Source of the DNA: Terriglobales bacterium
Lineage (GTDB): Bacteria > Acidobacteriota > Terriglobia > Bryobacterales > Bryobacteraceae
DNA length: 64,000 bases
Reading direction: 5' to 3'
Assembly (NCBI GenBank): GCA_027485675.1
Contig: JAIXQP010000009.1
Location: forward strand, 1 to 64,000
Made by a program: the position numbers and the translations under genes. Positions 1 through 64,000 of this stretch are shown piece after piece (within the stretch, counting starts at the first letter, position 1; every line of letters starts with the position of its first letter). The notes under the pieces were generated by a model, which was not told where the DNA came from, did no database searches, and saw only the letters and a list, made by a program, of their open reading frames with translations.

Positions 1-160
1 ACCCCACTCCCGCAAACGCCAGCCCCTCCACCCCCGCCCGCCAGGCATGCCACCCGAAACCCGCCACCGCCCCCCCCACCGTCAGCCAGTTCGGAATCCG
101 CCGCTCGCGCAGGTCCCACACCGCGCACGCCGCCGCGAATCCCAGCAACAACGCAATCAT
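1..160 (-). CDS. prepilin peptidase (A24/CpaA-TadV type), N-terminal part only
   Basis: The first 53 residues are visible; the rest lies beyond the window edge. A hydrophobic start is followed by the cytoplasmic motif DLRERRIPN and then LTVGGAVAG. The D-x-R-x-R-R-I-P-N pattern is the first catalytic-Asp region of type IV prepilin peptidases of the short TadV/CpaA class, which are membrane aspartyl proteases that cleave prepilin leaders. The start ATG overlaps the stop of the amidase (ATGA at 157-160), so the gene is translationally coupled to it. Family assignment rests on the short N-terminus, so subfamily is uncertain. Confidence 0.75.
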   Translation of the reverse strand, partial: MIALLLGFAAACAVWDLRERRIPNWLTVGGAVAGFGWHAWRAGVEGLAFAGVG

Positions 161-1590
161 GCCGGCAGCGCCGGCCGCCGTTTGTGCCAGTCCGTCTGCG
201 CCTGATACTGCTTGCCCACCGCCAAAATCAGATTCTCCTGAAACGGCCGGCTCACCACGCTCATCCCCAGCGGCAAACCCCCGGCAAACCCGCAGGGCAG
301 GGAAAGCGCCGGCAACCCCGCCAGGTTCCCCGCCGCCCCCAAATCCTTCAGCCCCCGCCGCGCCGACCCGCCCGGGCTCCCGCCCCGGTCCAGCGGCTCA
401 TCAATCTTCGTCGCCACCCCCGGCCGGCTCGGGCTGATCAAAACGTCCACCCCGATGAACAGTTTCGCCATCTCGTCCTGAATCATCCGCCGCACCCGCA
501 TAGCCTTCAGATAATCCGTCGCCTTATAGCCGGTCGCCGCCACAATCCCCGCGGCTTGATTCTTATCCACCAATTGTTGAATCCGCCCATCCGCCACCAG
601 CGGCTCAAAGATCGACGCCATCTCGCAACCAATAATCGTCGACGCCACCGTCCGATAGGGCAGATCCGGCAACTCCACCTCTTTCACCTGGAACCCCAGC
701 TTCAGCAGCACCTGCACCGCGTCCTGAAACGCCTGCCGCGCCGCCGGATCCGCCACGGCTTCCAGATCCGCCGGGCTCCACCCCATCCGCATCTCCGCAA
801 ACGGCCGCACATACTGCGGCGTGTAATAAAAACTCTTCCCCGCCGACCCCGGATCCTCCCCATCCCCGCCCGCAATCACCTGCAGCACCAGCCCGCAATC
901 CTCCGCCGTCCTACACAGCGGTCCAATCTTGTCCATCGTCCACGAAAGCGCCATCGCCCCCGACCGCGAAACCAGCCCGTACGTCGGCCGCAGCCCCGTC
1001 ACTCCGCAATAAGCCGCCGGCGTCAAAATCGATCCCCACGTCTCCGACCCCAACGCAAACGCCACCAACCCCGCCGCCATCGCCGACCCCGATCCCGACG
1101 ACGATCCCCCCGCCCACCGCGTCACGTCCCACGGATTCAATCCCGGCCCCGTCGAAGAAGCGTTCGGAAATCGGTACCCGCCTCCGCCCGCCAGCTCTAC
1201 CATCCCTAACTTGCCGATACAGTTCGCGCCCACGCCTTCAAGCTTCGTAATCACCTTGGCGTGTTCTTTGAAAACCTGTCCCTTGTACTGCGGCGCGCCC
1301 CACTCCGTCGGATGCCCCGCATAGCTCAGCAGGTCCTTCGCCCCATAAGGAATCCCGTGCAGCGGGCTCCGAAACCGCTCCCGCTTGAAGTCTTTGTCAT
1401 GATACTTCGCCGCCTTCATCGCCGGCTTCCGCAGCGAATGCGCCAGCGCGTTGTACTTCGGCCCGTACCGCTCCAGGCGCAACGCCCACGCCTCGGTGAG
1501 TTCTTTCACCTTAAACTCTTTCGCCCGCAGCTTGGCCTGTATCTCGCCAAGAGAAAGAAAGAAGAACTCCTCGGGAAAGGTCGTCTTCAT
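157..1590 (-). CDS. amidase-signature family hydrolase
   Basis: A 477-aa protein of the amidase signature family (GatA-like fold, Ser-cisSer-Lys triad), which hydrolyses amide bonds. The catalytic Lys is K85 (in GAKDLL). The cis-Ser is S163 in the Gly/Ser-rich signature at 161-169. The nucleophile is S187 in GSETWGS, 24 residues later as in characterised members. Most homologues read T-G-G-S before the nucleophile; here Trp185 replaces the first Gly. No signal peptide is apparent. It starts two bases after the stop of the small exported protein gene and its stop overlaps the prepilin peptidase start. Substrate unknown; a role as the GatCAB subunit is unlikely because gatB and gatC are absent. 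Confidence 0.9.
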   Translation of the reverse strand: MKTTFPEEFFFLSLGEIQAKLRAKEFKVKELTEAWALRLERYGPKYNALAHSLRKPAMKAAKYHDKDFKRERFRSPLHGIPYGAKDLLSYAGHPTEWGAPQYKGQVFKEHAKVITKLEGVGANCIGKLGMVELAGGGGYRFPNASSTGPGLNPWDVTRWAGGSSSGSGSAMAAGLVAFALGSETWGSILTPAAYCGVTGLRPTYGLVSRSGAMALSWTMDKIGPLCRTAEDCGLVLQVIAGGDGEDPGSAGKSFYYTPQYVRPFAEMRMGWSPADLEAVADPAARQAFQDAVQVLLKLGFQVKEVELPDLPYRTVASTIIGCEMASIFEPLVADGRIQQLVDKNQAAGIVAATGYKATDYLKAMRVRRMIQDEMAKLFIGVDVLISPSRPGVATKIDEPLDRGGSPGGSARRGLKDLGAAGNLAGLPALSLPCGFAGGLPLGMSVVSRPFQENLILAVGKQYQAQTDWHKRRPALPA

Positions 1591-1592
1591 CG

Positions 1593-1775
1593 CTAGTACG
1601 CCTTGAACATCGTCGCGGGCTCGAGCGCAATCGCCACGTCGAACTTCGCCAGTTCCGCCGAAGCCGCCTGCACCCGCTGCCGCGCCGCCGTCAAATCATC
1701 CACCGGAGCCGGCGTCTGCTGCGCCGGGGCGGGCAGTCCTACAAAAAGCAGAGAAGCTAAGTCGCGGCGGCGCAT
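1593..1775 (-). CDS. small exported protein upstream of amidase
   Basis: A 60-aa product starting MRRRDLASLLF, a short Tat/Sec-like leader, followed by an Ala/Gln/Pro-rich linker and a short helical segment ending in ALEPATMFKAY. ATG at 1775 is preferred over GTG at 1778. It lies 7 bases after the aroDE stop and two bases before the amidase start, so it is co-transcribed with both. Inference: such a short leader-bearing peptide immediately before an amidase may act together with it or be a remnant leader of the enzyme. No function can be assigned. Confidence 0.6.
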   Translation of the reverse strand: MRRRDLASLLFVGLPAPAQQTPAPVDDLTAARQRVQAASAELAKFDVAIALEPATMFKAY

Positions 1776-1782
1776 CACCCCA

Positions 1783-3306
1783 TTATGCGCTCTTCGCCCC
1801 CAACGCCTCCAGCGCTGCTTTCTCCATCACGCTCCGCGGCGCCGATTCGCCCGTAAAAATCTCAAACTGCTGCGAAGCCTGTTCGAGGAACATCTGCAAC
1901 CCGTCAATCACCTCGCGCCCCTGATCCTTGGCCTTCTTGAGCAGCAAAGTCTCCAGCGGGTTATACACCATGTCGAACACAATATCGCCCGGAATCTTGT
2001 CCTCAAAGAAGCAGTCTTTCACGTTCGGCCACATGCCAATCGGCGTCGCGTGCACGACGACATCGAAATGCTTCTGCACCGCCTGCTCCCGCGAAAGCGG
2101 CTCCCCGCCGCAGATCCGCGCCAGCGCCCGCACCCGGTCCAGGTTCCGGCCCACCAGCGAAATCTTCGCTCCCGCATCGGCCAGGGCAAACGCCGCGCCC
2201 CGCGCCGCGCCCCCGTTCCCGGCAATCAGAATGCTCGCCTGGTTCAGCTTCACGCGTTTCGCCAGCGGCACCGTCACCCCCGCCGCGTCCGTATTCGTCC
2301 CCCGCCACTTCCCGGCCTTCTTCCAGATCGTATTCACGGCGCCAATCCGCCGCGCCAGCGGATCCACCGCATCGAGATACCGGATGATCTTCTGCTTATG
2401 CGGGATCGTAATGCTGCAACCCGCCAGCGGCAGGCTGTCGGCAAAGGCGAAAAAGTCCTTCATCTGCGCCGGCTGCACCAGCAGCGGCAGATACACCGCG
2501 TCCAATCGCCGCGCCTGGAAAGCCCGGTTATGTACGTTCGGCGAAATCGAGTGCCGCACCGGATCCGCCACCACGCCGAAAATCTTCGCGTTCTTCGAAA
2601 ACTTCTCAATCCGGTACAGATTCCGCAGCAGCCGCGCCGAAACCTGCCCGCTCGCCGTCCCCTCCGCCGCGTTCGGCGCGGCGTAGGTATAAATGCCGCC
2701 CCACGCCGGAGAAAGTACCCGCGTCGGGAATCCCGCCTCGCCCATCGCCAACAAAATCAGTTTCTCGCGCGGATAAGTCTTGGCCAGCGACAACAGCTTC
2801 TGGCTGTCATTCGGCTTCTTCGCCGTCGTCACCACCTTGTAGGCGTGCGCCGGAATCTTCATCATCCGCTTCAGAATCGATTCCGGCGGCGGCGTCCCCT
2901 CATAGTTGTGATAGCTCAGAATCAGCGTGCTCTCGCCCCGCAGATGGTCCAGCTTCCCCGTCGCGTTCTCCGCGCTCTCAATCTCCACATCCACGGCGCA
3001 AGCGCCCGCGCGAACGGCCGCTTCCAGTATCCGGATCTGCTCGTCAATCGACCCGTTGAACCGCCCATGGTTCTGGTGCCGCCGGCACGTCGCCAGGATC
3101 GACACCTCCGGATTCGCTTCGAGAAACTCCCGAATGGCGTTCGCGCCCGCCGACGGGTCGGGCAGATAGTCAAGTCGGAACTCCAGGAATCGTTCTCCGC
3201 TCTCGATCTCGTTACGAGCGTGCTGCAGGAGCTTCTCGATCGTCGGCAGTCCGAGGGCGATACAGATCTTAGGAAGTTGCTGAGGAAGCGGTTTACGCGA
3301 AGGCAT
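1783..3306 (-). CDS. aroDE: bifunctional 3-dehydroquinate dehydratase (type I) / shikimate dehydrogenase
   Basis: A 507-aa fusion covering steps 3 and 4 of the shikimate pathway. The N-terminal half is a type I dehydroquinase with EFRLDYL, ILATCRR, the SYHNY histidine region and a Schiff-base Lys in AYKVVTTAK. The C-terminal half is an AroE fold: SISPNVHN (shikimate-binding Ser), TIPHKQ (catalytic Lys), NTDAAG (Asp) and a GNGGAARGAA nucleotide loop, ending with NPLETLLL. The start at Met 3306 is chosen because GGGGA lies about 10 bases upstream; a longer start at 3366 has no ribosome site. It heads an operon with the small exported protein and amidase. This gene order is known in plants and some bacteria. 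Confidence 0.95.
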   Translation of the reverse strand: MPSRKPLPQQLPKICIALGLPTIEKLLQHARNEIESGERFLEFRLDYLPDPSAGANAIREFLEANPEVSILATCRRHQNHGRFNGSIDEQIRILEAAVRAGACAVDVEIESAENATGKLDHLRGESTLILSYHNYEGTPPPESILKRMMKIPAHAYKVVTTAKKPNDSQKLLSLAKTYPREKLILLAMGEAGFPTRVLSPAWGGIYTYAAPNAAEGTASGQVSARLLRNLYRIEKFSKNAKIFGVVADPVRHSISPNVHNRAFQARRLDAVYLPLLVQPAQMKDFFAFADSLPLAGCSITIPHKQKIIRYLDAVDPLARRIGAVNTIWKKAGKWRGTNTDAAGVTVPLAKRVKLNQASILIAGNGGAARGAAFALADAGAKISLVGRNLDRVRALARICGGEPLSREQAVQKHFDVVVHATPIGMWPNVKDCFFEDKIPGDIVFDMVYNPLETLLLKKAKDQGREVIDGLQMFLEQASQQFEIFTGESAPRSVMEKAALEALGAKSA

Positions 3307-3385
3307 GGCGTGCGCGGTCCCCAAGTTTATCACTGCTTCCCCGCCCGGTGGGATTTCTTCCCGCATTAAGTTGTGCTAGAGTTTC

Positions 3386-3410
3386 CCGCCAGTGTAAGCC
3401 GCCAGTGTAA
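3386..3410 (+). repeat. two direct copies of a 12-mer before the phosphatase gene
   Basis: CCGCCAGTGTAA occurs at 3386-3397 and again at 3399-3410, a 13-base period, directly abutting the -10-like TAGGAT at 3411. It could be a tandem duplication or two half-sites for a DNA-binding protein lying where a -35 element would be. Confidence 0.6.
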
Positions 3411-3416
3411 TAGGAT
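3411..3416 (+). promoter_or_regulatory. -10-like box TAGGAT, six bases before ATG
   Basis: TAGGAT is followed by six bases (ATCCGC) and then the ATG at 3423. No -35 consensus sits 16-18 bases upstream. The spacing places the transcription start on the start codon, so the phosphatase mRNA would be leaderless. The same TAGxAT-ATCCGC-ATG arrangement recurs at 41870. Confidence 0.5.
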
Positions 3417-3422
3417 ATCCGC

Positions 3423-5231
3423 ATGAAATGGAACCGCAGACAATTGGCCAAGGCCGCCCTCGCCGGTAGCGCAAACCTCCAGGTCGCCACCGCGCAGTCC
3501 ACCATCACCCATGGACCGTTCCTCGGCCACGTCGGCATGAACGATGTCTGGATCTGGGCCCGCACCCCCCGCCCCGGCGCCTTCCGCATCCGCTACGGCC
3601 TTGCGGCCAACGCCATGAACCAGCTCTCCCCCGAAGTCCCCACCACCGCCGACCGCGACTGCTCCGCCTGGACCCGCCTCTCCGGCCTCGAACCCGGCAC
3701 CCGCTACTACTACGCCATCGAAGGCTCCCCCCTCACCGCTACCTTCGCCACCATCCCCAGCCCCGACCGCTTCCGCGACCCCGGCACCAACCCCCGCGGC
3801 CTGTTCAATTTCAGCTTCCAGTTCGGCTCCTGCGCCGATCAGAAGGTCGGCGGCGAAATCGGCAAAACCCTCCCGGCTTACAAAAACATGCTCGAAAAGC
3901 ATGGCCGCAAAGTCCACTTCTCCATCATGAACGGCGACTGGGTCTATGAAGAGAAGCGCGACTTCACCGTCGATCAATGGAAAGCCCAAACCGGCCAGAC
4001 CGAAACCCCGCGCCTCGCCAAAATCGCCCCCGGCATCACCGGCGTCTGGGAAAACTTCAAGCTCTATCTCGAACGCGGCAAAAACCTCGCCGCCTGGCAC
4101 CGCGAAGTCCCCGGCTACTTCACCCCCGACGATCACGAAATCCTCAACGACGTCTACGGCACCGGCTCGGCCGGCATCAAGACCCAGGAAGCCGTCTTCC
4201 GCGACGTCGCCCTCGAAGGCTGGTACCACTACATCGCCGGCAGCAACCCCCTCGCCACCAAACAAGGCATCCACTTCGGCCAGGCCACCCTCCAAGGCAA
4301 CATCCTCACCGACCCCGAAGCCGACTTCGCCAAGCTCAACCTCGCCGAAGCCACCAACCTCCACGTCCACTGGGGCGGCCCCCGCGCCGGCGTTCCCCCC
4401 GGCCGCAACAACGCCCCCGCGGGCAACCCCAGCGCCGGCGTCTACGACATCGACGCCGTCCTCGATAAAACCCGCCTCCGCGTCAAGCCCGGCTTCCCCG
4501 CCAACGGCGCCTGCTCCTACTCCATCGGCCGCCATAACTACGGCAGCTTCCGCGTCGGCAACGCCGAGTTCTATCTCCTCGATACGCGCGGCATGCGCGA
4601 CATGCACGACATCCCGAACCCCCGCAAACCAGGCCTCTACATGCTCGGCAAAGTCCAGCACGATTGGCTCAAGGCCTCCATGGCCAAAAGCGACGCCGAC
4701 TTCTTCTTCATCGCCTCCACCGTCAACCTCATGATCCCCCACGTCGGCGCCCCCAACTCCATGGACCCCATCGCCGGCAAAGACGACGCCTGGACCGCCT
4801 TCCTCGCCGAACGCGAAGAGCTCATCCAATTCTGGGAAGGCCTTGGGAAACCCGTCCTGGTCATGACCGGCGACCTCCACAACTCCTGGGCCGTCAAAGT
4901 AACCGACCGCGTCTGGGAGTTCGCCGCCGGCCCCCACAACTCCCAGAACCATCCCTTAACCTCCGAAGGCGGCCGCCCCTACAACGGCGAGTTCGATTCC
5001 CGCGGCCGCAAATGCGACATCCGCTGGTCCAGCTTCGTCCGCAACGACGTTCCCAATCCCCTCCGCTGGCGCCCCATCTACGCCGTCGCCCAGATCAACA
5101 ACGTCTTCCGCAACCCCGGCCCCGACGGCCGCGAACGCTGGGTCGCCTACAATAGGCCACATGTGGTCATTCAATACTATGACGGCGTCACCGGAGACCT
5201 CCTCTACGCCGAACCCGTCCACGTTAAGTAG
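3423..5231 (+). CDS. exported PhoD-like metallophosphatase
   Basis: A 602-aa protein with an N-terminal RR motif and weak leader (MKWNRRQLAKAALAG). It has an N-terminal fibronectin-like segment (TRLSGLEPGTRYYYAIEG), then the PhoD-type metallophosphatase core: FGSCADQ, MNGDWVYEE, TPDDHEILND, LLDTRGMRD and MTGDLHNSW. These carry the Asp, Asn and His metal ligands expected of a calcium/iron phosphodiesterase-phosphomonoesterase that releases phosphate outside the cytoplasm. No Shine-Dalgarno precedes the ATG. The 3' end overlaps the start of the CusF-like gene by about 50 bases, suggesting coupled expression. Confidence 0.88.
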   Translation: MKWNRRQLAKAALAGSANLQVATAQSTITHGPFLGHVGMNDVWIWARTPRPGAFRIRYGLAANAMNQLSPEVPTTADRDCSAWTRLSGLEPGTRYYYAIEGSPLTATFATIPSPDRFRDPGTNPRGLFNFSFQFGSCADQKVGGEIGKTLPAYKNMLEKHGRKVHFSIMNGDWVYEEKRDFTVDQWKAQTGQTETPRLAKIAPGITGVWENFKLYLERGKNLAAWHREVPGYFTPDDHEILNDVYGTGSAGIKTQEAVFRDVALEGWYHYIAGSNPLATKQGIHFGQATLQGNILTDPEADFAKLNLAEATNLHVHWGGPRAGVPPGRNNAPAGNPSAGVYDIDAVLDKTRLRVKPGFPANGACSYSIGRHNYGSFRVGNAEFYLLDTRGMRDMHDIPNPRKPGLYMLGKVQHDWLKASMAKSDADFFFIASTVNLMIPHVGAPNSMDPIAGKDDAWTAFLAEREELIQFWEGLGKPVLVMTGDLHNSWAVKVTDRVWEFAAGPHNSQNHPLTSEGGRPYNGEFDSRGRKCDIRWSSFVRNDVPNPLRWRPIYAVAQINNVFRNPGPDGRERWVAYNRPHVVIQYYDGVTGDLLYAEPVHVK

Positions 5232-5526
5232 AAGGGCCCTCCTCGCCCCCCTCGCCCTCCTCGCCGCCTGTCAAAACAAGCCGGCCGAAGAGGTGAAATT
5301 CTATACCGTCCGCGGCGTCGTCAAGGCTCTCCAACCCGCCGACCGCATCGCCGTCGTCCAGCACGAAACAATTCCCGGCTTTATGGAATCCATGACCATG
5401 GAATTCCCAGTAAAAAATCCGGACGAATTCGCGAAACTCCAGGTCGGCCAGCAAATCCGCGCCACCCTCTGCCAAACCCAGAAGGGACTCGATTTCTGGC
5501 TCGAAGGAATCGTAGTGGAAAAGTAG
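5179..5526 (+). CDS. CusF-like copper-binding lipoprotein
   Basis: A 115-aa lipoprotein; an alternative ATG at 5161 adds six residues. A twin-Arg-containing leader (SRRALLAPLALLAAC) ends in a lipobox Cys, so it should be anchored in the envelope. The mature part is a small OB-like fold: FYTVRGVVKAL, QHETIPGFMESMTMEFPV and GLDFWLEGI. The His in QHE, the Met residues in GFMESMTM and the aromatic residues match the periplasmic copper-binding CusF/EcsF family. It overlaps the phosphatase gene, and cytochrome c' follows 56 bases later, which fits a metal/redox envelope role. Confidence 0.8.
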   Translation: MTASPETSSTPNPSTLSRRALLAPLALLAACQNKPAEEVKFYTVRGVVKALQPADRIAVVQHETIPGFMESMTMEFPVKNPDEFAKLQVGQQIRATLCQTQKGLDFWLEGIVVEK

Positions 5527-5582
5527 GCGTTCCTCCGGGTATGCTTATTCGGGGATTTGAAATCAAACTCAGGAGAGACCGC

Positions 5583-5981
5583 ATGAAACGTTTGCTCGCA
5601 ACGACGTTGCTGCTTGGCGTTAGCGCCATGTTCGCCGACGATCACGAAGCCTTCGAAGCTTCTATGAAGAGAGCCGGAAAGACGATGGGCCCCCTCAAGA
5701 AAGCCCTCGATACCGATGCCTTCACCGATGCCGCTCCGGGCGCCGCCGCCCTGGTCGAAATCTACGACGTCACCGAAAAGTTCTGGAAAGCCAATGGCGC
5801 CGCTGACGCCATTGCCATGAGCGCCACCGGCAAGGCTGCCGCTGCCAGCCTCGTCGCCGCCGTAAAGGCGTCCGACGGCGCCGCCGCCAAAGCCGCCTTC
5901 GGCAAACTCGCCGGCACCTGCAAAGGCTGCCACGATGCCCACCGGGAAAAGCTCCCCGACGGCAAGTACAAGATCAAATAA
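5583..5981 (+). CDS. cytochrome c' (class II) like protein
   Basis: A 132-aa exported monohaem cytochrome. A signal peptide (about 1-18, ending SAMFA) precedes a helical body, and the haem motif CKGCH lies near the C-terminus (C113, C116, H117), the class II cytochrome c' arrangement. The start is set by AGGAGAG just upstream of ATG 5583; an ATG at 5541 lacks such a site. Family members bind gases or carry electrons in the periplasm. The 3' end overlaps by 8 bases with the convergent ABC ATPase gene. Confidence 0.88.
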   Translation: MKRLLATTLLLGVSAMFADDHEAFEASMKRAGKTMGPLKKALDTDAFTDAAPGAAALVEIYDVTEKFWKANGAADAIAMSATGKAAAASLVAAVKASDGAAAKAAFGKLAGTCKGCHDAHREKLPDGKYKIK

Positions 5982-6645
5982 CCCAACCGTCCTGTAACTC
6001 AATAATCCGGTGGCCCACCTTGGCGTTCTTGTCATTGTGGGTCACCTGGATAATCGTCACCCCTTCCTGATTCAATTTCTTGAACAGGTCCATAATCTCG
6101 TCCCCCTGCGACGAATGCAGGTTCCCCGTCGGCTCATCCGCCAGAATCACCTTCGGCTTCGAAATCACCGCCCGCGCCACCGCCACCAACTGCTGCTGCC
6201 CGCCGCTCAACTGATTCGGAAACAGGTCCTTCTTCCCCACAATGTGAAACCGGTCGAGCGTATCCGCCACAATCGACTCCCGCTCGGACTTCCGTATGTT
6301 CCGATAACTCAGCGGCACTTCGAGATTCTCGTAAACCGTCAAGGAATCGAGCAGATGATAGCTCTGGAACACAAAGCCGAAATACTCTTTGTACACCGCC
6401 ATCCGGTCGCTCTTCCCCAGCTTATGAATCGCCCGGTCTTCGAGAAAATACTCCCCGTGCCAGTCGGCATCATGCATCCCCAGAATGTGCAGTAACGTCG
6501 ATTTCCCGGCGCCGCTCGGTCCCATGATCGAGACAAACTCGCCCTCCTGAATATCGACGTTCACCTGCCGCAGAATCCACGTCTTCGACAAGCCGTGCGA
6601 ATAATACTTCTCCACGTTCCGCAGCGAGATGATCGGCCTAGGCAT
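5974..6645 (-). CDS. ABC transporter ATP-binding protein (LolD/MacB type), second of pair
   Basis: A 223-aa ATPase with Walker A GPSGAGKST, signature LSGGQQQ, Walker B VILADEPTGN and switch His VTHND. The position after the signature reads LSGGQQQLVAVARA, where R is usual (QQQRVAVARA). The ATG at 6645 overlaps the stop of the preceding ATPase gene by 8 bases, which selects this start over one 90 bases upstream. It is the last gene of the adaptor-ATPase-ATPase operon. Members of this group power FtsX-type permeases in lipoprotein release or MacB-type export, but no permease is encoded here. Confidence 0.9.
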   Translation of the reverse strand: MPRPIISLRNVEKYYSHGLSKTWILRQVNVDIQEGEFVSIMGPSGAGKSTLLHILGMHDADWHGEYFLEDRAIHKLGKSDRMAVYKEYFGFVFQSYHLLDSLTVYENLEVPLSYRNIRKSERESIVADTLDRFHIVGKKDLFPNQLSGGQQQLVAVARAVISKPKVILADEPTGNLHSSQGDEIMDLFKKLNQEGVTIIQVTHNDKNAKVGHRIIELQDGWVI

Positions 6646-7354
6646 CCTGATCTTCCGCCGCCATCTGCGCCGCCGTTTTCTCCTCCACAATGCGCCCGTC
6701 GAACAGGCGAATCGTCCGGTCGGCGTAGCGCGCATAGCGCGGATCGTGCGTCACCATGCAGATCGTCGCCCCGCCCCGGTGCAACTCCCGTAGCAGGTCC
6801 ATCACCTGCTCGCCGTTCTGTGAGTCCAGGTTTCCGGTCGGTTCGTCCGCCAGCAGCACCGCCGGATCGCCCGCCAGCGCCCGCGCCACGGCCACGCGCT
6901 GCTGTTGACCACCCGAAAGCTGCGACGGATAATGCTTGATCCGGTGCAGCATCCCCACGCGTTCGAGCGCCTCCTGCACCCGCTTCTTCCGCTCCGCGCC
7001 CGACATCCCGCGATACGTCAGCGGCAGCTCCACGTTCTCATACACCGTCAAATCGCCAATCAGGTTGAACGCCTGAAAGATAAACCCAATCTCCCGGTTC
7101 CGGATCCGCGCCCGCTCCGACAATTTCAAATCCTGCACCGGCGTCCCGTTCAGCACATACGTCCCACCGCTCGGCGAATCGAGCAACCCCAGAATCGCCA
7201 GCAGCGTCGACTTTCCGCAGCCGGACGGCCCGGAAATCGACACATACTCGCCCTTCTGGATCTGCAAATGAATGCCCGCCAAGGCGTGCGTCTCAACCTC
7301 ATCGGTCACAAACACCTTCGTCACCGAGTCCATGTTCAACAATGCTGTCGACAT
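6638..7354 (-). CDS. ABC transporter ATP-binding protein (LolD/MacB type), first of pair
   Basis: A 238-aa ATPase with Walker A GPSGCGKST, Q-loop FIFQAFNL, signature LSGGQQQRVAVARA, Walker B VLLADEPTGNLD and switch His VTHDP. It is a canonical MacB/LolD-class nucleotide-binding domain. It follows the adaptor gene by 16 bases and overlaps the second ATPase gene, so all three are one transcript. The two ATPases differ clearly in sequence, which suggests a heterodimer or two different permease partners rather than a recent duplication. Confidence 0.92.
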   Translation of the reverse strand: MSTALLNMDSVTKVFVTDEVETHALAGIHLQIQKGEYVSISGPSGCGKSTLLAILGLLDSPSGGTYVLNGTPVQDLKLSERARIRNREIGFIFQAFNLIGDLTVYENVELPLTYRGMSGAERKKRVQEALERVGMLHRIKHYPSQLSGGQQQRVAVARALAGDPAVLLADEPTGNLDSQNGEQVMDLLRELHRGGATICMVTHDPRYARYADRTIRLFDGRIVEEKTAAQMAAEDQDA

Positions 7355-7370
7355 TCTTCCTCTCTCCCCG

Positions 7371-8624
7371 TTATTGCAACCGAATCCGGTTATGCGTGTC
7401 GTACTGCGACATGTCCGACAAAATCACCCGATCGCCGGCCTTCAAGCCCTCGACCACTTCAATCGAATTCACCGACGCCCGGCCCAGCTTCACCGGCACC
7501 CGCAGCGCCTCCTTCCCGTCCGGGTTCACCCGGAACAACGTAATCGTCGAAAACGGCTGCCCGTATACCGGCCGCCCCATCTGCAGCACCTCGGCAATCC
7601 GCTCCAAATCCACCGTCCCGTCCACCGAAAGATCCGGCCGCGCCCCCGCCGGCAGCGCCGACGTCAGCTTTACGTCCACCGTCACCGTCCCGTTCACCGC
7701 CGCCGGGTCAATCCGCGACACCACGCCCTGAATCAATCCGTTCCGCGTATCCACCGTCGCCGGCAGCCCCAGCGTGATCTCCTTCACCTGCGTCTCCGCA
7801 ATCTTCAGCTCCGCCTTCAGTCGCGTCGGCTGCGCAATCTTCGCAAGCACCGCGCCCATCAAAATCTTCTGCCCCACCTCCACCGGCAACTGCTGCAACA
7901 CCCCCGACGCCCCCGCCCGGACCTTCAACTGCCCCACCTGCTGCCGCTTCAACGCCAACGCCGCCTTCAGCTTCTCAATCTGCACCTGCTGCGAAGCCAA
8001 CTGCGCTTCCACCGACTCCCGCGAAATCGCAATCCGCTGCCGTTCAATGTCGTGCCGCCCCCCCAGCTCATCCGCCTTGGCCTTCGAAAGCTTATATTCG
8101 AGATCCGACTTCAACCCCAGCTTGATCAACGCCTCGTCCCGGTCCGCCGTCAGCTTCGCCTGCGTCCACTCCGATTGCACCCGCGCCGCCGCCGACTCCT
8201 GCTCCAACCGCGTCGATTCCAGCTTCACCCGCAGATCCTTGAAGTTCGCCTCCGCCTGCTTCACCTGCCAGTCCGCGTCCACGGCCGCCAGCTCCAGCTC
8301 CGGATTCGATAGCTCCAGCAACACCGTATCCGGCTGCACCACCGCCCCGGCGCGCAGGTAAATCCGCCGCACCTGTCCGTCCGTAATCGCCGGCACAAAC
8401 AGAATCTCCTCCGGCACCAGCGTCCCCATGCCCCGCACATTCCGCAACATCGGCCCCCGCTTCACCGTATCCGGCCACAGCGTCGAAGCCTCCACCGCCA
8501 CCGCCGCCGGTTGCAGCCGCGACAGCCAGAAGGTCACCCCTCCCACTGCCCCCAGCACCACCAATCCGGTGATCGCCCGTTTGATATTCTTCTTCCGCGA
8601 AACTCCAGTACGAGGGACGTCCAT
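7371..8624 (-). CDS. periplasmic adaptor (HlyD/MacA-type membrane fusion protein)
   Basis: A 417-aa inner-membrane anchored adaptor. A single N-terminal transmembrane segment (about 17-35) is followed by a lipoyl half (VPAITDGQVRRIYLRAGAVVQPD), a long alpha-helical hairpin of heptad-like Glu/Gln/Lys/Ala-rich sequence (about 115-245), the second lipoyl half (VRAGASGVLQQLPVEVGQKI), a beta-barrel domain and a membrane-proximal domain ending QYDTHNRIRLQ. Such proteins link an inner-membrane transporter to an outer-membrane channel. AGGAAA lies about eight bases before the ATG. It heads the operon with two ATPases. Confidence 0.9.
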   Translation of the reverse strand: MDVPRTGVSRKKNIKRAITGLVVLGAVGGVTFWLSRLQPAAVAVEASTLWPDTVKRGPMLRNVRGMGTLVPEEILFVPAITDGQVRRIYLRAGAVVQPDTVLLELSNPELELAAVDADWQVKQAEANFKDLRVKLESTRLEQESAAARVQSEWTQAKLTADRDEALIKLGLKSDLEYKLSKAKADELGGRHDIERQRIAISRESVEAQLASQQVQIEKLKAALALKRQQVGQLKVRAGASGVLQQLPVEVGQKILMGAVLAKIAQPTRLKAELKIAETQVKEITLGLPATVDTRNGLIQGVVSRIDPAAVNGTVTVDVKLTSALPAGARPDLSVDGTVDLERIAEVLQMGRPVYGQPFSTITLFRVNPDGKEALRVPVKLGRASVNSIEVVEGLKAGDRVILSDMSQYDTHNRIRLQ

Positions 8625-8733
8625 GTTGTGTTTCCTGTATCCATAATGGCAATACCGGGGCCAAAAGGCACGGCATTGAAAAGAATCAGGTTACTCACGT
8701 CACGCTCTGCCCTAACTGTCCGCTTCTGGGACG

Positions 8734-10737
8734 CTACTGCGCGGCAGTAGACCACACCGCCAACGCCTCCCCCAACGACCGCGCCTCCCGCATCTTCCCT
8801 CCCACTAACCCATACACCCCCTGCGTATAGTCAAACGTCCGCGGCCACGGCGTCAACGAAACCATCTCCCGCGGCGCCACCATCGCCGCCACCTCCGCCA
8901 GATCCGTATACCGCAACACCCCCAACAGCGCCGGCCCCTGCCAGTGCGACCCCGGCGCGTCATCCAAAATCACCCGCGTAATCCCCTCATCCACCACCGC
9001 CGCATAAATTGCCAACCCGCCCATCTGCCGCCGCCCATAAACCGACACCCCGTCAATCTTCCCCGCCTCCCGCAAAAACTGCACCCCCTGCAACACATCC
9101 CACAACTGCATCGACTCAAGCGTCCCCCCCAGCAACGCCGCCGTCATCTTCGTCGACGCCATCCGAAAGTTACTCATCGGATAGTCCGTCCCCCGCGGAT
9201 GCAGCACCAGCACCACATGGTGCGGAAACGCCGACAGCAGATTGTCGTAATCGACGTCGTAGACAATATCCTCCTTCCCCTTCACATAAACCAGCCCCGG
9301 ATGCGAAGCCCGCCCATCCCGCGGCACAAACAGCTTCCCCGTTACCCGGATCTCCTCCTCCGTCGAAAACTCCACGCGAAACGTATCCGCATACCGCGCC
9401 GTCCACCCGTTATCCGCCCGCCGCCACGTGTCAAACGGCACTGTCTTTTCCGGAAACGCCCGCAACGTCTTCCTCCGCAGCATCTCCTTCAACTCCGCCT
9501 TCCGCCGCCCCCACTCCGCCGCCGTCGCATAAACCCGCGGCGCCACCGTCGGAATAAACAGCCGGTGAATCCCCTCGTTCTTCGCGTCCGGCGGATACGC
9601 CGCCAACACCGTCAGCTTCTCCGCCGCCAGATTCGGCCCCGGCTCTTCCGCATACGGCGTCGTATCATTCCGCAGCCAGTGGCTCAGCCACTCGTTCGCC
9701 GCCTTCCGGTACACCGGCGTATCTTCATGCCCCGTCTCCGCCTCAAACGCCGCCACTTTCGCCGTCGCGTCGTACCACCCATAAACCGTCCGCAAAAACT
9801 CATAAACCGGCCGGTACCCCGTCGGCGGAAACGAGTCGTCCTTCGTCGCGTTCACAATCTGCAGCGGCCGCGGCGCAATCAACGCCCCCACCACCGGCAG
9901 ATCCAGCTGATACGTGTTCCAAAAGTAGATACAGTCGCAGTTCTCCCGCACCGTGTCGTACTTCACATGCGCCCCAATCGACCACGACCCGTGTACCGGC
10001 GCCACCGCCTGAAAGCGTTCGTCCGCCGCCGCCGTGAACCAGCTCACCGCCCCGCCTCCGCTCCGCCCCGTAATCCCGGCGCGCGCCTTATCCACCTCCG
10101 GCCGCGTCTCCAGATAATCCAACGCCCGCATCGCGTTCCACACTTCCACGCCCGCCGGGTTGTACCCCAGCGAAAGCCACTCCCACATCTCCAGGTTGTG
10201 CGTCCCATGGTGAATCCCGGCAATCTCGCCGAACTCAATCGTGTCGAGCACAAACGCCACAAACCCATGCCGCGCCATCCACGCCCCGTGGTGTTGATAG
10301 TTGATCTTCGCCCCTGCCGGATGTGGCGAATGCCCCGTCACATAGACAATCGGCGGATACTTCCCCTTCGCCGCCGGCAGATACAGATTCCCCGTCACAT
10401 ACAACCCCGGCTGGCTCTCAAACACAACATTCTCGACGCGAAACCCGTCCCCGTCGAATCCGCCCGTAATCCGCGCGTGCAGCGCCGTCCGCGCCGGCAG
10501 CGGATCGAGCCCCAGCATCTCCATAAACTGCCGCTTGATCTCCGGCCGCCGCCGCTCCCATTCGGCCTTATTCGAAATCCCCTCCAACTGCCGCGCCGAA
10601 ATCGCCGCCGCCCGCCGCTCCAAATTCTTCTGGAACAGCGCATACCGTTCCGCCGCCGTGTGGCTCTGCTGCCCCAGCGCCACGCCCATCATCATCCAAG
10701 CCACCAGGAACCGTTTCACGCCCACCATTCTATGCAC
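8734..10737 (-). CDS. exported tandem alpha/beta hydrolase (acetyl xylan esterase-like)
   Basis: A 667-aa protein with a signal peptide (VKRFLVAWMMMGVALGQ). The first half is an acetyl xylan esterase/dienelactone-hydrolase type fold with nucleophile elbow GRSGGG (S226) and a GHEDTP segment that may hold the His. The second half (from about 430) repeats a hydrolase-like fold, but the equivalent elbow reads GRRQMGG near residue 570, so it lacks the nucleophilic Ser. The first half probably deacetylates plant or microbial polysaccharide while the second is structural or binding. The GTG at 10737 sits eight bases after TATGAT; ATG 10728 is the alternative start. Confidence 0.82.
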   Translation of the reverse strand: MHRMVGVKRFLVAWMMMGVALGQQSHTAAERYALFQKNLERRAAAISARQLEGISNKAEWERRRPEIKRQFMEMLGLDPLPARTALHARITGGFDGDGFRVENVVFESQPGLYVTGNLYLPAAKGKYPPIVYVTGHSPHPAGAKINYQHHGAWMARHGFVAFVLDTIEFGEIAGIHHGTHNLEMWEWLSLGYNPAGVEVWNAMRALDYLETRPEVDKARAGITGRSGGGAVSWFTAAADERFQAVAPVHGSWSIGAHVKYDTVRENCDCIYFWNTYQLDLPVVGALIAPRPLQIVNATKDDSFPPTGYRPVYEFLRTVYGWYDATAKVAAFEAETGHEDTPVYRKAANEWLSHWLRNDTTPYAEEPGPNLAAEKLTVLAAYPPDAKNEGIHRLFIPTVAPRVYATAAEWGRRKAELKEMLRRKTLRAFPEKTVPFDTWRRADNGWTARYADTFRVEFSTEEEIRVTGKLFVPRDGRASHPGLVYVKGKEDIVYDVDYDNLLSAFPHHVVLVLHPRGTDYPMSNFRMASTKMTAALLGGTLESMQLWDVLQGVQFLREAGKIDGVSVYGRRQMGGLAIYAAVVDEGITRVILDDAPGSHWQGPALLGVLRYTDLAEVAAMVAPREMVSLTPWPRTFDYTQGVYGLVGGKMREARSLGEALAVWSTAAQ

Positions 10738-10745
10738 CCCGCGAT

Positions 10746-10751
10746 ATCATA
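10746..10751 (-). promoter_or_regulatory. -10-like TATGAT before the hydrolase GTG start
   Basis: On the minus strand TATGAT (10751-10746) is separated by eight bases from the GTG at 10737. It lies in a 37-base gap between divergent genes and suggests a leaderless or nearly leaderless transcript. Confidence 0.4.
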
Positions 10752-10774
10752 CAGTCGTCCACCCCGTCACTGGC

Positions 10775-13450
10775 ATGAACCGCGTCACTCCCCTCCTCCT
10801 CCTCGGCTGCCAACTCGCCCTCGCCGCCCCGCCCCCCGGCGCCGAACCCTTCCTCCGCCAAAACTGCGTCTCCTGCCACGGCCCCGCCAAACCCCAGGCC
10901 GGCCTCGACCTCTCGAAACTCGATTTCCAACCCACCAACCTCGCCACCTGGATCAAAATCCACGACCGCGTCGCCGCCGGCGAAATGCCGCCCAAAGGCA
11001 TGCCCCGGCCCGCCGCCCAGGCCCCCTTCCTGAAGACCGTCGCCACCGCCATCACCCAGGCCGAAACCACCGCCGCCGCCCAGTCCGGCCGCGCCGGCCT
11101 CCGCCGCCTCAACGCCTACGAATACGAAAACGCAATCCGCGACCTCCTCGCCGTCCCCTGGCTCCGCATCAAGGACAAACTCCCCCAGGACGGCATCGCC
11201 CATCGCTTCAATAAAGCCGGCGCCGCCCTCGACGTCTCCCACGTCCAAATGGCCCGCTACTTGAGCACCGCCCAGCTCGCCATGCGCGAAGCCATCGCCG
11301 TCAAGCTCGTCCACCCCCCCACCACCGTCACCCGCGTCTACGCCCGCCAGGAACCCACCCTCACCGGCAACATGTGGCCCCGCGAAGGCAACACCCGAAC
11401 GGATCGGATGAGCTTCCCCGTCCTCGACTCCCGCGCCCAACCCGAAGTCCGCGCCGGCCGCGCCCCCCTCTCCAACCCCGAAACCAAGGACCGCGAAGCC
11501 ATGGGCCGCGTCTCCAGCATCTTCTCCGACGCCGGCGGCTTCAGTTGGACCTCCTTCCGCGTCCCCGTCGCCGGCCGCTACCGCATCAAGGTCAAGGGCT
11601 ACTCCATCTGGGTCAGCGGCGGCGGCATCGACCACTGGAACTTCACCGGCTTCGGCCCCGAAAAAACGGCTTATCTCTATACCCCCCGCCACGAGCGCCC
11701 CAACTCCGACGAAGTCTGGCCCGGCCGCCGCAACGAACCCATCGCCGTCTACGCCCAAAGCTCCGGCCAGTCCCGCCCCCTCGGCGAATTCGATTTCCTC
11801 CCCGAACCCACCGAACACCAGATCGAAGCCCACCTCGCCGCCAACGAGGTGATCCAGACCGACAGCATGCGCCTCTTCCGCACCCGCGTCAACGGCACCG
11901 AACTCGAATACATCAACCCCCTCGCCACCCCCGAAGGCATGCCCGGCGTCGCCTTCCAGTGGCTCGAAGTCGAAGGCCCCCTCTACGACGAATCCTCCAC
12001 CGCCGGCTACAAACTTCTCTTCGACAATCTCCCCCTCCGGCGCTCCCAGGACACCGGCATCCCCGTCCCCACCGTCGCCCCCCGGCCCCCCGGCGACGCC
12101 GGCGGCGGCTTCCGCAACCGCGCCCCCCGCCTCCAGGACGTCCTCGTCGAAGTCGATACCAAACAGCCCCGCGAAGACGCCCGCCGCCTCCTCCGCGCCT
12201 TCCTCGCCCAGGCCTACCGCGCCCCCGCCGATCCAGCCGACGAACAACGTTTCTTCCAACTCTTCGAACAGCAATTCGCCGCCGGCCGCGGCTTCGCCAA
12301 GTCCCTCCTCGCCGCCTATACCGCCGTCCTCAGCTCCCCCGGCTTCCTCTACGTCCAGGAAGCCCCCGGCAAGCTCGCCGGCCACGCCCTCTCGACGCGC
12401 CTCGCCCTCTTCCTCTGGAACTCCCCGCCCGACGCCGAACTCCGCTCCCTCGCCGCCGCCGGCCGCCTCTCCAACCCCACCGTCCTCCGCGCCCAAACCG
12501 AGCGCCTCCTCAACCACCCCAAATCCACCCGCTTCGTCGAAGCCTTCTCCGACTACTGGCTCGACCTCCGCAAAATCGACGACACCTCCCCCTCCACCAC
12601 CCTCTACAACGATTACGAACTCGACGATCCCCTCAAGCTCGCCGCCGTCGAAGAGACCCGCCTCTTCACCGCCGAACTCTTCCGCCGCAACCTCCCGGCC
12701 CGCACCGTCATCCACTCCGACTTCACCTTCCTCAACGAACGCCTCGCCCGCCACTACGGCATCCCCGGCGTCACCGGCGCGAACCTCCGCCGCGTCACCC
12801 TCCCGCCCGATTCCGTCCGCGGCGGCCTCATGACGCAAGCCAGCATTCTCAAGGTCACCGCCAACGGCACCACCACCTCCCCGGTCCTCCGCGGCGTCTG
12901 GATCATGGAGCGCATCCTCGGCTTCCACACCGCCCCGCCCCCCGGCGTCCCCGCCGTCGAACCCGATATCCGCGGCGCCGTCACCATCCGCCAGCAGCTC
13001 GATAAACACCGCGCCGACCCCTCCTGCGCCTCCTGCCACCGCAAGATCGATCCTCCCGGCTTCGCCCTCGAAAGCTTCGACGTCTTCGGCGGCTACCGCA
13101 CCCGCTACCGCGCCGCCGTCGATGACGCCAAGCCCGAACCCGGAGTCGGCTTCTCCGGCCAGCGCTTCGCCTTCCATTACGCCCTCCCCGTCGATTCCGC
13201 CGGCGCCCTCGATGGCGGCGGCAGCTTCCAGGACATCCGCGAATTCAAAAAGCTCCTCCTCGCCAAGGAAGAGCAAACCGTCGCCCGCAACCTCGCCACC
13301 CAACTGCTCGTCTACTCGACCGGCGCCCCCGTCAGCTTCGCCAATCGCGCCCAAGTCGACCAGATCCTCCTCCGCACCCGCGCCTCCCAATACGGAGTCC
13401 GCGATCTCGTCCACAGCATCGTCCAAAGCCCTCTCTTCCAATCCAAATGA
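10775..13450 (+). CDS. exported PSCyt-type cytochrome with DUF1587/1592/1588/1595/1585 domains
   Basis: An 891-aa exported protein. After a signal peptide (1-18) comes a haem motif CVSCH (31-35) in a short planctomycete-type cytochrome domain. Then follow [18 protein letters not shown] (DUF1587), a long beta-rich middle with a possible carbohydrate-binding module, [17 protein letters not shown] (DUF1592), [18 protein letters not shown] (DUF1588) and a C-terminal DUF1585 region. A second haem motif, CASCH (751-755), precedes [11 protein letters not shown]. This domain set is widespread in Planctomycetes, Verrucomicrobia and Acidobacteria and has no proven function. Its stop overlaps the DUF1552 start (ATGA). 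The start is Met 10775, before a clear signal peptide. Confidence 0.9.
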
Positions 13451-14745
13451 CGCCCCCGAACCTCCGCTCCCGCGCCCTCTCCCGCCGCACCCTCCTCCGC
13501 GGTGCCGGCGTCTCGCTCGCCCTGCCCCTCCTCAACGCGATGGCCCAGCCCGCCCCGCAAGCCGGCGCCGTCCCCCGCCGCATGTTCGCCATCTGCAACA
13601 ACCTCGGCCTCCTCCCCGGCGAGTTCTTCCCCACCGGCCCCGGCCCCTCCTATACCCCTTCCCCCTATCTCAAGCTCCTCGCCGATCACCGCGACCACTT
13701 CACGGTCTTCTCCGGCGTCTCCCATCCCAACGTCGACGGCGGCCACCCCTCCGATATCAGCTTCCTCACCGCCGCGCCCCACCCCGCCAGCAGCTCCTTC
13801 CGCAACACCATCTCCCTCGATCAGTACATCGCCGAACGCATCGGCAGCCAGACCCGCTTTCCCTCGCTCACCCTCGCCGTCAACACCGGCTTCCGCTCCC
13901 TCTCCTGGTCCGGCAGCGGCGTCGCCATCCCGCCCGAACAGAGCGCCGCCAGCGTCTTCCGCCAGATGTTCATCCAGGGCACGCCCGCCGAGATTGAAGC
14001 CAAACTCGCCGAACTCGATACCGGCCGCTCCATCCTCGATACCGTCGCCGGCCAGGTCCGCAGCCTCGAGAAGTCGGTCGGCGCCGAAGACCGCGCCCGC
14101 CTCGACCAGTACTTCACGAGCGTCCGCGAACTCGAAGGCCGCCTCCAAGCCTCCCGCGGCTGGGAGCGCAAGCCCAAACCCGTCGTCAAGGATCCCGAGC
14201 CCCAGGACCTCCCCAACCCGTCCCTCTACATGGCCAAGGTCGCCCAGATGTACAGCCTCGTCCGCCTGGCCTTTGAGACGGATTCCACCCGCGCCGTCAC
14301 CCTCATGCTCGATAGCGTCAGCTCCCCAGTCCTCCAGATCCGCGGCGCCACCATCAATGACGGTTATCACAACCTCTCGCACCACGGAAAGTCCGAGGAT
14401 AAGCTCTCCCAGCTCCGCATCATCGACACCTGGCATATGCGCATGTTGGCCGACCTGTTCAAAGGCCTCCGCAACGTCCAGGAAGGCGGCGAAACCCTCA
14501 TGGATCGCACCATGGTTCTCTACGGCTCCAACCTCGGCGACGCCAACGCCCACTCCACCGCCAACATGCCCACCCTCCTCGCCGGAGGCGGCTTCAAACA
14601 CGCGGGCCACCTCGCCTTCAACCGTGAGCAGAACTATCCCCTCCCCAATCTCTTCGTTTCGATGCTCCAGCGCATGGGCATCGAGACGGACCGCTTCGCC
14701 TCGGCCACCGGAACCATGACCGGCCTGGAACTCAAGAAAAGCTAG
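13447..14745 (+). CDS. Tat-exported DUF1552 protein
   Basis: A 432-aa protein with a twin-arginine leader ([18 protein letters not shown]) and the DUF1552 body, including [39 protein letters not shown], and the C-terminal [20 protein letters not shown]. Length is typical of the family, which is distantly related to the alkaline phosphatase/sulfatase fold. It is always found, as here, directly after a DUF1592-type cytochrome; a 4-base overlap couples the two. Function unknown. Tat export implies that it folds, perhaps with a metal, before leaving the cytoplasm. Confidence 0.92.
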
Positions 14746-14747
14746 CC

Positions 14748-15284
14748 ATGCCCCGCGCCCTCCTCCTCTTTCTCCCCCTCCTAGCTGCCGCGCAATCCGC
14801 CCCGGTCGTGGTCGACTTCGAAGCCCCTGCCGTTCTCCTCACGCCGGGAGACAAAGCCAACCGCCTCGAAAAGTGGGAAGAAAAAGGCGTGGTCTTCACG
14901 CTCGCCCACGCCCCGCAGAAAACGAAAGCCAAAGGCCTCGTCATGTTCTTCGAACACCTTTCCACCGGCAAGAAAGGAATCGGCAGCGCCATGGCCCTCG
15001 AACAAATCCCCGTCCGCGCGACCCTCCCCCAGCCCGCCGCCACGGTCACGGTCACCTTCTGGGGTTCCACCGGCGTCCCCGCCGTGCTCGAAGCCTATGA
15101 CGCCGCCGGCCAACTCCTCGACCGCGCCGCCCTCCCCGCCGCCCCGCTCCGCAAGTCCCCCGCCGACCCGGTCCCCACCTTCACCCTGACGGTCAAAGCT
15201 AACCAGATCGCCTACATCCAGTTCTCCGGCCCCCGCCCCGGCGAATTCCTCGCCGCCGACGAACTCCGCTACACCCTACCCTAA
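14748..15284 (+). CDS. secreted beta-rich protein of unknown function
   Basis: A 178-aa protein with a signal peptide (MPRALLLFLPLLAAAQS). The mature part looks like a beta sandwich (VVVDFEAPA, VTVTFWGSTGVPAVLEAYDAAGQLLDRAALP, QIAYIQFSGP), resembling carbohydrate-binding or PEP-CTERM-associated extracellular domains but with no sorting tail. It starts two bases after the DUF1552 stop and is thus the third gene of that operon. The 3' end overlaps the convergent membrane protein gene by four bases (CTAA). Confidence 0.7.
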   Translation: MPRALLLFLPLLAAAQSAPVVVDFEAPAVLLTPGDKANRLEKWEEKGVVFTLAHAPQKTKAKGLVMFFEHLSTGKKGIGSAMALEQIPVRATLPQPAATVTVTFWGSTGVPAVLEAYDAAGQLLDRAALPAAPLRKSPADPVPTFTLTVKANQIAYIQFSGPRPGEFLAADELRYTLP

Positions 15285-15850
15285 CCCTCCTCCATCCGCC
15301 GCAAATTCCCAAACACCCCGCCAATCCCCGCCCCCAACCCCACCGCCCGTACCCATCCCCCGCCCCCCATCTCCCACCACGCCGCCTCCATCACCGCCGC
15401 CGGCCACAGCACCAACAGAACCGCAATCGCCAACCCCGCCGGCATCCAAGCCCACGCATACGGCTCCCGCCAACCCCGCCCCATCGCCACCAGCAACGCC
15501 GCCCCCGCCCCACCCGCCACGCAGCTCGACGCATAGCTCACCACGTCAACCGCCAAGAAAGCCCCCGCCTCCCCCGCCATCGCCCAACTCACCGCCGGAT
15601 AAGCCAACTCCAGCCCCAAAAACCATCCCCACGCCCGCCACCGCTCCGCCCACGGCGCATAAATCGGCGGCAAAAACGCCCAGGAAAAGTAGATCAGCAC
15701 CGCCCACGAAGCGTACACCCCGCCCACCCACCGGCTCTCCATCCACTCACTCCCCGGCCACTCCCGCAACAGCACAAACGCCCCCAGCGGCGCCGCCGCC
15801 ACCCCCACGCAAAGCGCCACGAACATCGCCCACTCCAGCCGCCGCCCCAC
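15281..15850 (-). CDS. multi-pass membrane protein of unknown function
   Basis: A 189-aa, Trp/Ala/Gly-rich protein with about five predicted membrane segments (near 8-28, 45-63, 72-95, 108-126 and 140-158), ending in a short basic/acidic tail. No family motif was recognised. The GTG start follows the TAG of the DHFR-like gene by one base, so it is likely translated by re-initiation. Codon use is strongly G-rich on its coding strand, in keeping with the local strand bias, so the frame is credible. Confidence 0.65.
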   Translation of the reverse strand: MGRRLEWAMFVALCVGVAAAPLGAFVLLREWPGSEWMESRWVGGVYASWAVLIYFSWAFLPPIYAPWAERWRAWGWFLGLELAYPAVSWAMAGEAGAFLAVDVVSYASSCVAGGAGAALLVAMGRGWREPYAWAWMPAGLAIAVLLVLWPAAVMEAAWWEMGGGGWVRAVGLGAGIGGVFGNLRRMEEG

Positions 15851-15851
15851 C

Positions 15852-16376
15852 CTATTTCACCGCGTACCGCAACTCCACAAACCGCTCCCCCATCACCGTC
15901 GCCGATACCACCCGCCACGGCCGCCCCGTCAAATCCCGCGGAAACATCGGCTTCCCTCTCCCCAAAGTCACCGCCCCCACCTGCACAATCAACTCATCCA
16001 GCAACCCGGCATCATAAAACTGCCCCGCCAACTCCCCACCGCCCACCACCCACAAATTCTTATCCCCCGCCGCCTCCCGCATCGCCGCATGCACCGGCCC
16101 CACCGCCCCCCGCACAAACCGCACATCCGCCCCCGCTACCCGCGGCAACTCCCGGCTCGTAAACACCCAGCAAGGCTGCGTATACGGCCACGCCAAACCC
16201 GAAGCCAGCACCCACTCGTACGTCGCCGACCCCATCGCCAGCGCCCCCACCGCGGCGATGAACGCCGGGTAACTCGACTCTTCCGGGTCACCCAGCGTCA
16301 TCAACCAATCGATCGAGTCGTCGGCCGTAGCCACGAAGCCATCGAGCGTACTTGCCGTGTAGTACTGCGTCTTCAT
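15852..16376 (-). CDS. dihydrofolate reductase-like / RibD C-terminal domain protein
   Basis: A 174-aa single-domain reductase of the RibD-C family. Motifs are YYTASTLDGFVA at the N-terminus, ALAMGSATYEW, the nucleotide-binding WVVGGGELAGQFYDAGLLDEL and VTLGRGKPMFP. Such stand-alone proteins bind NADPH and their substrates are mostly unknown; they are not the housekeeping folate enzyme. The ATG overlaps the stop of the sugar dehydrogenase gene by four bases. Confidence 0.88.
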   Translation of the reverse strand: MKTQYYTASTLDGFVATADDSIDWLMTLGDPEESSYPAFIAAVGALAMGSATYEWVLASGLAWPYTQPCWVFTSRELPRVAGADVRFVRGAVGPVHAAMREAAGDKNLWVVGGGELAGQFYDAGLLDELIVQVGAVTLGRGKPMFPRDLTGRPWRVVSATVMGERFVELRYAVK

Positions 16377-17593
16377 TTCGGCGTAACGTGAATCAAAGCG
16401 CCCGGATTGGCGTCTTCAATCATCCACAGCGTCCCATCCGGAGCCTGCGCCACGTCGCGAATGCGCTTGCCAACGTCCCACCGCTCGGCCGTCTTCGCCC
16501 CGCCCTTGCCGTCGAACACAATCCGGTTCAGCGTATGGCTGCCCAGACCCGTGATGAACCCATTCCCGTTCCACTGCGGAAACGCCTTTCCGCCCTTATA
16601 GAACATCAGGTTCCCCGGCGCGATCACCGGCGTCCAGTAGATCACCGGCTTGGTGAACTCCGTCCGCGAGTCATGGCTCGGAATCGGCACTTCGTTATAG
16701 TTCATGCCGAAGGAAACCAGCGGCCAGCCGTAGTTCTTGCCCTTCTCCACCAGGTTCAGCTCATCGCCCCCGCGCGGCCCGTGTTCCACTTCCCACAGCT
16801 CGCCCGTCGGCGAAAACGCCAACCCGTACGGAGCCCGGAAGCCGCTCGCCCACGTCTCCGACGGCGTCAGATTCGGTCCCGGAAACGTGTACTTGCTCAC
16901 CTCCGGCGCCGACTTCGCCAACTCCGTATCGCGCGGCGGATCGATCAGCGTAATCGTGCTCGCCCCCGTCTTGCCGTAGTTCGGATTCCCCGGCGCCGGC
17001 TTGCCGTCCAGCGTCAGCCGCAGCACCTTACCCACCGGCTGGTCCGGATCCTGCGCCGGCGTCATCCGCTGCCGGTCGCCCACGGCCATGTAGATGTATT
17101 GTCCATCCGGCGAGAACGCAATCTGTCCGCTCGCCTGGCCGCCCTTGCCCCGCGGCATCTGCCGCCAGATCACCTGCAGGTCCAGCAGCCGCGGCACGCG
17201 CCCGGCGTTCAGCTTCCCTTTCGCCAGCACCTGGCTGCCGCCGTATTCGCCCGGCTCGATATAGGTCAGGTAGATGCTCTCATCCTCGGCGAACTTCGGC
17301 GAAACGAACACGCCCAGCATGCCGTTCTGGCCCTGCCAGTAAACCGGCGGTGTCCCGCTCAGCGGGGCAATCTTCTCGCCCTTGGCCGACACCAGCCAAA
17401 TCGGGCCAATCTTTTCCGTAATCAGCATCCTGCCATCGGGCAGAAACGCAATCCGCCACGGCAGCGAAAACGTCGATACCGTCGTCGTCTGGAACGGCAA
17501 CGTCGGTTCAGGTTTCTGAGCGCCGGCATTCACTTGGGTCCACGCGCTCGTGCACCCGAAGGCGAGCAGCAGCGCGGCATTCGCCAATCTCAT
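16373..17593 (-). CDS. exported PQQ-dependent sugar dehydrogenase (Asd/YliI type)
   Basis: A 406-aa six-bladed beta-propeller of the glucose/sorbosone dehydrogenase family. A signal peptide precedes LPWRIAFLPDGRMLITEKIG, QNGMLGVFVSPKF, FSPDGQYIYMAVGD, WASGFRAPYGLAFSP, EVEHGPRGGDELN and YGWPLVSFGMNY. Members oxidise aldoses with PQQ in the periplasm and pass electrons to the respiratory chain. AAGGAGA lies eight bases before the ATG. It leads the operon with the DHFR-like and membrane protein genes. No PQQ synthesis genes are in the window. Confidence 0.93.
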   Translation of the reverse strand: MRLANAALLLAFGCTSAWTQVNAGAQKPEPTLPFQTTTVSTFSLPWRIAFLPDGRMLITEKIGPIWLVSAKGEKIAPLSGTPPVYWQGQNGMLGVFVSPKFAEDESIYLTYIEPGEYGGSQVLAKGKLNAGRVPRLLDLQVIWRQMPRGKGGQASGQIAFSPDGQYIYMAVGDRQRMTPAQDPDQPVGKVLRLTLDGKPAPGNPNYGKTGASTITLIDPPRDTELAKSAPEVSKYTFPGPNLTPSETWASGFRAPYGLAFSPTGELWEVEHGPRGGDELNLVEKGKNYGWPLVSFGMNYNEVPIPSHDSRTEFTKPVIYWTPVIAPGNLMFYKGGKAFPQWNGNGFITGLGSHTLNRIVFDGKGGAKTAERWDVGKRIRDVAQAPDGTLWMIEDANPGALIHVTPK

Positions 17594-17674
17594 GGGAAGT
17601 CTCCTTGCTTAACAAACTACCAATACAACCCCATTGGATGCATCCGTCCGCCACGCTAGAATCACCAAAAGCGG

Positions 17675-18025
17675 ATGACCAACCACAAAATCTTCAAGAT
17701 GCCCTTCGCCAAGGTCTACCCCTGCTACCTCACCAAGGCCGAAAAGAAGGGCCGCACCAAGGCCGAGGTGGACACCATCATCCACTGGCTCACCGGCTAC
17801 GACCAGGTCGCCCTCGACCATCAAATCGCGAGCCAGGTCGACATCGAAACCTTCTTCGCCCAAGCCCCGCAACTCCACCCCAACGCCCCCAAGATCACCG
17901 GCCTCATCTGCGGCCACCGCGTCGAGCAGATCGAAGATCCCCTCATGCAAAAAATCCGCTACCTCGACAAGCTCATCGACGAGCTAGCCAAAGGCAAAGC
18001 GATGGCCAAGATCCTCCGCAGCTAA
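17675..18025 (+). CDS. DUF2200 family protein
   Basis: A 116-aa soluble protein whose whole length matches the DUF2200 pattern: [70 protein letters not shown]. The family is conserved in many bacteria with no assigned function. TAGAAT at 17657-17662, twelve bases upstream, is a plausible -10 giving a leader of about five bases. Confidence 0.9.
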
Positions 18026-18034
18026 CCAGGCCCG

Positions 18035-18415
18035 ATGCGCTCCCGAACTCTTGCTTTGATCCTCCTCGGTGCCCTATCCCTGGCGCCCGCTCCCGCGCAG
18101 CCCGTCGCCTTTGAGACTCCTTTCTGGCCCGGCCGCTCCGCCCGCCAGGATCCCCGCTTCCTCAGGATCGAGCCGCATCCCTGCGGCGAGGTGGCCATCG
18201 CCCGAACCACCACGGTCCCCGGCACCCGCGCAACCGATCCCCTGATCGCCGAGACGGTCCGCGAAATCGGTTCCGCCGGTCAAACACTCCGCCGTTGGCG
18301 CGTGCCGGTCGACTCCTACCCCATCGCCATTCCGGCCCCCCGACCGCTCCCCCGGCGCCGGGCAACCCTTGCCGCCCCGCTTCGCCAGGCGAATCCCCGC
18401 TCTGCCAAACCCTAA
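18035..18415 (+). CDS. short secreted protein, possibly frameshifted at its 3' end
   Basis: A 126-aa reading frame with a convincing signal peptide (LALILLGALSLAPAPAQ) and an acidic/basic mature part up to VREIGSAGQTLRRWRVPVDSYPIAI (about residue 98). After that the sequence becomes a low-complexity Pro/Arg/Ala tail. The abrupt change suggests a frameshift near 18330 or a decayed C-terminus. It starts nine bases after the DUF2200 stop. No family recognised. Confidence 0.5.
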   Translation: MRSRTLALILLGALSLAPAPAQPVAFETPFWPGRSARQDPRFLRIEPHPCGEVAIARTTTVPGTRATDPLIAETVREIGSAGQTLRRWRVPVDSYPIAIPAPRPLPRRRATLAAPLRQANPRSAKP

Positions 18416-18491
18416 CCGGCCTCACTACCAACCAGAAGCGAACCGTCCAGTTCCAGGCCCCCTGCACCGAACCATCCCCGGCCCCAGGGCA

Positions 18492-18517
18492 GGGAACCGC
18501 CACCCCCGGCGGTTCCC
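18492..18517. terminator. hairpin between convergent genes
   Basis: GGGAACCGCC (18492-18501) pairs perfectly with GGCGGTTCCC (18508-18517) around a six-base loop. It lies between the stops at 18415 (plus) and 18526 (minus). There is no strong T-run on either side, so it may be a weak or factor-assisted bidirectional terminator. Confidence 0.55.
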
Positions 18518-18525
18518 CTCTCCCG

Positions 18526-21500
18526 TCAGAAATACAGCTTCAACGCCGCCTGCATAATCCGCGGATCCCGCGCCGTCGTAATCCGCCCAAACGCCGCATT
18601 TTGGAACGCCGCCACCGGATTCCCAAAATTCGGCTTGTTCATCGCGTTGAAGATCTCCCACCGGAACTCCAGCTTCCGCTTCTCCGCAAACTGGAAGCTC
18701 TTAAATGCCGCCGCGTCCAGATTCACCAGTCCCGGCCCATACAACAAATTCCGGCTCGACGTCCCAAACGTCCCCAACGCCGGCAGCGCAAATGCCGCCG
18801 TGTCAAAGTACCGCTGAATCATCGCGCCCCGCTCCACCCCGCTATACACCTCCGGCATCCGCAAAATGTCCGCCCGGTCCCGGCCAATCCCCGCCAGGCT
18901 CCGGTCCACCCCAGCCGACACGCTAAACGGCACCCCGCCCTGCAGCGTCAAAATGCTGTTCAACTGCCAGCCCGCCAGCACGAGCTTCTTGAAGCCCGTC
19001 GCCCCCTTCCCAAACGGCAACTCCCACAAAATGCTGTTCACCACCCGGTGCCGCACGTCAAAGTCGCTCGGGCCCTTGTCCAGATTCTGCCGGAACGGAT
19101 TCGTCGACTGGTTGCCCGTGCCCGAGTTCCCGTCGTTCGATGCCAGGTCCAACGACTTCGCCCACACATAGCTCCCCAGAATCGAGAAGCCGCTCGCCAA
19201 CCGCCGGTTCCAGCTCAACTGGAACGAGTGGTACGTCGAATTGGCCGTCGACTGCGTCGACCGGATCTCGCTGAAGCCGCTGTACAGCCGCCGCGCATCC
19301 ACGTTCCCCGTCGTCGACTGACCCGGAATAAACACGGCCGGGTTGATGTTCTGCCCCACCATGAACTTCGTGCCCTTCGATCCGATATAGGCAAACGTGA
19401 ACACCGTCTTCCCCAGCAACTCCCGCTGAATATTCAGGTTCCACTGCTGCATGTAGCCGCTCGTGAAATCCGGGTCCACCGAGTTATGCGTAATCGGCCG
19501 CACAAACTGCCGCCGCGCCCGGTCCTCCGCCGTCACCGGCGGGACGTAGTTCCGCAGGATGTTCAACTGCCCGGGGTTCGCCGCGTACGGGTCGCTCAAC
19601 TGCACCGTAAACGTCCGCAGCCCAAACGAGAACGGCTGATTGATCGAGTTCGTGTTCAAACCCACCAGCCGCAGCGTGTCCCAAAAAATCCCGTAGCCGC
19701 CCCGGATACTCGTCTTCCCGTCCCCAAACGGATCCCACGCAAAGCCAAACCGCGGCGCCGGCTTGTTCCAGTCGTCGCCCACAATCCCGTTCGGAATCCC
19801 TTCATCGCCGGGGAACAACGCCCCCAACGGCGCCAGCGGATAGATCCGGCTCTGCCGCCCCTCCCGGAACGCCCCCAACTCCTCGTTCTTCTCCTTCACC
19901 ATCAGGAACGGCTCCCAGCGCAGCCCCAGGTTCAACGTCAGCCGCCGGTTCACCCGCCAGTCATCCTGGAAGTAGAGAAACGGCGTCCACTTGTACTGAA
20001 ACGCCCGAATCGGCGAGTTCTGGTAAACGTCATTCGCCGCCCCCAAAAAGAAGTCCGCGTACCCGTAGCCCTGGTTCCCCGTCCGCTGCCCGTTCACGCT
20101 GAACTGCGGATCTTTCTGGAAGAACTCCCGCCCGTTCCGCCGCAGCCGCGAAATCTCGCCGCCAAACGTCATCGTGTGGCTGCCGCGCGTATAGGTCATG
20201 TTGTTGATCACCTGATAATTCATCATGTAGCTATTGAAGTTCGTGTCCACCCGCACCCCAAAGCCATTGGCAATCGAAATCGCCCAATCCGTCGGCACCC
20301 CCGCCGGCGACAGCGAAACGCAGCTCCGGCAGCCCAGCGCCGCCCAGTCCAGCGCCGGCGCCGTCGGCAGCGGAGCCCGCACGAACGTGTTCCGCGCCAC
20401 CGTCGCCGTAAACGTGTTCACCAGATTCGGCGTAAACACGTAGCTGTGGTTCAACGTCGAGTTGTACGTCACCCAGTTATTCTGCGAGTTGAACAGCAGC
20501 AGCCCGCTGTTCTGGTTGCGCCGGAAATCGTCGAAGAAGAACCGGAAGTTCACTTTCTGCTTATCCGAAATCGAATGGTCGAACTTGATCGTCACCTGGT
20601 CTTCATCCGTCGGCAGCGAAACGTTGTAAGCGAAAATGTTCCCCGGACTATTCGGCAGCGGCATAAACACCTCGGCAAACCGCGTCGCCACCGGGTCCAG
20701 TCGCGACGCCGGCACAATGGCCCCCGGAAACGGAATGCCCTGCGGCGCCTGCGGCGTCACCGTCTCGGGCGGCGCCACGCTGATCGGCGTGCCCCGAATG
20801 CTCGACGCGCTGAAATTGCCCTGCCGCTCGAGCGCCGTCGGCACGATGATCGACGACGAGGTCGCCCCCAGCCGCTGCCGCGTCCCCTCGTAAGAAAAGA
20901 AGAAAAAGGTCTTGTCCTTGCCGTTGTACAGCTTCGGAAACAGCACCGGCCCGCCCAGCGTCCCGCCGAACTGATTCCGCCGCAGCGGATCCTTGCCCCG
21001 CGCAAAGAAGTTCCGCGTGTTCAGCTTGTCGTTGCGCAGAAAGTTGAACAACACGCCGTGGTAATCATTGGTCCCGCTCTTGGTCACCATGTTGATCACC
21101 GCCCCGCCGTTCCGTCCGTTCACGGCGTTATAGCCGTTCTGCAAAATCGAAAACTCCTGCAGCGTATCCGGATTCGGAAACGCCGCCGGCAGGTTGTTGT
21201 ACATGTCCATGTTCAACCCGCCGTCCAGCGTGTAGGAACTCGCATTCGGCCGCGCCCCGTTCACGCTAAAGACAATGTTCGTATTCAGCGCAATCCCGCT
21301 CGCCGCCGATCCCGTGCCCATCTGAATCGACCCCGGCAGCAGCGCCTGCAGTTGCAGCGCGTTCCGCCCGTTCAGCGGCAGCTCCACCACGCGCCCGCTG
21401 TCCACCACTTCCTTCACCGTCCCGCTGAATGTATCTACGGTCGTCGCCGTGGCTGAAACATCCAGTACTTGCTGCACATCGCCCACCTGCATCGAAAAAT

Positions 21501-21807
21501 CCTGCCGCGCCCGCTGGTTGATTTCGACAAGCAGCGACTTCACCTGCGCCCGCCGGAACCCCGCGGCCTCCACCTCCACCGAGTAAGTACCCGGCCGCAG
21601 GTTCGGAAAAATGTAATCGCCCCGGTCATTCGTCTGCGCGGCCTCTCGCGAGCCCGTGCCCTCCAAAGAAACCGTGACTTTCGCGCCCACCATGGCCGCC
21701 CCCGATCCATCCGTGATGGTCCCGAAGATGGTCGCGGTAGCCGTTTGTCCATACAGGCTCATGGAGCCCAGGAAGATACCCAGAAGCAGTGTTTTCGCTA
21801 CGTTCAT
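18526..21807 (-). CDS. Oar-type TonB-dependent receptor with carboxypeptidase-regulatory domain (1)
   Basis: A 1093-aa outer-membrane protein. A signal peptide (AKTLLLGIFLGSMSLYGQ) precedes a carboxypeptidase regulatory-like Ig fold (about 22-110: FGTITDGSGAAMVGAKVTV, RPGTYSVEVEAAGFRR). Then come a plug region (ELPLNGRNALQLQALLPG, VNGARPNASSYTLDGG, NMVTKSGTNDYHGVLFNFLRND) and a large beta barrel ending in ALKLYF, with the C-terminal aromatic typical of barrel proteins. These receptors probably import glycans or peptides using TonB energy. The start at 21807 gives the signal peptide and sits seven bases from a -10-like box. Confidence 0.93.
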   Translation of the reverse strand: MNVAKTLLLGIFLGSMSLYGQTATATIFGTITDGSGAAMVGAKVTVSLEGTGSREAAQTNDRGDYIFPNLRPGTYSVEVEAAGFRRAQVKSLLVEINQRARQDFSMQVGDVQQVLDVSATATTVDTFSGTVKEVVDSGRVVELPLNGRNALQLQALLPGSIQMGTGSAASGIALNTNIVFSVNGARPNASSYTLDGGLNMDMYNNLPAAFPNPDTLQEFSILQNGYNAVNGRNGGAVINMVTKSGTNDYHGVLFNFLRNDKLNTRNFFARGKDPLRRNQFGGTLGGPVLFPKLYNGKDKTFFFFSYEGTRQRLGATSSSIIVPTALERQGNFSASSIRGTPISVAPPETVTPQAPQGIPFPGAIVPASRLDPVATRFAEVFMPLPNSPGNIFAYNVSLPTDEDQVTIKFDHSISDKQKVNFRFFFDDFRRNQNSGLLLFNSQNNWVTYNSTLNHSYVFTPNLVNTFTATVARNTFVRAPLPTAPALDWAALGCRSCVSLSPAGVPTDWAISIANGFGVRVDTNFNSYMMNYQVINNMTYTRGSHTMTFGGEISRLRRNGREFFQKDPQFSVNGQRTGNQGYGYADFFLGAANDVYQNSPIRAFQYKWTPFLYFQDDWRVNRRLTLNLGLRWEPFLMVKEKNEELGAFREGRQSRIYPLAPLGALFPGDEGIPNGIVGDDWNKPAPRFGFAWDPFGDGKTSIRGGYGIFWDTLRLVGLNTNSINQPFSFGLRTFTVQLSDPYAANPGQLNILRNYVPPVTAEDRARRQFVRPITHNSVDPDFTSGYMQQWNLNIQRELLGKTVFTFAYIGSKGTKFMVGQNINPAVFIPGQSTTGNVDARRLYSGFSEIRSTQSTANSTYHSFQLSWNRRLASGFSILGSYVWAKSLDLASNDGNSGTGNQSTNPFRQNLDKGPSDFDVRHRVVNSILWELPFGKGATGFKKLVLAGWQLNSILTLQGGVPFSVSAGVDRSLAGIGRDRADILRMPEVYSGVERGAMIQRYFDTAAFALPALGTFGTSSRNLLYGPGLVNLDAAAFKSFQFAEKRKLEFRWEIFNAMNKPNFGNPVAAFQNAAFGRITTARDPRIMQAALKLYF

Positions 21808-21814
21808 GCGCCAG

Positions 21815-21843
21815 AACCTATCACTAACTTTCCTGGGAGACAA
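21815..21843 (-). promoter_or_regulatory. promoter for TonB receptor 1
   Basis: On the minus strand TTGTCT (21843-21838), a 17-base spacer, TAGGTT (21820-21815), then seven bases to the ATG at 21807. Both hexamers resemble sigma-70 elements and the spacing is ideal. No Shine-Dalgarno fits between, so the transcript is probably leaderless. Confidence 0.5.
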
Positions 21844-21952
21844 GGGGGCATGATACTCGCTTCCACCACATCCCGCCGTTTCGATTAAGATTGCCTAATT
21901 AATTGGAGTAACGTAGAACGCGCAGCAGTTCTCCGCCTTGGTAGAGTGGAAC

Positions 21953-22798
21953 ATGGATCGCCGTCCCCTCGGCCTGCCGCCGCTCCTCGTCGCTCATCGC
22001 CTGCGTCAAGTCGATCAGGCTCTCCTCGCCCTGCTCCGGTCTCTCGAAGCCTCCGACTGGGATCTGCCCGTCATTGTGCCCTCCTGGACCGTGCGGGACG
22101 TCGCCGCCCATTTGCTCGACACCGCCTCCCGCAAGCTCTCCCTCGCTCGCGATGCCTGCTTTGTCGAGCGTCCCGCCATCCATAGCCCCGGCGATCTGGT
22201 CGCCTTCGTCAACCGTCTCAACCGCGAAGGCGTCGCCGTCTACCGCCGTCTCAGCCCCGCCCTCCTCATCGAATGGATGGAGCTGGTCTGTCTGCAGTCC
22301 GCCGCCTTCCACGAGTCGCTCGACCCCTTCGCCCCCTCGCTGTTCCCGGTCTCTTGGGCCGGCGAACAGACGTCGCTCAACTGGTTTGACACCGCTCGCG
22401 AACTCACCGAACGCTGGCACCACCAGCAGCAGATCCGCCTGGCGGTCGGCCGGCCCGGTATCCTCGTGCCCGAGCTCTATCATCCTGTCCTCAATTGCTT
22501 CGTCCGTGGCCTGCCCTATCATCTCCGTAACGAACCGCGCCCGGACGGCGAATCCCTCGTCCTCCGGATCACCGGCGATTCAGGCGGTGAGTGGACGCTC
22601 CTCGCTCACGATAGCCAGTGGCGCTTGGCGCCCGGCGCCCATCCCTCCCCGTCCGCTCGCGTCATCATTCCGGAGGAGATCGCCTGGCGAATCTTCACCA
22701 AAGCAATCAGCCGCCAGTCCGCCCTCCCGCTCTGTACCTGCGAAGGCGATCCCCGCCTCTGCGAAGCAGTCCTGAGTCTGGTGGCGATCGTTGGCTGA
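21953..22798 (+). CDS. maleylpyruvate isomerase-type / DinB-like four-helix protein
   Basis: A 281-aa protein with the N-terminal metal-binding four-helix fold of the maleylpyruvate isomerase/mycothiol-dependent family: DWDLPVIVPSWTVRDVAAHLLD, VAFVNRLNREGV and ARELTERWHHQQQIRLAVG, whose His residues resemble the metal triad. The C-terminal half (VLRITGDSGGEWTL, ARVIIPEEIAWRIFTK) resembles a sterol-carrier-like domain found in the same family. Thiol and substrate are unknown. The ATG at 21953 is preferred to an upstream TTG at 21938. Confidence 0.75.
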   Translation: MDRRPLGLPPLLVAHRLRQVDQALLALLRSLEASDWDLPVIVPSWTVRDVAAHLLDTASRKLSLARDACFVERPAIHSPGDLVAFVNRLNREGVAVYRRLSPALLIEWMELVCLQSAAFHESLDPFAPSLFPVSWAGEQTSLNWFDTARELTERWHHQQQIRLAVGRPGILVPELYHPVLNCFVRGLPYHLRNEPRPDGESLVLRITGDSGGEWTLLAHDSQWRLAPGAHPSPSARVIIPEEIAWRIFTKAISRQSALPLCTCEGDPRLCEAVLSLVAIVG

Positions 22799-22819
22799 CC
22801 CCACCTCCCAGGCCCCGGC

Positions 22820-23395
22820 TTACTGCTTCACCGCGAAGTAGTAATAGTTCTCCCCCTCGTCCACCTCATGGCCCACCAGGGCAAACCCATGGGCCGCCAG
22901 CACCCGCGCATACTCCGCCTGCCCCAGCGACTCCGAGCGCAACCCCGTCATCGCATCGTTCCAACCCAAAACCTCCCGCGGCGCCGTAAACAGAAACGAG
23001 CCCCCCGCCCGCAGCGCCTCGGCCGCTTTTCCTATCACGCGCCTCTGCTCTTCAGGCCGCATCAGGAAGAGCAGACCCCAGGCGAGAACCCCGTCAAACG
23101 TCCGTCCGAACAGCGTCGCCTCCTCCGCCGCGCCGCACTCGGTCGGCGCATCCGGAAACCCTTCCCGAAACTTCGCGAGCAGCGTCGCCGAAGCGTCCAC
23201 CCCGTATACGACGAACCCGTCCTCCCGCAATCCCCGCGCCAGCGGAACGCCGTGGCCGCAGCCTAGGTCAAGGATCGCGGCCCCGCCACCCAACCCCTGC
23301 GCCCAACGCCGCACCGTGGCGAGCCCAATCAGCGGAGACCGCGCCAGGATAAAATCCCTCGCGAGCGCTTCGTATCCGTTCGAGCGGTCACTCAT
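22820..23395 (-). CDS. class I SAM-dependent methyltransferase
   Basis: A 191-aa small methyltransferase. Motif I is ILDLGCGHGVPLA, followed by VYGVDASATLLAKFREGFPD (acidic motif II) and FDGVLAWGLLFLMRPEEQ (motif IV region), with LRAGGSFLFTAPRE after it. There is no accessory domain to indicate the substrate. TAGGGT lies nine bases before the ATG on the coding strand and could be a -10 box. It converges with the preceding gene across a 21-base gap. Confidence 0.88.
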   Translation of the reverse strand: MSDRSNGYEALARDFILARSPLIGLATVRRWAQGLGGGAAILDLGCGHGVPLARGLREDGFVVYGVDASATLLAKFREGFPDAPTECGAAEEATLFGRTFDGVLAWGLLFLMRPEEQRRVIGKAAEALRAGGSFLFTAPREVLGWNDAMTGLRSESLGQAEYARVLAAHGFALVGHEVDEGENYYYFAVKQ

Positions 23396-23494
23396 ATCCC
23401 CGCCACCCTACCACGGCCCGCGCCTGCCCGAAATCGTTTTCACAACCTATTGCGAAAAATCTTCGTCGCGGAACTCTCCTGCAATCAATCACCT

Positions 23495-23511
23495 GCGGGG
23501 ATCCGCCCCGC
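23495..23511 (+). other. leader hairpin upstream of the family-of-unknown gene
   Basis: GCGGGG (23495-23500) and CCCCGC (23506-23511) flank a five-base loop within the 174-base gap between the methyltransferase start and the next plus-strand gene. The rest of this gap shows no other clear signal except an AAGGAG ribosome site at its end. Confidence 0.35.
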
Positions 23512-23569
23512 CCGCCCGTCCGGGTTCCGCCCGCGCGCCTCGTACCGTCAGAAGCAAGGAGTCCCCATC

Positions 23570-24316
23570 ATGAAGCAATCTCTCACCGAAGAACAAAAGC
23601 AGCGCCGGGCGGAAACCGCTCGTCGCAACGGAGCCAAAAGCAAAGGCCCGGTCACCCCGGAAGGCAAACATCGCAGTTCCATGAATGCCATCACCGTCGG
23701 CGACTACGTCGACGTCCACGATGAGGAGCTGCCCGCCTTTGCCCGCATCCTGTCCGTCGAAGACCGCAAAGCCTATGTCCGGCTGCAACAGGCCAATCTG
23801 CGTCACTACCGGCCGCAGTCGGATACGGAACGCGGCCTCGTCCGCAATATCACCGCCGAACAGTTCGCCTACGAACGCTACGGCCGCATCGAAACCCTGC
23901 AGTTCCAATCCGAGCACGACGAAACGCGCCGCGAATCGCCCGAGATCCCGCCCGAACTGCTCAGTGGTTTCGCCATCGAGCGGTCTCTGTCCAATGACCG
24001 GCTCCATCGTCTGATCGAACGCAAACGCAGAGCGCATCTCATCGCCTGGACCAAGCTCGTGGCCCTCTACGAACGCATGCGGCGGACCTTCCCGGCGCCG
24101 GAGCCGGAACCGGCCGCCAACACCGGGCTTCTCGACACCGTCGAACCAATCCTCGAAGTTGTCCGCCAGGCCGAAAACGAACCCAGCTTGCAGCTCCCGG
24201 AGAATGCGGTCTATCTCATTCATAATGAGTCACTTATGAGAAAATTAGCCCCGTATCTCGACGTCGCTGAATTACGAAAACGCTACCCGTTGCCCAAGTC
24301 CCCCAGAGCCGCTTAA
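23570..24316 (+). CDS. uncharacterised protein with RRNGAKSKGPVTPEGK-type N-terminus
   Basis: A 248-aa, highly charged soluble protein. The N-terminus (QRRAETARRNGAKSKGPVTP, then GKHRSSMNA) matches a motif I know from a family common in Acidobacteria, usually followed by KHGL; here that position reads ITVGDYVDV. A helical middle (LVRNITAEQFAYERYGRIETLQFQ) and a helical C-terminus follow. No enzyme motif, signal peptide or membrane segment is seen. AAGGAG eight bases upstream sets the start. The basic N-terminus could bind nucleic acid, which is inference only. Confidence 0.75.
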   Translation: MKQSLTEEQKQRRAETARRNGAKSKGPVTPEGKHRSSMNAITVGDYVDVHDEELPAFARILSVEDRKAYVRLQQANLRHYRPQSDTERGLVRNITAEQFAYERYGRIETLQFQSEHDETRRESPEIPPELLSGFAIERSLSNDRLHRLIERKRRAHLIAWTKLVALYERMRRTFPAPEPEPAANTGLLDTVEPILEVVRQAENEPSLQLPENAVYLIHNESLMRKLAPYLDVAELRKRYPLPKSPRAA

Positions 24317-24342
24317 CTACGCCCTGTAGCCAGATAGACCGC

Positions 24343-24371
24343 TTGCGTTCGGATCAAAAAACGGATAAAGT
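24343..24371 (+). promoter_or_regulatory. promoter for TonB receptor 2
   Basis: TTGCGT (24343-24348), a 17-base spacer and TAAAGT (24366-24371), then eight bases to the ATG at 24380. There is no Shine-Dalgarno (CTCCCTCC precedes the ATG), so the message starts at or very near the start codon. Confidence 0.5.
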
Positions 24372-24379
24372 CTCCCTCC

Positions 24380-27300
24380 ATGCTTAGAGGTTTATGTCCG
24401 CGCATCGCCCAATTGGGCATCTTGATCCTTTTTCTTACTTCCCTCAGCTTCGCGCAAAGCGAACGCGGCCTCATCGGCGGCACGGTCACTGACCAAACCG
24501 GCGCCGCGGTTCCCTCCGCGGAAGTCGTCGTCGTCAACACCGCTACCAACGCCACCTTCAAGGTCACCGCCTCCTCCACGGGCGAGTTCTCCGCGCCGAA
24601 CCTGATCCCCGGCGCCTACCGCGTCACCGTCTCGGCCACCGGCTTTAAACGCGTCGTCCAGCAGAACGTCATCGTCGCCGCCTCCTCCTCGGTGCGCCTC
24701 GAACTCCAGCTCCAGATCGGCCAGGTCTCCGAACAGATCGAAGTCGTCGGCAACGCCGCCGCCGTCCAAACCGACACCGCCAAAGTCTCCACGCAAGTCC
24801 AGAACAAGCTCGTCGACGAACTCCCCCTCGTCGTCGCCGGCTCCATGCGCAGCCCCTTTAACCTCGTCGCCGTAGCCGCCGAAGCCCGCGGCGACGGCCA
24901 GCGCCTCTCGCTCGGCGGCGGCCAGGCCGCCTCCTGGGACGCCACCCTCGACGGTCACTCCGTCGGCACCAACCGCTCCGGCGATACCGCCGAAGCCGCC
25001 CTCAACACCCCTTCCGTTGAAGGCCTCACCGAGTTCTCCGTCGATACCAACGGCTTCAAGGCCGAATACGGCCAGGCCGGCGGCGGCGTCATGACCTTCG
25101 CCTCCAAGTCCGGCACCAACGACATCCACGGCACCGTCTACAACTTCCTCCGCAACGACGCCATGGACGCCCGCGGCTTCTTCGCCGCCCGCCGCTCCGT
25201 CTACCGCCAGAACGACTTCGGCGGCACCTTCTCCGGCCCCGTCCGCGTCCCCAAACTCTACGACGGCCGCAACAAGACCTTCTTCTTCGTCGCCTACGAA
25301 GGCTTCCGCAATCGCGTCGGCGCCAACGACGTCATCCTCTCCGTGCCCACCCCGGAGATGTACCGCGGCGACTTCCGCAACTGGGTCGATCAAGCCAACC
25401 GGGTCATCCCCGTCTACGATCCCTCCACCACCCGCCCCAACCCGAACGGCGCCGGCAACATCCGCGACGTCTTCCCCAACAACCAGATCCCCTCGAACCG
25501 CTTCTCCCGCACCTCCTCCGCCATCGCCGGCTTCGGCTCCTCCGTCGCTCCCAATCGCGGCTTCGCCCCCGGCACGAGCGGCTACGTCCGCCAGAACTAC
25601 CTCGTCTCCGGCGGCACCGAAATCACCCCCACCGATAAGTGGTCCGTCAAAGGCGACCAGCTCTTCGGCTCCAACCACCGCGTCAGCTTCCTCTGGAACA
25701 CCACCCAGTTCCGCCGCAAGCCCGGCCCCGCCGGCGCTCCCGGCCTCCCCGAGCCCCTCTGGAACGGCCAGCTCCAGGCCTGGGACACCGAAGCCTATCG
25801 CGTCACCCACGATTGGACCATCAACTCCCGCATGGTCAACCACCTCTCGTTCGCCAAGAACACCTTCACCAAGAACAGCTTCTCGGCCAACGTCGACAAG
25901 AACTGGAAAGACAAGGTCTGCATCGCCAACGTCGTCGACTGCAACCAGAACTTCCCCACCATCAACTTCACGGAATTCACCTCCTGGGGCGGCGCCTCCT
26001 ACAACGGCACCAATCAGCCCGGCTGGGGCTTGAAGAACGACCTGAGCTACATCCGTGGCTCCCATACCTTTAAGTTCGGCTTCGCCTATCAGGACCAGAA
26101 CGCCGACGGCTTCGGCCAGCAGGACATCGCCGGTCGCGCCGACTTCAACTTCCTCAGCACCTCCGTCCCCGGCGCCACGGCCTTCCCCGCCAGCGGCGGC
26201 AGCTCCTTCGCCTCCTTCCTCCTCGGCGACGCCTTCCTCGGCCGCACCGAGACCATCCGTAACGTCACCCAGCGCTTCCCCTACTACGGCTTCTACGCCC
26301 AGGATGACTTCCGCATCTCCCGGAAACTCACCATCAACTACGGCATCCGCTACGACGTCACCATGCCTCCGACCAACAAGAACGACGAGTACTCGGACTT
26401 CAACCCGGACCGCCCCAACCCCGGCGCCAACGGCCGCCCCGGCGCCCTCTGGTTCGCCGGCTTCGGCCCCGGTCGCGAGAACACCCGCAGCCTCGTCCCC
26501 GGCTGGTACGGCGGCGTCGGCCCCCGCATCGGTCTCGCCTATAGCCTCGATCAGAAGACCACCATCCGCTCGGGATACGGCCGCTCCTTCTCCCGCGTCA
26601 CCGCCGTCCAGGGCTCCGGCCACTTCGCCGGCTTCATCGGCCAGTACCAGTTCGAAAACAACTCCCAGGGCCTCCAGCCCACCTTCCGCATGGACCAGGG
26701 CCTTCCCGCCTACGTCCTGCCTCCCTCTCTCGATCCGGCTTTCTCAAACGGCCTGAACGTCGACTACTGGCAGGGCCAGGAAGCCACCCGCGCTCCGGAG
26801 AACTCCTTCTGGACGCTGACCATCCAGCGCCAGGTCTCCCCCAGCCTCGTCCTCGAGGTCGGCTACAGCGGCAGCGCCGGCTCCCATCTCCAAACCGGCC
26901 TGCTCAACTTCAATCAGGTCCCCACGCAGATCTACAACGACCTGATCGCCCGCTTCGGTGGTACCCAGGCCAACAACATCCTCCGCGCCGATATCAACTC
27001 CGCCCTCGCCACCAGCGCGGGCATCGGCCTGCCCTATCCCGCCTTCGCGACGCAACGCCTTCGCACCGTCGCCCAGGCGCTCCGCCCCTATCCCCAGTAT
27101 CAGAACATCGTCACTGGTGTTCAGAACGGTGACAAGTCCGGCCACTCCAGCTATCACGCCTTCATCCTGAAGGCCGATCGCCGCATGTCCGGCGGCCTCA
27201 CCTTCAACTGGAACTACGTCTTCTCGAAGCTCCTCACCGACTCCGATACCTACTTCGCCAACGGCGCCGGCGCCCAGGACCACTACAACCGCCGCCTCGA

Positions 27301-27883
27301 AAAGTCCATCGGCCAGAACGACCAGACGCACTCCCTCAAGTTCTCGACCATCTATGAACTCCCCTTCGGCAAAGGCCGCAAGTGGATCACCGGCGGCTTC
27401 CTGAACCAGGTCATCGGCGGCTGGCGCATCGCGGCCATCCAGACCTATGCCAGCGGCTTGCCCGTCGCCCTCCAGCGCAACAACCCTATGCCCATCTTCA
27501 ACGCGCAGGCCCGGCCCGTTGTGGACGGCTACGATAATTGGCGCGCCCCCATCGTCGGCAGCGAGTTCGATCCCGCCGTCGACCGCTTCCTCAAACCCGC
27601 CAACCAGTTCCCGGCTCAACCCGTCGCCGGCTTCGGCAACGCCACCCGCTTCAACCCGAAGGTCCGTGGCTTCTGGAACCAGTCGGAAAACGTCAGCCTC
27701 GCCAAGACCTTCAACATCGGCGAGCGCCTCCGCATTGACCTCCGCGGTGAAGCCTTCAACATCTTCAACCGCGTCATCTTCGGCACCGGCAGCACCAACC
27801 TCAACGCCGGCACCTTCGGCGTCGTCGCTAACCAAGGCAACGACCCCCGCCAGATGCAGGTCGGTCTGAAGATCTACTGGTAA
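24380..27883 (+). CDS. Oar-type TonB-dependent receptor with carboxypeptidase-regulatory domain (2)
   Basis: A 1167-aa outer-membrane receptor. Leader (LGILILFLTSLSFAQ), regulatory Ig-like domain (LIGGTVTDQTGAAVPSAEVV, PGAYRVTVSATGFKR), plug with QVQNKLVDELPLVVAG, SVEGLTEFSVDTNGFKAEYG and FASKSGTNDIHGTVYNFLRND, and a long barrel ending GLKIYW. The plug differs from the other two receptors here (DELPL without the usual NGRN), so the cargo probably differs. No SusD partner is adjacent. It ends three bases from the stop of the convergent RNase gene. Confidence 0.93.
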   Translation: MLRGLCPRIAQLGILILFLTSLSFAQSERGLIGGTVTDQTGAAVPSAEVVVVNTATNATFKVTASSTGEFSAPNLIPGAYRVTVSATGFKRVVQQNVIVAASSSVRLELQLQIGQVSEQIEVVGNAAAVQTDTAKVSTQVQNKLVDELPLVVAGSMRSPFNLVAVAAEARGDGQRLSLGGGQAASWDATLDGHSVGTNRSGDTAEAALNTPSVEGLTEFSVDTNGFKAEYGQAGGGVMTFASKSGTNDIHGTVYNFLRNDAMDARGFFAARRSVYRQNDFGGTFSGPVRVPKLYDGRNKTFFFVAYEGFRNRVGANDVILSVPTPEMYRGDFRNWVDQANRVIPVYDPSTTRPNPNGAGNIRDVFPNNQIPSNRFSRTSSAIAGFGSSVAPNRGFAPGTSGYVRQNYLVSGGTEITPTDKWSVKGDQLFGSNHRVSFLWNTTQFRRKPGPAGAPGLPEPLWNGQLQAWDTEAYRVTHDWTINSRMVNHLSFAKNTFTKNSFSANVDKNWKDKVCIANVVDCNQNFPTINFTEFTSWGGASYNGTNQPGWGLKNDLSYIRGSHTFKFGFAYQDQNADGFGQQDIAGRADFNFLSTSVPGATAFPASGGSSFASFLLGDAFLGRTETIRNVTQRFPYYGFYAQDDFRISRKLTINYGIRYDVTMPPTNKNDEYSDFNPDRPNPGANGRPGALWFAGFGPGRENTRSLVPGWYGGVGPRIGLAYSLDQKTTIRSGYGRSFSRVTAVQGSGHFAGFIGQYQFENNSQGLQPTFRMDQGLPAYVLPPSLDPAFSNGLNVDYWQGQEATRAPENSFWTLTIQRQVSPSLVLEVGYSGSAGSHLQTGLLNFNQVPTQIYNDLIARFGGTQANNILRADINSALATSAGIGLPYPAFATQRLRTVAQALRPYPQYQNIVTGVQNGDKSGHSSYHAFILKADRRMSGGLTFNWNYVFSKLLTDSDTYFANGAGAQDHYNRRLEKSIGQNDQTHSLKFSTIYELPFGKGRKWITGGFLNQVIGGWRIAAIQTYASGLPVALQRNNPMPIFNAQARPVVDGYDNWRAPIVGSEFDPAVDRFLKPANQFPAQPVAGFGNATRFNPKVRGFWNQSENVSLAKTFNIGERLRIDLRGEAFNIFNRVIFGTGSTNLNAGTFGVVANQGNDPRQMQVGLKIYW

Positions 27884-27886
27884 CTG

Positions 27887-28531
27887 CTACCGCAGCGGCT
27901 GCACAATAATCTCGGGCAAACGGCAAGCCTGCCTCGCCACCTCGGCGGAGCAGGCTCTTGCTTTTAGGTCCCGCGTCAAACACACCCGGACCTCCTGCAA
28001 GAAACGCCCACTGCAGTTCACCGTCACCGCCTCGGCCGGCAGCCCCGGATTCGCCGTCACAAACTCTTTCTGAATCACCGCCGGCGCCACCGTCCGCGCC
28101 CGCTTCGGACTCCGCAGCGCCGCCGGAATCTTCACGTTCTGAAACGCCCGCCGCGCCCGGTCAAAGTACCGCGCCGCGTTGTCCCCCGAACAAACCCCGT
28201 GCTTCCGCCACTCGTGCCGGATCAGCCCCGCGCTCGGCATGATGTCCATCACCCCGTCAATCACCGGCTTCGAGAGCTGTTCATTCGTCTCGCAAAACTG
28301 CGGCCAGCTCCGCTCATACTGCGGCCACAGCCCGTGCAGAATGAAGTCGTATTGGCGCGTCCCCCCGCACTGCATCCGGTCCCGTTCCCCCGCCGGTGTC
28401 GAGCAGTGCTGCGGCGACCACGATAGGCTCAGCACGTAGAAGTCGAACTTCCCCGCCTCCCCGCGCGGCGTGTCCCGCCGCTGTCCCCATAGCAATCCCA
28501 CGCCAAGTAGCAAAACCAGAGCCAATCGCAT
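27887..28531 (-). CDS. secreted ribonuclease T2 family protein
   Basis: A 214-aa protein with a signal peptide (LALVLLLGVGLLWGQ). Both catalytic signatures are present: CAS-I ILHGLWPQ (H66) and CAS-II HEWRKHG (H106, E107, H111). Several Cys residues (C43, C55, C80, C114 and others) could form disulfides. Family enzymes degrade RNA outside the cytoplasm via 2',3'-cyclic phosphates, fitting phosphorus or nucleoside scavenging. It is divergent from thiL with only 25 bases between the start codons. Confidence 0.93.
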   Translation of the reverse strand: MRLALVLLLGVGLLWGQRRDTPRGEAGKFDFYVLSLSWSPQHCSTPAGERDRMQCGGTRQYDFILHGLWPQYERSWPQFCETNEQLSKPVIDGVMDIMPSAGLIRHEWRKHGVCSGDNAARYFDRARRAFQNVKIPAALRSPKRARTVAPAVIQKEFVTANPGLPAEAVTVNCSGRFLQEVRVCLTRDLKARACSAEVARQACRLPEIIVQPLR

Positions 28532-28540
28532 CGTCCTACC

Positions 28541-28550
28541 AACTTACAAT
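28541..28550. promoter_or_regulatory. overlapping divergent -10 boxes (RNase T2 / thiL)
   Basis: TACAAT (28545-28550, plus) lies six bases before the thiL GTG at 28557. On the other strand TAAGTT (28546-28541) lies nine bases before the RNase ATG at 28531. The two hexamers share two bases, and the whole intergenic space is 25 bases. Confidence 0.45.
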
Positions 28551-28556
28551 AGGCCT

Positions 28557-29420
28557 GTGGACGAAGCCGAACTCATAGCCCGCATCGAGCACCGCCTCGC
28601 CCGCCGCGGCCTCGCCACCGGCAACGGCATCGTCACCGGCATCGGCGACGATTGCGCCATCTTCCGCCCCCGCTCCGGTGACGACCTGCTCTTCACGACG
28701 GACCAGATGCACCAGGACCGCCACTTCACCGCGGCGACACCCGCGCGCCACGTCGGCCACACCGCGCTGGCCCGTTCTCTCTCCGACATCGCCGCCATGG
28801 GCGGCCGCCCGCTCTTCACCATCGTCGCCCTCGCCTCGAATGATCCCGCCTGGATCGACGAGTTTTACGCGGGCCTCCTCGCCCTCGCCGAAAAGCACCA
28901 CGTCATCCTCGCCGGCGGCGACCTCTCCTCAACGCCCACGCCCTCCTGTGACGTCATGGTCTGCGGCGCCGTCCCCCGCGGCCAAGCCCTGCTCCGCTCG
29001 AAAGCGAAACCCGGCGACACCCTCTACGTCTCCGGCCCGCTCGGCGGCGCCGCCCTCGCCCTTGCCAAAGGCGCCTCCCGCCTCCCCGTTCCTCAGTTGG
29101 CCCTCGGCCAGACGCTCTACGCCCAAGGCGTCCGCTGCGCCATGGATCTTTCGGATGGCCTCTCCATCGACCTCCGCCGCCTCTGCCTCGCGAGCGGCGT
29201 CTCCGCCCATCTCGACACGGTCCCCCGCGCCCGCGGCGCGAGCCTCCACCAAGCCCTCCACGGCGGCGAAGACTACGCCCTGCTCTTCACCTCGCGCAAA
29301 CCGATCCCGCAAGCCATCGCCATCGGCCGCATCGCCAAATCCGATCCCGGCGAAGTCTTCTACGACAACAAGCCTCTCCCCCTCTTAGGTTGGGACCACT
29401 ACCATGAACCCCGTTCTTGA
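28557..29420 (+). CDS. thiL: thiamine-monophosphate kinase
   Basis: A 287-aa ThiL that phosphorylates thiamine phosphate to the diphosphate cofactor. Motifs: GIGDDCAIF (Mg/ATP Asp pair), LLFTTDQMHQDRHF, HVGHTALARSLSDIAAMGG, ILAGGDLSS, CAMDLSDGLSIDLRRL and LHGGEDYALLFT. The start is the GTG at 28557 (DEAELIARIEHRL), which fits the family N-terminus; a longer frame from 28470 would run into the divergent gene and adds nothing conserved. It overlaps the methyltransferase gene by 17 bases. Confidence 0.95.
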   Translation: MDEAELIARIEHRLARRGLATGNGIVTGIGDDCAIFRPRSGDDLLFTTDQMHQDRHFTAATPARHVGHTALARSLSDIAAMGGRPLFTIVALASNDPAWIDEFYAGLLALAEKHHVILAGGDLSSTPTPSCDVMVCGAVPRGQALLRSKAKPGDTLYVSGPLGGAALALAKGASRLPVPQLALGQTLYAQGVRCAMDLSDGLSIDLRRLCLASGVSAHLDTVPRARGASLHQALHGGEDYALLFTSRKPIPQAIAIGRIAKSDPGEVFYDNKPLPLLGWDHYHEPRS

Positions 29421-30378
29421 TCTCATCGAAGCTTTCCGCCGCTCCCAGGTCCTCTTCACCGCCGTCCACCTCGGCGTCTTCGACCTGCTCGCCACCAGCC
29501 ACACCGCCCCGGCCATCGCCAACCGCCTCGCCGCCGATCTGCGAGCCACCGAGCTCCTCCTCGACGCCTGCGTCAATCTCGGCCTGCTCACGAAAACCGA
29601 CGGCCGCTACCGCAACACCCCGGACGCCGAACGCTTCTGCACCCGGTCGAGTCCCGAAACTCTCGCCGGCTACATGCTCTACTCCCGCGATGTCCTCTGG
29701 CATCTCTGGGCCAACCTCCCGGACGCCATCCGCGAAGGCTCCCACCGCTGGCCCCAAACGTTCCAGCTCGATTCCAGCGCCGACATCTTCCGCCACTTCT
29801 TCCGCACCCCCGAATCGCTCCAAACCTTCCAGCAAGGGATGCACGGCTTCGGCCTCCTCTCTTCGCCCAAGGTCGTCGCGGCCTTTGACCTAACCAACTT
29901 CCAACACCTCTGCGACCTCGGTGGAGGCACCGGCCACCTCGCCGCCGCGGCCCGCGCCCATTGGCCCTATCTCTCCGCCAGCGTCTTTGACCTCCCGGCA
30001 GTCATCGAAGCCTATCCCGTCCCCGGCGTTCAAGGTATCGCCGGAGACTTCTTTACGGACCCGCTACCTCCCGCCGATCTCTACGCCCTAGGCCGCATCG
30101 TCCACGACTGGTCCACCCCCAAAGTCGAAACCCTGCTCCAGAAGATCTACGCCGCCCTCCCCGCTGGCGGCGGCCTCCTCCTCGCCGAAGCGATCCTCGA
30201 CGACGACCACACCGGCCCCCGCCACGCCCTCTTCCAATCGCTGAACATGCTCACCTGCACCGAAGGCCGCGAACGCTCGGTGCCGGAATACCAAGCCCTG
30301 CTCGAAGCCATCGGCTTCGTCGAAGTCCAAGCCCGCCGCACCGGAGCCCCCGTCGATGCGATCCTTGCTCGCAAGTAG
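29404..30378 (+). CDS. O-methyltransferase (HIOMT/AziB2-like, Methyltransf_2)
   Basis: A 324-aa enzyme with an N-terminal winged-helix dimerisation domain (VLFTAVHLGVFDLLA, ELLLDACVNLGLLTKTDGRYRNTP) and a C-terminal SAM domain with CDLGGGTGHLAAAARAHWP and LGRIVHDWSTPKVETLLQKIY, which has the catalytic His-Asp pair typical of small-molecule O-methyltransferases. It lies within a coupled plus-strand run (thiL upstream; next gene overlaps by 23 bases). Substrate unknown; such enzymes often modify quinone-like or polyketide hydroxyls. Confidence 0.88.
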   Translation: MNPVLDLIEAFRRSQVLFTAVHLGVFDLLATSHTAPAIANRLAADLRATELLLDACVNLGLLTKTDGRYRNTPDAERFCTRSSPETLAGYMLYSRDVLWHLWANLPDAIREGSHRWPQTFQLDSSADIFRHFFRTPESLQTFQQGMHGFGLLSSPKVVAAFDLTNFQHLCDLGGGTGHLAAAARAHWPYLSASVFDLPAVIEAYPVPGVQGIAGDFFTDPLPPADLYALGRIVHDWSTPKVETLLQKIYAALPAGGGLLLAEAILDDDHTGPRHALFQSLNMLTCTEGRERSVPEYQALLEAIGFVEVQARRTGAPVDAILARK

Positions 30379-31609
30379 TCTCTTCGCTCTGCCCCTGCTC
30401 GCACAGCCCGATCTCCTCGATCGAGCGGCCACGCTGCCGCCCGAACTCTACGCCGACGTCGTCCTCCGTCTCGCCGAAGCCGGCAAACTCGACGTGGAGG
30501 AGCCCGCCGAACTCCTCGAACGCATCTTCCTCCTCGCCAACCAAGTGAAGTACCCCGTCCGGCCCCGCACCGGCGCTGGATTGCCCCCGTGGACGGACAG
30601 CATCACGGGTGCAATTCACGCGGCGGGAGATCATCAACTCGACCGCCTCTCCATTCAAGTCCGCGTCGCCGTCGCGCTGAAGTCCGCCAAACTCTTTCGG
30701 GAAATCGACCCAACGCCCCCGCCCCAAACCTGCAACGACCTGTTCGTCTACCGGCCCGACATCTACTACGAGAATCTCTGGCGCTTTCCCGATGCCGCCC
30801 CCGATGCCTTCCGCCGCATCAGCAGGTCCTCCCAAGTGGCCCCTGCCATCAGCGTGCTCGGTCGATTGCCCAACGCCGACGAACTCACCGTCTTCCTCGC
30901 CGGCGCCATACCCGAGATTCACGACTCCTGGCGCAGCTTCGCCCCCTTTTCGTTCACCATGCTTCACGATGCCCGCTCCCATCCCTCGCTGGTTCCCGCG
31001 TGGCGCGCCTGGTTCACGAACCATATGAACGGCCGCCGCTGCTCCAGTCCGCGGGAGGTCAACGAGCTGCGGATGGCGATCGAACTGTACAACACCCTGA
31101 GTGATACGCCCATGGACCTCAAGGACTTCAAGTCCTCCGGGACGGACGAAACGCCCGAGCAGGGGGATTTCTTCTCCGTGCCCGTTTCCAAGCGAATCCT
31201 CGCCGACTACCGTGCCCTTCGCTTCGGGGGCGCCAAAGAGACGCTGCCCGAAGCCGAACGCCGGAAGCCCGAGTGGGAAGCGCGCCTGCGGGACTTTCTC
31301 AAAGACCTGTCCGAATGGAAGCACGATGACAAACTGACCAGCCGCGAGATCTTCCATCACCGCGCCATCATGGAACAGGGTCTCTTCGACATCATCCCGC
31401 CCGGTCCCCTGCTGCGCAAAGCCACCACCGAGCACGTCAGCTTCCTCGCCCTCTCTCCCATCCGAACGGACCATGCCACCGAGTGGCTAACCTATGTCAA
31501 AAGGCTGCTGCAGAATTCCCCCTACGCCGCCGAAGAGATCCGCCGCTCCGGCGACCTCGCTCTCAACGTCCTCCTCGAAACCGAAGCAATCGCCTCCCGC
31601 AAACGATAA
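30356..31609 (+). CDS. exported alpha-helical protein of unknown function
   Basis: A 417-aa protein with a signal peptide (MRSLLASSLFALPLLAQ). The mature protein is mostly helical with repeated Leu/Ala/Arg segments (DRAATLPPELYADVVLRLAE, AELLERIFLLANQVK), resembling similar exported proteins that recur in Acidobacteria. No catalytic motif or haem site was seen. It overlaps the methyltransferase gene and is followed 12 bases later by the DUF4380 gene. Confidence 0.7.
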   Translation: MRSLLASSLFALPLLAQPDLLDRAATLPPELYADVVLRLAEAGKLDVEEPAELLERIFLLANQVKYPVRPRTGAGLPPWTDSITGAIHAAGDHQLDRLSIQVRVAVALKSAKLFREIDPTPPPQTCNDLFVYRPDIYYENLWRFPDAAPDAFRRISRSSQVAPAISVLGRLPNADELTVFLAGAIPEIHDSWRSFAPFSFTMLHDARSHPSLVPAWRAWFTNHMNGRRCSSPREVNELRMAIELYNTLSDTPMDLKDFKSSGTDETPEQGDFFSVPVSKRILADYRALRFGGAKETLPEAERRKPEWEARLRDFLKDLSEWKHDDKLTSREIFHHRAIMEQGLFDIIPPGPLLRKATTEHVSFLALSPIRTDHATEWLTYVKRLLQNSPYAAEEIRRSGDLALNVLLETEAIASRKR

Positions 31610-31621
31610 ACTGTCGGTTTC

Positions 31622-32530
31622 ATGTCCATCGATCAAATCAACTTCCGCGGCTGGCCCAACTCCTACAAACTCTCGAATGGCATCGTCGACCTCATCCTCA
31701 CCTCCGACGTCGGCCCCCGTGTCATCCACTACGGCTTCACCGGCGGCCCCAACTTCTTCAAAGAATTCGACGGGATGATGGGCGGCTCCGGCGAATCCCA
31801 ATGGATGATCCGCGGCGGCCATCGCCTCTGGAAAGGCCCCGAAGACCGCCACGCCACCTACGCCCTCGACAACGGCCCCGTCGAAGTCGCCGCCGGCGAC
31901 CTCTCCCTGCTCGCCACCCAACCCGTCGAGCCCGAAACCGGCCTCCGCAAGTCCATGCGCCTCACCCTCGACGCCGAATCCTCCAATGTCGAGGTGCTCC
32001 ACATCATCGAGAACACCAACCTCCTGCCCGTCGAACTCGCCGCCTGGACGCCCACCGTCATGGCCCCGGGTGGCGTCGGCATCACCGGCTGGCCCCCGCG
32101 CGGCACCCACCCGGAAATGCTCGAACCCACCAACCCCATCATCATGTGGGCCTTCACCGATCTCTCCGATCCCCGTTGGAAGTTCACTAAGAAGTACCTC
32201 ATGCTCCGGCAGGATCCGTCGAACCCCGTCCCCCAAAAGCTCGGCCACTTCAATAACCACACCTGGGGCGCCTACAGCCTCCACGGCGGCCTCTTCCTCA
32301 AGCAGTACTTCCCCGACGGCATCCCCGAAGAGCATCCCGAATACGGCGCCTCGTTCGAGGTCTTTACCAACGCCGACTTCCTCGAACTCGAAACCATGGG
32401 CCCGCTCACGCAGCTCCGTCCAGGCGACGTGCTTACCCACACCGAAGTCTGGAGCCTCCATCCCGACGTCCCGCTCAGCGCCTTCACGGACGACGAGCTC
32501 GACGCCAAGGTCCTCCCCCTACTCGGATGA
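31622..32530 (+). CDS. DUF4380 protein (mutarotase-like fold)
   Basis: A 302-aa cytosolic protein matching DUF4380: NSYKLSNGIVDLILTSDVGPRVI, FTGGPNFFKEF, MIRGGHRLWKGPED, ENTNLLPVELAAWTPTVMAPGG, LGHFNNHTWGAY and VFTNADFLELETMGPLT. The pattern resembles galactose-mutarotase-type beta sandwiches that act on sugar anomers or bind polysaccharide. Its stop overlaps the first sulfatase start by four bases, which ties it to sulfated-carbohydrate use. Function unproven. Confidence 0.85.
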   Translation: MSIDQINFRGWPNSYKLSNGIVDLILTSDVGPRVIHYGFTGGPNFFKEFDGMMGGSGESQWMIRGGHRLWKGPEDRHATYALDNGPVEVAAGDLSLLATQPVEPETGLRKSMRLTLDAESSNVEVLHIIENTNLLPVELAAWTPTVMAPGGVGITGWPPRGTHPEMLEPTNPIIMWAFTDLSDPRWKFTKKYLMLRQDPSNPVPQKLGHFNNHTWGAYSLHGGLFLKQYFPDGIPEEHPEYGASFEVFTNADFLELETMGPLTQLRPGDVLTHTEVWSLHPDVPLSAFTDDELDAKVLPLLG

Positions 32531-33894
32531 TCACTCGCCGCAGCCTTCTCGCCGCTCCCGCGCTGCTCACCGCCCAATCGAAGCAGCCCGATATCGTCAT
32601 CGTCCTCACCGACGATCTCGGCTACGGCGACCTCTCCTGCTTCGGCCACCCGAACATCGAAACGCCCAACCTCGACCGGTTCGCCACGCAAGGCATCCGC
32701 TTCACGGATTGCTACGCCGCCGCGCCCGTCTGCTCGCCCTCGCGCTGCGGCCTGCTCACCGGCCGCACGCCCACGCGCCTTGGTGTCTACGACTGGATCC
32801 CCGAAAAGTCGCCGATGCATCTGCAGCGCAGCGAACAGACCTTCGCCAAGCTGCTCCAACAGGCCGGCTACGCCACCGCCCACATTGGCAAGTGGCACTG
32901 CAACGGCCTGTTCAACAACCCCGCGCAGCCCCAGCCCAACGATCACGGTTTCGACCATTGGGTCTCGACGCAGAACAACTCTCTGCCTTCCCACAAAGAC
33001 CCCATCAACTTCGTTCGCAACGGCCAACCCGTTGGCTCGCTCACCGGCTTCTCGAGCCAGATCGTCGCCGATGAGTCCATCGCCTGGCTCAAGTCCGTCC
33101 CTGCGTCTAAGCCGGTCTGCCTGTTCGCCTGCTTCCACTCGCCCCACGAGAAGGTCGCGACTTCCGACGCCTTCACCGCGCAATACGGCCAAGCCTCGCC
33201 GCGCCAGCGCGCCGAGTACTTCGGCAACGTCGCCGAAATGGACCATCACTTCGGCCGCCTCCTGGCCGCGCTCGAAGCGCAGGGCCGGGGCGACGCGCTC
33301 GTCTTCTTCACCTCCGATAACGGCCCCGAAACCCTTCTCCGCTATCCCGCGGCGGACCGCTCCTACGGCACGCCCGGCCCGCTCCGGGGAATGAAGCTCT
33401 CGCTCTATGAAGGCGGCATCCGCGTCCCCGGCATCCTCCGCTGGCCCGGCCGCGCGAAGGGCGGTGTCACCTCTTCAGAGCCCATCTCCGGCGTCGACAT
33501 CCTGCCGACGCTGCTCGCAGCCGCCCGCGCGCCCAAGCCCGCGAACCCGCTCGATGGCACGAGCCTCCTCCCCGTCCTCAAAGGCAAACCCGTTCGCCGC
33601 ACCGTGCCTCTGCACTGGCACTACCTCAACGCCATGCACGAGCCGAAAGCCGCCCTCCGTGACGGCCCCTGGAAGCTGGTCGGCATGTGGCCCGAAGGCG
33701 CGCCCAAATTGCCCATCTCCGGTTACCGGCCCGAAGCCCTGACGGTGGCCCGCCAGCAAACGCTCAGCCGCTTCGCGCTCTACCATCTCCCCACCGACAT
33801 CGCGGAGGAGAAGGACCGTTCCACGCAGTCCCCCAAACAGTTCTCGAAGCTCCGCGATCGCCTCGTCTCACTCCACCGCGAGGTTCTCGCCTGA
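32527..33894 (+). CDS. arylsulfatase-type sulfatase (cysteine type) 1
   Basis: A 455-aa sulfatase, type I Cys subclass. A weak twin-Arg leader (ITRRSLLAAPALL) precedes IVIVLTDDLGYGDLSCFGHP (metal Asp 29-30). CSPSR at 69-73 carries the Cys converted to formylglycine, followed by LLTGRTPTRLGVY. Further sites are AHIGKWHC and FFTSDNGPE. Catalysis needs a formylglycine-generating enzyme, absent from the window. The gene overlaps DUF4380 upstream (ATGA) and the next sulfatase by one base (TGATG). Confidence 0.93.
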   Translation: MITRRSLLAAPALLTAQSKQPDIVIVLTDDLGYGDLSCFGHPNIETPNLDRFATQGIRFTDCYAAAPVCSPSRCGLLTGRTPTRLGVYDWIPEKSPMHLQRSEQTFAKLLQQAGYATAHIGKWHCNGLFNNPAQPQPNDHGFDHWVSTQNNSLPSHKDPINFVRNGQPVGSLTGFSSQIVADESIAWLKSVPASKPVCLFACFHSPHEKVATSDAFTAQYGQASPRQRAEYFGNVAEMDHHFGRLLAALEAQGRGDALVFFTSDNGPETLLRYPAADRSYGTPGPLRGMKLSLYEGGIRVPGILRWPGRAKGGVTSSEPISGVDILPTLLAAARAPKPANPLDGTSLLPVLKGKPVRRTVPLHWHYLNAMHEPKAALRDGPWKLVGMWPEGAPKLPISGYRPEALTVARQQTLSRFALYHLPTDIAEEKDRSTQSPKQFSKLRDRLVSLHREVLA

Positions 33895-35261
33895 TGATCA
33901 CCCGCCGCGGCTTCCTTGCCTCCCTCGCCCCCGCGCCGAAGCGCAACGTCCTCTTCCTCGGCTCCGATGACCTCAACATCTGCCTGAGCTGCTACGGCCA
34001 TCCGCTGGTCAAGACGCCGAACATCGACCGCATCGCCAAAGCCGGCGTCCGCTTCGACCGCGCCTATTCGCAGTTCCCCTTCTGCAGCCCCTCGCGGACC
34101 TCCATGCTCACCGGCCTCGCGCCGGACGCGACCGGCGTCTACAACCTCGAAAAGCACTTCCGCGCCGCTGTCCCCGACGTCGTCACCCTCCCCCAGCTCT
34201 TCCGCAACAACGGCTATTGGACCGGCCGCATCGGCAAGATCTACCACTACGGCGTCCCCCGCGATATCGGCACCTCGGGCCTCGACGATCCGCTCTCGTG
34301 GGACTACACCTTCAACCCCATCGGCGTCGATAAGACCAAAGAAGAGCCGCTGCTGATCAACCACACCCCCGAGCGCAAGAACATCGGCAGCGCCATCACC
34401 CTCCACGCCTCCACGCAGCCCGACGAAGAGCACACCGACGGCATCGCCGCCGCCCACGCCGCCTCGCTGCTCGAGCAGCACAAGGACAAGCCCTTCTTCC
34501 TCGCCGTCGGCTTCTACCGTCCGCACGTCCCCTGGATCGCGCCGAAGAAGTACTTCGACCTGTTCCCCCTCGATGAGATCGAGCCACTCTCCTTCGAAGC
34601 GGACGAGATGAAGATCGCCCCGCCCTGGGCCTACTTCACCAAGCCCGGCAACTGGGGCATGACCGTGCAGCAGCGCAAAGAAGCCCTGCAGGCCTACTAC
34701 GCCTCCATCGCGTTCCTCGATGTCCAGGTGGGCAAAGTGCTCGACGCGCTCGATCGCTTGCGGCTCACCGCCAACACCACCATCGTCTTCTGGTCCGACC
34801 ACGGCTACCACCTCGGCGAACACGGCCAATGGATGAAGCAGGCGCTCTTTGAACCGGCCACCCGCATTCCGCTGCTCTTCTCCGGCGCCGGCGTCCCAGC
34901 CCGCAACAAGCTCTGCCGCGGCCCGGTGGAGATGCTCGATATCTATCCCACGCTCGCCGATCTCTGCGGCTTAAAGCCCCCCGCCAAGCTCCACGGCCGC
35001 AGCCTGAAGCCGCTGCTCGAACGGCCGCAACTCGGCTCGAGACATCCCGCGGTCAGCCAGGTGCAACGCGGCAAGGTGATGGGCTACTCCATCCGCACCG
35101 AACGCTACCGATACACGATGTGGAACGACGGCGCCGAAGGCGAAGAGCTCTACGACTATCAGACCGATCCGCGTGAGTTCAAGAACCTCGCCGCCACGGC
35201 CCCGCAGAAAGCCGCGCTACGCGAACAACTCAAAGCCATCGTTCAGGCGCGCGGCGCGTAG
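33894..35261 (+). CDS. iduronate-2-sulfatase-like sulfatase (cysteine type) 2
   Basis: A 455-aa sulfatase with the same leader type (ITRRGFLASLAPAP). NVLFLGSDDLNICLSCYGHP, CSPSRTSMLTGL (C64 formylglycine site) and IGKIYHYGVP are followed by PFFLAVGFYRPHVPW and VFWSDHGYHLGEHGQW, which are characteristic of the iduronate-2-sulfatase branch. It is likely exported and acts on sulfated uronic-acid polysaccharide. The ATG at 33894 overlaps the stop of sulfatase 1. Its 3' end overlaps the convergent VWFA gene by 19 bases. Confidence 0.93.
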   Translation: MITRRGFLASLAPAPKRNVLFLGSDDLNICLSCYGHPLVKTPNIDRIAKAGVRFDRAYSQFPFCSPSRTSMLTGLAPDATGVYNLEKHFRAAVPDVVTLPQLFRNNGYWTGRIGKIYHYGVPRDIGTSGLDDPLSWDYTFNPIGVDKTKEEPLLINHTPERKNIGSAITLHASTQPDEEHTDGIAAAHAASLLEQHKDKPFFLAVGFYRPHVPWIAPKKYFDLFPLDEIEPLSFEADEMKIAPPWAYFTKPGNWGMTVQQRKEALQAYYASIAFLDVQVGKVLDALDRLRLTANTTIVFWSDHGYHLGEHGQWMKQALFEPATRIPLLFSGAGVPARNKLCRGPVEMLDIYPTLADLCGLKPPAKLHGRSLKPLLERPQLGSRHPAVSQVQRGKVMGYSIRTERYRYTMWNDGAEGEELYDYQTDPREFKNLAATAPQKAALREQLKAIVQARGA

Positions 35262-36145
35262 TAGCCCTTCCGCGCGCGAACCACCAGATCCTTTCGCGTC
35301 TTCACCTTCACGTCCACCCGGTGGAACAACCCGTCCGCCTTCAACGGTTCCGGCCGGTAGAGCACGTTGTACTGGTGCCGCAACTCGTTCGAGATGTTCT
35401 CAAACGACTGCGACAACTCCCGCGCCTGGAACGGGAAGAACGCCATGCCGCCGGTCTCGCCTGAAAAGTAGCGGAGCACTTTGTCGCCTTCATTCTCCAC
35501 TTTGGTGTTGTTCGTGGAGATCGTATAGACCACCACGTCGGCCTTCTGCGCCATCTCAAGCGCCTGGTCCCGCGTATAGCGGCTCGCGTTGTCGTCGCCG
35601 TCGCCAAGCACCACCATGGCGCGGCGGAACTTGTGGCGCGGCTGATCCTGCATCAGCTTGTCGCGGCAGGCGAAGTAGATCGCTTCATAGAGCGCCGTGC
35701 CGCCTCCGGGCCGTAGGCTGCGAATTGCTTTAGCGAGCTGCTCGGTGTTCCCGGTCAGATCGGCGACGAGCTCCGCGCCGGAGTCGTAGCTGACGATCAC
35801 GGCCTTATCTTCGGGGCGCACCACGGAGTTCACGAACTCCACCGCCGCTTCCTGCTGGAACTTGAAGCGGTCGCGGACGCTGTTCGATGAGTCCACTAGA
35901 ATGCCGAGCCGCAGCGGCAGGTCCGATTCGGCGACGAACTCGAGAATCTGCTGCTCCTTCTTCTCCTCGCGAATCTCGAAGTCGTCCTTCGTCAGATTCG
36001 TGACGAAGCGTCCCTTCTTGTCCGTAACGGTGAACAGCATGTTCACGCGGGCGACATCGAGCACAATCCGGTTTTGATCTTCGGCGGCCTGTTGCGCCGC
36101 CGCCGGAATGGCCGCCAGAGAACTGAGGAAGGTGCGTCGATTCAT
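35243..36145 (-). CDS. VWFA-related acidobacterial domain protein, exported
   Basis: A 300-aa protein with a twin-Arg leader (NRRTFLSSLAAIPAAAQ). It contains VNMLFTVTDKKGRFVTNLTKDDFEI and then a von Willebrand A fold with an intact metal-ion site (GILVDSSNSVRDR, the DxSxS motif, and YTRDQA further on). The layout matches the VWFA-related domain family typical of Acidobacteria, which is probably involved in protein or surface interactions. The ATG at 36145 overlaps the RluA-family stop (ATGA), selecting this start over a frame that continues far upstream. Confidence 0.9.
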   Translation of the reverse strand: MNRRTFLSSLAAIPAAAQQAAEDQNRIVLDVARVNMLFTVTDKKGRFVTNLTKDDFEIREEKKEQQILEFVAESDLPLRLGILVDSSNSVRDRFKFQQEAAVEFVNSVVRPEDKAVIVSYDSGAELVADLTGNTEQLAKAIRSLRPGGGTALYEAIYFACRDKLMQDQPRHKFRRAMVVLGDGDDNASRYTRDQALEMAQKADVVVYTISTNNTKVENEGDKVLRYFSGETGGMAFFPFQARELSQSFENISNELRHQYNVLYRPEPLKADGLFHRVDVKVKTRKDLVVRARKGYYAPRA

Positions 36146-37044
36146 AAACTGCCTGCCTCGATTATATCTTTGAGTTCCGGCGGCAGCGGAGCTTCCACGG
36201 TTATGCGCTCCCCCGTGCCGGGGCTGCGAAAGCTCAGCCGCGCGGCGTGGAGAAAGAAGCGGTCCGGCAGCAGCTCCGCCGCCCGCGCGCCGTAAAGCCG
36301 GTCGCCGAGAATCGGGTGCCCCAGCGAGGCCAGGTGCACCCGGATCTGATGCGTCCGCCCGGTGCCGATCTTCACTTCGAGGAAGGCGTGTTTTGCAAAG
36401 CGCTGTAGCACCCGCCAATCGGTCAGCGCGTGGCGGCCGGTTTCAAGGCGGCACGTCATCTTCGTGCGATGCACGGGGTCGCGCGTGATGGGCTTCTCGA
36501 CGCGGCCGCTCTCCGTCTTCGGCAGGCCCTGCACCACGGCCAGGTAGATCTTCTCCACCTCGCGGCTCGCGAACTGTTCGCTCAGCGAACGGTGCGCGGC
36601 GTCGGTGCGCGCCACCACCAGGACGCCGCTTGTCTCTTTATCCAGCCGGTGCACAATGCCGGGGCGCTCATCGCCGCCGGCCGTTGAAAGCTGGCCGAAG
36701 TGATGCAGCAGCGCGTTCACCAGCGTTCCCGTATGCTGCCCGGCGCCGGCGTGCACCACGACCCCGGCGGCCTTGTTCACCACGACGACATCGTCGTCCT
36801 GGTACAGCACCGCGAGCGGCAGATCCTCCGCCTCGGCGCGCAGCGGCGGCCGCTCCATCGGCTCGACAGCCACGTGTTCGCCGCCCTTCAGCACCAGCGA
36901 CGCCTTGGGCGCGGCGCCGTCCACCTGCACCCTTCCCGCCTTCACCCATTCCTGCAAGCGCGACCGGCTGAACTCCGGCAATTTTCCCTGCAAGTAATGG
37001 TCGAGCCGCTGGCCCCTTCCCGAGTCATCGACATGAAACTCCAC
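36142..37044 (-). CDS. rluD: RluA-family rRNA/tRNA pseudouridine synthase
   Basis: A 300-aa synthase. An S4 RNA-binding domain (RLDHYLQGKLPEFSRSRLQEWVKAGRVQVDG) precedes the catalytic domain with VVNKAAGVVVHAG, the active-site HRLDKETSG (D135) and KIGTGRTHQIRVHLASLGHPILGD. The S4 domain plus this motif set fits RluD/RluC, with RluD most likely. It starts with GTG at 37044, six bases from a GATACT box, and is divergent from galU by 20 bases. Confidence 0.92.
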   Translation of the reverse strand: MEFHVDDSGRGQRLDHYLQGKLPEFSRSRLQEWVKAGRVQVDGAAPKASLVLKGGEHVAVEPMERPPLRAEAEDLPLAVLYQDDDVVVVNKAAGVVVHAGAGQHTGTLVNALLHHFGQLSTAGGDERPGIVHRLDKETSGVLVVARTDAAHRSLSEQFASREVEKIYLAVVQGLPKTESGRVEKPITRDPVHRTKMTCRLETGRHALTDWRVLQRFAKHAFLEVKIGTGRTHQIRVHLASLGHPILGDRLYGARAAELLPDRFFLHAARLSFRSPGTGERITVEAPLPPELKDIIEAGSL

Positions 37045-37050
37045 CTGTCC

Positions 37051-37058
37051 AGTATCCT
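37051..37058. promoter_or_regulatory. overlapping divergent -10 boxes (rluD / galU)
   Basis: AGTATCCT carries TATCCT on the plus strand (37053-37058), six bases before the galU GTG, and GATACT on the minus strand (37056-37051), six bases before the rluD GTG. A weak -35-like TCGACA lies at 37028-37033 for galU, inside rluD. Confidence 0.45.
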
Positions 37059-37064
37059 GTGTAA

Positions 37065-37949
37065 GTGATCCGCAGCGCGATAGTTCCTGTAGCCGGCCAC
37101 GGCACCCGTCTTCTTCCGGCCACCAAGTCTCAGCCGAAAGAGATGCTTCCCGTCGCCCGCAAACCCATCGTCCAATACGTCGCCGAAGAGCTCGTCGCCA
37201 ATGGCATCGAGAACATCTGCTTCATCACCGGACGCAGCAAGACCTCCATCGAGAACCATTTCGACTCCGATCCGGAGTTGACCCGCGTCCTCACCGAAGG
37301 CAAGAAGCAGGACCTGCTCGACGAACTGAAGTTCGAAGAGCTGGCGGCTAAGTTCTACTACACGCGCCAGCGCGTCCAGCGCGGCCTCGGCGACGCCATT
37401 CTCTGCGGCGAGAACTTCGCCGGCGAATCGCCCTTCCTGGTCGCGCTCGGCGACTCCATTCTCGGCCTCAACGCGCAGTCCCGCAGCGTGGCCCGCATGT
37501 CGGAGCTGTTTGCCGAGTTGCGAGCCACCTGTGTCATCGCCGTCGAGGAGGTGCCGGCCCATGAGGTCCACCACTACGGCATCATCGATCCGGGCGAAGG
37601 CGAAGGCGACTGGACGCGGATCCGCAACATCATCGAGAAGCCGTCGGTCGACTCCGCTCCTAGCCGCTGGGCCGTCGCTGGCCGCTATGCGTTTTCGCCG
37701 ATTATCTTCGACATGATCCGCCGGGTGCAGCCCGATAAGCGCGGCGAGATCCAGTTGACCAGCGCCATCCAGCACCTGTGCGAAGAGGGCAAGCGCGTCG
37801 TCGCCCTGAAGCTGCCGCCGCAGGACAAGCGCTACGACATTGGCAACTTCCCCAGCTACTTTGAAACCTTCGTCGAATTCGCGCTGGCCGACCCGCTCTA
37901 CGGCGCGGAGTTCCGGGTGACCCTCGAAAGGCTGCTCGGCCGGAAATGA
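37065..37949 (+). CDS. galU: UTP-glucose-1-phosphate uridylyltransferase
   Basis: A 294-aa nucleotidyltransferase that makes UDP-glucose. It has the signature GHGTRLLPATKSQPKEMLPV (Gly-rich loop plus catalytic Arg and Lys), KPIVQYVAEE, GLGDAILCGENF, FLVALGDSI and IEKPSV, and it lacks the extra domains of AGP-type enzymes. The start is GTG (37065) with no ribosome site. It overlaps the downstream membrane glycosyltransferase by four bases; galE at 40.9 kb makes the linked UDP-galactose. Confidence 0.95.
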   Translation: MIRSAIVPVAGHGTRLLPATKSQPKEMLPVARKPIVQYVAEELVANGIENICFITGRSKTSIENHFDSDPELTRVLTEGKKQDLLDELKFEELAAKFYYTRQRVQRGLGDAILCGENFAGESPFLVALGDSILGLNAQSRSVARMSELFAELRATCVIAVEEVPAHEVHHYGIIDPGEGEGDWTRIRNIIEKPSVDSAPSRWAVAGRYAFSPIIFDMIRRVQPDKRGEIQLTSAIQHLCEEGKRVVALKLPPQDKRYDIGNFPSYFETFVEFALADPLYGAEFRVTLERLLGRK

Positions 37950-39292
37950 CCCGCGCGCGCGTCCTGTTTCCGCTGCTGTTCGCAGTGGTTCTGGCCGTGC
38001 GGCTCGGGCACCACGCCCTCGTCTGGGTCGAAGAGGGCTACCCCGCGGCGGCCGCGCTCGCGCTGCGGCAGGGCGCCTGGCTGTACCGCGATGTCTGGTT
38101 CGATAAGCCGCCCGGCTCCGCGTTCCTTTACCTGCTCTGGGACGCGCGGACCGGCTGGCTGCTGCGGGTCGCCGGGGCGTTGTATATCACCCTCGCCAGT
38201 TACGCGGCCTACCGTTTTGCGCGTTCGGAGTGGGGCAGGCGCGAAGGCGCTATCGCCGCGGGGCTGCTGGCGTTCTTCCTGACGTTCACGGTCCCGAGCG
38301 CGGCGCTGGTGCTGGGTCCGGACATGCTGCTGATCGTGCCGCATCTGATGGCGGTCCATTACGCGTGGCGCGGCCGCCCGTGGCTCAGCGGCTTTTGGTG
38401 CGGGGCCGGGCTGCTCGTGAACACGAAGGCGATGTTCATCGCCGCTGTCTGCGGCTTCTGGCTCTTCAGATCGTTGCCGGCGTTCGGCGTGGCGGTGCTC
38501 GCGCCGCAACTGCTGCTGCTGCCGGTGGCGCGCGAGTATTGGCAGCAGGTCTGGGCCTGGGGCATGGCGTACAGCCGGGACACGTTCGTCGCGCAACCGT
38601 GGCGCGAGGCGCTGTTGCGGACGGGCAACTGGCTCGGCTTCCAAGCGGCGGCGGTGCTGGCGGGCGGTTGGTTTCTGCGGCAGGGTCCGGGGCGGCGGCG
38701 GTGGCTGCTGTGGCTGGCGATTTCGTTTGTCGCCGTGGCGGCCGGGCTGCGCTTCTTCCCGCGTTACTACTTCCATGTGCTGCCCGTCGTCGTGCTGCTG
38801 GCGAGCCGGGGATTCGTGCTGCTGCCGCGGCGCTGGGCGCTGGCGGTGAGCCTGCTGCTGCTGATTCCGCTGGTTCGCTTCGGGCCCCGCTACTACTGGC
38901 ATGAGGTCTGGGCGGACCTCGCCATGGAACGCGATAGCCGCGCGGTGGCGGGCAAGCTGGTGGGTTGCCAAAGCCTCTTCGTCTGGGGCTACCGCCCGGA
39001 CATCTATGCGATGAGCCACTGCCGCCCGGGTACGCCATACCTCGATTCGCAGCCGCTCACCGGCGTTATGGCGGACCGGCACCTGACCTCGGCCACGCCC
39101 ACCGTGCCGGGGGACCGGAGCCGCCTGGTGCAGTACCGGCCGCACTACCTCGTGGACGGTTTGGGCCCCTACAATCCGAAGCTGGCCCTGACGCAGTACC
39201 CGGACCTTGCGGCGTGGCTCGCGCAGTATGAAGAGATCGGCCGCACGGAAGGGTCGATCATTTACCGCGTCCGTCCAACTGCCACTGAGTGA
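37946..39292 (+). CDS. GT-C fold membrane glycosyltransferase (PMT/ArnT-like)
   Basis: A 448-aa protein with about eleven hydrophobic segments. The first periplasmic loop has WVEEGYPAAAALALRQG and YRDVWFDKPPG, the acidic motif and D-K-P-P typical of family 39/83 polyprenol-phosphate glycosyltransferases. The C-terminal soluble stretch (LFVWGYRPDIYAMSHCRPGTPY) is also seen in this group. It is translationally coupled to galU, suggesting envelope glycan or lipid glycosylation. Its 3' end overlaps the convergent TPP enzyme gene by 35 bases. Confidence 0.82.
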   Translation: MTRARVLFPLLFAVVLAVRLGHHALVWVEEGYPAAAALALRQGAWLYRDVWFDKPPGSAFLYLLWDARTGWLLRVAGALYITLASYAAYRFARSEWGRREGAIAAGLLAFFLTFTVPSAALVLGPDMLLIVPHLMAVHYAWRGRPWLSGFWCGAGLLVNTKAMFIAAVCGFWLFRSLPAFGVAVLAPQLLLLPVAREYWQQVWAWGMAYSRDTFVAQPWREALLRTGNWLGFQAAAVLAGGWFLRQGPGRRRWLLWLAISFVAVAAGLRFFPRYYFHVLPVVVLLASRGFVLLPRRWALAVSLLLLIPLVRFGPRYYWHEVWADLAMERDSRAVAGKLVGCQSLFVWGYRPDIYAMSHCRPGTPYLDSQPLTGVMADRHLTSATPTVPGDRSRLVQYRPHYLVDGLGPYNPKLALTQYPDLAAWLAQYEEIGRTEGSIIYRVRPTATE

Positions 39293-40883
39293 ACGGCGAC
39301 CGGGCGCCCTGGACGTTGACGTTCAGAACATACGGCGCCTGGGAGCGGAACGCCCGTTCGAGCGCGGGGCCCACCTGGCTCAGCTTCGTGATGTTCTCGC
39401 CGCCGCAGCCGAAGCCGCGCGCGATTTGATCGTAGCGGGTGCGGCGCAGTTCGCAGGCTACGGTGGAGCCGAGCAGTTCGCCCTGCAACTCGCGTTCGAG
39501 ACCCCAGCCTCCGTCGTTACCAACCACAATGACCAGCGGCAGCTTGTACCGCACGGCCGTATCGAGCTCCGCGAGATAGAAGCCGAAGGAGCCATCGCCG
39601 GTGACCATCAGCACCGGCTGTTTGGGCCGGTGCATCTGTAGCGCGATGGCGTTCGGCAGAGCCGCTCCGATGGTGGCCATGGGGCCGAGTCGCAGCCAGC
39701 CGCCGGGATGATTGGCCGGGAGCATGCACCGGCCCCAATGCACGAAGTCGCCGCCGTCCCAGGAGAGCAGGGGGTCCGCGGGGAGCGTGCGCCGCAACTC
39801 CGCGAAGAAGGACGCGGGATGCATCACCTTATCCCCGGCGTGGGCGGCGGCGAGCGCGTCGAGTTCGGCCGGCCATGTCGTGGGCGGAACCCAGTCCGGC
39901 GCGGTCCACTTGCCGAGCTTGGCGTTCACGGCGGCGAGCACCTGCCGCACATCGCCGCACAGCGCCACCGTCAGTTCGCGGTTCAGCCCCAGCTCCGGCC
40001 CGTGAATATCCACCTGGGCAAACTTGGCCTCCGGCGAGAACAGCCGCGCGCTGCCCATCGCCAACCGGTAATCGATCCGCTTGCCCAGCACCAGCACGAC
40101 GTCGGCCTGGCGGAACACGTCGATGCAGGCCCGGTTCAGCGCCGGGTCGGCGTAGCCCCGGCTCGGCGTCAGACCGCGGGCCATCGTGACGTCGTAGTAG
40201 GGCAGCCGCGACCGTTCGAGAAACTCGCGCAGCGGCAGGCCCGCATCGGCCCACCATAGCCCGCTGCCGCCAATCACCACGGGCCGCTGGGCGCTCTTCA
40301 AGAGCCGCAGCAGCGGCGCGACGTCGGGCGGACCCGTCATCGGCTCCGCCTGCGGCGGCCGCGGCGCGGCGGTGGCGGGGGCGCGGAAGCAATCGACGGG
40401 GATGGTGAGATGCGCGACGCCCATGCGGCCAGTGGAGGCCTCGCTATAGGCTTTGCCGAGCGCAAACGGAATCTGCGCGGCAGAGGTGACCGTGTGGGCC
40501 CACTTGGCCGCGGGCGCGGCCATGGCGGCCTGGTCAATGTCCTGGAAGACAACGCGGTGGCGCATCAGTTGCGCGGGAGCGCCGCTGACCGCGATCAGCG
40601 GCGTGCCGTTCGCATGGGCGGTGGCCAGGCCGGTCAGCGAGTTCGTGTGGCCCGGGCCGCCGGTGACGAGCGAGAGCGCGGGGCGGCGGGTACAGCGCGC
40701 CCAGGCATCGGTGGCGTGCACGACGGCGGCTTCATGGCGCATGTGCACCACCTCGATGCCGGCGCCCGCCGACTGCGAAAGCACCTCGTTCAGATGGTCG
40801 CCCACGAGCGTGAAGATGCGGTCGATGCCTAACGTCTTGAGTGTATTGAGGAACGCCGCGGCGCCATTACCCATGTCTGCCAT
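39258..40883 (-). CDS. thiamine-diphosphate enzyme, acetolactate synthase large-subunit-like
   Basis: A 541-aa three-domain TPP enzyme. The N-terminal PYR domain has HMRHEAAVVHATDAWAR with the cofactor-activating Glu (E51) and LVTGGPGHTN. The central domain has VDIHGPELGLNRELTVALCGD. The C-terminal PP domain has the metal/TPP motif GDGS (429-432) followed by VIVVGNDGG. No small regulatory subunit is nearby, and biosynthetic ilv genes are absent, so it may be a catabolic decarboxylase or carboligase. Its ATG is 14 bases from the divergent galE ATG. Confidence 0.87.
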   Translation of the reverse strand: MADMGNGAAAFLNTLKTLGIDRIFTLVGDHLNEVLSQSAGAGIEVVHMRHEAAVVHATDAWARCTRRPALSLVTGGPGHTNSLTGLATAHANGTPLIAVSGAPAQLMRHRVVFQDIDQAAMAAPAAKWAHTVTSAAQIPFALGKAYSEASTGRMGVAHLTIPVDCFRAPATAAPRPPQAEPMTGPPDVAPLLRLLKSAQRPVVIGGSGLWWADAGLPLREFLERSRLPYYDVTMARGLTPSRGYADPALNRACIDVFRQADVVLVLGKRIDYRLAMGSARLFSPEAKFAQVDIHGPELGLNRELTVALCGDVRQVLAAVNAKLGKWTAPDWVPPTTWPAELDALAAAHAGDKVMHPASFFAELRRTLPADPLLSWDGGDFVHWGRCMLPANHPGGWLRLGPMATIGAALPNAIALQMHRPKQPVLMVTGDGSFGFYLAELDTAVRYKLPLVIVVGNDGGWGLERELQGELLGSTVACELRRTRYDQIARGFGCGGENITKLSQVGPALERAFRSQAPYVLNVNVQGARSPFTQWQLDGRGK

Positions 40884-40897
40884 ACTGAAACTTTCTC

Positions 40898-41872
40898 ATG
40901 TCCAACATCCTCGTAACAGGCGGCGCGGGCTATATTGGCTCGCACACCGTTTACCAACTTGTGCAGCGCGGCTACAATGTCACCGTTCTCGATGATCTGT
41001 CGACCGGCTTTCGGGACGCCGTTCCCGAGCCCCAGCTGCACATCTGCTCCTTGTTCGATACCGAGCAGGTGACCCAACTCCTGATCCGGCAGCAGATTGA
41101 GGCCGTGGTCCATTTCGCGGCGTTTATCGCCGTGGGCGAGTCGACCAAGGAGCCGGAGAGGTACTTCACGAACAATGTGTCGGGCAGCCTTTCTCTGTTC
41201 AGCGCCATGGCCGCGGCCGGGGTGAACAAGCTCGTGTTCTCGTCGACGGCCGCCGTCTATGGCAACCCCGTCAGCACGCCGATTCCCGAGACGGCGGCCA
41301 TTGCGCCCGTCAATCCCTACGGCGAGACGAAGGCGACCGTCGAGCGGGCGCTCGGCTGGCTCGACCAGTGCCGCGGCCTGCGGAGCGTGCGGCTGCGCTA
41401 CTTCAACGCCTGCGGCGCCAACCCGGAGGCCGGCTTGAGCGAGCGCCATGTGCCCGAAACGCATCTGATCCCGCTGCTGCTGAAGGCCGTGGTGACCGGC
41501 CAGCCAATGACCATCTTCGGCACGGACTACCCGACGCCGGACGGGACCTGCATCCGCGACTACATTCACGTCGACGACCTGGCGAAGGCTCACATCGCCG
41601 CCATCGATCATCTGCTGGGCGGCGGGTCGAGCGAAGTGTTCAACGTCGGCACCGGGCACGGCTTCTCCGTGCGGGAGGTTTTGGCGGCGGTCGAGGCGGT
41701 GACGGGTAAGCCCGTTCCCCATGTCTTTGGCGACCGGCGCGAGGGCGACCCGGCGGAACTCGTGGCGGATTCCTCGAAGCTGCAGCAGCGGTTGGGATGG
41801 AGCCCGGAGTACACCAGCCTCGAGCGGATTGTCGCTTCGGCGTGGCCGAGCGAACAGCGCCGTTGGGCGTAG
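40898..41872 (+). CDS. galE: UDP-glucose 4-epimerase
   Basis: A 324-aa extended short-chain dehydrogenase. It has the NAD loop GGAGYIGSH, the catalytic Ser-Tyr-Lys set (SSTAAVYG around 115-122; Y141 and K145 in YGETK) and LRYFNACGANP, with TGHGFSVREVL near the C-terminus. It interconverts UDP-glucose and UDP-galactose, complementing galU 4 kb upstream. The stop TAG is part of the TAGAAT box used by the next gene. Confidence 0.95.
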   Translation: MSNILVTGGAGYIGSHTVYQLVQRGYNVTVLDDLSTGFRDAVPEPQLHICSLFDTEQVTQLLIRQQIEAVVHFAAFIAVGESTKEPERYFTNNVSGSLSLFSAMAAAGVNKLVFSSTAAVYGNPVSTPIPETAAIAPVNPYGETKATVERALGWLDQCRGLRSVRLRYFNACGANPEAGLSERHVPETHLIPLLLKAVVTGQPMTIFGTDYPTPDGTCIRDYIHVDDLAKAHIAAIDHLLGGGSSEVFNVGTGHGFSVREVLAAVEAVTGKPVPHVFGDRREGDPAELVADSSKLQQRLGWSPEYTSLERIVASAWPSEQRRWA

Positions 41873-41875
41873 AAT
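41870..41875 (+). promoter_or_regulatory. -10-like TAGAAT, six bases before ATG
   Basis: TAGAAT includes the galE stop codon and is followed by ATCCGC and the ATG at 41882. The box, spacer and start repeat the arrangement at 3411-3425 almost exactly. There is no Shine-Dalgarno. Confidence 0.5.
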
Positions 41876-41881
41876 ATCCGC

Positions 41882-43165
41882 ATGCGATTTCTGCTTTCAC
41901 TCTGTTTCGCCGCCTCTCTCGCGGCGCAGCCGGCCTATGACCTCCTGCTCAAAAACGGCACGGTCATCGACCCCAAGAACAACATCAACGCCCGCCGTGA
42001 CGTCGCCATTGCCGGCGGCAAGGTGGCCGCCGTCGAAGCTTCGATCGATCCGGCCCGGGCGAAGAAGGTGATCGACGTGGCGGGGCTCTATGTTTCGCCG
42101 GGCTTCATCGATCTGCATGTGCACGTCTTCTACGGCGACAATGCGAGCTACAGCGACGGCGTGCTGAGCGTGATTCCAGATGCGCACTCCTTCCGCAGCG
42201 GCGTGACGACGATGGTGGATGCCGGGACGGCGGGCTCGAAGAACTTTGAGATCTTCAAGAAGCGCATCATCGACCGTTCGAAGACGCGGGTGCTTTCGTT
42301 TGTGAATATCGTTGGCGCCGGCATGGGCGGATCGGTGGAGCAGAACCTGAAAGACATGGATCCGAATCTTCTGATCGCGCTCGCCAAGAAGTATCCCGAC
42401 ATCATTGTCGGCGTGAAGACGGCGCACTACGCGGGGCCGGAATGGACGGCCGTCGATAACGCGGTGAAGGCGGGGACGGGCGCGAACATTCCGGTGATGG
42501 TGGACTTCGGCGCGTTCCGCCTGGACCGTCCGCACGAAGAGCTGATCACCAAGCGGCTCCGGCCGGGCGATATGTACACCCATGCCTATCTGCCAGCTGT
42601 GCCGATGTTCGATAAGGACGGCAAGATCCGGCCGTACCTGTGGGAAGGGCGGAAGCGGGGAGTGTTGTTCGACGCCGGCCACGGCGGTGGCAGTTTTGTA
42701 TTCCGTTACGCGGTGCCCGCGATCAAGCAGGGCTTTATTCCGGACTCGATCTCGACCGACCTGCACGCCTCATCGATGGTTGGCGGCATGAAGGATATGA
42801 CCAACGTGATGTCGAAGTTTCTCAACATGGGGATGACGCTTGAGCAGGTGGTCCGGGCTTCGACGTGGCATCCGGCGCGGCAGATCAAACGGCCCGAGTT
42901 AGGGAATTTGTCAGTGGGTTCGCCGGCGGACGTGACGGTGTTTTCGGTCCAAAAGGGTAAATTTGGCTTCGTAGACGTGTACGGCGCGCGGATGGACGGA
43001 ACGCAGATGATCACGGCGGAGATGACTTTCCGCGATGGCAAAATGTACTGGGATCTGAACGGATTGGCGCGGCAAAGCTGGGATAAGTTGCCGAAGGACT
43101 ACGGTCCGCAGGCCGATTGGACGTGGGATGGCGTGATCTCTTCGGGTGTGCGAGGGCGGAAATAG
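41882..43165 (+). CDS. secreted amidohydrolase-superfamily metal hydrolase
   Basis: A 427-aa protein with a signal peptide (MRFLLSLCFAASLAAQ). Metal site: HxH (H79, H81 in DLHVHVF), a Lys in VGVKTAHY (K179) that is likely carboxylated, His in YTHAYLP and DAGHGGGS, and Asp in STDLHASS. The arrangement resembles dihydroorotase/EF0837-type deacetylases. Export suggests it acts on an extracellular cyclic amide or N-acyl compound. It forms a short unit with the S41 peptidase, though each gene has its own -10-like box. Confidence 0.88.
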   Translation: MRFLLSLCFAASLAAQPAYDLLLKNGTVIDPKNNINARRDVAIAGGKVAAVEASIDPARAKKVIDVAGLYVSPGFIDLHVHVFYGDNASYSDGVLSVIPDAHSFRSGVTTMVDAGTAGSKNFEIFKKRIIDRSKTRVLSFVNIVGAGMGGSVEQNLKDMDPNLLIALAKKYPDIIVGVKTAHYAGPEWTAVDNAVKAGTGANIPVMVDFGAFRLDRPHEELITKRLRPGDMYTHAYLPAVPMFDKDGKIRPYLWEGRKRGVLFDAGHGGGSFVFRYAVPAIKQGFIPDSISTDLHASSMVGGMKDMTNVMSKFLNMGMTLEQVVRASTWHPARQIKRPELGNLSVGSPADVTVFSVQKGKFGFVDVYGARMDGTQMITAEMTFRDGKMYWDLNGLARQSWDKLPKDYGPQADWTWDGVISSGVRGRK

Positions 43166-43170
43166 CTTGT

Positions 43171-43176
43171 TACAGT
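43171..43176 (+). promoter_or_regulatory. -10-like TACAGT, six bases before ATG
   Basis: TACAGT is followed by six bases (TTAGGC) and the ATG at 43183. It lies just after the stop of the amidohydrolase gene. No -35 consensus is visible. Confidence 0.45.
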
Positions 43177-43182
43177 TTAGGC

Positions 43183-44850
43183 ATGAAGCGACTTCTCGCA
43201 ATCTTTTTATGCCTAACTTCGTCGGCTTTTGCGGCCCTTACCCGGGAGCAGAAGATTTTTGACTTTACCGTCCTAGCGCAGACCTTCGCGGCGAATTATG
43301 GGCCCTATCACTGGAAAGTGAGGGCCCTTAATTTTGACGCGATGAATCTAAGACCGTGGCTCGCCCGCGTGGAAGCCACGCGGAACGATATTGAGTTTTT
43401 AGAGGTTCTGATCGACTACGTCGCCAGCTTGAAAGATGGCCACTCGTCGCTTTCGTTCTTCGGTACCTTCCGCGCCACCTTGGGTTTCTCGACCGATATC
43501 TACGAGGGCAAGGTGTTGATCGATTCCATCAACCGGACGCAGCAGCCGATGTCCCGCTTTCCGGCCCTGGTGGGCGATGAGTTGGTCTCGATGGACGGCC
43601 AGCCGGTGGACGCCCTGATTACCGGGCTCGAAAAGTATCAGACGGTGGGGAATCCCCGCGCCACCCGGCGGTTGGCCGCGAACCTGCTGACCATTCGGCC
43701 GCAGTCGTTGATCCCGAGCGCGGGGTCGGTGGGCGATACAGTGGAAGTCGAGGTACGCCGGGCCGCGAGCGGGGAACTCGAAAAGTACACCCTGCCGTGG
43801 ACGAAGACGGGCATTGCGTTTACCGATCTCGGCCGGCAGCCGCAGGCTCGGTCGGCCAAGCCGGTTGCGCGGGAGACAGCGATCGAGGACGATTCCTTGC
43901 CGGCGTACATGCGCCCGCTGGCCCCGTTGCTGTCGCTGCGGTTGCCGCGGGATCCGGAAGGGGTGTTGAACTACGGCGCGGTGGCTCCAATCTATGCCTT
44001 CCCGGCTGGGTTTCGCCTGCGCTTGGCCGGCGGCACCGACTTCTTCGCCAGCGGCACCTACGTCGCCGAAGGCAAGACGATCGGCTGGATCCGCATCCCC
44101 AGCTTCTCTCCCCCCAGCGCGGCGGCGGCGATCCAGATTTTTGAACGGGAGATGGCGTTTTTCCAGGAGAATACCGACGGCCTGGTGATCGACGCGATGC
44201 GCAACCCCGGCGGGTCCGCCGCGTTTGTCGAGGCTCTCCTACAACGAGTGATCCCGTTCCCGTTCCGCACGCTCGGCTTCGAAATCCGGGCCACGAACTC
44301 GTGGGCGCAAAGCTTCGCGTCCGTGTTGTCGTCGGCGCGGCAGTTCGGTGCCGAACCGTGGATTCTGCAACATCTCGAGAATAACTACAACGACGTGTTG
44401 CAGGCCAACCGCGAAGGCGGCACGACGGGTTCGCTTTCGCTCAACAGCACGGGTTCGTTGATCTTGTTGCCGTCGCCGCTGGCCTATCGGAAGCCGCTCA
44501 TCGCCCTGGCCGACGACATCTCGGCATCGGCCGGTGATTTTTTCCCGGCGGTGATTCAGGATAACGGGCGCGGGAAAATCGTTGGCTACCAGACCATGGG
44601 GTTGGGCGGGAATGTGGTGGCTTACGACGGCACCGTGTACTCGGAGGTGGGGGCCCGCGTCACGCAGTCGTTGATGACGCGGCGGGAGCCGGTGGTGACC
44701 CCCGAATTCCCGACGGCGCCGTACATCGAGAACATCGGTGTCCGGCCCGACATTGAACTTGACTACATGACGCGCGAAAACCTGATGAACCGGGGCGTTC
44801 CGTTTGTTAATGCGTTCACCCGCATCCTCCTGGACCAGATCGGCAACTAG
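43183..44850 (+). CDS. exported S41-family (C-terminal processing) peptidase
   Basis: A 555-aa serine peptidase with a signal peptide (LLAIFLCLTSSAFA). The N-terminal helical region includes YVASLKDGHSSLSFFG, the His-containing tricorn-core-like motif. A PDZ-like part (VGDELVSMDGQPVD) follows, then the S41 core: IDAMRNPGGSAAFVEAL and the catalytic Ser in ADDISASAGDFFPAVIQDNG, and then GYQTMGLGGNV. Such enzymes trim or degrade periplasmic or outer-membrane proteins. The start is Met 43183, which gives the signal peptide; the upstream extension overlaps the previous gene. Confidence 0.88.
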   Translation: MKRLLAIFLCLTSSAFAALTREQKIFDFTVLAQTFAANYGPYHWKVRALNFDAMNLRPWLARVEATRNDIEFLEVLIDYVASLKDGHSSLSFFGTFRATLGFSTDIYEGKVLIDSINRTQQPMSRFPALVGDELVSMDGQPVDALITGLEKYQTVGNPRATRRLAANLLTIRPQSLIPSAGSVGDTVEVEVRRAASGELEKYTLPWTKTGIAFTDLGRQPQARSAKPVARETAIEDDSLPAYMRPLAPLLSLRLPRDPEGVLNYGAVAPIYAFPAGFRLRLAGGTDFFASGTYVAEGKTIGWIRIPSFSPPSAAAAIQIFEREMAFFQENTDGLVIDAMRNPGGSAAFVEALLQRVIPFPFRTLGFEIRATNSWAQSFASVLSSARQFGAEPWILQHLENNYNDVLQANREGGTTGSLSLNSTGSLILLPSPLAYRKPLIALADDISASAGDFFPAVIQDNGRGKIVGYQTMGLGGNVVAYDGTVYSEVGARVTQSLMTRREPVVTPEFPTAPYIENIGVRPDIELDYMTRENLMNRGVPFVNAFTRILLDQIGN

Positions 44851-44858
44851 CCGGGGGG

Positions 44859-44887
44859 TTGACTTCGGTAACCAAATGAAGTGGCAT
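44859..44887 (+). promoter_or_regulatory. promoter for aquaporin gene
   Basis: TTGACT (44859-44864), a 17-base spacer, TGGCAT (44882-44887), then seven bases to the ATG at 44895. The -35 is near consensus; transcription would start at the ATG. The -10 sits inside an inverted repeat. Confidence 0.5.
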
Positions 44888-44904
44888 GTGCGGCATGCCA
44901 CTTC
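44878..44904. promoter_or_regulatory. 11-base inverted repeat over the aqpZ -10 and start codon
   Basis: GAAGTGGCATG (44878-44888) and CATGCCACTTC (44894-44904) are perfect reverse complements around five bases. The repeat covers the -10 box and the ATG, a position where a bound repressor would block transcription. In RNA the start codon would fall in the right arm. Confidence 0.6.
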
Positions 44905-45620
44905 AAAAACGAGCGATAGCAGAGTTTCTTGGAACCTTCTGGTTAGTATTCGGCGGCTGCGGCAGTGCGGTGCTGGCGGCCGCGTTTCCGCAGGTGGGGA
45001 TTGGTTTGCTGGGCGTCTCCCTGGCGTTTGGCTTGACGGTGTTGACGATGGCCTATGCGATTGGCCATATCTCCGGGTGCCACTTGAATCCCGCGGTGTC
45101 CGTCGGCCTGGCGGTGGGAGGGCGGTTCCCAATAAGCGAGTTGCCGGCATACGTCATCGCCCAAGTCGCGGGCGGAATTGCCGGAGCGGGGGTACTGCTG
45201 TCGATTGCGAGCGGGAAGGCGGGATTTGACCTGAGCGGGGGGTTGGCCTCAAACGGCTATGCCGAGCATTCCCCGGGCGGCTATTCAATGATGGCGGGCT
45301 TGACGGCGGAGGTTGTGCTGACGTTTTTCTTCCTGCTGATCATTCTGGGGGCGACAGACAAGCGGGCGCCGGTTGGCTTCGCGCCGATTGCGATTGGGTT
45401 AGGATTGACACTGATTCACCTGATCGGGATTCCGGTGACCAACCTGTCGGTGAACCCGGCACGGAGCACGGGGCCGGCGGTGTTCGTAGGGGGCTGGGCG
45501 CTGGAGCAGTTGTGGCTTTTCTGGGTGGCGCCGATTGTGGGGGCGGCATTGGCGGCGATGGTCTATAATTTCGTGGCTGCTGAGGAGCCGGCGGCGAAGG
45601 CGAAAGCGGCGGGGGCGTAG
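44895..45620 (+). CDS. aqpZ: aquaporin Z-type water channel
   Basis: A 241-aa six-helix channel of the MIP family. The first NPA box is in [19 protein letters not shown] and the second in [36 protein letters not shown] and [16 protein letters not shown] match AqpZ. The selectivity filter includes the Arg after the second NPA, as in water-specific channels. An in-frame ATG at 44886 is possible but falls within the predicted -10/start region. A strong terminator follows. Confidence 0.94.
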
Positions 45621-45626
45621 ATAGAA

Positions 45627-45654
45627 AAAGGGCCTGCCGGTTGGCAGGCCCTTT
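45627..45654. terminator. bidirectional intrinsic terminator (aqpZ / TonB receptor 3)
   Basis: AAAGGGCCTGCC (45627-45638) pairs with GGCAGGCCCTTT (45643-45654) around GGTT, a 12-bp stem. On the minus strand it is followed by a T-rich run, and on the plus strand by TTT and a T/G-rich stretch. It lies between the convergent stops at 45620 and 45678. Confidence 0.88.
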
Positions 45655-45677
45655 CGTTGTGTCGCTTTGCTTCGGGA

Positions 45678-48600
45678 TTAGAAGCTGTAGCGGAGGCTGA
45701 GCTGCAGGTTGCGCTCGCTGCTCTTGCCGGTGACCTTGCCGAAGGTGGCGGCAGTGGGGTTGGTGTCCACGCCACCCCAGTTCGGGTGGTTAATCCAGTT
45801 GAACGCCTCGAACTTGAACGTCACGGCCTGCCGCTCCATGAACCGGAACGCCTTCTGCATCGCGAGGTTCCAGTTCTGGAAGCCCGGGTTGTTGAAGGAG
45901 ATCGAGTTGCGGTTCTGGTTGGGCAGTGTGCCGTTCGCGGGACGAGTGGCGAGGCTGGTGGTGCCGTTGGTGACCGGGAAGTAGAAGTTGGGTTCGCCAA
46001 CGTAGTTTCCGGCGGCGGTCACGTTGCTGAACGCCCGGCCGGAGTTGTCCGGCGTGAAGTTCAGGTTCCACGGCTTGAAGTTGGTGGAGCCGATGCCGAG
46101 GTAGTCGTCGCCGTTACCGATGGTAAACGGGGTACCCGTCTGCCACTGGTTGACGCCCTGCAACTGCCAGCCGCCGGCCAGGAACTTCAAGGCCTTGTTC
46201 GTATCCTGACCATTGAAGAACGGCAGTTCCCACACGACGCTGGCCACGGCGATGTGGCGGGTGTCGTTGGCGGACTTACCCCAGTTCAGGCCCTGGTTGA
46301 AAACGTCAATGAACGGATCACGCGGACCGGAGTTGTTGTCCATCGTCTTCGACAGGGTGTACGAGAAGCTGTACAGGAAGCCCTTGCTGAAGCGGCGGTT
46401 GGCTTCCACCTGCAGACCGTGGTAGGTGCTGCGGCCGGAGTGCTCAAGCATGTTGATGTTGGCAAAGCCCTTGAAGGGGCGCAGGAAGTTGACGTTGGCG
46501 CCGGCGTTGGCGGCCTGGAACGTGGTGCCGGTGGGCAACTGGTTCAGGTCGCGTTCGCGGGCCAGGAAGAGACCCGTGGTGCCGACGTAGCCGACTTCGA
46601 GGGTCGTCGCAAAACCGACTTCCCGCTGGTAGGTCGCATTCCACTGGTAGGACCGGGGAATCTTGTACGCGCGGTCAATGGTCATGAAGAACTGCGGGAA
46701 GTTGACGCGGGTGGCGCCGCCGGGCTGGTCGACGTTGCCGTTGGTCACAGAGGCCATCGGCTGGAACGGCGGGTTGCCGCCGAGGAAGACCGAGTCGTAA
46801 ACGCCGGGGCGAGCCATGAAGCCGCCGAAGCCCATCCGGACTACCTGCTTGTCGGTGAGCGAGTAGGCCAAGCCGAGGCGGGGCATCACGTTGAACTGGC
46901 TCGGGGAGGGATAGCCGTTGCCGCCGTCGAGCAGGTTGTTGAACTGGCCCGAGTCAATGGCGGGAACGCGGCCCTTGCCGGCGTCGGGGAAGGAGCTGCC
47001 GGGGATGCGGACGCCGTTGAAGCGGTTGCCGCTGATGACGTTGCCGGTGGCGCGGTCGAGAACGGCGGCCTGAGCCGGATCGTAGTTCTTCGGGTCGAAG
47101 TAGGCCATGTTGCCCCACAGCGACTTGTAGTAACCCGTCTGGTAGGTGGCCCGAACGCCGAGTTCGAATTTCAGCTTCTGGTTGACGCGCCAGGAATCCT
47201 GGGCGAAAAATTCGAACATGTTGCCACGGTACGGGGTGTAGCTGCGCGGGCCGATTTCCGCGTAGGTGGAGAAGAGGCCGAGAGCGGCATTCGCCAAGCC
47301 CGTGCCGGAGCCGGGAGCGCCAGGACGGACGTCGTTGAAGACGAAGCGGCCATTCTGGTTGTTGGTGCCGCCGGGAACGCCCGAGACGTTGATTTGGTCG
47401 AAGTCGTTCTGGCCCGAGCGCTCAAACAGCGCGCCGAACTTGAACGTGTGGTTGTTCACGATCTTCGTCAGGTTGTTCGCGAAGGTGTAGATTGGACCGG
47501 CGGAGGAGGCCGGGTACGGACCACCGTCGATGGTGCCCACGTTCGGGATTTCGACGGTCGGGATCTTATCGTTGATCTCCTTCGGTTCCGTGAACAGGTA
47601 GGGATAGTTGATGTTGTTCACCGAGCGCTGGTAGCGGCCGGTGGTCTGCACGGCGATGGTCACGCGGTCGTTCGAACCGGTGATGGTCGCTTCGTTGATC
47701 ATGGTCGGCGACAGGGTCCACACGTGCGTCAGGCTGGCGGTCTTGTTGGGCCGGTCGAGCGCGGAGGGCGCGAAGTCGAAACCAGCGGCGAAGGCGTTGG
47801 CGACGTTAAAGGCGTAGTTCAGGTGACGGAAGCGGATGGTCTGGTTCGACGTGGGGTTGTAGTCGATCGAGATCGTGTCCTTCCGCTGATTCTGCGGCTG
47901 CGGGCGAACCTGCAGGAAGTTAGCGTTGCCCTGGAAGAGGCCGTTCGGAGCCGGGTAGGTCCGGAGGAACGCAATGCCGTTGGGGCTGAGGCGGTTCTGC
48001 GGAATGATGTTGCCGGGGAACGGAGCGTTCGTCTGGGGGTCGATAATGTTGCGAGGAGCCGAGTAGTAGATGTTGGTGCCGAGCAGTTCGCTGAAGTCGC
48101 CGTTGCGCATCGCGAGGCTAGGAACGCGCTGGAAGCTGGTCTGGTCCTGACGGAACCGAACCCATTCCTGCGCCCAGAGGAAGAACAACTTCTCACGGTT
48201 CTTGTTGAACACTTTCGGAATCATCACCGGGCCGGAGATGTTGTAGCCGAACTGGTTGAACTTCAGCGGAGCGGTGAAGTTGGTCTGCGGAGAGCGGTTG
48301 CGCGCCCAGCTATTGGCGTCTAATTGATTGTTGCGGAAGAACTCGTAGAAGCTGCCGTGGAAGTCCTTCTGACCCGAACGGGTCACCATGCGGATCTGGC
48401 CGTTGCCGGACCGGCCGTATTCGGCCGAGTAGTTGGCGGCGAGGATCTGCACTTCCTGCACGGTGTCGGCGTCGGCGGTACCGATGGAGGTGCCGTTGGC
48501 GCGGGTGCGGATGGCGACGGCGCCGTCAACGGTGATCAGCGAGTCATTGGACCGGCCGCCGTTGATGGTGAAGCCACCGCTCGAAAGACCGAAGCTGAAG

Positions 48601-49118
48601 CCCGACAGAGCGCCGCCGCGAACACCGGGGCGGAGCAGAGCCGAGAACAGCGGGTTACGGCCGTTCAGGGTGAGGTTCTGAATCTGCGCCTGTTCGACGG
48701 TCTTGCCGACGGTCGCGGACTCCGTGTTGATCTGCGCCACACTGGCTTCGACGGTGACCGATTCGGTCAACTGGCCAACGGAGAGTTCAATGTTGACGGC
48801 GATGGGCAGACCGGCGTCGAGCTTGTTGCGGCTGGTGGCGGTCTTCTTGAAACCGGCGGCTTCGACGGTGACGGTGTAGTAGCCGGGCGAGATGTTGGTG
48901 ACGGTGTAGAAACCGGAATTGTTGGTTGTCGTCTGGCGTTCAAACGCCGTGTTGTCATTCTTTACAGACACTTTTGCGTTGGCGACCACAGCACCGCTGG
49001 GGTCCTTCACAACGCCGGAAATGCTCGCGTTGTCCGATTGTGCGAAACCGGACAGCGCAAACAGGCACAGACCCGCGAGGGCAACTGTAGCTCTGCGTAG
49101 AGCTTTCTGAAGCTTCAT
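45678..49118 (-). CDS. Oar-type TonB-dependent receptor with carboxypeptidase-regulatory domain (3)
   Basis: A 1146-aa outer-membrane receptor. Signal peptide (LAGLCLFALSGFAQ), regulatory domain (ISGVVKDPSGAVVANAKVSV, SPGYYTVTVEAAGFKK), plug (QIQNLTLNGRNPLFSALLRPG, TINGGRSNDSLITVDGAVAI, IRMVTRSGQKDFHGSFYEFFRNN) and a barrel ending LSLRYSF. Unlike the other two receptors it has a strong ribosome site (AAGGAGA five bases before the ATG) and an untranslated leader of some 50 bases, so it is expressed differently. The substrate is unknown. Confidence 0.93.
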   Translation of the reverse strand: MKLQKALRRATVALAGLCLFALSGFAQSDNASISGVVKDPSGAVVANAKVSVKNDNTAFERQTTTNNSGFYTVTNISPGYYTVTVEAAGFKKTATSRNKLDAGLPIAVNIELSVGQLTESVTVEASVAQINTESATVGKTVEQAQIQNLTLNGRNPLFSALLRPGVRGGALSGFSFGLSSGGFTINGGRSNDSLITVDGAVAIRTRANGTSIGTADADTVQEVQILAANYSAEYGRSGNGQIRMVTRSGQKDFHGSFYEFFRNNQLDANSWARNRSPQTNFTAPLKFNQFGYNISGPVMIPKVFNKNREKLFFLWAQEWVRFRQDQTSFQRVPSLAMRNGDFSELLGTNIYYSAPRNIIDPQTNAPFPGNIIPQNRLSPNGIAFLRTYPAPNGLFQGNANFLQVRPQPQNQRKDTISIDYNPTSNQTIRFRHLNYAFNVANAFAAGFDFAPSALDRPNKTASLTHVWTLSPTMINEATITGSNDRVTIAVQTTGRYQRSVNNINYPYLFTEPKEINDKIPTVEIPNVGTIDGGPYPASSAGPIYTFANNLTKIVNNHTFKFGALFERSGQNDFDQINVSGVPGGTNNQNGRFVFNDVRPGAPGSGTGLANAALGLFSTYAEIGPRSYTPYRGNMFEFFAQDSWRVNQKLKFELGVRATYQTGYYKSLWGNMAYFDPKNYDPAQAAVLDRATGNVISGNRFNGVRIPGSSFPDAGKGRVPAIDSGQFNNLLDGGNGYPSPSQFNVMPRLGLAYSLTDKQVVRMGFGGFMARPGVYDSVFLGGNPPFQPMASVTNGNVDQPGGATRVNFPQFFMTIDRAYKIPRSYQWNATYQREVGFATTLEVGYVGTTGLFLARERDLNQLPTGTTFQAANAGANVNFLRPFKGFANINMLEHSGRSTYHGLQVEANRRFSKGFLYSFSYTLSKTMDNNSGPRDPFIDVFNQGLNWGKSANDTRHIAVASVVWELPFFNGQDTNKALKFLAGGWQLQGVNQWQTGTPFTIGNGDDYLGIGSTNFKPWNLNFTPDNSGRAFSNVTAAGNYVGEPNFYFPVTNGTTSLATRPANGTLPNQNRNSISFNNPGFQNWNLAMQKAFRFMERQAVTFKFEAFNWINHPNWGGVDTNPTAATFGKVTGKSSERNLQLSLRYSF

Positions 49119-49138
49119 AGATTCTCCTTACCACAGCG

Positions 49139-49155
49139 GGGGGTGCGAAACCCCC
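49139..49155. other. leader hairpin of TonB receptor 3
   Basis: GGGGGT (49139-49144) pairs with ACCCCC (49150-49155) around five bases. It lies between the AAGGAGA ribosome site and the likely promoter region of the minus-strand receptor gene, so it would be in the mRNA leader. Confidence 0.4.
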
Positions 49156-49201
49156 TCGTTCCATCAGTTTATCTTATCGAGGCCATAATGGGAGTTTCGA
49201 T

Positions 49202-49984
49202 ATGGTGACTCCATTATTAAGTTGGGATAACGTAACGGTGATGCACGACGAGGTGACCGCCCTCGATCGGTGTTCGCTTTCGATCAATCCCGAAGAACAT
49301 GTGGCGATTCTGGGGCCGAATGGCTCCGGCAAATCGACCCTGATCAAGACGATTACGCGGGAGTTGTATCCGCGCTGGCCGGCGCCGCGCTGCCGGATGG
49401 AGGTCTATGGGCAGCAGATCTGGAACGTCTGGGAGCTGCGGGCGTGGATGGGGATTGTGACTAACGATCTGGTGCAGCAGTGCACGCAGCCGTATCCGGT
49501 GATGGAGACGATCCTTTCCGGCTTCCACTCTTCGGTGGGCATCTGGCCGTATCATCCGATTACGCCGGAGATGGAGGCGCGGGCCGAGGAGCTGCTGGAC
49601 CTGCTGGAGATCCGCCATTTGAAAGACCGGCTGCTGACGGAGATGTCGAGCGGGGAGGTGCGGCGGGCGGTGATTGGCCGCGCGCTGGCGCACCGGCCGA
49701 AGGCGCTCATTCTGGACGAGCCGACGAACTCGCTCGACATCGCGGCGATGCGGGAGCTGCGGGAGGTGATGCGGACGCTGGCGCAGAGCGGGGTGACGGT
49801 GATTCTGGTGACGCACCATCTGCCGGATATCATTCCCGAGATCGGGCGCGTGGTTTGTCTGCGGCGGGGGCGGATCTATCGGGACGGGCCGAAGGCGGAG
49901 GTGTTGACGCCGGAGTGCTTGAGCGACGTTTTCGAAACACCTGTCCAGGTGTTTGAACACGACGGTTTCTATCACATGTGGTGA
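49202..49984 (+). CDS. ABC-type ATP-binding protein (ModF/YlmA-like)
   Basis: A 260-aa soluble ATPase: Walker A GPNGSGKST, signature MSSGEVRRAVIGRAL (SSGE instead of SGGQ), Walker B ALILDEPTNSLD and switch His VTHHLPDIIPE. The combination of SSGE, TITRELYPRWP and HLPDIIPEI is like the PhrA/ModF/YlmA subgroup of ATPases without known permeases. GGGAG lies eight bases before the ATG. No transporter partner is adjacent; the tRNA gene follows 18 bases after the stop. Confidence 0.88.
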   Translation: MVTPLLSWDNVTVMHDEVTALDRCSLSINPEEHVAILGPNGSGKSTLIKTITRELYPRWPAPRCRMEVYGQQIWNVWELRAWMGIVTNDLVQQCTQPYPVMETILSGFHSSVGIWPYHPITPEMEARAEELLDLLEIRHLKDRLLTEMSSGEVRRAVIGRALAHRPKALILDEPTNSLDIAAMRELREVMRTLAQSGVTVILVTHHLPDIIPEIGRVVCLRRGRIYRDGPKAEVLTPECLSDVFETPVQVFEHDGFYHMW

Positions 49985-50002
49985 TGGTAGGCTGATAGTT
50001 CC

Positions 50003-50078
50003 GGGCCCTTAGCACAACGGTTAGTGCAGCGGACTCATAATCCGTTGGTTGTTGGTTCGAATCCAACAGGGCCCACCA
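50003..50078 (+). tRNA. tRNA with CAU anticodon, probably tRNA-Ile2 (AUA decoding)
   Basis: A 76-base cloverleaf with a 7-bp acceptor (GGGCCCT / AGGGCCC), D arm, anticodon loop CTCATAA (anticodon CAT), T arm GTTGG-TTCGAAT-CCAAC and an encoded CCA end. The C4-G69 and C5-G68 acceptor pairs and the overall likeness to E. coli ileX favour the isoleucine tRNA modified by TilS over elongator methionine tRNA, but CAU alone cannot decide. It sits six bases before the next protein start. Confidence 0.92.
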
Positions 50079-50084
50079 GGTTTT

Positions 50085-52586
50085 ATGCGATGGCTCGTTC
50101 TGCTGTTGGCTTCCTCGGCTTGGGCGGCGGACCCCGTGGCGGTATTGCGGGAGCGGTGCTTGAAGTGTCACGGGGGCGAAAAGGTCTCGGCGGGTTTTGA
50201 CCTGACGAAGGCTGCTTCGCCGCGCGTGATGGCGAGGGTGGAGAGCGGGGAGATGCCGCTGGGCGGGCCGCGGCTTTCGGCCGAGGAAGTGGCCGCCGTG
50301 AAGAGTTGGGTGGAGGGCGGGGCGAAGCCCTTGGCCGCTGCTGCGCGGAAACCGTTCTGGGCGTTCCGGCCGGTGGTGAAGCCGCTGGTGCCGCAGGGGA
50401 CGGGGGCGAAGACGGCCATCGATGCGTTTCTGCTCGAGAAGCTGCAGGCCAAGAGCCTGGGCTTTGCGCCGCAGGCGGACGGGCGGACGCTGCTGCGGCG
50501 GCTGGCGTTTGATTTGACGGGACTGCCTCCGGCGGACGCGATGCCGTACGAGAAGGCCGTGGAGGCTTACCTGGCTTCGCCGCGCTATGGCGAACGGTGG
50601 GGGCGGCATTGGCTGGACGTCGTGCGCTTTGGGGAGACCGACGGCGGCGAGCACAATTTCGAACGGGCGCTGGCGTGGCCGTATCGCGACTACGTGATCG
50701 AATCGCTGAACGCCGATAAGCCGTATCCGCAGTTTCTGCGCGAGCAGATTGCGGGGGACCTGCTGGCTCCGCATGATTCGAAGATGGTCCGGGCGACGGG
50801 GTTCCTGACCGCGGGGCCGTGGGACTCCGTCTCCGCCGAGTTGAACAAAGACGCGGCGATGAAGGCCACGGCGCGCATGGACGAACTCGACGACATGGTG
50901 ACGACCACCATGCACACCTTCCAGGCGATGACGGCGAACTGCGCGCGCTGCCACGACCACAAGTTCGATCCGATTCCGACGCGGGACTACTACCGGCTGA
51001 CGGCGGTGTTTCAGGGCGTGGGCTTTGGGACGCGCGAGGTGGTGACGCCGGAGGCGAAGGCCGCCTACGAGAAGGCGACGGCGCCGCTGCGGGCGCAGTT
51101 GAAGGACGTGGAGCAGAAGATTGCCGACGTCGAAGACCCGGTGCGGGCGACGTATCTGCGGAAGGCGATTCGCGAGTTTCACGAAGCGCGCAAGGGCGAG
51201 TCGCGGCGGATTCCGGTGAACCCGGTGTTCAACGGGAACCGGATTCGCGAGGGCGGCGAGTTGCGACTGGTGATCACGGGGCATGACGGGCCGCTGGCGA
51301 AGCTCGATTGGCTGACCGTGGGGGGACGGCGGATTGAGAAGTGGCAGGCGGAGCGGAAGGCGACGCCGGACGAGCCGGTGTATCTGGCGCTGGGCGCGGC
51401 GCCGGCGGGCGCGGAGATGGCCTGGGCTTGCGATGAGAGTTTCGCGCGGAAGGCGGGCGGGATTACCGTCTATCGCGTGGAGGCCAAGCGGGGCGCGGAG
51501 TGGGTGGAGGCCGCGAGTTCGCTGGACCATGTGCGGAGCGTGGAGGTGTTGCTGCCGGTGGCGCCGGACCCGGGGCTGGTGCCGGAGTTGAAGGTGGTGC
51601 GGGACCGGTTGAAGGCGGAGATCGCGAAGATTCCGGCGCCGGAGCGGATCTATGCCGCGATGCCGCACAAGCCGGAGCAGGCCTATATCCTGGACCGGGG
51701 AAGCATTGGCAAGAAGGGCGCGGCGGTGGAGCCGGGGGCTCTCTCCGTGCTGCCGGCGGCGTTTGCGACGGACAAGGACCGGCGCCTGGCGCTGGCCGAT
51801 TGGTTGACCGATCCGGCGAATCCGTTGACGGCGCGGGTGATCGTCAACCGCGTGTGGTACTTCCATTTCGGCAATGGGCTGGTGAACACGCCGAGCGATT
51901 TCGGGCTGATGGGCGACCGGCCGTCGCATCCGGAACTGCTCGACTGGCTGGCGGCTTCGTTTGTGGAGAACGGCTGGAGCTTGAAGTGGCTGCACCGGCA
52001 GATTCTGCTGACGCAGGCCTATCAGCAGTCGGCGGCGCATAACGAGAAGGCCTTCGCCGTGGATGCGGGGAACCGGTTGCTGTGGCACATGCCGCTGAAG
52101 CGGATGGACGCGGAGACGCTGCGCGACTCGATGCTGGCGGCGGCGGGGACGTTGGACCTGACGATGGGTGGTCCGAGCTTCCGGCTGCACCGGATGGAGT
52201 CCGGCGGCTCGTATATCTTCAAGGCCGTGGCGAAGCCGGGGCCGGAGACGTGGAGGCGGTCGGTGTACCGATTCAATGTGCGGGGCGGCGACCGGCTGAT
52301 GATGGATAACTTCGATTGCCCGGATCCGTCGGTGGCGACGCCGCAGCGGAGTTCGTCGAATACGGCGCTGCAGGCGTTGACGCTGTTGAACGATGATTTC
52401 GTTTGGGAGCAGGCGCAGAAGCTGGCGGCGCGGGCGGGTAGTGTGGGGCGGGCGTACGAGATCGTGCTGGGGCGGCCGGCTTCGGCGCGGGAGCTCGAGT
52501 TAGGTGGCCAATATGCGGCGGAGCATTCGCTGGCGCTTTTCTGCCGGGTGTTGTTGAATACGAACGAATTTTTGTACATCCCATGA
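50085..52586 (+). CDS. exported PSCyt1-DUF1549-DUF1553 (PSD1) cytochrome-like protein
   Basis: An 833-aa exported protein. A signal peptide (LVLLLASSAWA) precedes a haem motif CLKCH (25-29). The DUF1549 region has RTLLRRLAFDLTGLPPADAM, SPRYGERWGRHWLDVVRFGE and a second CxxCH (CARCHDHKFDPIPT, 286-290). A beta-rich middle follows, then DUF1553 with RRLALADWLTDPANPLTARV, NRVWYFHFGNGLVNTPSDFG and QRSSSNTALQALTLLND. The family is abundant in Planctomycetes and Acidobacteria with no proven role. ATG 50085 is chosen for the signal peptide; the 4-base overlap with the DUF1501 gene shows coupling. Confidence 0.92.
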   Translation: MRWLVLLLASSAWAADPVAVLRERCLKCHGGEKVSAGFDLTKAASPRVMARVESGEMPLGGPRLSAEEVAAVKSWVEGGAKPLAAAARKPFWAFRPVVKPLVPQGTGAKTAIDAFLLEKLQAKSLGFAPQADGRTLLRRLAFDLTGLPPADAMPYEKAVEAYLASPRYGERWGRHWLDVVRFGETDGGEHNFERALAWPYRDYVIESLNADKPYPQFLREQIAGDLLAPHDSKMVRATGFLTAGPWDSVSAELNKDAAMKATARMDELDDMVTTTMHTFQAMTANCARCHDHKFDPIPTRDYYRLTAVFQGVGFGTREVVTPEAKAAYEKATAPLRAQLKDVEQKIADVEDPVRATYLRKAIREFHEARKGESRRIPVNPVFNGNRIREGGELRLVITGHDGPLAKLDWLTVGGRRIEKWQAERKATPDEPVYLALGAAPAGAEMAWACDESFARKAGGITVYRVEAKRGAEWVEAASSLDHVRSVEVLLPVAPDPGLVPELKVVRDRLKAEIAKIPAPERIYAAMPHKPEQAYILDRGSIGKKGAAVEPGALSVLPAAFATDKDRRLALADWLTDPANPLTARVIVNRVWYFHFGNGLVNTPSDFGLMGDRPSHPELLDWLAASFVENGWSLKWLHRQILLTQAYQQSAAHNEKAFAVDAGNRLLWHMPLKRMDAETLRDSMLAAAGTLDLTMGGPSFRLHRMESGGSYIFKAVAKPGPETWRRSVYRFNVRGGDRLMMDNFDCPDPSVATPQRSSSNTALQALTLLNDDFVWEQAQKLAARAGSVGRAYEIVLGRPASARELELGGQYAAEHSLALFCRVLLNTNEFLYIP

Positions 52587-53953
52587 CGAGACGAGATCTA
52601 CTTTGGAAGGCCGGCGGCGGCGCGGCGGGATTGGCGCTGGCGCAACTGCTGCAGGGCAAGGGGACGCACTTTCCGGCTAAGGCCAAGCGGATGATCATGA
52701 TCTTCCTGCCGGGCGGCTTGAGCGCGGTGGACACCTACGACTACAAGCCGGAACTCGTCAAGCATCACGGCAAGGAGACGCAGGGGGCGAATACGATTAC
52801 GCCGTTTTTTGGCAAGCGCGGGACGGTGATGCAGTCGCCGTGGAAGTTCGCGCAGCACGGGCAGAGCGGGAAGTGGGTGAGCGAGTTGTTGCCGCATTTG
52901 GCGACGTGCGTGGATGACACGACGTTCGTGCATTCGATGGTGACGCGGTCGAACGCGCACGGGCCGGCGCTGTTCCAGATGTCGACGGGGTTTATCTTTC
53001 AGGGGTTCCCGTCGATTGGTTCGTGGATCAGCTATGGGCTGGGGAGCGAGAACGAGAACCTGCCTTCGTTTGTGGTGTTGCCGGACCGGCGGGGGCTGCC
53101 GCCGTGCGGGGTGGCGAACTGGGGCAACGGGTTTTTGCCGGCGGTGCACCAGGGCGTGGCGTTTGGAACGAAGGAGCAGCCGATTGCGAATCTGCGGCCG
53201 CCGGCGGCGGTGAACGCGAAGGCGCAGGCGGCGAGCTACGATCTGCTGAGCCAGTTGAACGGGGCGCACGCGGAGGCGAATCCGGGCGAGGATGCGCTGG
53301 TGTCGCGGATCCGGGCGTATGAGTTGGCGGCGAAGATGCAGTTGGCGGCGCCGGAGGTGACCGACATTAGCGGGGAGACCGCGGCCACGCGGAAGGCTTA
53401 TGGCCTCGATGATCCGGAGATGCGGGACTACGGCTATAACTGCCTGCTGGCCCGGCGGCTGATGGAGCGCGGGGTGCGGGTGATCCAGATGTACAATGGC
53501 GGCCACTTTGGCGCGCCGCGGGTGAACTGGGACGCGCATGAGGACCTGATCACGAACCACGGGAAGAACGCGCGGATTCTGGATCAGCCGACGGCGGCGT
53601 TGCTGAAGGATCTGAAGCAGCGGGGCATGCTGGACGATACGCTCGTTGTGTTCACGACGGAGTTTGGGCGGTTGCCGATCTCGGAAGGCTTGGGCGAAGG
53701 CGGCCGGGACCATAACCCGGAGGGCTTTACGTCGTGGATGGTGGGGCCGGGCCTGAAGAAGGGCTTCAGCTACGGGTCAACGGATGAGATGGGGTACAAA
53801 GCGACGGATAACCCGGTGACGCTGTACGACTTCCACGCGACCATCCTGCACCTGATGGGCCTGGACCACACGCGGCTGAGCTGGTACCACAATGGCTTGC
53901 AGCGGCGGTTGACCGACGTGCATGGGCACGTGATCAAGCCGCTTTTTTCTTAG
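52583..53953 (+). CDS. DUF1501 family exported protein
   Basis: A 456-aa protein with a twin-Arg type leader (TRRDLLWKAGGGAAGLALAQ). The DUF1501 core, distantly related to alkaline phosphatase/sulfatase, shows MIMIFLPGGLSAVDTYDYKP, DDTTFVHSMVTRSNAHGPA, MYNGGHFGAPRVNWDAHEDL, VVFTTEFGRLP and GGRDHNPEGFTSWMVGPGLKKG; the Asp/His residues suggest a metal site. It is always paired with a DUF1549/DUF1553 protein, as here. The 3' end overlaps the convergent TerC gene by 20 bases. Confidence 0.92.
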   Translation: MTRRDLLWKAGGGAAGLALAQLLQGKGTHFPAKAKRMIMIFLPGGLSAVDTYDYKPELVKHHGKETQGANTITPFFGKRGTVMQSPWKFAQHGQSGKWVSELLPHLATCVDDTTFVHSMVTRSNAHGPALFQMSTGFIFQGFPSIGSWISYGLGSENENLPSFVVLPDRRGLPPCGVANWGNGFLPAVHQGVAFGTKEQPIANLRPPAAVNAKAQAASYDLLSQLNGAHAEANPGEDALVSRIRAYELAAKMQLAAPEVTDISGETAATRKAYGLDDPEMRDYGYNCLLARRLMERGVRVIQMYNGGHFGAPRVNWDAHEDLITNHGKNARILDQPTAALLKDLKQRGMLDDTLVVFTTEFGRLPISEGLGEGGRDHNPEGFTSWMVGPGLKKGFSYGSTDEMGYKATDNPVTLYDFHATILHLMGLDHTRLSWYHNGLQRRLTDVHGHVIKPLFS

Positions 53954-54608
53954 CCGAGAGGAGCCAGCCGGCGGCGACGACGAGGAGGGCGCCACCGGCC
54001 TGGATGGCGACGTCGACGACGAAGGGCGGGTGGTAGATCTTGGCGATGACCGGATCCGTCAGGATCATCTCGGCGCCGACGCGGCCGAGGATGGCGGCGC
54101 CGACCCAGACGATGACGGGGTACTTGTCCATGATGGTGGACAGGATCTTCGAGGTGAAGACGACGAACGGGATCGACAGGCCGAGGCCGAAGATGAGCAG
54201 GAAGAGGCTGCCTTTCGAGGTGCCCGCTACGGCGAGGATGTTGTCGACGGACATGGTGATGTCGGCAACGAGGATGTACCAGATGGCGGACATGAGCGAG
54301 GTGGCCTGGGGGCCGCCGGCGTCGTGATCGGCGGCGTCGGTGAGGAGCTTGATGGCGATCCAGAAGATCGCGAGGCCGCCGACGAGTTTCAGCCAGGAGA
54401 CCTGGAGGAGTTGGGCGGCGAAGAAGGTGAGACCGATGCGGAGCACGACGGCGACGCCAGCGCCGATCAAGATGCCGAGTTTCTTTTCGCGGTCCGGCAG
54501 GGACTTGACGGCGAGCGCGATGATGACCGCGTTGTCTCCGGCCAGGAGGAGGTCAATCAGGACGATAGCGAAGATGTCGATGAGGAGTTGAAGAGACAGT
54601 TCCGGCAT
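53934..54608 (-). CDS. TerC/YjbE-family integral membrane protein
   Basis: A 224-aa membrane protein with about seven helices. LIDLLLAGDNAVIIALAVKSLP and YILVADITMSVDNILAVAG contain the two conserved acidic/Asn pairs (GDNA and SVDN) of the TerC family, whose members handle metal ions such as manganese. The start is Met 54608 (MPELSLQLL); an upstream start at 54635 adds nine non-conserved residues. It is divergent from the redox-protein operon by 64 bases. Confidence 0.9.
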   Translation of the reverse strand: MPELSLQLLIDIFAIVLIDLLLAGDNAVIIALAVKSLPDREKKLGILIGAGVAVVLRIGLTFFAAQLLQVSWLKLVGGLAIFWIAIKLLTDAADHDAGGPQATSLMSAIWYILVADITMSVDNILAVAGTSKGSLFLLIFGLGLSIPFVVFTSKILSTIMDKYPVIVWVGAAILGRVGAEMILTDPVIAKIYHPPFVVDVAIQAGGALLVVAAGWLLSAKKKAA

Positions 54609-54672
54609 GCAGGGCTGGTGTCCTGAAGATAGCACGACCGGTTACCCGTTCCGCGCATCTACATAGGTGACT

Positions 54673-55512
54673 ATGGCTCCTCTCTGGATGAAGCGTTGGC
54701 TGCTGGCGGCCGGGATTTACAACATTTCCTGGGGGTTGCTGGTGGGATTGTGGCCCAACCTGATGTTCGATTGGGCGGGCATGGAGCGGCCGAACTACCC
54801 GGAGTTGTGGCAGTGCATTGCGATGATCGTGGGGGTGTATGGCGTTGGGTACTCGGCGGCTTCGCTGGATCCGTACCGGCATTGGCCGATTGTTTTGGTG
54901 GGTTTTCTGGGCAAGCTGTTTGGGCCGATCGGCTTTGTGCAGGCGGCGGTGACGGAGCGGTTTTCGTGGTGGTTCGGAATCAACAATGTGACGAACGACC
55001 TGATCTGGCTGATTCCGTTTGCGCTGATTCTGAAGGGTGCGTGGACGGATCGGGGGCCGGTGGGCGACCTGGGGGCGTTTCTGGCGGGGCACCGGAATGC
55101 GTTGGTGGTATTCCTGCGGCACGCGGGGTGTACCTTCTGCCGGGAGACGCTGGCGGACGTGGCGCGGCAGCGGAAGCAGATTGAAGCGGACGGGACGAAG
55201 ATTGTCTTGGTGCACATGGGGGGCTCCGAGGAGTTCTTTGCGCAGTACGGCTTGGCGGACGTGGAGCGGGTGCATGATCCGGAGCGGGCTTTGTATAAGG
55301 CGTTTGGGTTGCAGCGGGGGAGTTTGTGGCAGTTGCTGGGGCCGTCCGTTTGGTGGCGGGGGTTTGGGGCTTGGCGGCAGCACGGGATGGGGTTTTTAGA
55401 GGGCGACGGGTTTCAGATGCCGGGGGCGTTTCTGGTGAAGGGGGGGCGTCTCGTGAAGGAGTATCGCCACGCGACGGCGGGCGACCGGCCGGACTATTGC
55501 CAGCTATCGTAG
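54673..55512 (+). CDS. membrane domain fused to peroxiredoxin-like (SelL-related) redox domain
   Basis: A 279-aa protein. Residues 5-122 form four hydrophobic segments with WAGMERPNYPELWQCIAMIV and HWPIVLVGFLGKLFGPIGF. From about 135 a thioredoxin-fold domain begins, with LRHAGCTFCRETLADVAR carrying C153-x-x-C156 in the AhpC/PRX-like2 (SelL-related) position. It would tether a thiol reductase or peroxidase to the membrane. TACATA at 54660-54665 lies seven bases before ATG 54673; GTG 54667 is an alternative. It leads the hemD-atp operon (four bases to hemD). Confidence 0.8.
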   Translation: MAPLWMKRWLLAAGIYNISWGLLVGLWPNLMFDWAGMERPNYPELWQCIAMIVGVYGVGYSAASLDPYRHWPIVLVGFLGKLFGPIGFVQAAVTERFSWWFGINNVTNDLIWLIPFALILKGAWTDRGPVGDLGAFLAGHRNALVVFLRHAGCTFCRETLADVARQRKQIEADGTKIVLVHMGGSEEFFAQYGLADVERVHDPERALYKAFGLQRGSLWQLLGPSVWWRGFGAWRQHGMGFLEGDGFQMPGAFLVKGGRLVKEYRHATAGDRPDYCQLS

Positions 55513-55516
55513 AAGC

Positions 55517-56329
55517 ATGGGTTTTGACGGCCTTCGGGTTCTGGCGTTAGAGTCGCGCCGCGCGGCGGAGATGGCGGTGCTGGTGGAGAAGAACGGGGGC
55601 GTGGCGACGGTGGCGCCGTCGATGCGGGAGGTGCCGCTCGACGATAATCCGGAGGCGTTTGCGTTTTTCGACCGGCTGCGGGCGGGTGATTTCGATTTGG
55701 TGATCCTGCTGACGGGGGTGGGGACGCGGGCTTTGGATAAGGTGCTCTCGACGAGGTGGCCGGAGGGCGCGCTGGCGGCGGAGTTGCGGAAGTTGCCGGT
55801 GGTGGCGCGGGGTCCGAAGCCGATGGCCGTGCTGCGGGAGTGGAGCGTGCCGGCGGCGGCGATGGCGCCGGAGCCGAACACGTGGCGGGAGTTGATGCAG
55901 GTGATGCGGGGGCGGACGGAGCGGCGCATCGCGGTGCAGGAGTATGGGAAGTCGAACCTGGCTTTGTTGGAGGCGCTGCGGGAACAAGGGGCGGCGGTGA
56001 CGCCGGTGCCGGTGTACCAATGGGCGCTGCCGGAAGACACGGCGCCGCTGCGGGCGGCGGCGCGGGGGTTGGGGGCGGGGGCGTTCGACGTGATTCTGCT
56101 GACGACGTCGATTCAGGTGACGCATCTGCTGCAGGTGGCGGCGGAGGAGGGCGTGGATGTTTTGCCGGCGCTGCGGCGGATGGTGATCGGCTCGATTGGA
56201 CCCACTACAACTGAAGCGCTTGAAGAGATAGGATTAAAGGCCGATATGGAGCCGTCGCACCCGAAGATGGGCATTTTGGTGAAAGACGCCGGGGAACAGG
56301 CGGCGGCGATCCTGGAGGCAAAGCGATGA
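55517..56329 (+). CDS. hemD: uroporphyrinogen-III synthase
   Basis: A 270-aa two-lobed protein with the weakly conserved HemD pattern: LRVLALESRRAAEMAVLVEKNGG, FDLVILLTGVGTRALDKVL, RIAVQEYGKSNLALLEALREQGA, VPVYQWALPEDT, FDVILLTTSIQVTHLLQVA and MVIGSIGPTTTEALEEIGLKADMEPSHPKMGILV. It closes the tetrapyrrole ring in haem and sirohaem synthesis. No other haem synthesis gene is adjacent; instead it precedes an oxidase and a six-haem cytochrome, overlapping the former by four bases. Confidence 0.88.
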   Translation: MGFDGLRVLALESRRAAEMAVLVEKNGGVATVAPSMREVPLDDNPEAFAFFDRLRAGDFDLVILLTGVGTRALDKVLSTRWPEGALAAELRKLPVVARGPKPMAVLREWSVPAAAMAPEPNTWRELMQVMRGRTERRIAVQEYGKSNLALLEALREQGAAVTPVPVYQWALPEDTAPLRAAARGLGAGAFDVILLTTSIQVTHLLQVAAEEGVDVLPALRRMVIGSIGPTTTEALEEIGLKADMEPSHPKMGILVKDAGEQAAAILEAKR

Positions 56330-57468
56330 ATCGGCGCGATCTGGTGAGGAACTTGGTGAGCCTGGCGGCGGGGTCGCCGCTGCTTTCGGCCGAGGTGCCG
56401 GATGATCTCATGGGCCCGATCAACGTGCATGAGTTTGAGGAAGTTGCCAAGCGGAAGATGCACAAGCTGGCTTACGACTTCATCGCCGGGGGCGTGGAGG
56501 ACGAGTACACGCTGCGGGCGAATCGCGAGGCGTACGAGAAGTATGTGCTGCGGCCGCGGGTGATGACCGATGTTTCGAACGTCTCGCTCGAAGTGGACCT
56601 GCTGGGGATGAAGCTCGCCAGTCCGATTCTGATTGCGCCGACGGGGGGCAAAAATCTGGTGCTGGAGAACGCCGATGAGAAGGTGGCGGCGGCGGCCCTG
56701 GCTTCGAAGACGCTGATCTGTTCGGGGACGGGCGTGCAGAAGATTCTGCAGAGCGGGGCTCCGCTTGCGTGGTGGAGCAATACGATTGGCGCGGCGACCA
56801 AGGCGCAGGCGCGGGGTTACGCGCGGCGGATTGAAGACGGCGGCGGGAAGGGGATCACGCTGACGGTGGACAACCAGTATCAGTCGAATCGCGACCGGAA
56901 CAACCGGAACCGGTTTGACTATGGCTACATGCAGACCGGGGTGCCGAAGGACGGCGAGCCGAAGCCGGCGCCGAAGTCTCCGGCGCTGCCGGCGATGTGG
57001 CAGCCGCATACGCCGCAGATGACGTGGGAACAGATTTCGTGGATGAAAGAGGGCGCGAAGATCCCGGTGATTGTGAAGGGCATCATTCATCCGGAGGACG
57101 CGGCGCTGGCCGTGAAGCACGGGGCGGACGCGATCGTCGTTTCGAACCACGGCGGGCGGCAGTTGGACGGGGTGATGGGGACGCTGGAGGCGTTGCCGGA
57201 TTGCGTGGATGCCGTGGGTGGGAAGGTGCCGGTGCTGATGGACGGCGGGCTGCGGCGGGGCACCGATATTCTGAAGGCGATGGCGCTGGGGGCGAAGGCG
57301 GTGTTGGTGGGCCGGGCGCCGTTGTGGGGCTTGGGCGCGTTCGGGCAGCCGGGCGTGGAGCGGGTGCTGTGGATGCTGAACGCGGAGTTGAAGTTGGCGA
57401 TGGCGTTGGCGGGTATGGCGAAGCCGGGTGACATCACGCGGACGATTGTGCGGAGGAAGTTGGCATGA
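56326..57468 (+). CDS. FMN-dependent alpha-hydroxy-acid oxidising protein, probably exported
   Basis: A 380-aa TIM-barrel flavoenzyme of the glycolate/lactate oxidase family. A twin-Arg type N-terminus (NRRDLVRNLVSLAAGSPLLSA) is unusual for the family. Core sites: AYDFIAGGVEDEYTLRAN, LRPRVM, LIAPTGG, TLTVDNQ, IPVIVKGI (Lys) and SNHGGRQLDG (catalytic His and Arg). The position of the YVYKD-type tyrosine reads AWWSNTIG. It probably oxidises a hydroxy acid such as lactate or glycolate. ATGA overlaps at both ends tie it to hemD and the hexaheme cytochrome. Confidence 0.87.
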   Translation: MNRRDLVRNLVSLAAGSPLLSAEVPDDLMGPINVHEFEEVAKRKMHKLAYDFIAGGVEDEYTLRANREAYEKYVLRPRVMTDVSNVSLEVDLLGMKLASPILIAPTGGKNLVLENADEKVAAAALASKTLICSGTGVQKILQSGAPLAWWSNTIGAATKAQARGYARRIEDGGGKGITLTVDNQYQSNRDRNNRNRFDYGYMQTGVPKDGEPKPAPKSPALPAMWQPHTPQMTWEQISWMKEGAKIPVIVKGIIHPEDAALAVKHGADAIVVSNHGGRQLDGVMGTLEALPDCVDAVGGKVPVLMDGGLRRGTDILKAMALGAKAVLVGRAPLWGLGAFGQPGVERVLWMLNAELKLAMALAGMAKPGDITRTIVRRKLA

Positions 57469-57959
57469 TCTGGGTGTTGCTGCTGGTGTTGGGCGCGGTT
57501 GGTTTGGAGGCGCAGCAGGATTGCGCGCCTTGCCATAACGAACAGATCGCGGACTTCGGCAAGCATAAGCACAACACGAAGGCCGGCTTGCAGTGCGGCG
57601 TTTGCCATGGGCCGAGCGATAAACACCGGAAGAGCAACGGGGAGGCGCCGCCGGACCGCGTGGCCGCGCCGGACGAGGTGGCCGGGATGTGCGGGAACTG
57701 CCATTTGCTTGAGAAGAATCAGTACGTCGAGAGCAAGCATCATCACGCGGTGGTGCAGCGGACGGCGAAATCGGCCAACTGCAGCACGTGCCACGGGCAT
57801 CACGATATGAAGGAGTGGACGGCGACGCAGGCGGGTTGCGCGCGGTGCCATACGTCGACGCCGGCGGCTTGCAAGGAGAAGCCGGTGGGGGTGGCGGTGG
57901 CGAAGGTGACGTGCATGAACTGCCACGCGCGGCATACGTTAGCGGTAGCGTCGCGATGA
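57465..57959 (+). CDS. exported hexaheme c-type cytochrome
   Basis: A 164-aa exported protein with six CxxCH motifs in about 140 residues: CAPCH, CGVCH, CGNCH, CSTCH, CARCH and CMNCH, plus extra His residues able to act as distal ligands (KHKHN, KHHH, HGHHD). The signal peptide is MIWVLLLVLGAVGLEAQ. The haem spacing resembles small multihaem electron carriers of the cytochrome c3/c554 type rather than a named enzyme. Likely role: electron transfer across the periplasm from the neighbouring flavoenzyme (inference). It overlaps atpZ by four bases. Confidence 0.9.
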   Translation: MIWVLLLVLGAVGLEAQQDCAPCHNEQIADFGKHKHNTKAGLQCGVCHGPSDKHRKSNGEAPPDRVAAPDEVAGMCGNCHLLEKNQYVESKHHHAVVQRTAKSANCSTCHGHHDMKEWTATQAGCARCHTSTPAACKEKPVGVAVAKVTCMNCHARHTLAVASR

Positions 57960-58183
57960 AGCGGGAACGCAGCGTCGGGCGGATGATCTCCGACTACATG
58001 AATCTGGCGCTGATTTTGCCGGTGAGTGTGGTGGTGGGTTACGGGATTGGCGCGGCGCTGGACCATGTGTTCGGGACGAAGTTCTGGGGCGTGACCTGGC
58101 TGATCGTGGGGGTGATTGCGGGGATGCGCGATCTGATCCGGAAGCTGAACAAAGAGTTTGAGCGGGACATGGAAGAGAAGTGA
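57956..58183 (+). CDS. atpZ: AtpZ/AtpI-like ATP synthase accessory membrane protein
   Basis: A 75-aa protein with two membrane helices (LALILPVSVVVGYGIGAALD and WGVTWLIVGVIAGM) and charged ends (MKRERSVGRM, NKEFERDMEEK). This is the AtpZ pattern of small proteins ahead of F0 operons, thought to aid Mg/Ca transport or ring assembly. ATGA overlaps the cytochrome stop, and its own stop overlaps the next GTG start. Confidence 0.8.
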   Translation: MKRERSVGRMISDYMNLALILPVSVVVGYGIGAALDHVFGTKFWGVTWLIVGVIAGMRDLIRKLNKEFERDMEEK

Positions 58184-58533
58184 CGGACTACGCGGGATTG
58201 GTGCGGCGGTTGGAGTGGGGCATTGCGGGGTGGGGCGTGGTGTTCGCGGCGGTGGCGGGGATGGGTTGGGGCGGATTGGCGGCGCTGGGGGTGGCGATGG
58301 GCGCCGGGGCGGCGTGGGCGAATTTCCGGTGGCTGGAGCGGGCGTTCGCGCGGCCGGAGCCGGCCAGCGCGGGGTTATTGGGCCTGCGGTTAGCCGTGCT
58401 GGGGGCGGTGGGCTATGTTATGCTGAAGGTATTTGCGGTTACCCCTGTCACGTTCCTGGTGGGACTGTTGACCGCTGCGGCAGCAGCGCTGGGGGAAGCG
58501 CTCTACCAACTGATCTATGCACGAATCTCATGA
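58180..58533 (+). CDS. atpI: ATP synthase subunit I-like membrane protein
   Basis: A 117-aa protein with four hydrophobic segments (WGIAGWGVVFAAVAGMGWGG, LAALGVAMGAGAAWANFRWL, LRLAVLGAVGYVMLKVFAV, FLVGLLTAAAAALGEALYQL). Length, position between atpZ and atpB, and the NFRWL motif after the second helix fit ATP synthase protein I, a c-ring assembly factor. The GTG start overlaps the atpZ stop, and its end overlaps atpB by 17 bases. Confidence 0.72.
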   Translation: MTDYAGLVRRLEWGIAGWGVVFAAVAGMGWGGLAALGVAMGAGAAWANFRWLERAFARPEPASAGLLGLRLAVLGAVGYVMLKVFAVTPVTFLVGLLTAAAAALGEALYQLIYARIS

Positions 58534-59248
58534 GCTCTGGCTCACCGCCCTCTTCAACGACCACTTGGCCGGGCTCGGCAACTCGATTCTTTCGGCGGTG
58601 GGTTTACAAACCCACGCGCGGCCCTGGGCCAACTACATCACCATGGAGATCCTGGTGGCGTTTTTCATCGTGATTCTGTTCACGATTGCCAAGAGCTCGT
58701 TTTCGATGACGGCGCCGGGCAAGTTGCAGCACGTTCTGGAGGCGACCTACGAGTTCCTCTACGAGCAGGCGCACGACAACATCCACGAGGGCTACAAGAA
58801 GTACATTCCGATTGCCGGGACGTTTTTCCTGTTCGTCCTGTTCTCGAATCTGTTAGGCGTGATTCCGAGCTTTGAATCGCCGACGATGTATCCGTATGTG
58901 CCGGCGGGAATAGCGCTGCTTGCGTTTCTGTACTACAACATCCAGGGCCTGCGGGCGCACGGCGGCAGCTACATTCATCAGTTTCTCGGTCCCGTGTGGT
59001 GGTTGTGGCCGTTGATGTTCCCGATTGAGCTCGTCAGCCACGCCGCCCGCCCGATTTCGTTGACGATTCGTCTGTTCGCCAATATGTTCGCTGGCGAGCA
59101 GGTGACGCTGGTCTTCCTCGGCCTGGTGCCGCTGGTGGTTCCCGTGGCTTTCATGGGACTGCACGTTTTCGTTTCTGTGATTCAGGCTTATGTTTTTGCC
59201 CTGCTGACGCTGATCTACATTGGCGCGGCGGTGGGCGACGAGCACTAA
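58517..59248 (+). CDS. atpB: F0 ATP synthase subunit a
   Basis: A 243-aa membrane subunit of the proton/ion channel. Conserved sites: FLFVLFSNLLGVIPSF, the essential stator Arg in RPISLTIRLFANMFAGEQ, and the C-terminal LHVFVSVIQAYVFALLTLIYIGAAV. It forms the ion half-channels against the c-ring. The ATG lies within the atpI 3' end. A 106-base gap separates it from atpE; the gap holds no gene and only the atpE ribosome site is obvious. Confidence 0.94.
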   Translation: MHESHELWLTALFNDHLAGLGNSILSAVGLQTHARPWANYITMEILVAFFIVILFTIAKSSFSMTAPGKLQHVLEATYEFLYEQAHDNIHEGYKKYIPIAGTFFLFVLFSNLLGVIPSFESPTMYPYVPAGIALLAFLYYNIQGLRAHGGSYIHQFLGPVWWLWPLMFPIELVSHAARPISLTIRLFANMFAGEQVTLVFLGLVPLVVPVAFMGLHVFVSVIQAYVFALLTLIYIGAAVGDEH

Positions 59249-59354
59249 AGGTTTTCATTCGGCATTACCCCGCGCCAGTGTGAGCCCTCCCCGTCCCAAC
59301 GGAGGAACGGAACCACCTCCTGAGCGCAATTTATACCCAAGGAGCAACACCCCA

Positions 59355-59633
59355 ATGTTCGGAAAAATGTTCGTTCTGGCCTTCGTATTGATGGCCTTCG
59401 CGATCCCCTCGATGGCTGCCGACGGCGGCATCGTTCTCACCAGCGCGTTCTCGATGGCGATTGCCTCGGGCCTTTGCGCTCTCGGCCAGGGCAAGGCGAT
59501 TGCCGGCGCTGTCGAAGCCATTGCGCGGAACCCTGGCGCGGCTACGGCCATCCGTGGTCTCGGCCTGCTCGGCATCGTCTTCATCGAGTCGCTGGCGCTG
59601 TTCACCCTCGTTATCGTTTTCGCGAAGGGCTAA
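59355..59633 (+). CDS. atpE: F0 ATP synthase subunit c
   Basis: A 92-aa c-subunit. A leader-like N-terminus (MFVLAFVLMAFAIPSMA) precedes the two-helix hairpin. The loop is EAIARNP and the ion-binding carboxylate is E78 in VFIESLALFTLV. Q45 (LGQGKA) and S79 align with sodium ligands of sodium-type rings, but the Thr and Tyr that complete that site are Leu80 and Phe83. AAGGAG lies nine bases before ATG 59355. A strong hairpin terminator follows, so the b, delta and F1 subunits must be elsewhere. Confidence 0.93.
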   Translation: MFGKMFVLAFVLMAFAIPSMAADGGIVLTSAFSMAIASGLCALGQGKAIAGAVEAIARNPGAATAIRGLGLLGIVFIESLALFTLVIVFAKG

Positions 59634-59640
59634 TTCTCTT

Positions 59641-59686
59641 AGGGCGCGGCGCTCCGTGGTACGGGGCCGCCGCGCCCTTCGTGTTT
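59641..59686 (+). terminator. hairpin terminator after atpE
   Basis: AGGGCGCGGCG (59641-59651) pairs with CGCCGCGCCCT (59668-59678); inside, CCGT and ACGG form a second short stem. A T-rich stretch (TCGTGTTTCT) follows. It ends the F0 operon only about a dozen bases before the next start codon. Confidence 0.82.
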
Positions 59687-59690
59687 CTAT

Positions 59691-60437
59691 ATGCTGAAAA
59701 TTCAGGGCATTCTCGTTCCGGTTTCGACTCCGTTTGATCATCGCGGCGATGTCTATAAAGCCAAGCTGAAGAGTAACGTTGAGCGGCTGAATGCGATCAG
59801 CCTGGCCGGTTATGTGGCAGGCGATCCGTTGCTGACGGCCGAAGAGAAGGCGCTGGTGTGGGAGTTGGTGGCGGCGAGCGCGAAGCCGGGGAAGCTGTTG
59901 GGCGCGGCGGCATCGGCGCCGAGTGTACGGGAGACGGTGGCCTTGGCGAATCGCGCGGCGGAGTTGGGATATCAGTTCGCGTTGGTGCGGGCCGCGACGG
60001 AGTATGCCGGGGAGACGCGGTCGCTTTATTACCGGGCCGTCGCGGACGGGGCTCGGATTCCCGTGGTGGTGGACGGAGAGCCGGCGCCGGAGCATCCGAA
60101 CATTTTGCGGCTGGCGTTGACGCAGGATTCGGCGAACCTGTTCGCGGCGTTCAAGTCCGGCGCCGGGGCGGCGCTGGTGGCCGTGGCGAACGCGATTCCC
60201 TATTCGGTGCAACTGATCTGGGAGGCCTACCGGCAGCGCGAGGACGAGGCCGGCCTAGACTGGCAGGAGCGGATCCGGCCACTGGTGGCGCTGGTAGAGG
60301 CGCACGGAGTGGCGGCGTTGAAGTGCGCGATGGATTTCAATAGCTACTATGGCGGGGCGCCACGGCTGCCGTTTACGCCGGTCGCCGAGTGGATCAAGCC
60401 GTTGATTACGGCGGCGCTGCACGATCTCAAGAGTTGA
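59691..60437 (+). CDS. DapA-like (dihydrodipicolinate synthase family) protein lacking catalytic residues
   Basis: A 248-aa TIM barrel related to DHDPS/N-acetylneuraminate lyase, about 40-50 residues shorter than active enzymes. The fold-typical start GILVPVSTPFDHRGDVY and LTAEEKALVWELV are present. However, the GTTGE-type loop reads YVAGDPLL, the YNVP segment with the proton-relay Tyr reads VVVDGEPA, and no Lys occupies the Schiff-base strand. It is probably not an aldolase and may be a binding or regulatory relative. It starts 13 bases after the atpE terminator hairpin. Confidence 0.72.
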   Translation: MLKIQGILVPVSTPFDHRGDVYKAKLKSNVERLNAISLAGYVAGDPLLTAEEKALVWELVAASAKPGKLLGAAASAPSVRETVALANRAAELGYQFALVRAATEYAGETRSLYYRAVADGARIPVVVDGEPAPEHPNILRLALTQDSANLFAAFKSGAGAALVAVANAIPYSVQLIWEAYRQREDEAGLDWQERIRPLVALVEAHGVAALKCAMDFNSYYGGAPRLPFTPVAEWIKPLITAALHDLKS

Positions 60438-60451
60438 TATGATCGGGTTCC

Positions 60452-60850
60452 ATGAAAACGCTACTAGGATTGATTATGCTTGCAGCCACTAGCTTCGGCC
60501 AGGCCGAAATGGAGATTAAGGCGGTGCACGCCGAGTATGTGAAGGCCGCCAAGGCCGGCGACACGGCGACGCTCGATAAGCTGTTTGCGCCGGAGTTGCA
60601 GTATAGCCACTCGAATGCGCTGCTCGAAGATAAAGCTACCGCGGTGGCGGCTCTCGCCAAGGGGAAGCCGAACTTTCAGGTGCACAGCGAAGAGATCAAG
60701 GTGTACGGGAAGACGGCGGTCACCCGGGCCCGCGTGACTTCGATTGCGAGCCCGAACATTGAGATGACCGTGCTGCTCGTTTGGGTCAAGAACGGCAAGC
60801 AGTGGCAGTTGGTGCAGCGGCAGACGACGCGGCTGCCGGCCAAGAGCTAG
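60452..60850 (+). CDS. exported DUF4440 / NTF2-like protein
   Basis: A 132-aa protein with a signal peptide (TLLGLIMLAATSFGQ). The mature domain EIKAVHAEYVKAAKAGDTATLDKLFAPELQYSHSN followed by AVTRARVTSI and VLLVWVKNGKQWQLVQRQTT is the cone-shaped NTF2/SnoaL fold of DUF4440. Such domains bind small ligands or act as isomerases; no function can be given here. TATGAT at 60438-60443 lies eight bases before the ATG. Its stop overlaps the convergent gene (CTAG). Confidence 0.85.
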   Translation: MKTLLGLIMLAATSFGQAEMEIKAVHAEYVKAAKAGDTATLDKLFAPELQYSHSNALLEDKATAVAALAKGKPNFQVHSEEIKVYGKTAVTRARVTSIASPNIEMTVLLVWVKNGKQWQLVQRQTTRLPAKS

Positions 60851-62076
60851 ATGTAGGCAACCGAGCCGTCGACGTGGTAATCGAAGCCACGGCGCCACGG
60901 CTTGGGCGGCATCCGGCGGAGGGCGTCCTCATTGAGTTCGACGCCCCAGCCGGGCTTGGTGGGGAGCGGGATATAGCCGTCCTTGACCATGAGGGGATCC
61001 TTGAGGAGATCCTTGCGTGGGGAGACGTCGTCGGGGTGGTATTCGAGGACGAAGAAGTTGGGGGTCGCCGCGGCGAAGTGGACGTTGACGACCGTGGCGA
61101 GCGGCCCCATGGGGTTGTGCGGGGCGACCATGACGTAGTGGGCTTCGGCCATGGCGGCGATCTTGCGCATCTCCCATAAGCCGCCGCAGACGCAGATATC
61201 GGGTTGGATGATATCGAGCGACTGGTTGGCGAGGATCTTGCGGAACTCGTGGCGGGTGTAGTTGCATTCGCCGCTGGCGAGGGGGATGTTGACGTGGTCA
61301 GCTAGCTTCCCCATGGCGTCCTCGTTTTCGGGGCGGATGGGTTCTTCAAGCCACGCGGGGTGGTAGGGCTCGATGGCCTTGGCGAGGCGGACGGCGCGGC
61401 TGACTTCGAGGAAGCGGGCGTGGATGTCGCAGCCGAGATCGACATCGGGGCCGACGGCTTCGCGGACGGCGCGGACGCGGTTGGCGGCGCCGAGGGTGAC
61501 GGCGTTGTAGGAGATCTGGTTGTCGCGGGGCGGCTGGGGGCGCATCTTGAGGCAGGTGTAGCCGTATTTGGCGACGAGGGCTTTGGCGTTGGCGGCGATC
61601 TCATCGGGGGTGTTGCCGCTGACCGATTGGTAGACCCGAATCTTTTCGCGGACCTTGCCGCCGAGGAGCATGTAGACGGGGAGGCCGGCGGACTTGCCGG
61701 CGATGTCCCAGAGGGCGTGTTCGATGCCGGAGATGGCGGCGTTGACGACGAGCCCGCCGGGGAAGCGGGTGAAGTTCATCATCATGTTGTACAGGTGCTC
61801 GATGTTGCGAGGGTCCTGGCCCACCAGCCAGCTTTTGAAGTCGGCGACGACGGCGGCGGTGGCTTCATCGGGGCCGCAGGAGTAGGCTTCGCCGATGCCG
61901 GTGTGGCCCTGGTCGGTTTCGACTTTGACGAAGCAGGTGTTTCGGCTGCCGGTGCCGACGAGGATGGTCTTGATGTCGGTGATCTTGAGGGCGGGCCGTC
62001 CGCCGGGCTGGGCGGCTTGGAGCGCGGGTACGGCGCTGGCGGCGAGGGCATGTTCAAAGAAGGCGCGGCGTTTCAT
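60847..62076 (-). CDS. enolase-superfamily sugar-acid dehydratase (mandelate racemase/MLE)
   Basis: A 409-aa protein with a twin-Arg-like leader (KRRAFFEHALAASAVPALQA) that is rare for this usually cytosolic family. It has the MR-type N-terminal capping domain (LVGTGSRNTCFVKVETDQGHTG) and a barrel with metal ligands in CDIHAR (Asp, with His), LEEPIRPEN (Glu) and SGECNYTR (Glu), and catalytic His in VAPHNPMGP. The DxH motif resembles galactonate dehydratase-type enzymes. A TAGAAT box lies ten bases before the ATG. It may process sugar acids outside the cytoplasm. Confidence 0.85.
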   Translation of the reverse strand: MKRRAFFEHALAASAVPALQAAQPGGRPALKITDIKTILVGTGSRNTCFVKVETDQGHTGIGEAYSCGPDEATAAVVADFKSWLVGQDPRNIEHLYNMMMNFTRFPGGLVVNAAISGIEHALWDIAGKSAGLPVYMLLGGKVREKIRVYQSVSGNTPDEIAANAKALVAKYGYTCLKMRPQPPRDNQISYNAVTLGAANRVRAVREAVGPDVDLGCDIHARFLEVSRAVRLAKAIEPYHPAWLEEPIRPENEDAMGKLADHVNIPLASGECNYTRHEFRKILANQSLDIIQPDICVCGGLWEMRKIAAMAEAHYVMVAPHNPMGPLATVVNVHFAAATPNFFVLEYHPDDVSPRKDLLKDPLMVKDGYIPLPTKPGWGVELNEDALRRMPPKPWRRGFDYHVDGSVAYI

Positions 62077-62201
62077 CGTGCCGCGAATTCTATCAGAGCG
62101 GGCGAGGGGCCGGGGTGCGTGTCCGCATTCATAAACCCTATCGGCGGCATTCGAATTTTTAATTGGCGATGCGCCGCAAGGGGTCGATAGCCTGTAAGTA
62201 G

Positions 62202-62235
62202 ATCGTTAAGTTCAACACAGAAGTGAACTAACGAT
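62202..62235. repeat. inverted repeat in the gap before the barrel protein gene
   Basis: ATCGTTAAGTTCA (62202-62214) and TGAACTAACGAT (62224-62235) are reverse complements apart from one extra A. The 268-base gap between 62077 and 62347 is relatively AT-rich and otherwise holds only a GAGGA ribosome site near its end. It could be an operator or a leader hairpin. Confidence 0.5.
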
Positions 62236-62347
62236 TCCCTCTCAAGGCCCCTCAACACCCTCTCATCGTTCCTTAGAGTCTCCCTGTTGGCGACTCCTCC
62301 AGTAAGTTCCTTCCAATCAATTTTTTAACGAGGATCCGATTTCCGTG

Positions 62348-63112
62348 ATGAGACCTTTTCTGTCACTCGCGCCTCTGTGCGCACTCATGACATTTGTGCA
62401 GCCGCTGGCTGCGCAATCGCCGAATCCGCCTAAGGCGAATTACCGGATTGCTATGAACCAGGATAGCTTCTTTGGTTTTTACCCCACTGTTTATGGGGCC
62501 TTTCGCCTGAATAACCGGCTTGATGCCACGGCCTATGGCATCTTCTGGACTACCCCTTCGTTCGGTACCGGCGGCGGTGGCGGTTTGTGGACCGAGGCCG
62601 GTGGTGGCGTCAATATCAAAACGTTTGATGGTAAGTGGACGTTTACCCCACAACTTGGCATTCTGAACGGCAAGCTGTTGTCGAACGGAAACTTCCCCAT
62701 GGCGTTTGAGGGCATTGTGCCGAACATCACTTCCAACGTGAATACCAAGCGGGCCGAGGGGGAGTTCTACATGGGCCGTTACACCGCACTGCGCACCGGC
62801 CGCGTTCCGGGTCCCAACAACGCGTTGGTAGCGGCGGGAGTTCAGAACAACTTCCTGCACTGGTGGATCAATGGCGGAGTGAAGGTTTCGAGCGCCTTCA
62901 GTGTGGGTATGCATTACGAGTCTCTCGGTTCCAATCCGAGCAGCGGTCCCTCGTCGAGCGTCTACCGCTGGCTGGGGCCCTATGTGCAGGCGAATCTGAC
63001 GAGCGGCTTTTCGCTGCGCTTCACGGCCGGACCGGACGTGCAGGACCGGCGCCCAACGGACGGCACCGGCTCTTTTTACAAAATGACTGCGGTGTATAAC
63101 TTCTCGCAGTAG
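62348..63112 (+). CDS. outer-membrane barrel-like protein (DUF6733-like)
   Basis: A 254-aa exported protein. A signal peptide (LCALMTFVQPLAAQ) precedes a Gly/aromatic-rich, beta-strand pattern: ANYRIAMNQDSFFGFYPTVY, NRLDATAYGIFWTTPSFGTG, WTFTPQLGILNGKLLS, EGEFYMGRYTALRTGR and VYRWLGPYVQANLT, ending in KMTAVYNFSQ. From memory the pattern is like DUF6733 proteins, often found beside BBP2-type porins, as here. GAGGA at 62330-62334 would also allow the GTG at 62345. The base composition is less extreme than in its neighbours. Confidence 0.78.
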   Translation: MRPFLSLAPLCALMTFVQPLAAQSPNPPKANYRIAMNQDSFFGFYPTVYGAFRLNNRLDATAYGIFWTTPSFGTGGGGGLWTEAGGGVNIKTFDGKWTFTPQLGILNGKLLSNGNFPMAFEGIVPNITSNVNTKRAEGEFYMGRYTALRTGRVPGPNNALVAAGVQNNFLHWWINGGVKVSSAFSVGMHYESLGSNPSSGPSSSVYRWLGPYVQANLTSGFSLRFTAGPDVQDRRPTDGTGSFYKMTAVYNFSQ

Positions 63113-63142
63113 GGGAGGGTAAGGAGTCCCTGGAAGAGTAAC

Positions 63143-64000
63143 TTACTGGCCGAAGAAAGCGACGAGGCCGATCAGAAGGGTATTCTGCGACTTAGCGCTG
63201 GCATTCTCGTTGCCCCGGTCATAGAAGGGCTGATTCGACCAATCGCGGCGATACTCGAGCCGGCTCAGGAGGCCCTGCATCCACTTATACTCGCCCGTCA
63301 TGGTGAAGGTGTTCAGCTTCTGGGCTTGGCCGGTGATGAATCCGTCGCGATCGTTGTAGTACTCGTAACGGGGGGTGAAGGCGATGGTCTTCGAGAGCTG
63401 GAACTTGGACGCCACACCGATGGCAACCCAGGTGTCGCTGCCGGTGGTCAACCGCTTGTCCCGGCCGTAATCGAAGTTGATGTACATCGAAGTTTTGTCG
63501 TTGGGATTGATGTTGAGGACGGTGTCGTAGAAGTTGCGGAAGCCTTCGTTTGTGCCGGTCTTTTCGGGTCCGGTGTAGTAGTTGTTGAACCAGGAGACTT
63601 TCGAACCGGTCCAGGCGGTGGTGAAGCCGAGGGTCTTGCCGGTGTTGTTGTCTTCGACGTTATTCCAGCCGTTGACGAGTTGGACGCCGGCGGAGAAGGA
63701 TTTCGTGAGGGGTTTGGTGACGCGCAGGCCGGTGTGGTAATAGGGGCCGTTGGCGTACAGGTAGCCGCGGGAGTAGTTCCAGCCGAGGTGGGTTTCGGTG
63801 AGTTCGGCGCCGGCGGAGGTGTAGAATTTGCCGAAGTCGATCTGGAGGCCGCCGGCGTTCTTGGGTTTGAGGCTGACGAAGGCTTGCGGGATGTAGTTGA
63901 CGATGCCGGCGCCGGAGGGCTCGGTGGCGTGGAAGACGTCCCAGGCGCGGCCGAAGCCGATGTCGAGGGTGAAGCCGACGGGGTCGGCGTCATGAGTAAG
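63143..64000 (-). CDS. outer-membrane beta-barrel porin (BBP2/OmpL-like), C-terminal part
   Basis: An open frame of 285 codons continuing beyond the window on the minus strand; no start is visible inside the window. Repeated amphipathic strands can be read: GIVNYIPQAFVSLKPK, GLQIDFGKFYTSAGAE, YHTGLRVTKPLTKSFSAGVQ, LGFTTAWTGSKVSWFNNYY, SKTIAFTPRYEYYND and LNTFTMTGEYKWMQGLLSR, ending LLIGLVAFFGQ. This matches the putative beta-barrel porin-2 family. It converges on the DUF6733-like gene with a 30-base gap. Confidence 0.85.
   Translation of the reverse strand, partial: LTHDADPVGFTLDIGFGRAWDVFHATEPSGAGIVNYIPQAFVSLKPKNAGGLQIDFGKFYTSAGAELTETHLGWNYSRGYLYANGPYYHTGLRVTKPLTKSFSAGVQLVNGWNNVEDNNTGKTLGFTTAWTGSKVSWFNNYYTGPEKTGTNEGFRNFYDTVLNINPNDKTSMYINFDYGRDKRLTTGSDTWVAIGVASKFQLSKTIAFTPRYEYYNDRDGFITGQAQKLNTFTMTGEYKWMQGLLSRLEYRRDWSNQPFYDRGNENASAKSQNTLLIGLVAFFGQ

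Follow-up and report, generated by a model that had tools for sequence, protein, structure and literature searches.

An overlapping gene pair for a flavoenzyme and a six-CXXCH cytochrome is kept together in some soil and freshwater bacteria

The window, that is, the whole 64,000-nucleotide stretch of Terriglobales DNA that was analysed, holds a run of co-directional genes in which a hemD-like gene, an FMN dehydrogenase gene, a six-CXXCH cytochrome gene, atpZ, atpI and atpB follow one another with successive overlaps of 4, 4, 4, 4 and 17 bases, as an earlier, sequence-only reading had described and the ORF coordinates confirm. Between atpB and atpE lies a gap of 106 bases, and atpE therefore stands outside the overlapping chain. 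The features are as follows:

54667..55512, + strand: SelL-related redox protein with an N-terminal extension (NF040769, 131.1 bits, cut-off 120)
55517..56329, + strand: HemD (uroporphyrinogen-III synthase)-like paralogue (PF02602, HEM4, 125.6 bits)
56326..57468, + strand: FMN-dependent 2-hydroxyacid dehydrogenase-like flavoenzyme (PF01070, FMN_dh, 335.7 bits; fold; active-site tables)
56326..56397, + strand: putative Tat-type leader of the flavoenzyme, MNRRDLVRNLVSLAAGSPLLSAEV (invariant R3 and R4; hydropathy)
57465..57959, + strand: six-CXXCH c-type cytochrome with a Sec-like leader (PF14522, Cytochrome_C7, 32.4 bits, cut-off 24.8)
57956..58183, + strand: AtpZ-like, a general ATP synthase gene (PF09527, ATPase_gene1, 38.1 bits, cut-off 26.6)
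58180..58533, + strand: AtpI-like, a general ATP synthase gene (PF03899, ATP-synt_I, 23.2 bits, below the cut-off of 25.1; it precedes atpB)
58517..59248, + strand: AtpB, F0 a-subunit (PF00119, ATP-synt_A, 177.4 bits)
59355..59633, + strand: AtpE, F0 c-subunit (PF00137, ATP-synt_C, 42.7 bits)

The SelL-like ORF has a further ATG at 54673, the start used in the sequence-only reading. The order SelL, hemD, FMN dehydrogenase, cytochrome, atpZ, atpI, atpB, atpE goes beyond chance: it is repeated in loci whose flavoenzyme is 87-97% identical, and the SelL-like neighbour gives tblastn matches (E 1e-3) only where the flavoenzyme is at least 87% identical, i.e., in the closest relatives. The neighbourhood is kept in the window's genus and partly in several other genus codes, and is thus not a feature of one strain.

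The flavoenzyme belongs to the PF01070 family by Pfam (335.7 bits against a curated cut-off of 24.9). It has 380 residues, of which FMN_dh spans 41 to 376, its fold is that of glycolate oxidase (Foldseek E 1.5e-29 to 1gox), and it is expected to bind FMN; the haem protein is encoded separately. Its subfamily was counted as 49 distinct members, the window's own included, some of which are near-identical strains, so that the members are not independent. In glycolate oxidase (GOX) numbering, Asp157, Arg164, Lys230, His254 and Arg257 are retained in all 49 and Gln127 in only two, and Tyr129 is present in none; the window protein carries Thr in its place and Phe in place of Tyr24, residue 24 being Phe in 47 of the 48 members in which it could be determined and Tyr in one. 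On the tree, Tyr129 was lost once. Because Tyr129 and nearly always Tyr24 are missing, lactate and glycolate, which had been put forward as substrates, now appear doubtful.

Among the named enzymes of the family, the protein misses every NCBIfam cut-off for L-lactate dehydrogenase (PRK11197, 215 bits against 376; LldD, 189.1 against 550), L-lactate oxidase (200.7 against 645.5) and MftD (201.2 against 470.85). Neighbouring genes were compared in an alignment of 68 proteins, made up of the window's flavoenzyme plus 67 ORFs from the neighbourhoods of 12 of 18 loci (133 ORFs were available for those 18), and none of the 25 commonest of the 129 neighbour families matched names a substrate; the commonest among these 25 were GFO/IDH/MocA (4/68) and an esterase (3/68). 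Lactate dehydrogenase and similar labels on these flavoenzyme genes are unsafe.

The twin-Arg type leader noticed in the window recurs throughout the subfamily: all 43 aligned proteins carry R3 and R4, and the pattern RR/KR...SPL is found in 47 of 48 members, the remaining sequence being truncated by the end of its contig. Across 47 members, mean hydropathy is 1.06 for the 14 residues up to and including SPL and -0.13 for internal windows, a value of 1.06 being reached by 6.8% of the latter. The hydrophobic stretch is short, and the Pfam TAT_signal model, run against residues 1 to 40 of the protein, did not match. The host genome encodes TatC as well as cytochrome c assembly genes, and the flavoenzyme is, judging from its leader, probably exported through the Tat system.

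The adjacent cytochrome carries six CXXCH motifs in 164 residues, a number also found in the cytochromes of 40 other loci, and six further histidines are invariant in 34 aligned cytochromes. The six-haem cytochrome of the sequence-only reading is thereby confirmed as a six-CXXCH c-type cytochrome gene, each motif of which would be predicted to carry a haem. Its structure model is poor (pLDDT 67.7) and matched none of the solved folds (best E 2.8); the best PDB sequence match has an E of 0.12.

Flavoenzyme and cytochrome genes are conserved as a pair, and their adjacency recurs far beyond the loci of 87-97% identity. A six-CXXCH gene lies directly downstream of the flavoenzyme gene in 41 of the 49 members; one of the remaining members has a broken copy with three CXXCH and seven have none. 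With start codons picked by nearness to the stop, 34 of the 41 junctions show a 4-base stop/start overlap and the other seven fall within -10 to +5 bases. As a base rate, an ORF with at least three CXXCH lies within 1.46 kb downstream of 39 of 754 other long stop-to-stop frames (73 loci). The pair stands without hemD or atp genes alongside in 16 of 48 members, and in one genome (G012, L167) the cytochrome adjoins atpZ and the flavoenzyme is absent. Some soil and freshwater bacteria thus keep the overlapping genes together, and what evolution keeps is the pair rather than the whole cluster. Among the titles and abstract beginnings listed by full-text searches of one library, none describes such a pair.

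In a sister clade, a different, four-CXXCH gene lies downstream in 20 of the 36 loci with sufficient room, and the other 16 have no downstream cytochrome. Among relatives that carry Tyr129, no multi-CXXCH gene follows any of the 33 distinct genes with room. A Fisher test of 62/86 against 0/34 Tyr129-bearing rows, from which five fragment rows and three rows with too little downstream sequence were excluded, gives a p of 1.4e-14; this value belongs to those counts and not to the distinct counts of 62/85 and 0/33, which are obtained when second readings of genes already counted (L090 among the 86, L106 among the 34) are removed. Moreover, since the loss of Tyr129 is one change on the tree, its association with a cytochrome neighbour counts as one event, which the p value overstates.

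The hemD-like and ATP-synthase genes behave differently. Of the 42 members in which linkage to atp genes could be determined, 22 have the flavoenzyme gene linked to them and 20 do not; 17 of these 20 have the cytochrome, and the 20 include L066 and L104, the two early branches for which a judgement is possible. The flavoenzyme gene is linked to hemD in 19 of 47 members, hemD, cytochrome and atp occur all together in 17 of 48, and among 20 other atp regions there are 8 with hemD abutting atpZ and the pair absent. The genome has two HEM4 genes, of which the window copy is the second, divergent paralogue; the other, a SUMT-HemD fusion with a higher score (201.8 bits), lies within a cluster of ccsA-like, hemA and hemC genes. 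As a housekeeping HemD the window copy was rejected, being neither the only copy nor in the haem-pathway cluster, and the added haem capacity ascribed to it is given up because the other hemD exists; the protein probably lies outside the function of the pair. One atpB match was found in the whole genome (G000), and atpF is on a different contig from the window's atpB. Taken together, the linkage counts, the second hemD and the single atpB lead us to regard hemD and F0 as neighbours and not as parts of a dedicated chain; they look like separable bystanders of the pair, and a role of F0 as a co-expressed, dedicated partner finds no support. A dedicated respiratory operon of all these genes is rejected on the gene order and the sole atpB found.

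The reading that we favour, with somewhat better than even confidence, is that a Tat-exported FMN dehydrogenase of a 2-hydroxy acid hands electrons to its six-CXXCH cytochrome, the likely recipient. It builds on the observed genes, overlaps, conserved pairing, kept and lost residues, TatC and cytochrome c assembly genes, from which we infer that FMN is bound, that the enzyme is exported and physically partners the cytochrome, the direction in which electrons move, and the substrate. The flavoenzyme would fold with FMN in the cytoplasm and then leave through Tat; outside the cytoplasm, a 2-hydroxy acid or similar carboxylate would be gripped by Arg164 and Arg257 and oxidised with the help of His254 and Asp157. 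Electrons would pass singly from FMN to the co-translated six-haem cytochrome and from there into the respiratory chain or onto an acceptor outside, with the hemD-like and atpZIBE genes as lineage-specific operon neighbours. Of the sequence-only reading, the twin-Arg leader, the c-type cytochrome and the conserved pair thus stand, while the haem capacity, the F0 partner and lactate or glycolate as substrate are not supported.

The wider significance concerns the missing tyrosine, which together with a histidine is described as a catalytic dyad of this textbook oxidase/dehydrogenase family (PMC6677016). A natural lineage that lacks Tyr129, is probably exported and is paired with multihaem cytochromes would offer a ready-made test of the tyrosine's role, and the pair would give the haem networks of little-cultured Acidobacteriota an entry point for organic acids. 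A bolder and unlikely proposal is that a naturally occurring clade of FMN hydroxy-acid enzymes dropped the catalytic tyrosine, replaced oxygen by dedicated, exported multihaem cytochromes of two kinds in two sister branches, and may catalyse a non-canonical reaction, a four-electron oxidative decarboxylation for example; if true, electrons of organic acids would run straight into periplasmic haem wires.

Several other readings were weighed. The pair could run in reverse, the cytochrome feeding a flavoenzyme that acts as a reductase on an extracytoplasmic acceptor such as an oxo acid, in the manner of methacrylate reductase, in which Mrd receives electrons from the tetrahaem cytochrome Mcc (PMC4427408), and the altered FMN pocket, with Gln127 in 2/49, could shift the flavin potential. 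However, characterised FMN_dh family members oxidise hydroxy acids (PMC6677016; PMC10153336). The catalytic base His254 is likewise retained in 49/49, and we consider this direction improbable. Pre-mycofactocin synthase MftD, of the same family, is a peptide- or cofactor-modifying enzyme, and the flavoenzyme might act similarly, with the cytochrome merely disposing of electrons. The lost substrate-pocket tyrosines suggest another substrate and the MftD model (TIGR03966) is second-best in NCBIfam, but its score of 201.2 bits lies far below the cut-off of 470.85, and the 25 commonest neighbour families (of 129) include none of mycofactocin type, a weak test that covers part of the loci; such a role seems quite improbable. 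We give equally little credence to a cytoplasmic flavoenzyme whose pairing is an operon accident: the Tat call comes from motif and hydropathy and the cytochrome is absent in 7/49, but the twin Arg is invariant while the rest of the leader varies, and the pairing survives rearrangements, with the 4-base overlap in 34/41. Finally, a single respiratory operon running from hemD to atpE, with lactate or glycolate oxidised externally to feed a co-expressed F0 and hemD boosting haem, is very improbable, since the overlapping, co-directional genes from hemD to atpB and the 17/48 members with all components are set against the 20/42 atp-unlinked members, the 8/20 regions with hemD before atpZ without the pair, the better-scoring hemD elsewhere, the one atpB and the lost tyrosines.

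Flavocytochrome b2 of yeast resides in the mitochondrial intermembrane space, and we take the replaced tyrosines of the flavoenzyme to be the equivalents of its Tyr254 and Tyr143. It is likewise an FMN_dh-family protein that passes hydroxy-acid electrons to haem and is named an L-lactate cytochrome c oxidoreductase (PMC10153336), but the protein described here has no fused haem domain and is accompanied by a separate six-CXXCH c-type cytochrome gene. With glycolate oxidase and hydroxyacid oxidase 1 the flavoenzyme shares the fold and residues 157, 164, 230, 254 and 257; unlike these, it has lost Tyr24, Trp108, Tyr129 and, nearly always, Gln127, and bears a twin-Arg leader. The cytochrome resembles the DmsE-like and cytochrome c7/c3 class in being small, CXXCH-rich and above the PF14522 cut-off, but differs from DmsE-like cytochromes in scoring only 32.8 bits with TIGR03508 (cut-off 192.2) and in having six motifs in 164 residues. 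In organisation, a parallel is the two-gene Mrd/Mcc operon of Geobacter sulfurreducens AM-1, in which the flavoprotein is periplasmic and the multihaem cytochrome beside it carries a different type of signal peptide (PMC4427408), and here, too, a flavoprotein gene adjoins a multihaem cytochrome gene. Mrd, however, is a relative of the periplasmic fumarate and urocanate reductases and works as a reductase, whereas the present flavoenzyme is an FMN_dh that matched no fumarate-reductase model of Pfam at E 0.001, and Mcc has four haem motifs compared to six here. For p-hydroxymandelate oxidase, R163A, R255A and H252F are reported to be inactive and Y128F still active (PMC6677016). Like our flavoenzyme, Y128F is without the tyrosine that we equate with GOX Tyr129 but retains the Arg/His/Arg set; that variant is engineered and O2-dependent, whereas the flavoenzyme is natural, also changed at 24, 108/109 and 127, and has a cytochrome as its neighbour.

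Comparison of eleven window proteins with 77 fetched loci by tblastn revealed that the full gene order is kept in close relatives, and that distant ones often retain only the flavoenzyme and the cytochrome. The genes concerned are the following; their contig is number 22 in a genome of 6.59 Mb.

54667-55512, SelL-related redox gene, directly ahead of the hemD-like gene
55517-56329, hemD-like gene
56326-57468, + strand, FMN_dh flavoenzyme gene
57465-57959, + strand, cytochrome gene with six CXXCH motifs
57956-59633, atpZ, atpI, atpB and atpE
59691-60437, DHDPS-like gene, downstream of atpE

The sequence-only reading had joined hemD, an exported hydroxyacid oxidase, a hexaheme cytochrome and F0 in one respiratory operon, and the gene overlaps on which it drew were recovered: 4 bases each for hemD-like/FMN dehydrogenase, FMN dehydrogenase/cytochrome, cytochrome/atpZ and atpZ/atpI, and 17 bases for atpI/atpB. 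A DHDPS-like gene also follows atpE in 15 of 20 examined atp regions.

The flavoenzyme subfamily of the window, termed W, comprises 49 distinct members after removal of identical copies, counting the window's own and including some near-identical strains. A six-CXXCH ORF lies directly 3' of the flavoenzyme gene in 41 of these, a broken cytochrome ORF with three CXXCH motifs in one (locus L048), and no downstream cytochrome ORF in seven. The L048 gene, interrupted past its third CXXCH, is either a true pseudogene or an assembly error. With cytochrome starts chosen by nearness to the flavoenzyme stop, 34 of the 41 pairs show a stop/start overlap of exactly 4 bases, and the nearest start falls between -10 and +5 bases in the remaining seven.

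Linkage to hemD and atp genes was counted in the 48 W members of tree-worthy length. hemD lies upstream of the flavoenzyme in 19 of 47, atp genes downstream in 22 of the 42 determinable members; hemD, cytochrome and atp occur together in 17/48, and the cytochrome with neither neighbor in 16/48. A quick tree built from the 48 members and four outgroup rows requires no fewer than five label changes for hemD, six for atp and four for the cytochrome. In none of the earliest-branching rows (L069, L066, L105 and L104) does hemD stand ahead of the flavoenzyme, and atp genes are absent beside it in L066 and L104, L069 and L105 being indeterminable. Therefore, the flavoenzyme-cytochrome pair does not depend on its hemD-atp setting and may predate it. 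Conversely, among 20 atpB regions hand-picked from genomes without the flavoenzyme at that place, hemD precedes atpZ without the pair in eight (L169, L170, L172, L176-L180), and a cytochrome lies near atpZ without the flavoenzyme in two, L167 and L168. In L168 this gene is close to a contig end; the six-CXXCH gene L167:5905-6396, which overlaps atpZ and has no flavoenzyme upstream, is a real exception in a 99% complete genome (G012). One of the eight regions with hemD before atpZ, L179, carries two ORFs between atpI and atpB.

The genome holds two HEM4 matches, the window copy at 125.6 bits and another at 201.8 bits. The latter is a tetrapyrrole methylase-HemD (SUMT-HemD) fusion, whose gene cluster also includes glutamyl-tRNA reductase, porphobilinogen deaminase and a gene for cytochrome c assembly. 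It is 30-32% identical to the window protein across stretches of about 100 residues. Given this stronger match elsewhere and the low mutual identity, the window gene encodes a second, divergent HemD-like protein. Since a single atpB match and a single atpF match, the latter on another contig, were found in the genome, the window F0 is most likely part of the cell's general ATP synthase.

The window flavoenzyme is a clear FMN_dh member (Pfam) with a glycolate-oxidase fold (model pLDDT 86.1; Foldseek), falling far short of the NCBIfam thresholds set for lactate dehydrogenase, lactate oxidase and MftD. In glycolate oxidase (GOX) numbering, Asp157, Arg164, Lys230, His254 and Arg257 are retained in all 49 W members. 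Position 129 is never Tyr (Thr 38, Gly 6, Val 3, Asn 1, Ser 1), position 24 is Phe in 47 of 48 determinable members and Tyr in L069, Trp108 is missing with a gap at 109 throughout, and Gln127 is present in two of 49. For p-hydroxymandelate oxidase, whose Tyr128 we equate with GOX Tyr129, one report describes loss of activity in the R163A, H252F and R255A mutants, and a Y128F variant that stays active and turned into an O2-dependent four-electron oxidative decarboxylase (PMC6677016).

At the N-terminus, twin Arg at positions 3-4 is invariant in 43/43 aligned flavoenzymes, drawn from W, its sister subfamily S and one Tyr129-keeping relative (L120). Of 48 W members, 47 carry RR or KR and then a stretch closing in SPL; the remaining one is truncated at a contig end. 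AQ, AE, AA or AD follows within 8 residues of SPL in 34 of these 47. The genome encodes TatC and cytochrome c assembly functions. Since the Pfam TAT_signal model did not match the leader, export of the flavoenzyme is put forward as putative. In 34 aligned W cytochromes, all 18 CXXCH positions are invariant, and so are ten others, including six His residues (H34, H36, H54, H92, H113, H157), which would match the number of second ligands for six bis-His haems. The AlphaFold cytochrome model is weak (pLDDT 67.7), and the best PDB hit that Foldseek gave for it has E 2.8.

Subfamily S (37 loci; identity to the window flavoenzyme about 37-46%) has Tyr24 in 37/37 and has also replaced Tyr129 (Thr 34, Asn 3). 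A different cytochrome, with four CXXCH motifs and an extra N-terminal domain, lies downstream in 20 of 36 S loci with room, among them L113, L071, L115, L127 and L217, sometimes after an intervening gene that in a few cases is beta-propeller-like; the other 16 have no downstream cytochrome. Such a beta-propeller-like gene lies 3' of the S flavoenzyme in L111 (4968-5753), L116, L117, L210 and L215; its HPNGLE motif was seen in 5/37 S loci, and the L111 gene, the one examined, has weak Vgb lyase/SMP-30 similarity under cut-offs. Among 33 distinct Tyr129-keeping relatives with room, mostly from a phylum-wide draw, none has a multihaem ORF downstream; L120 carries a four-CXXCH ORF upstream instead. 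The base rate of a downstream multi-CXXCH ORF for other long stop-to-stop frames is 39/754. As Tyr129 loss is a single change on the tree, with W, S and the Tyr129 set each on one side of a branch, its association with a cytochrome neighbor is one event, not many.

W-type matches (E <1e-110) occur in 40 of 150 genomes of the order, one per genome. The phylum draw of 396 genomes (cut-off 1e-60) gave 31 with a match, and identity above 44% nowhere except in the window's own genome, thus no W orthologue was seen in this draw. S-type enzymes followed by a four-CXXCH ORF occur in three genomes that belong to one other family. Beyond Acidobacteriota, a W-type flavoenzyme without cytochrome (L105) lies on a contig labelled Limisphaerales, which may reflect transfer or mis-binning.

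The best-supported mechanism is that a Tat-exported FMN dehydrogenase would oxidize a putative hydroxy acid and hand the electrons to its partner, the six-haem cytochrome. Among working systems, this arrangement most resembles methacrylate reductase and its tetrahaem cytochrome, a system that runs in the reducing direction (PMC4427408); in chemistry, flavocytochrome b2 is the closest relative.
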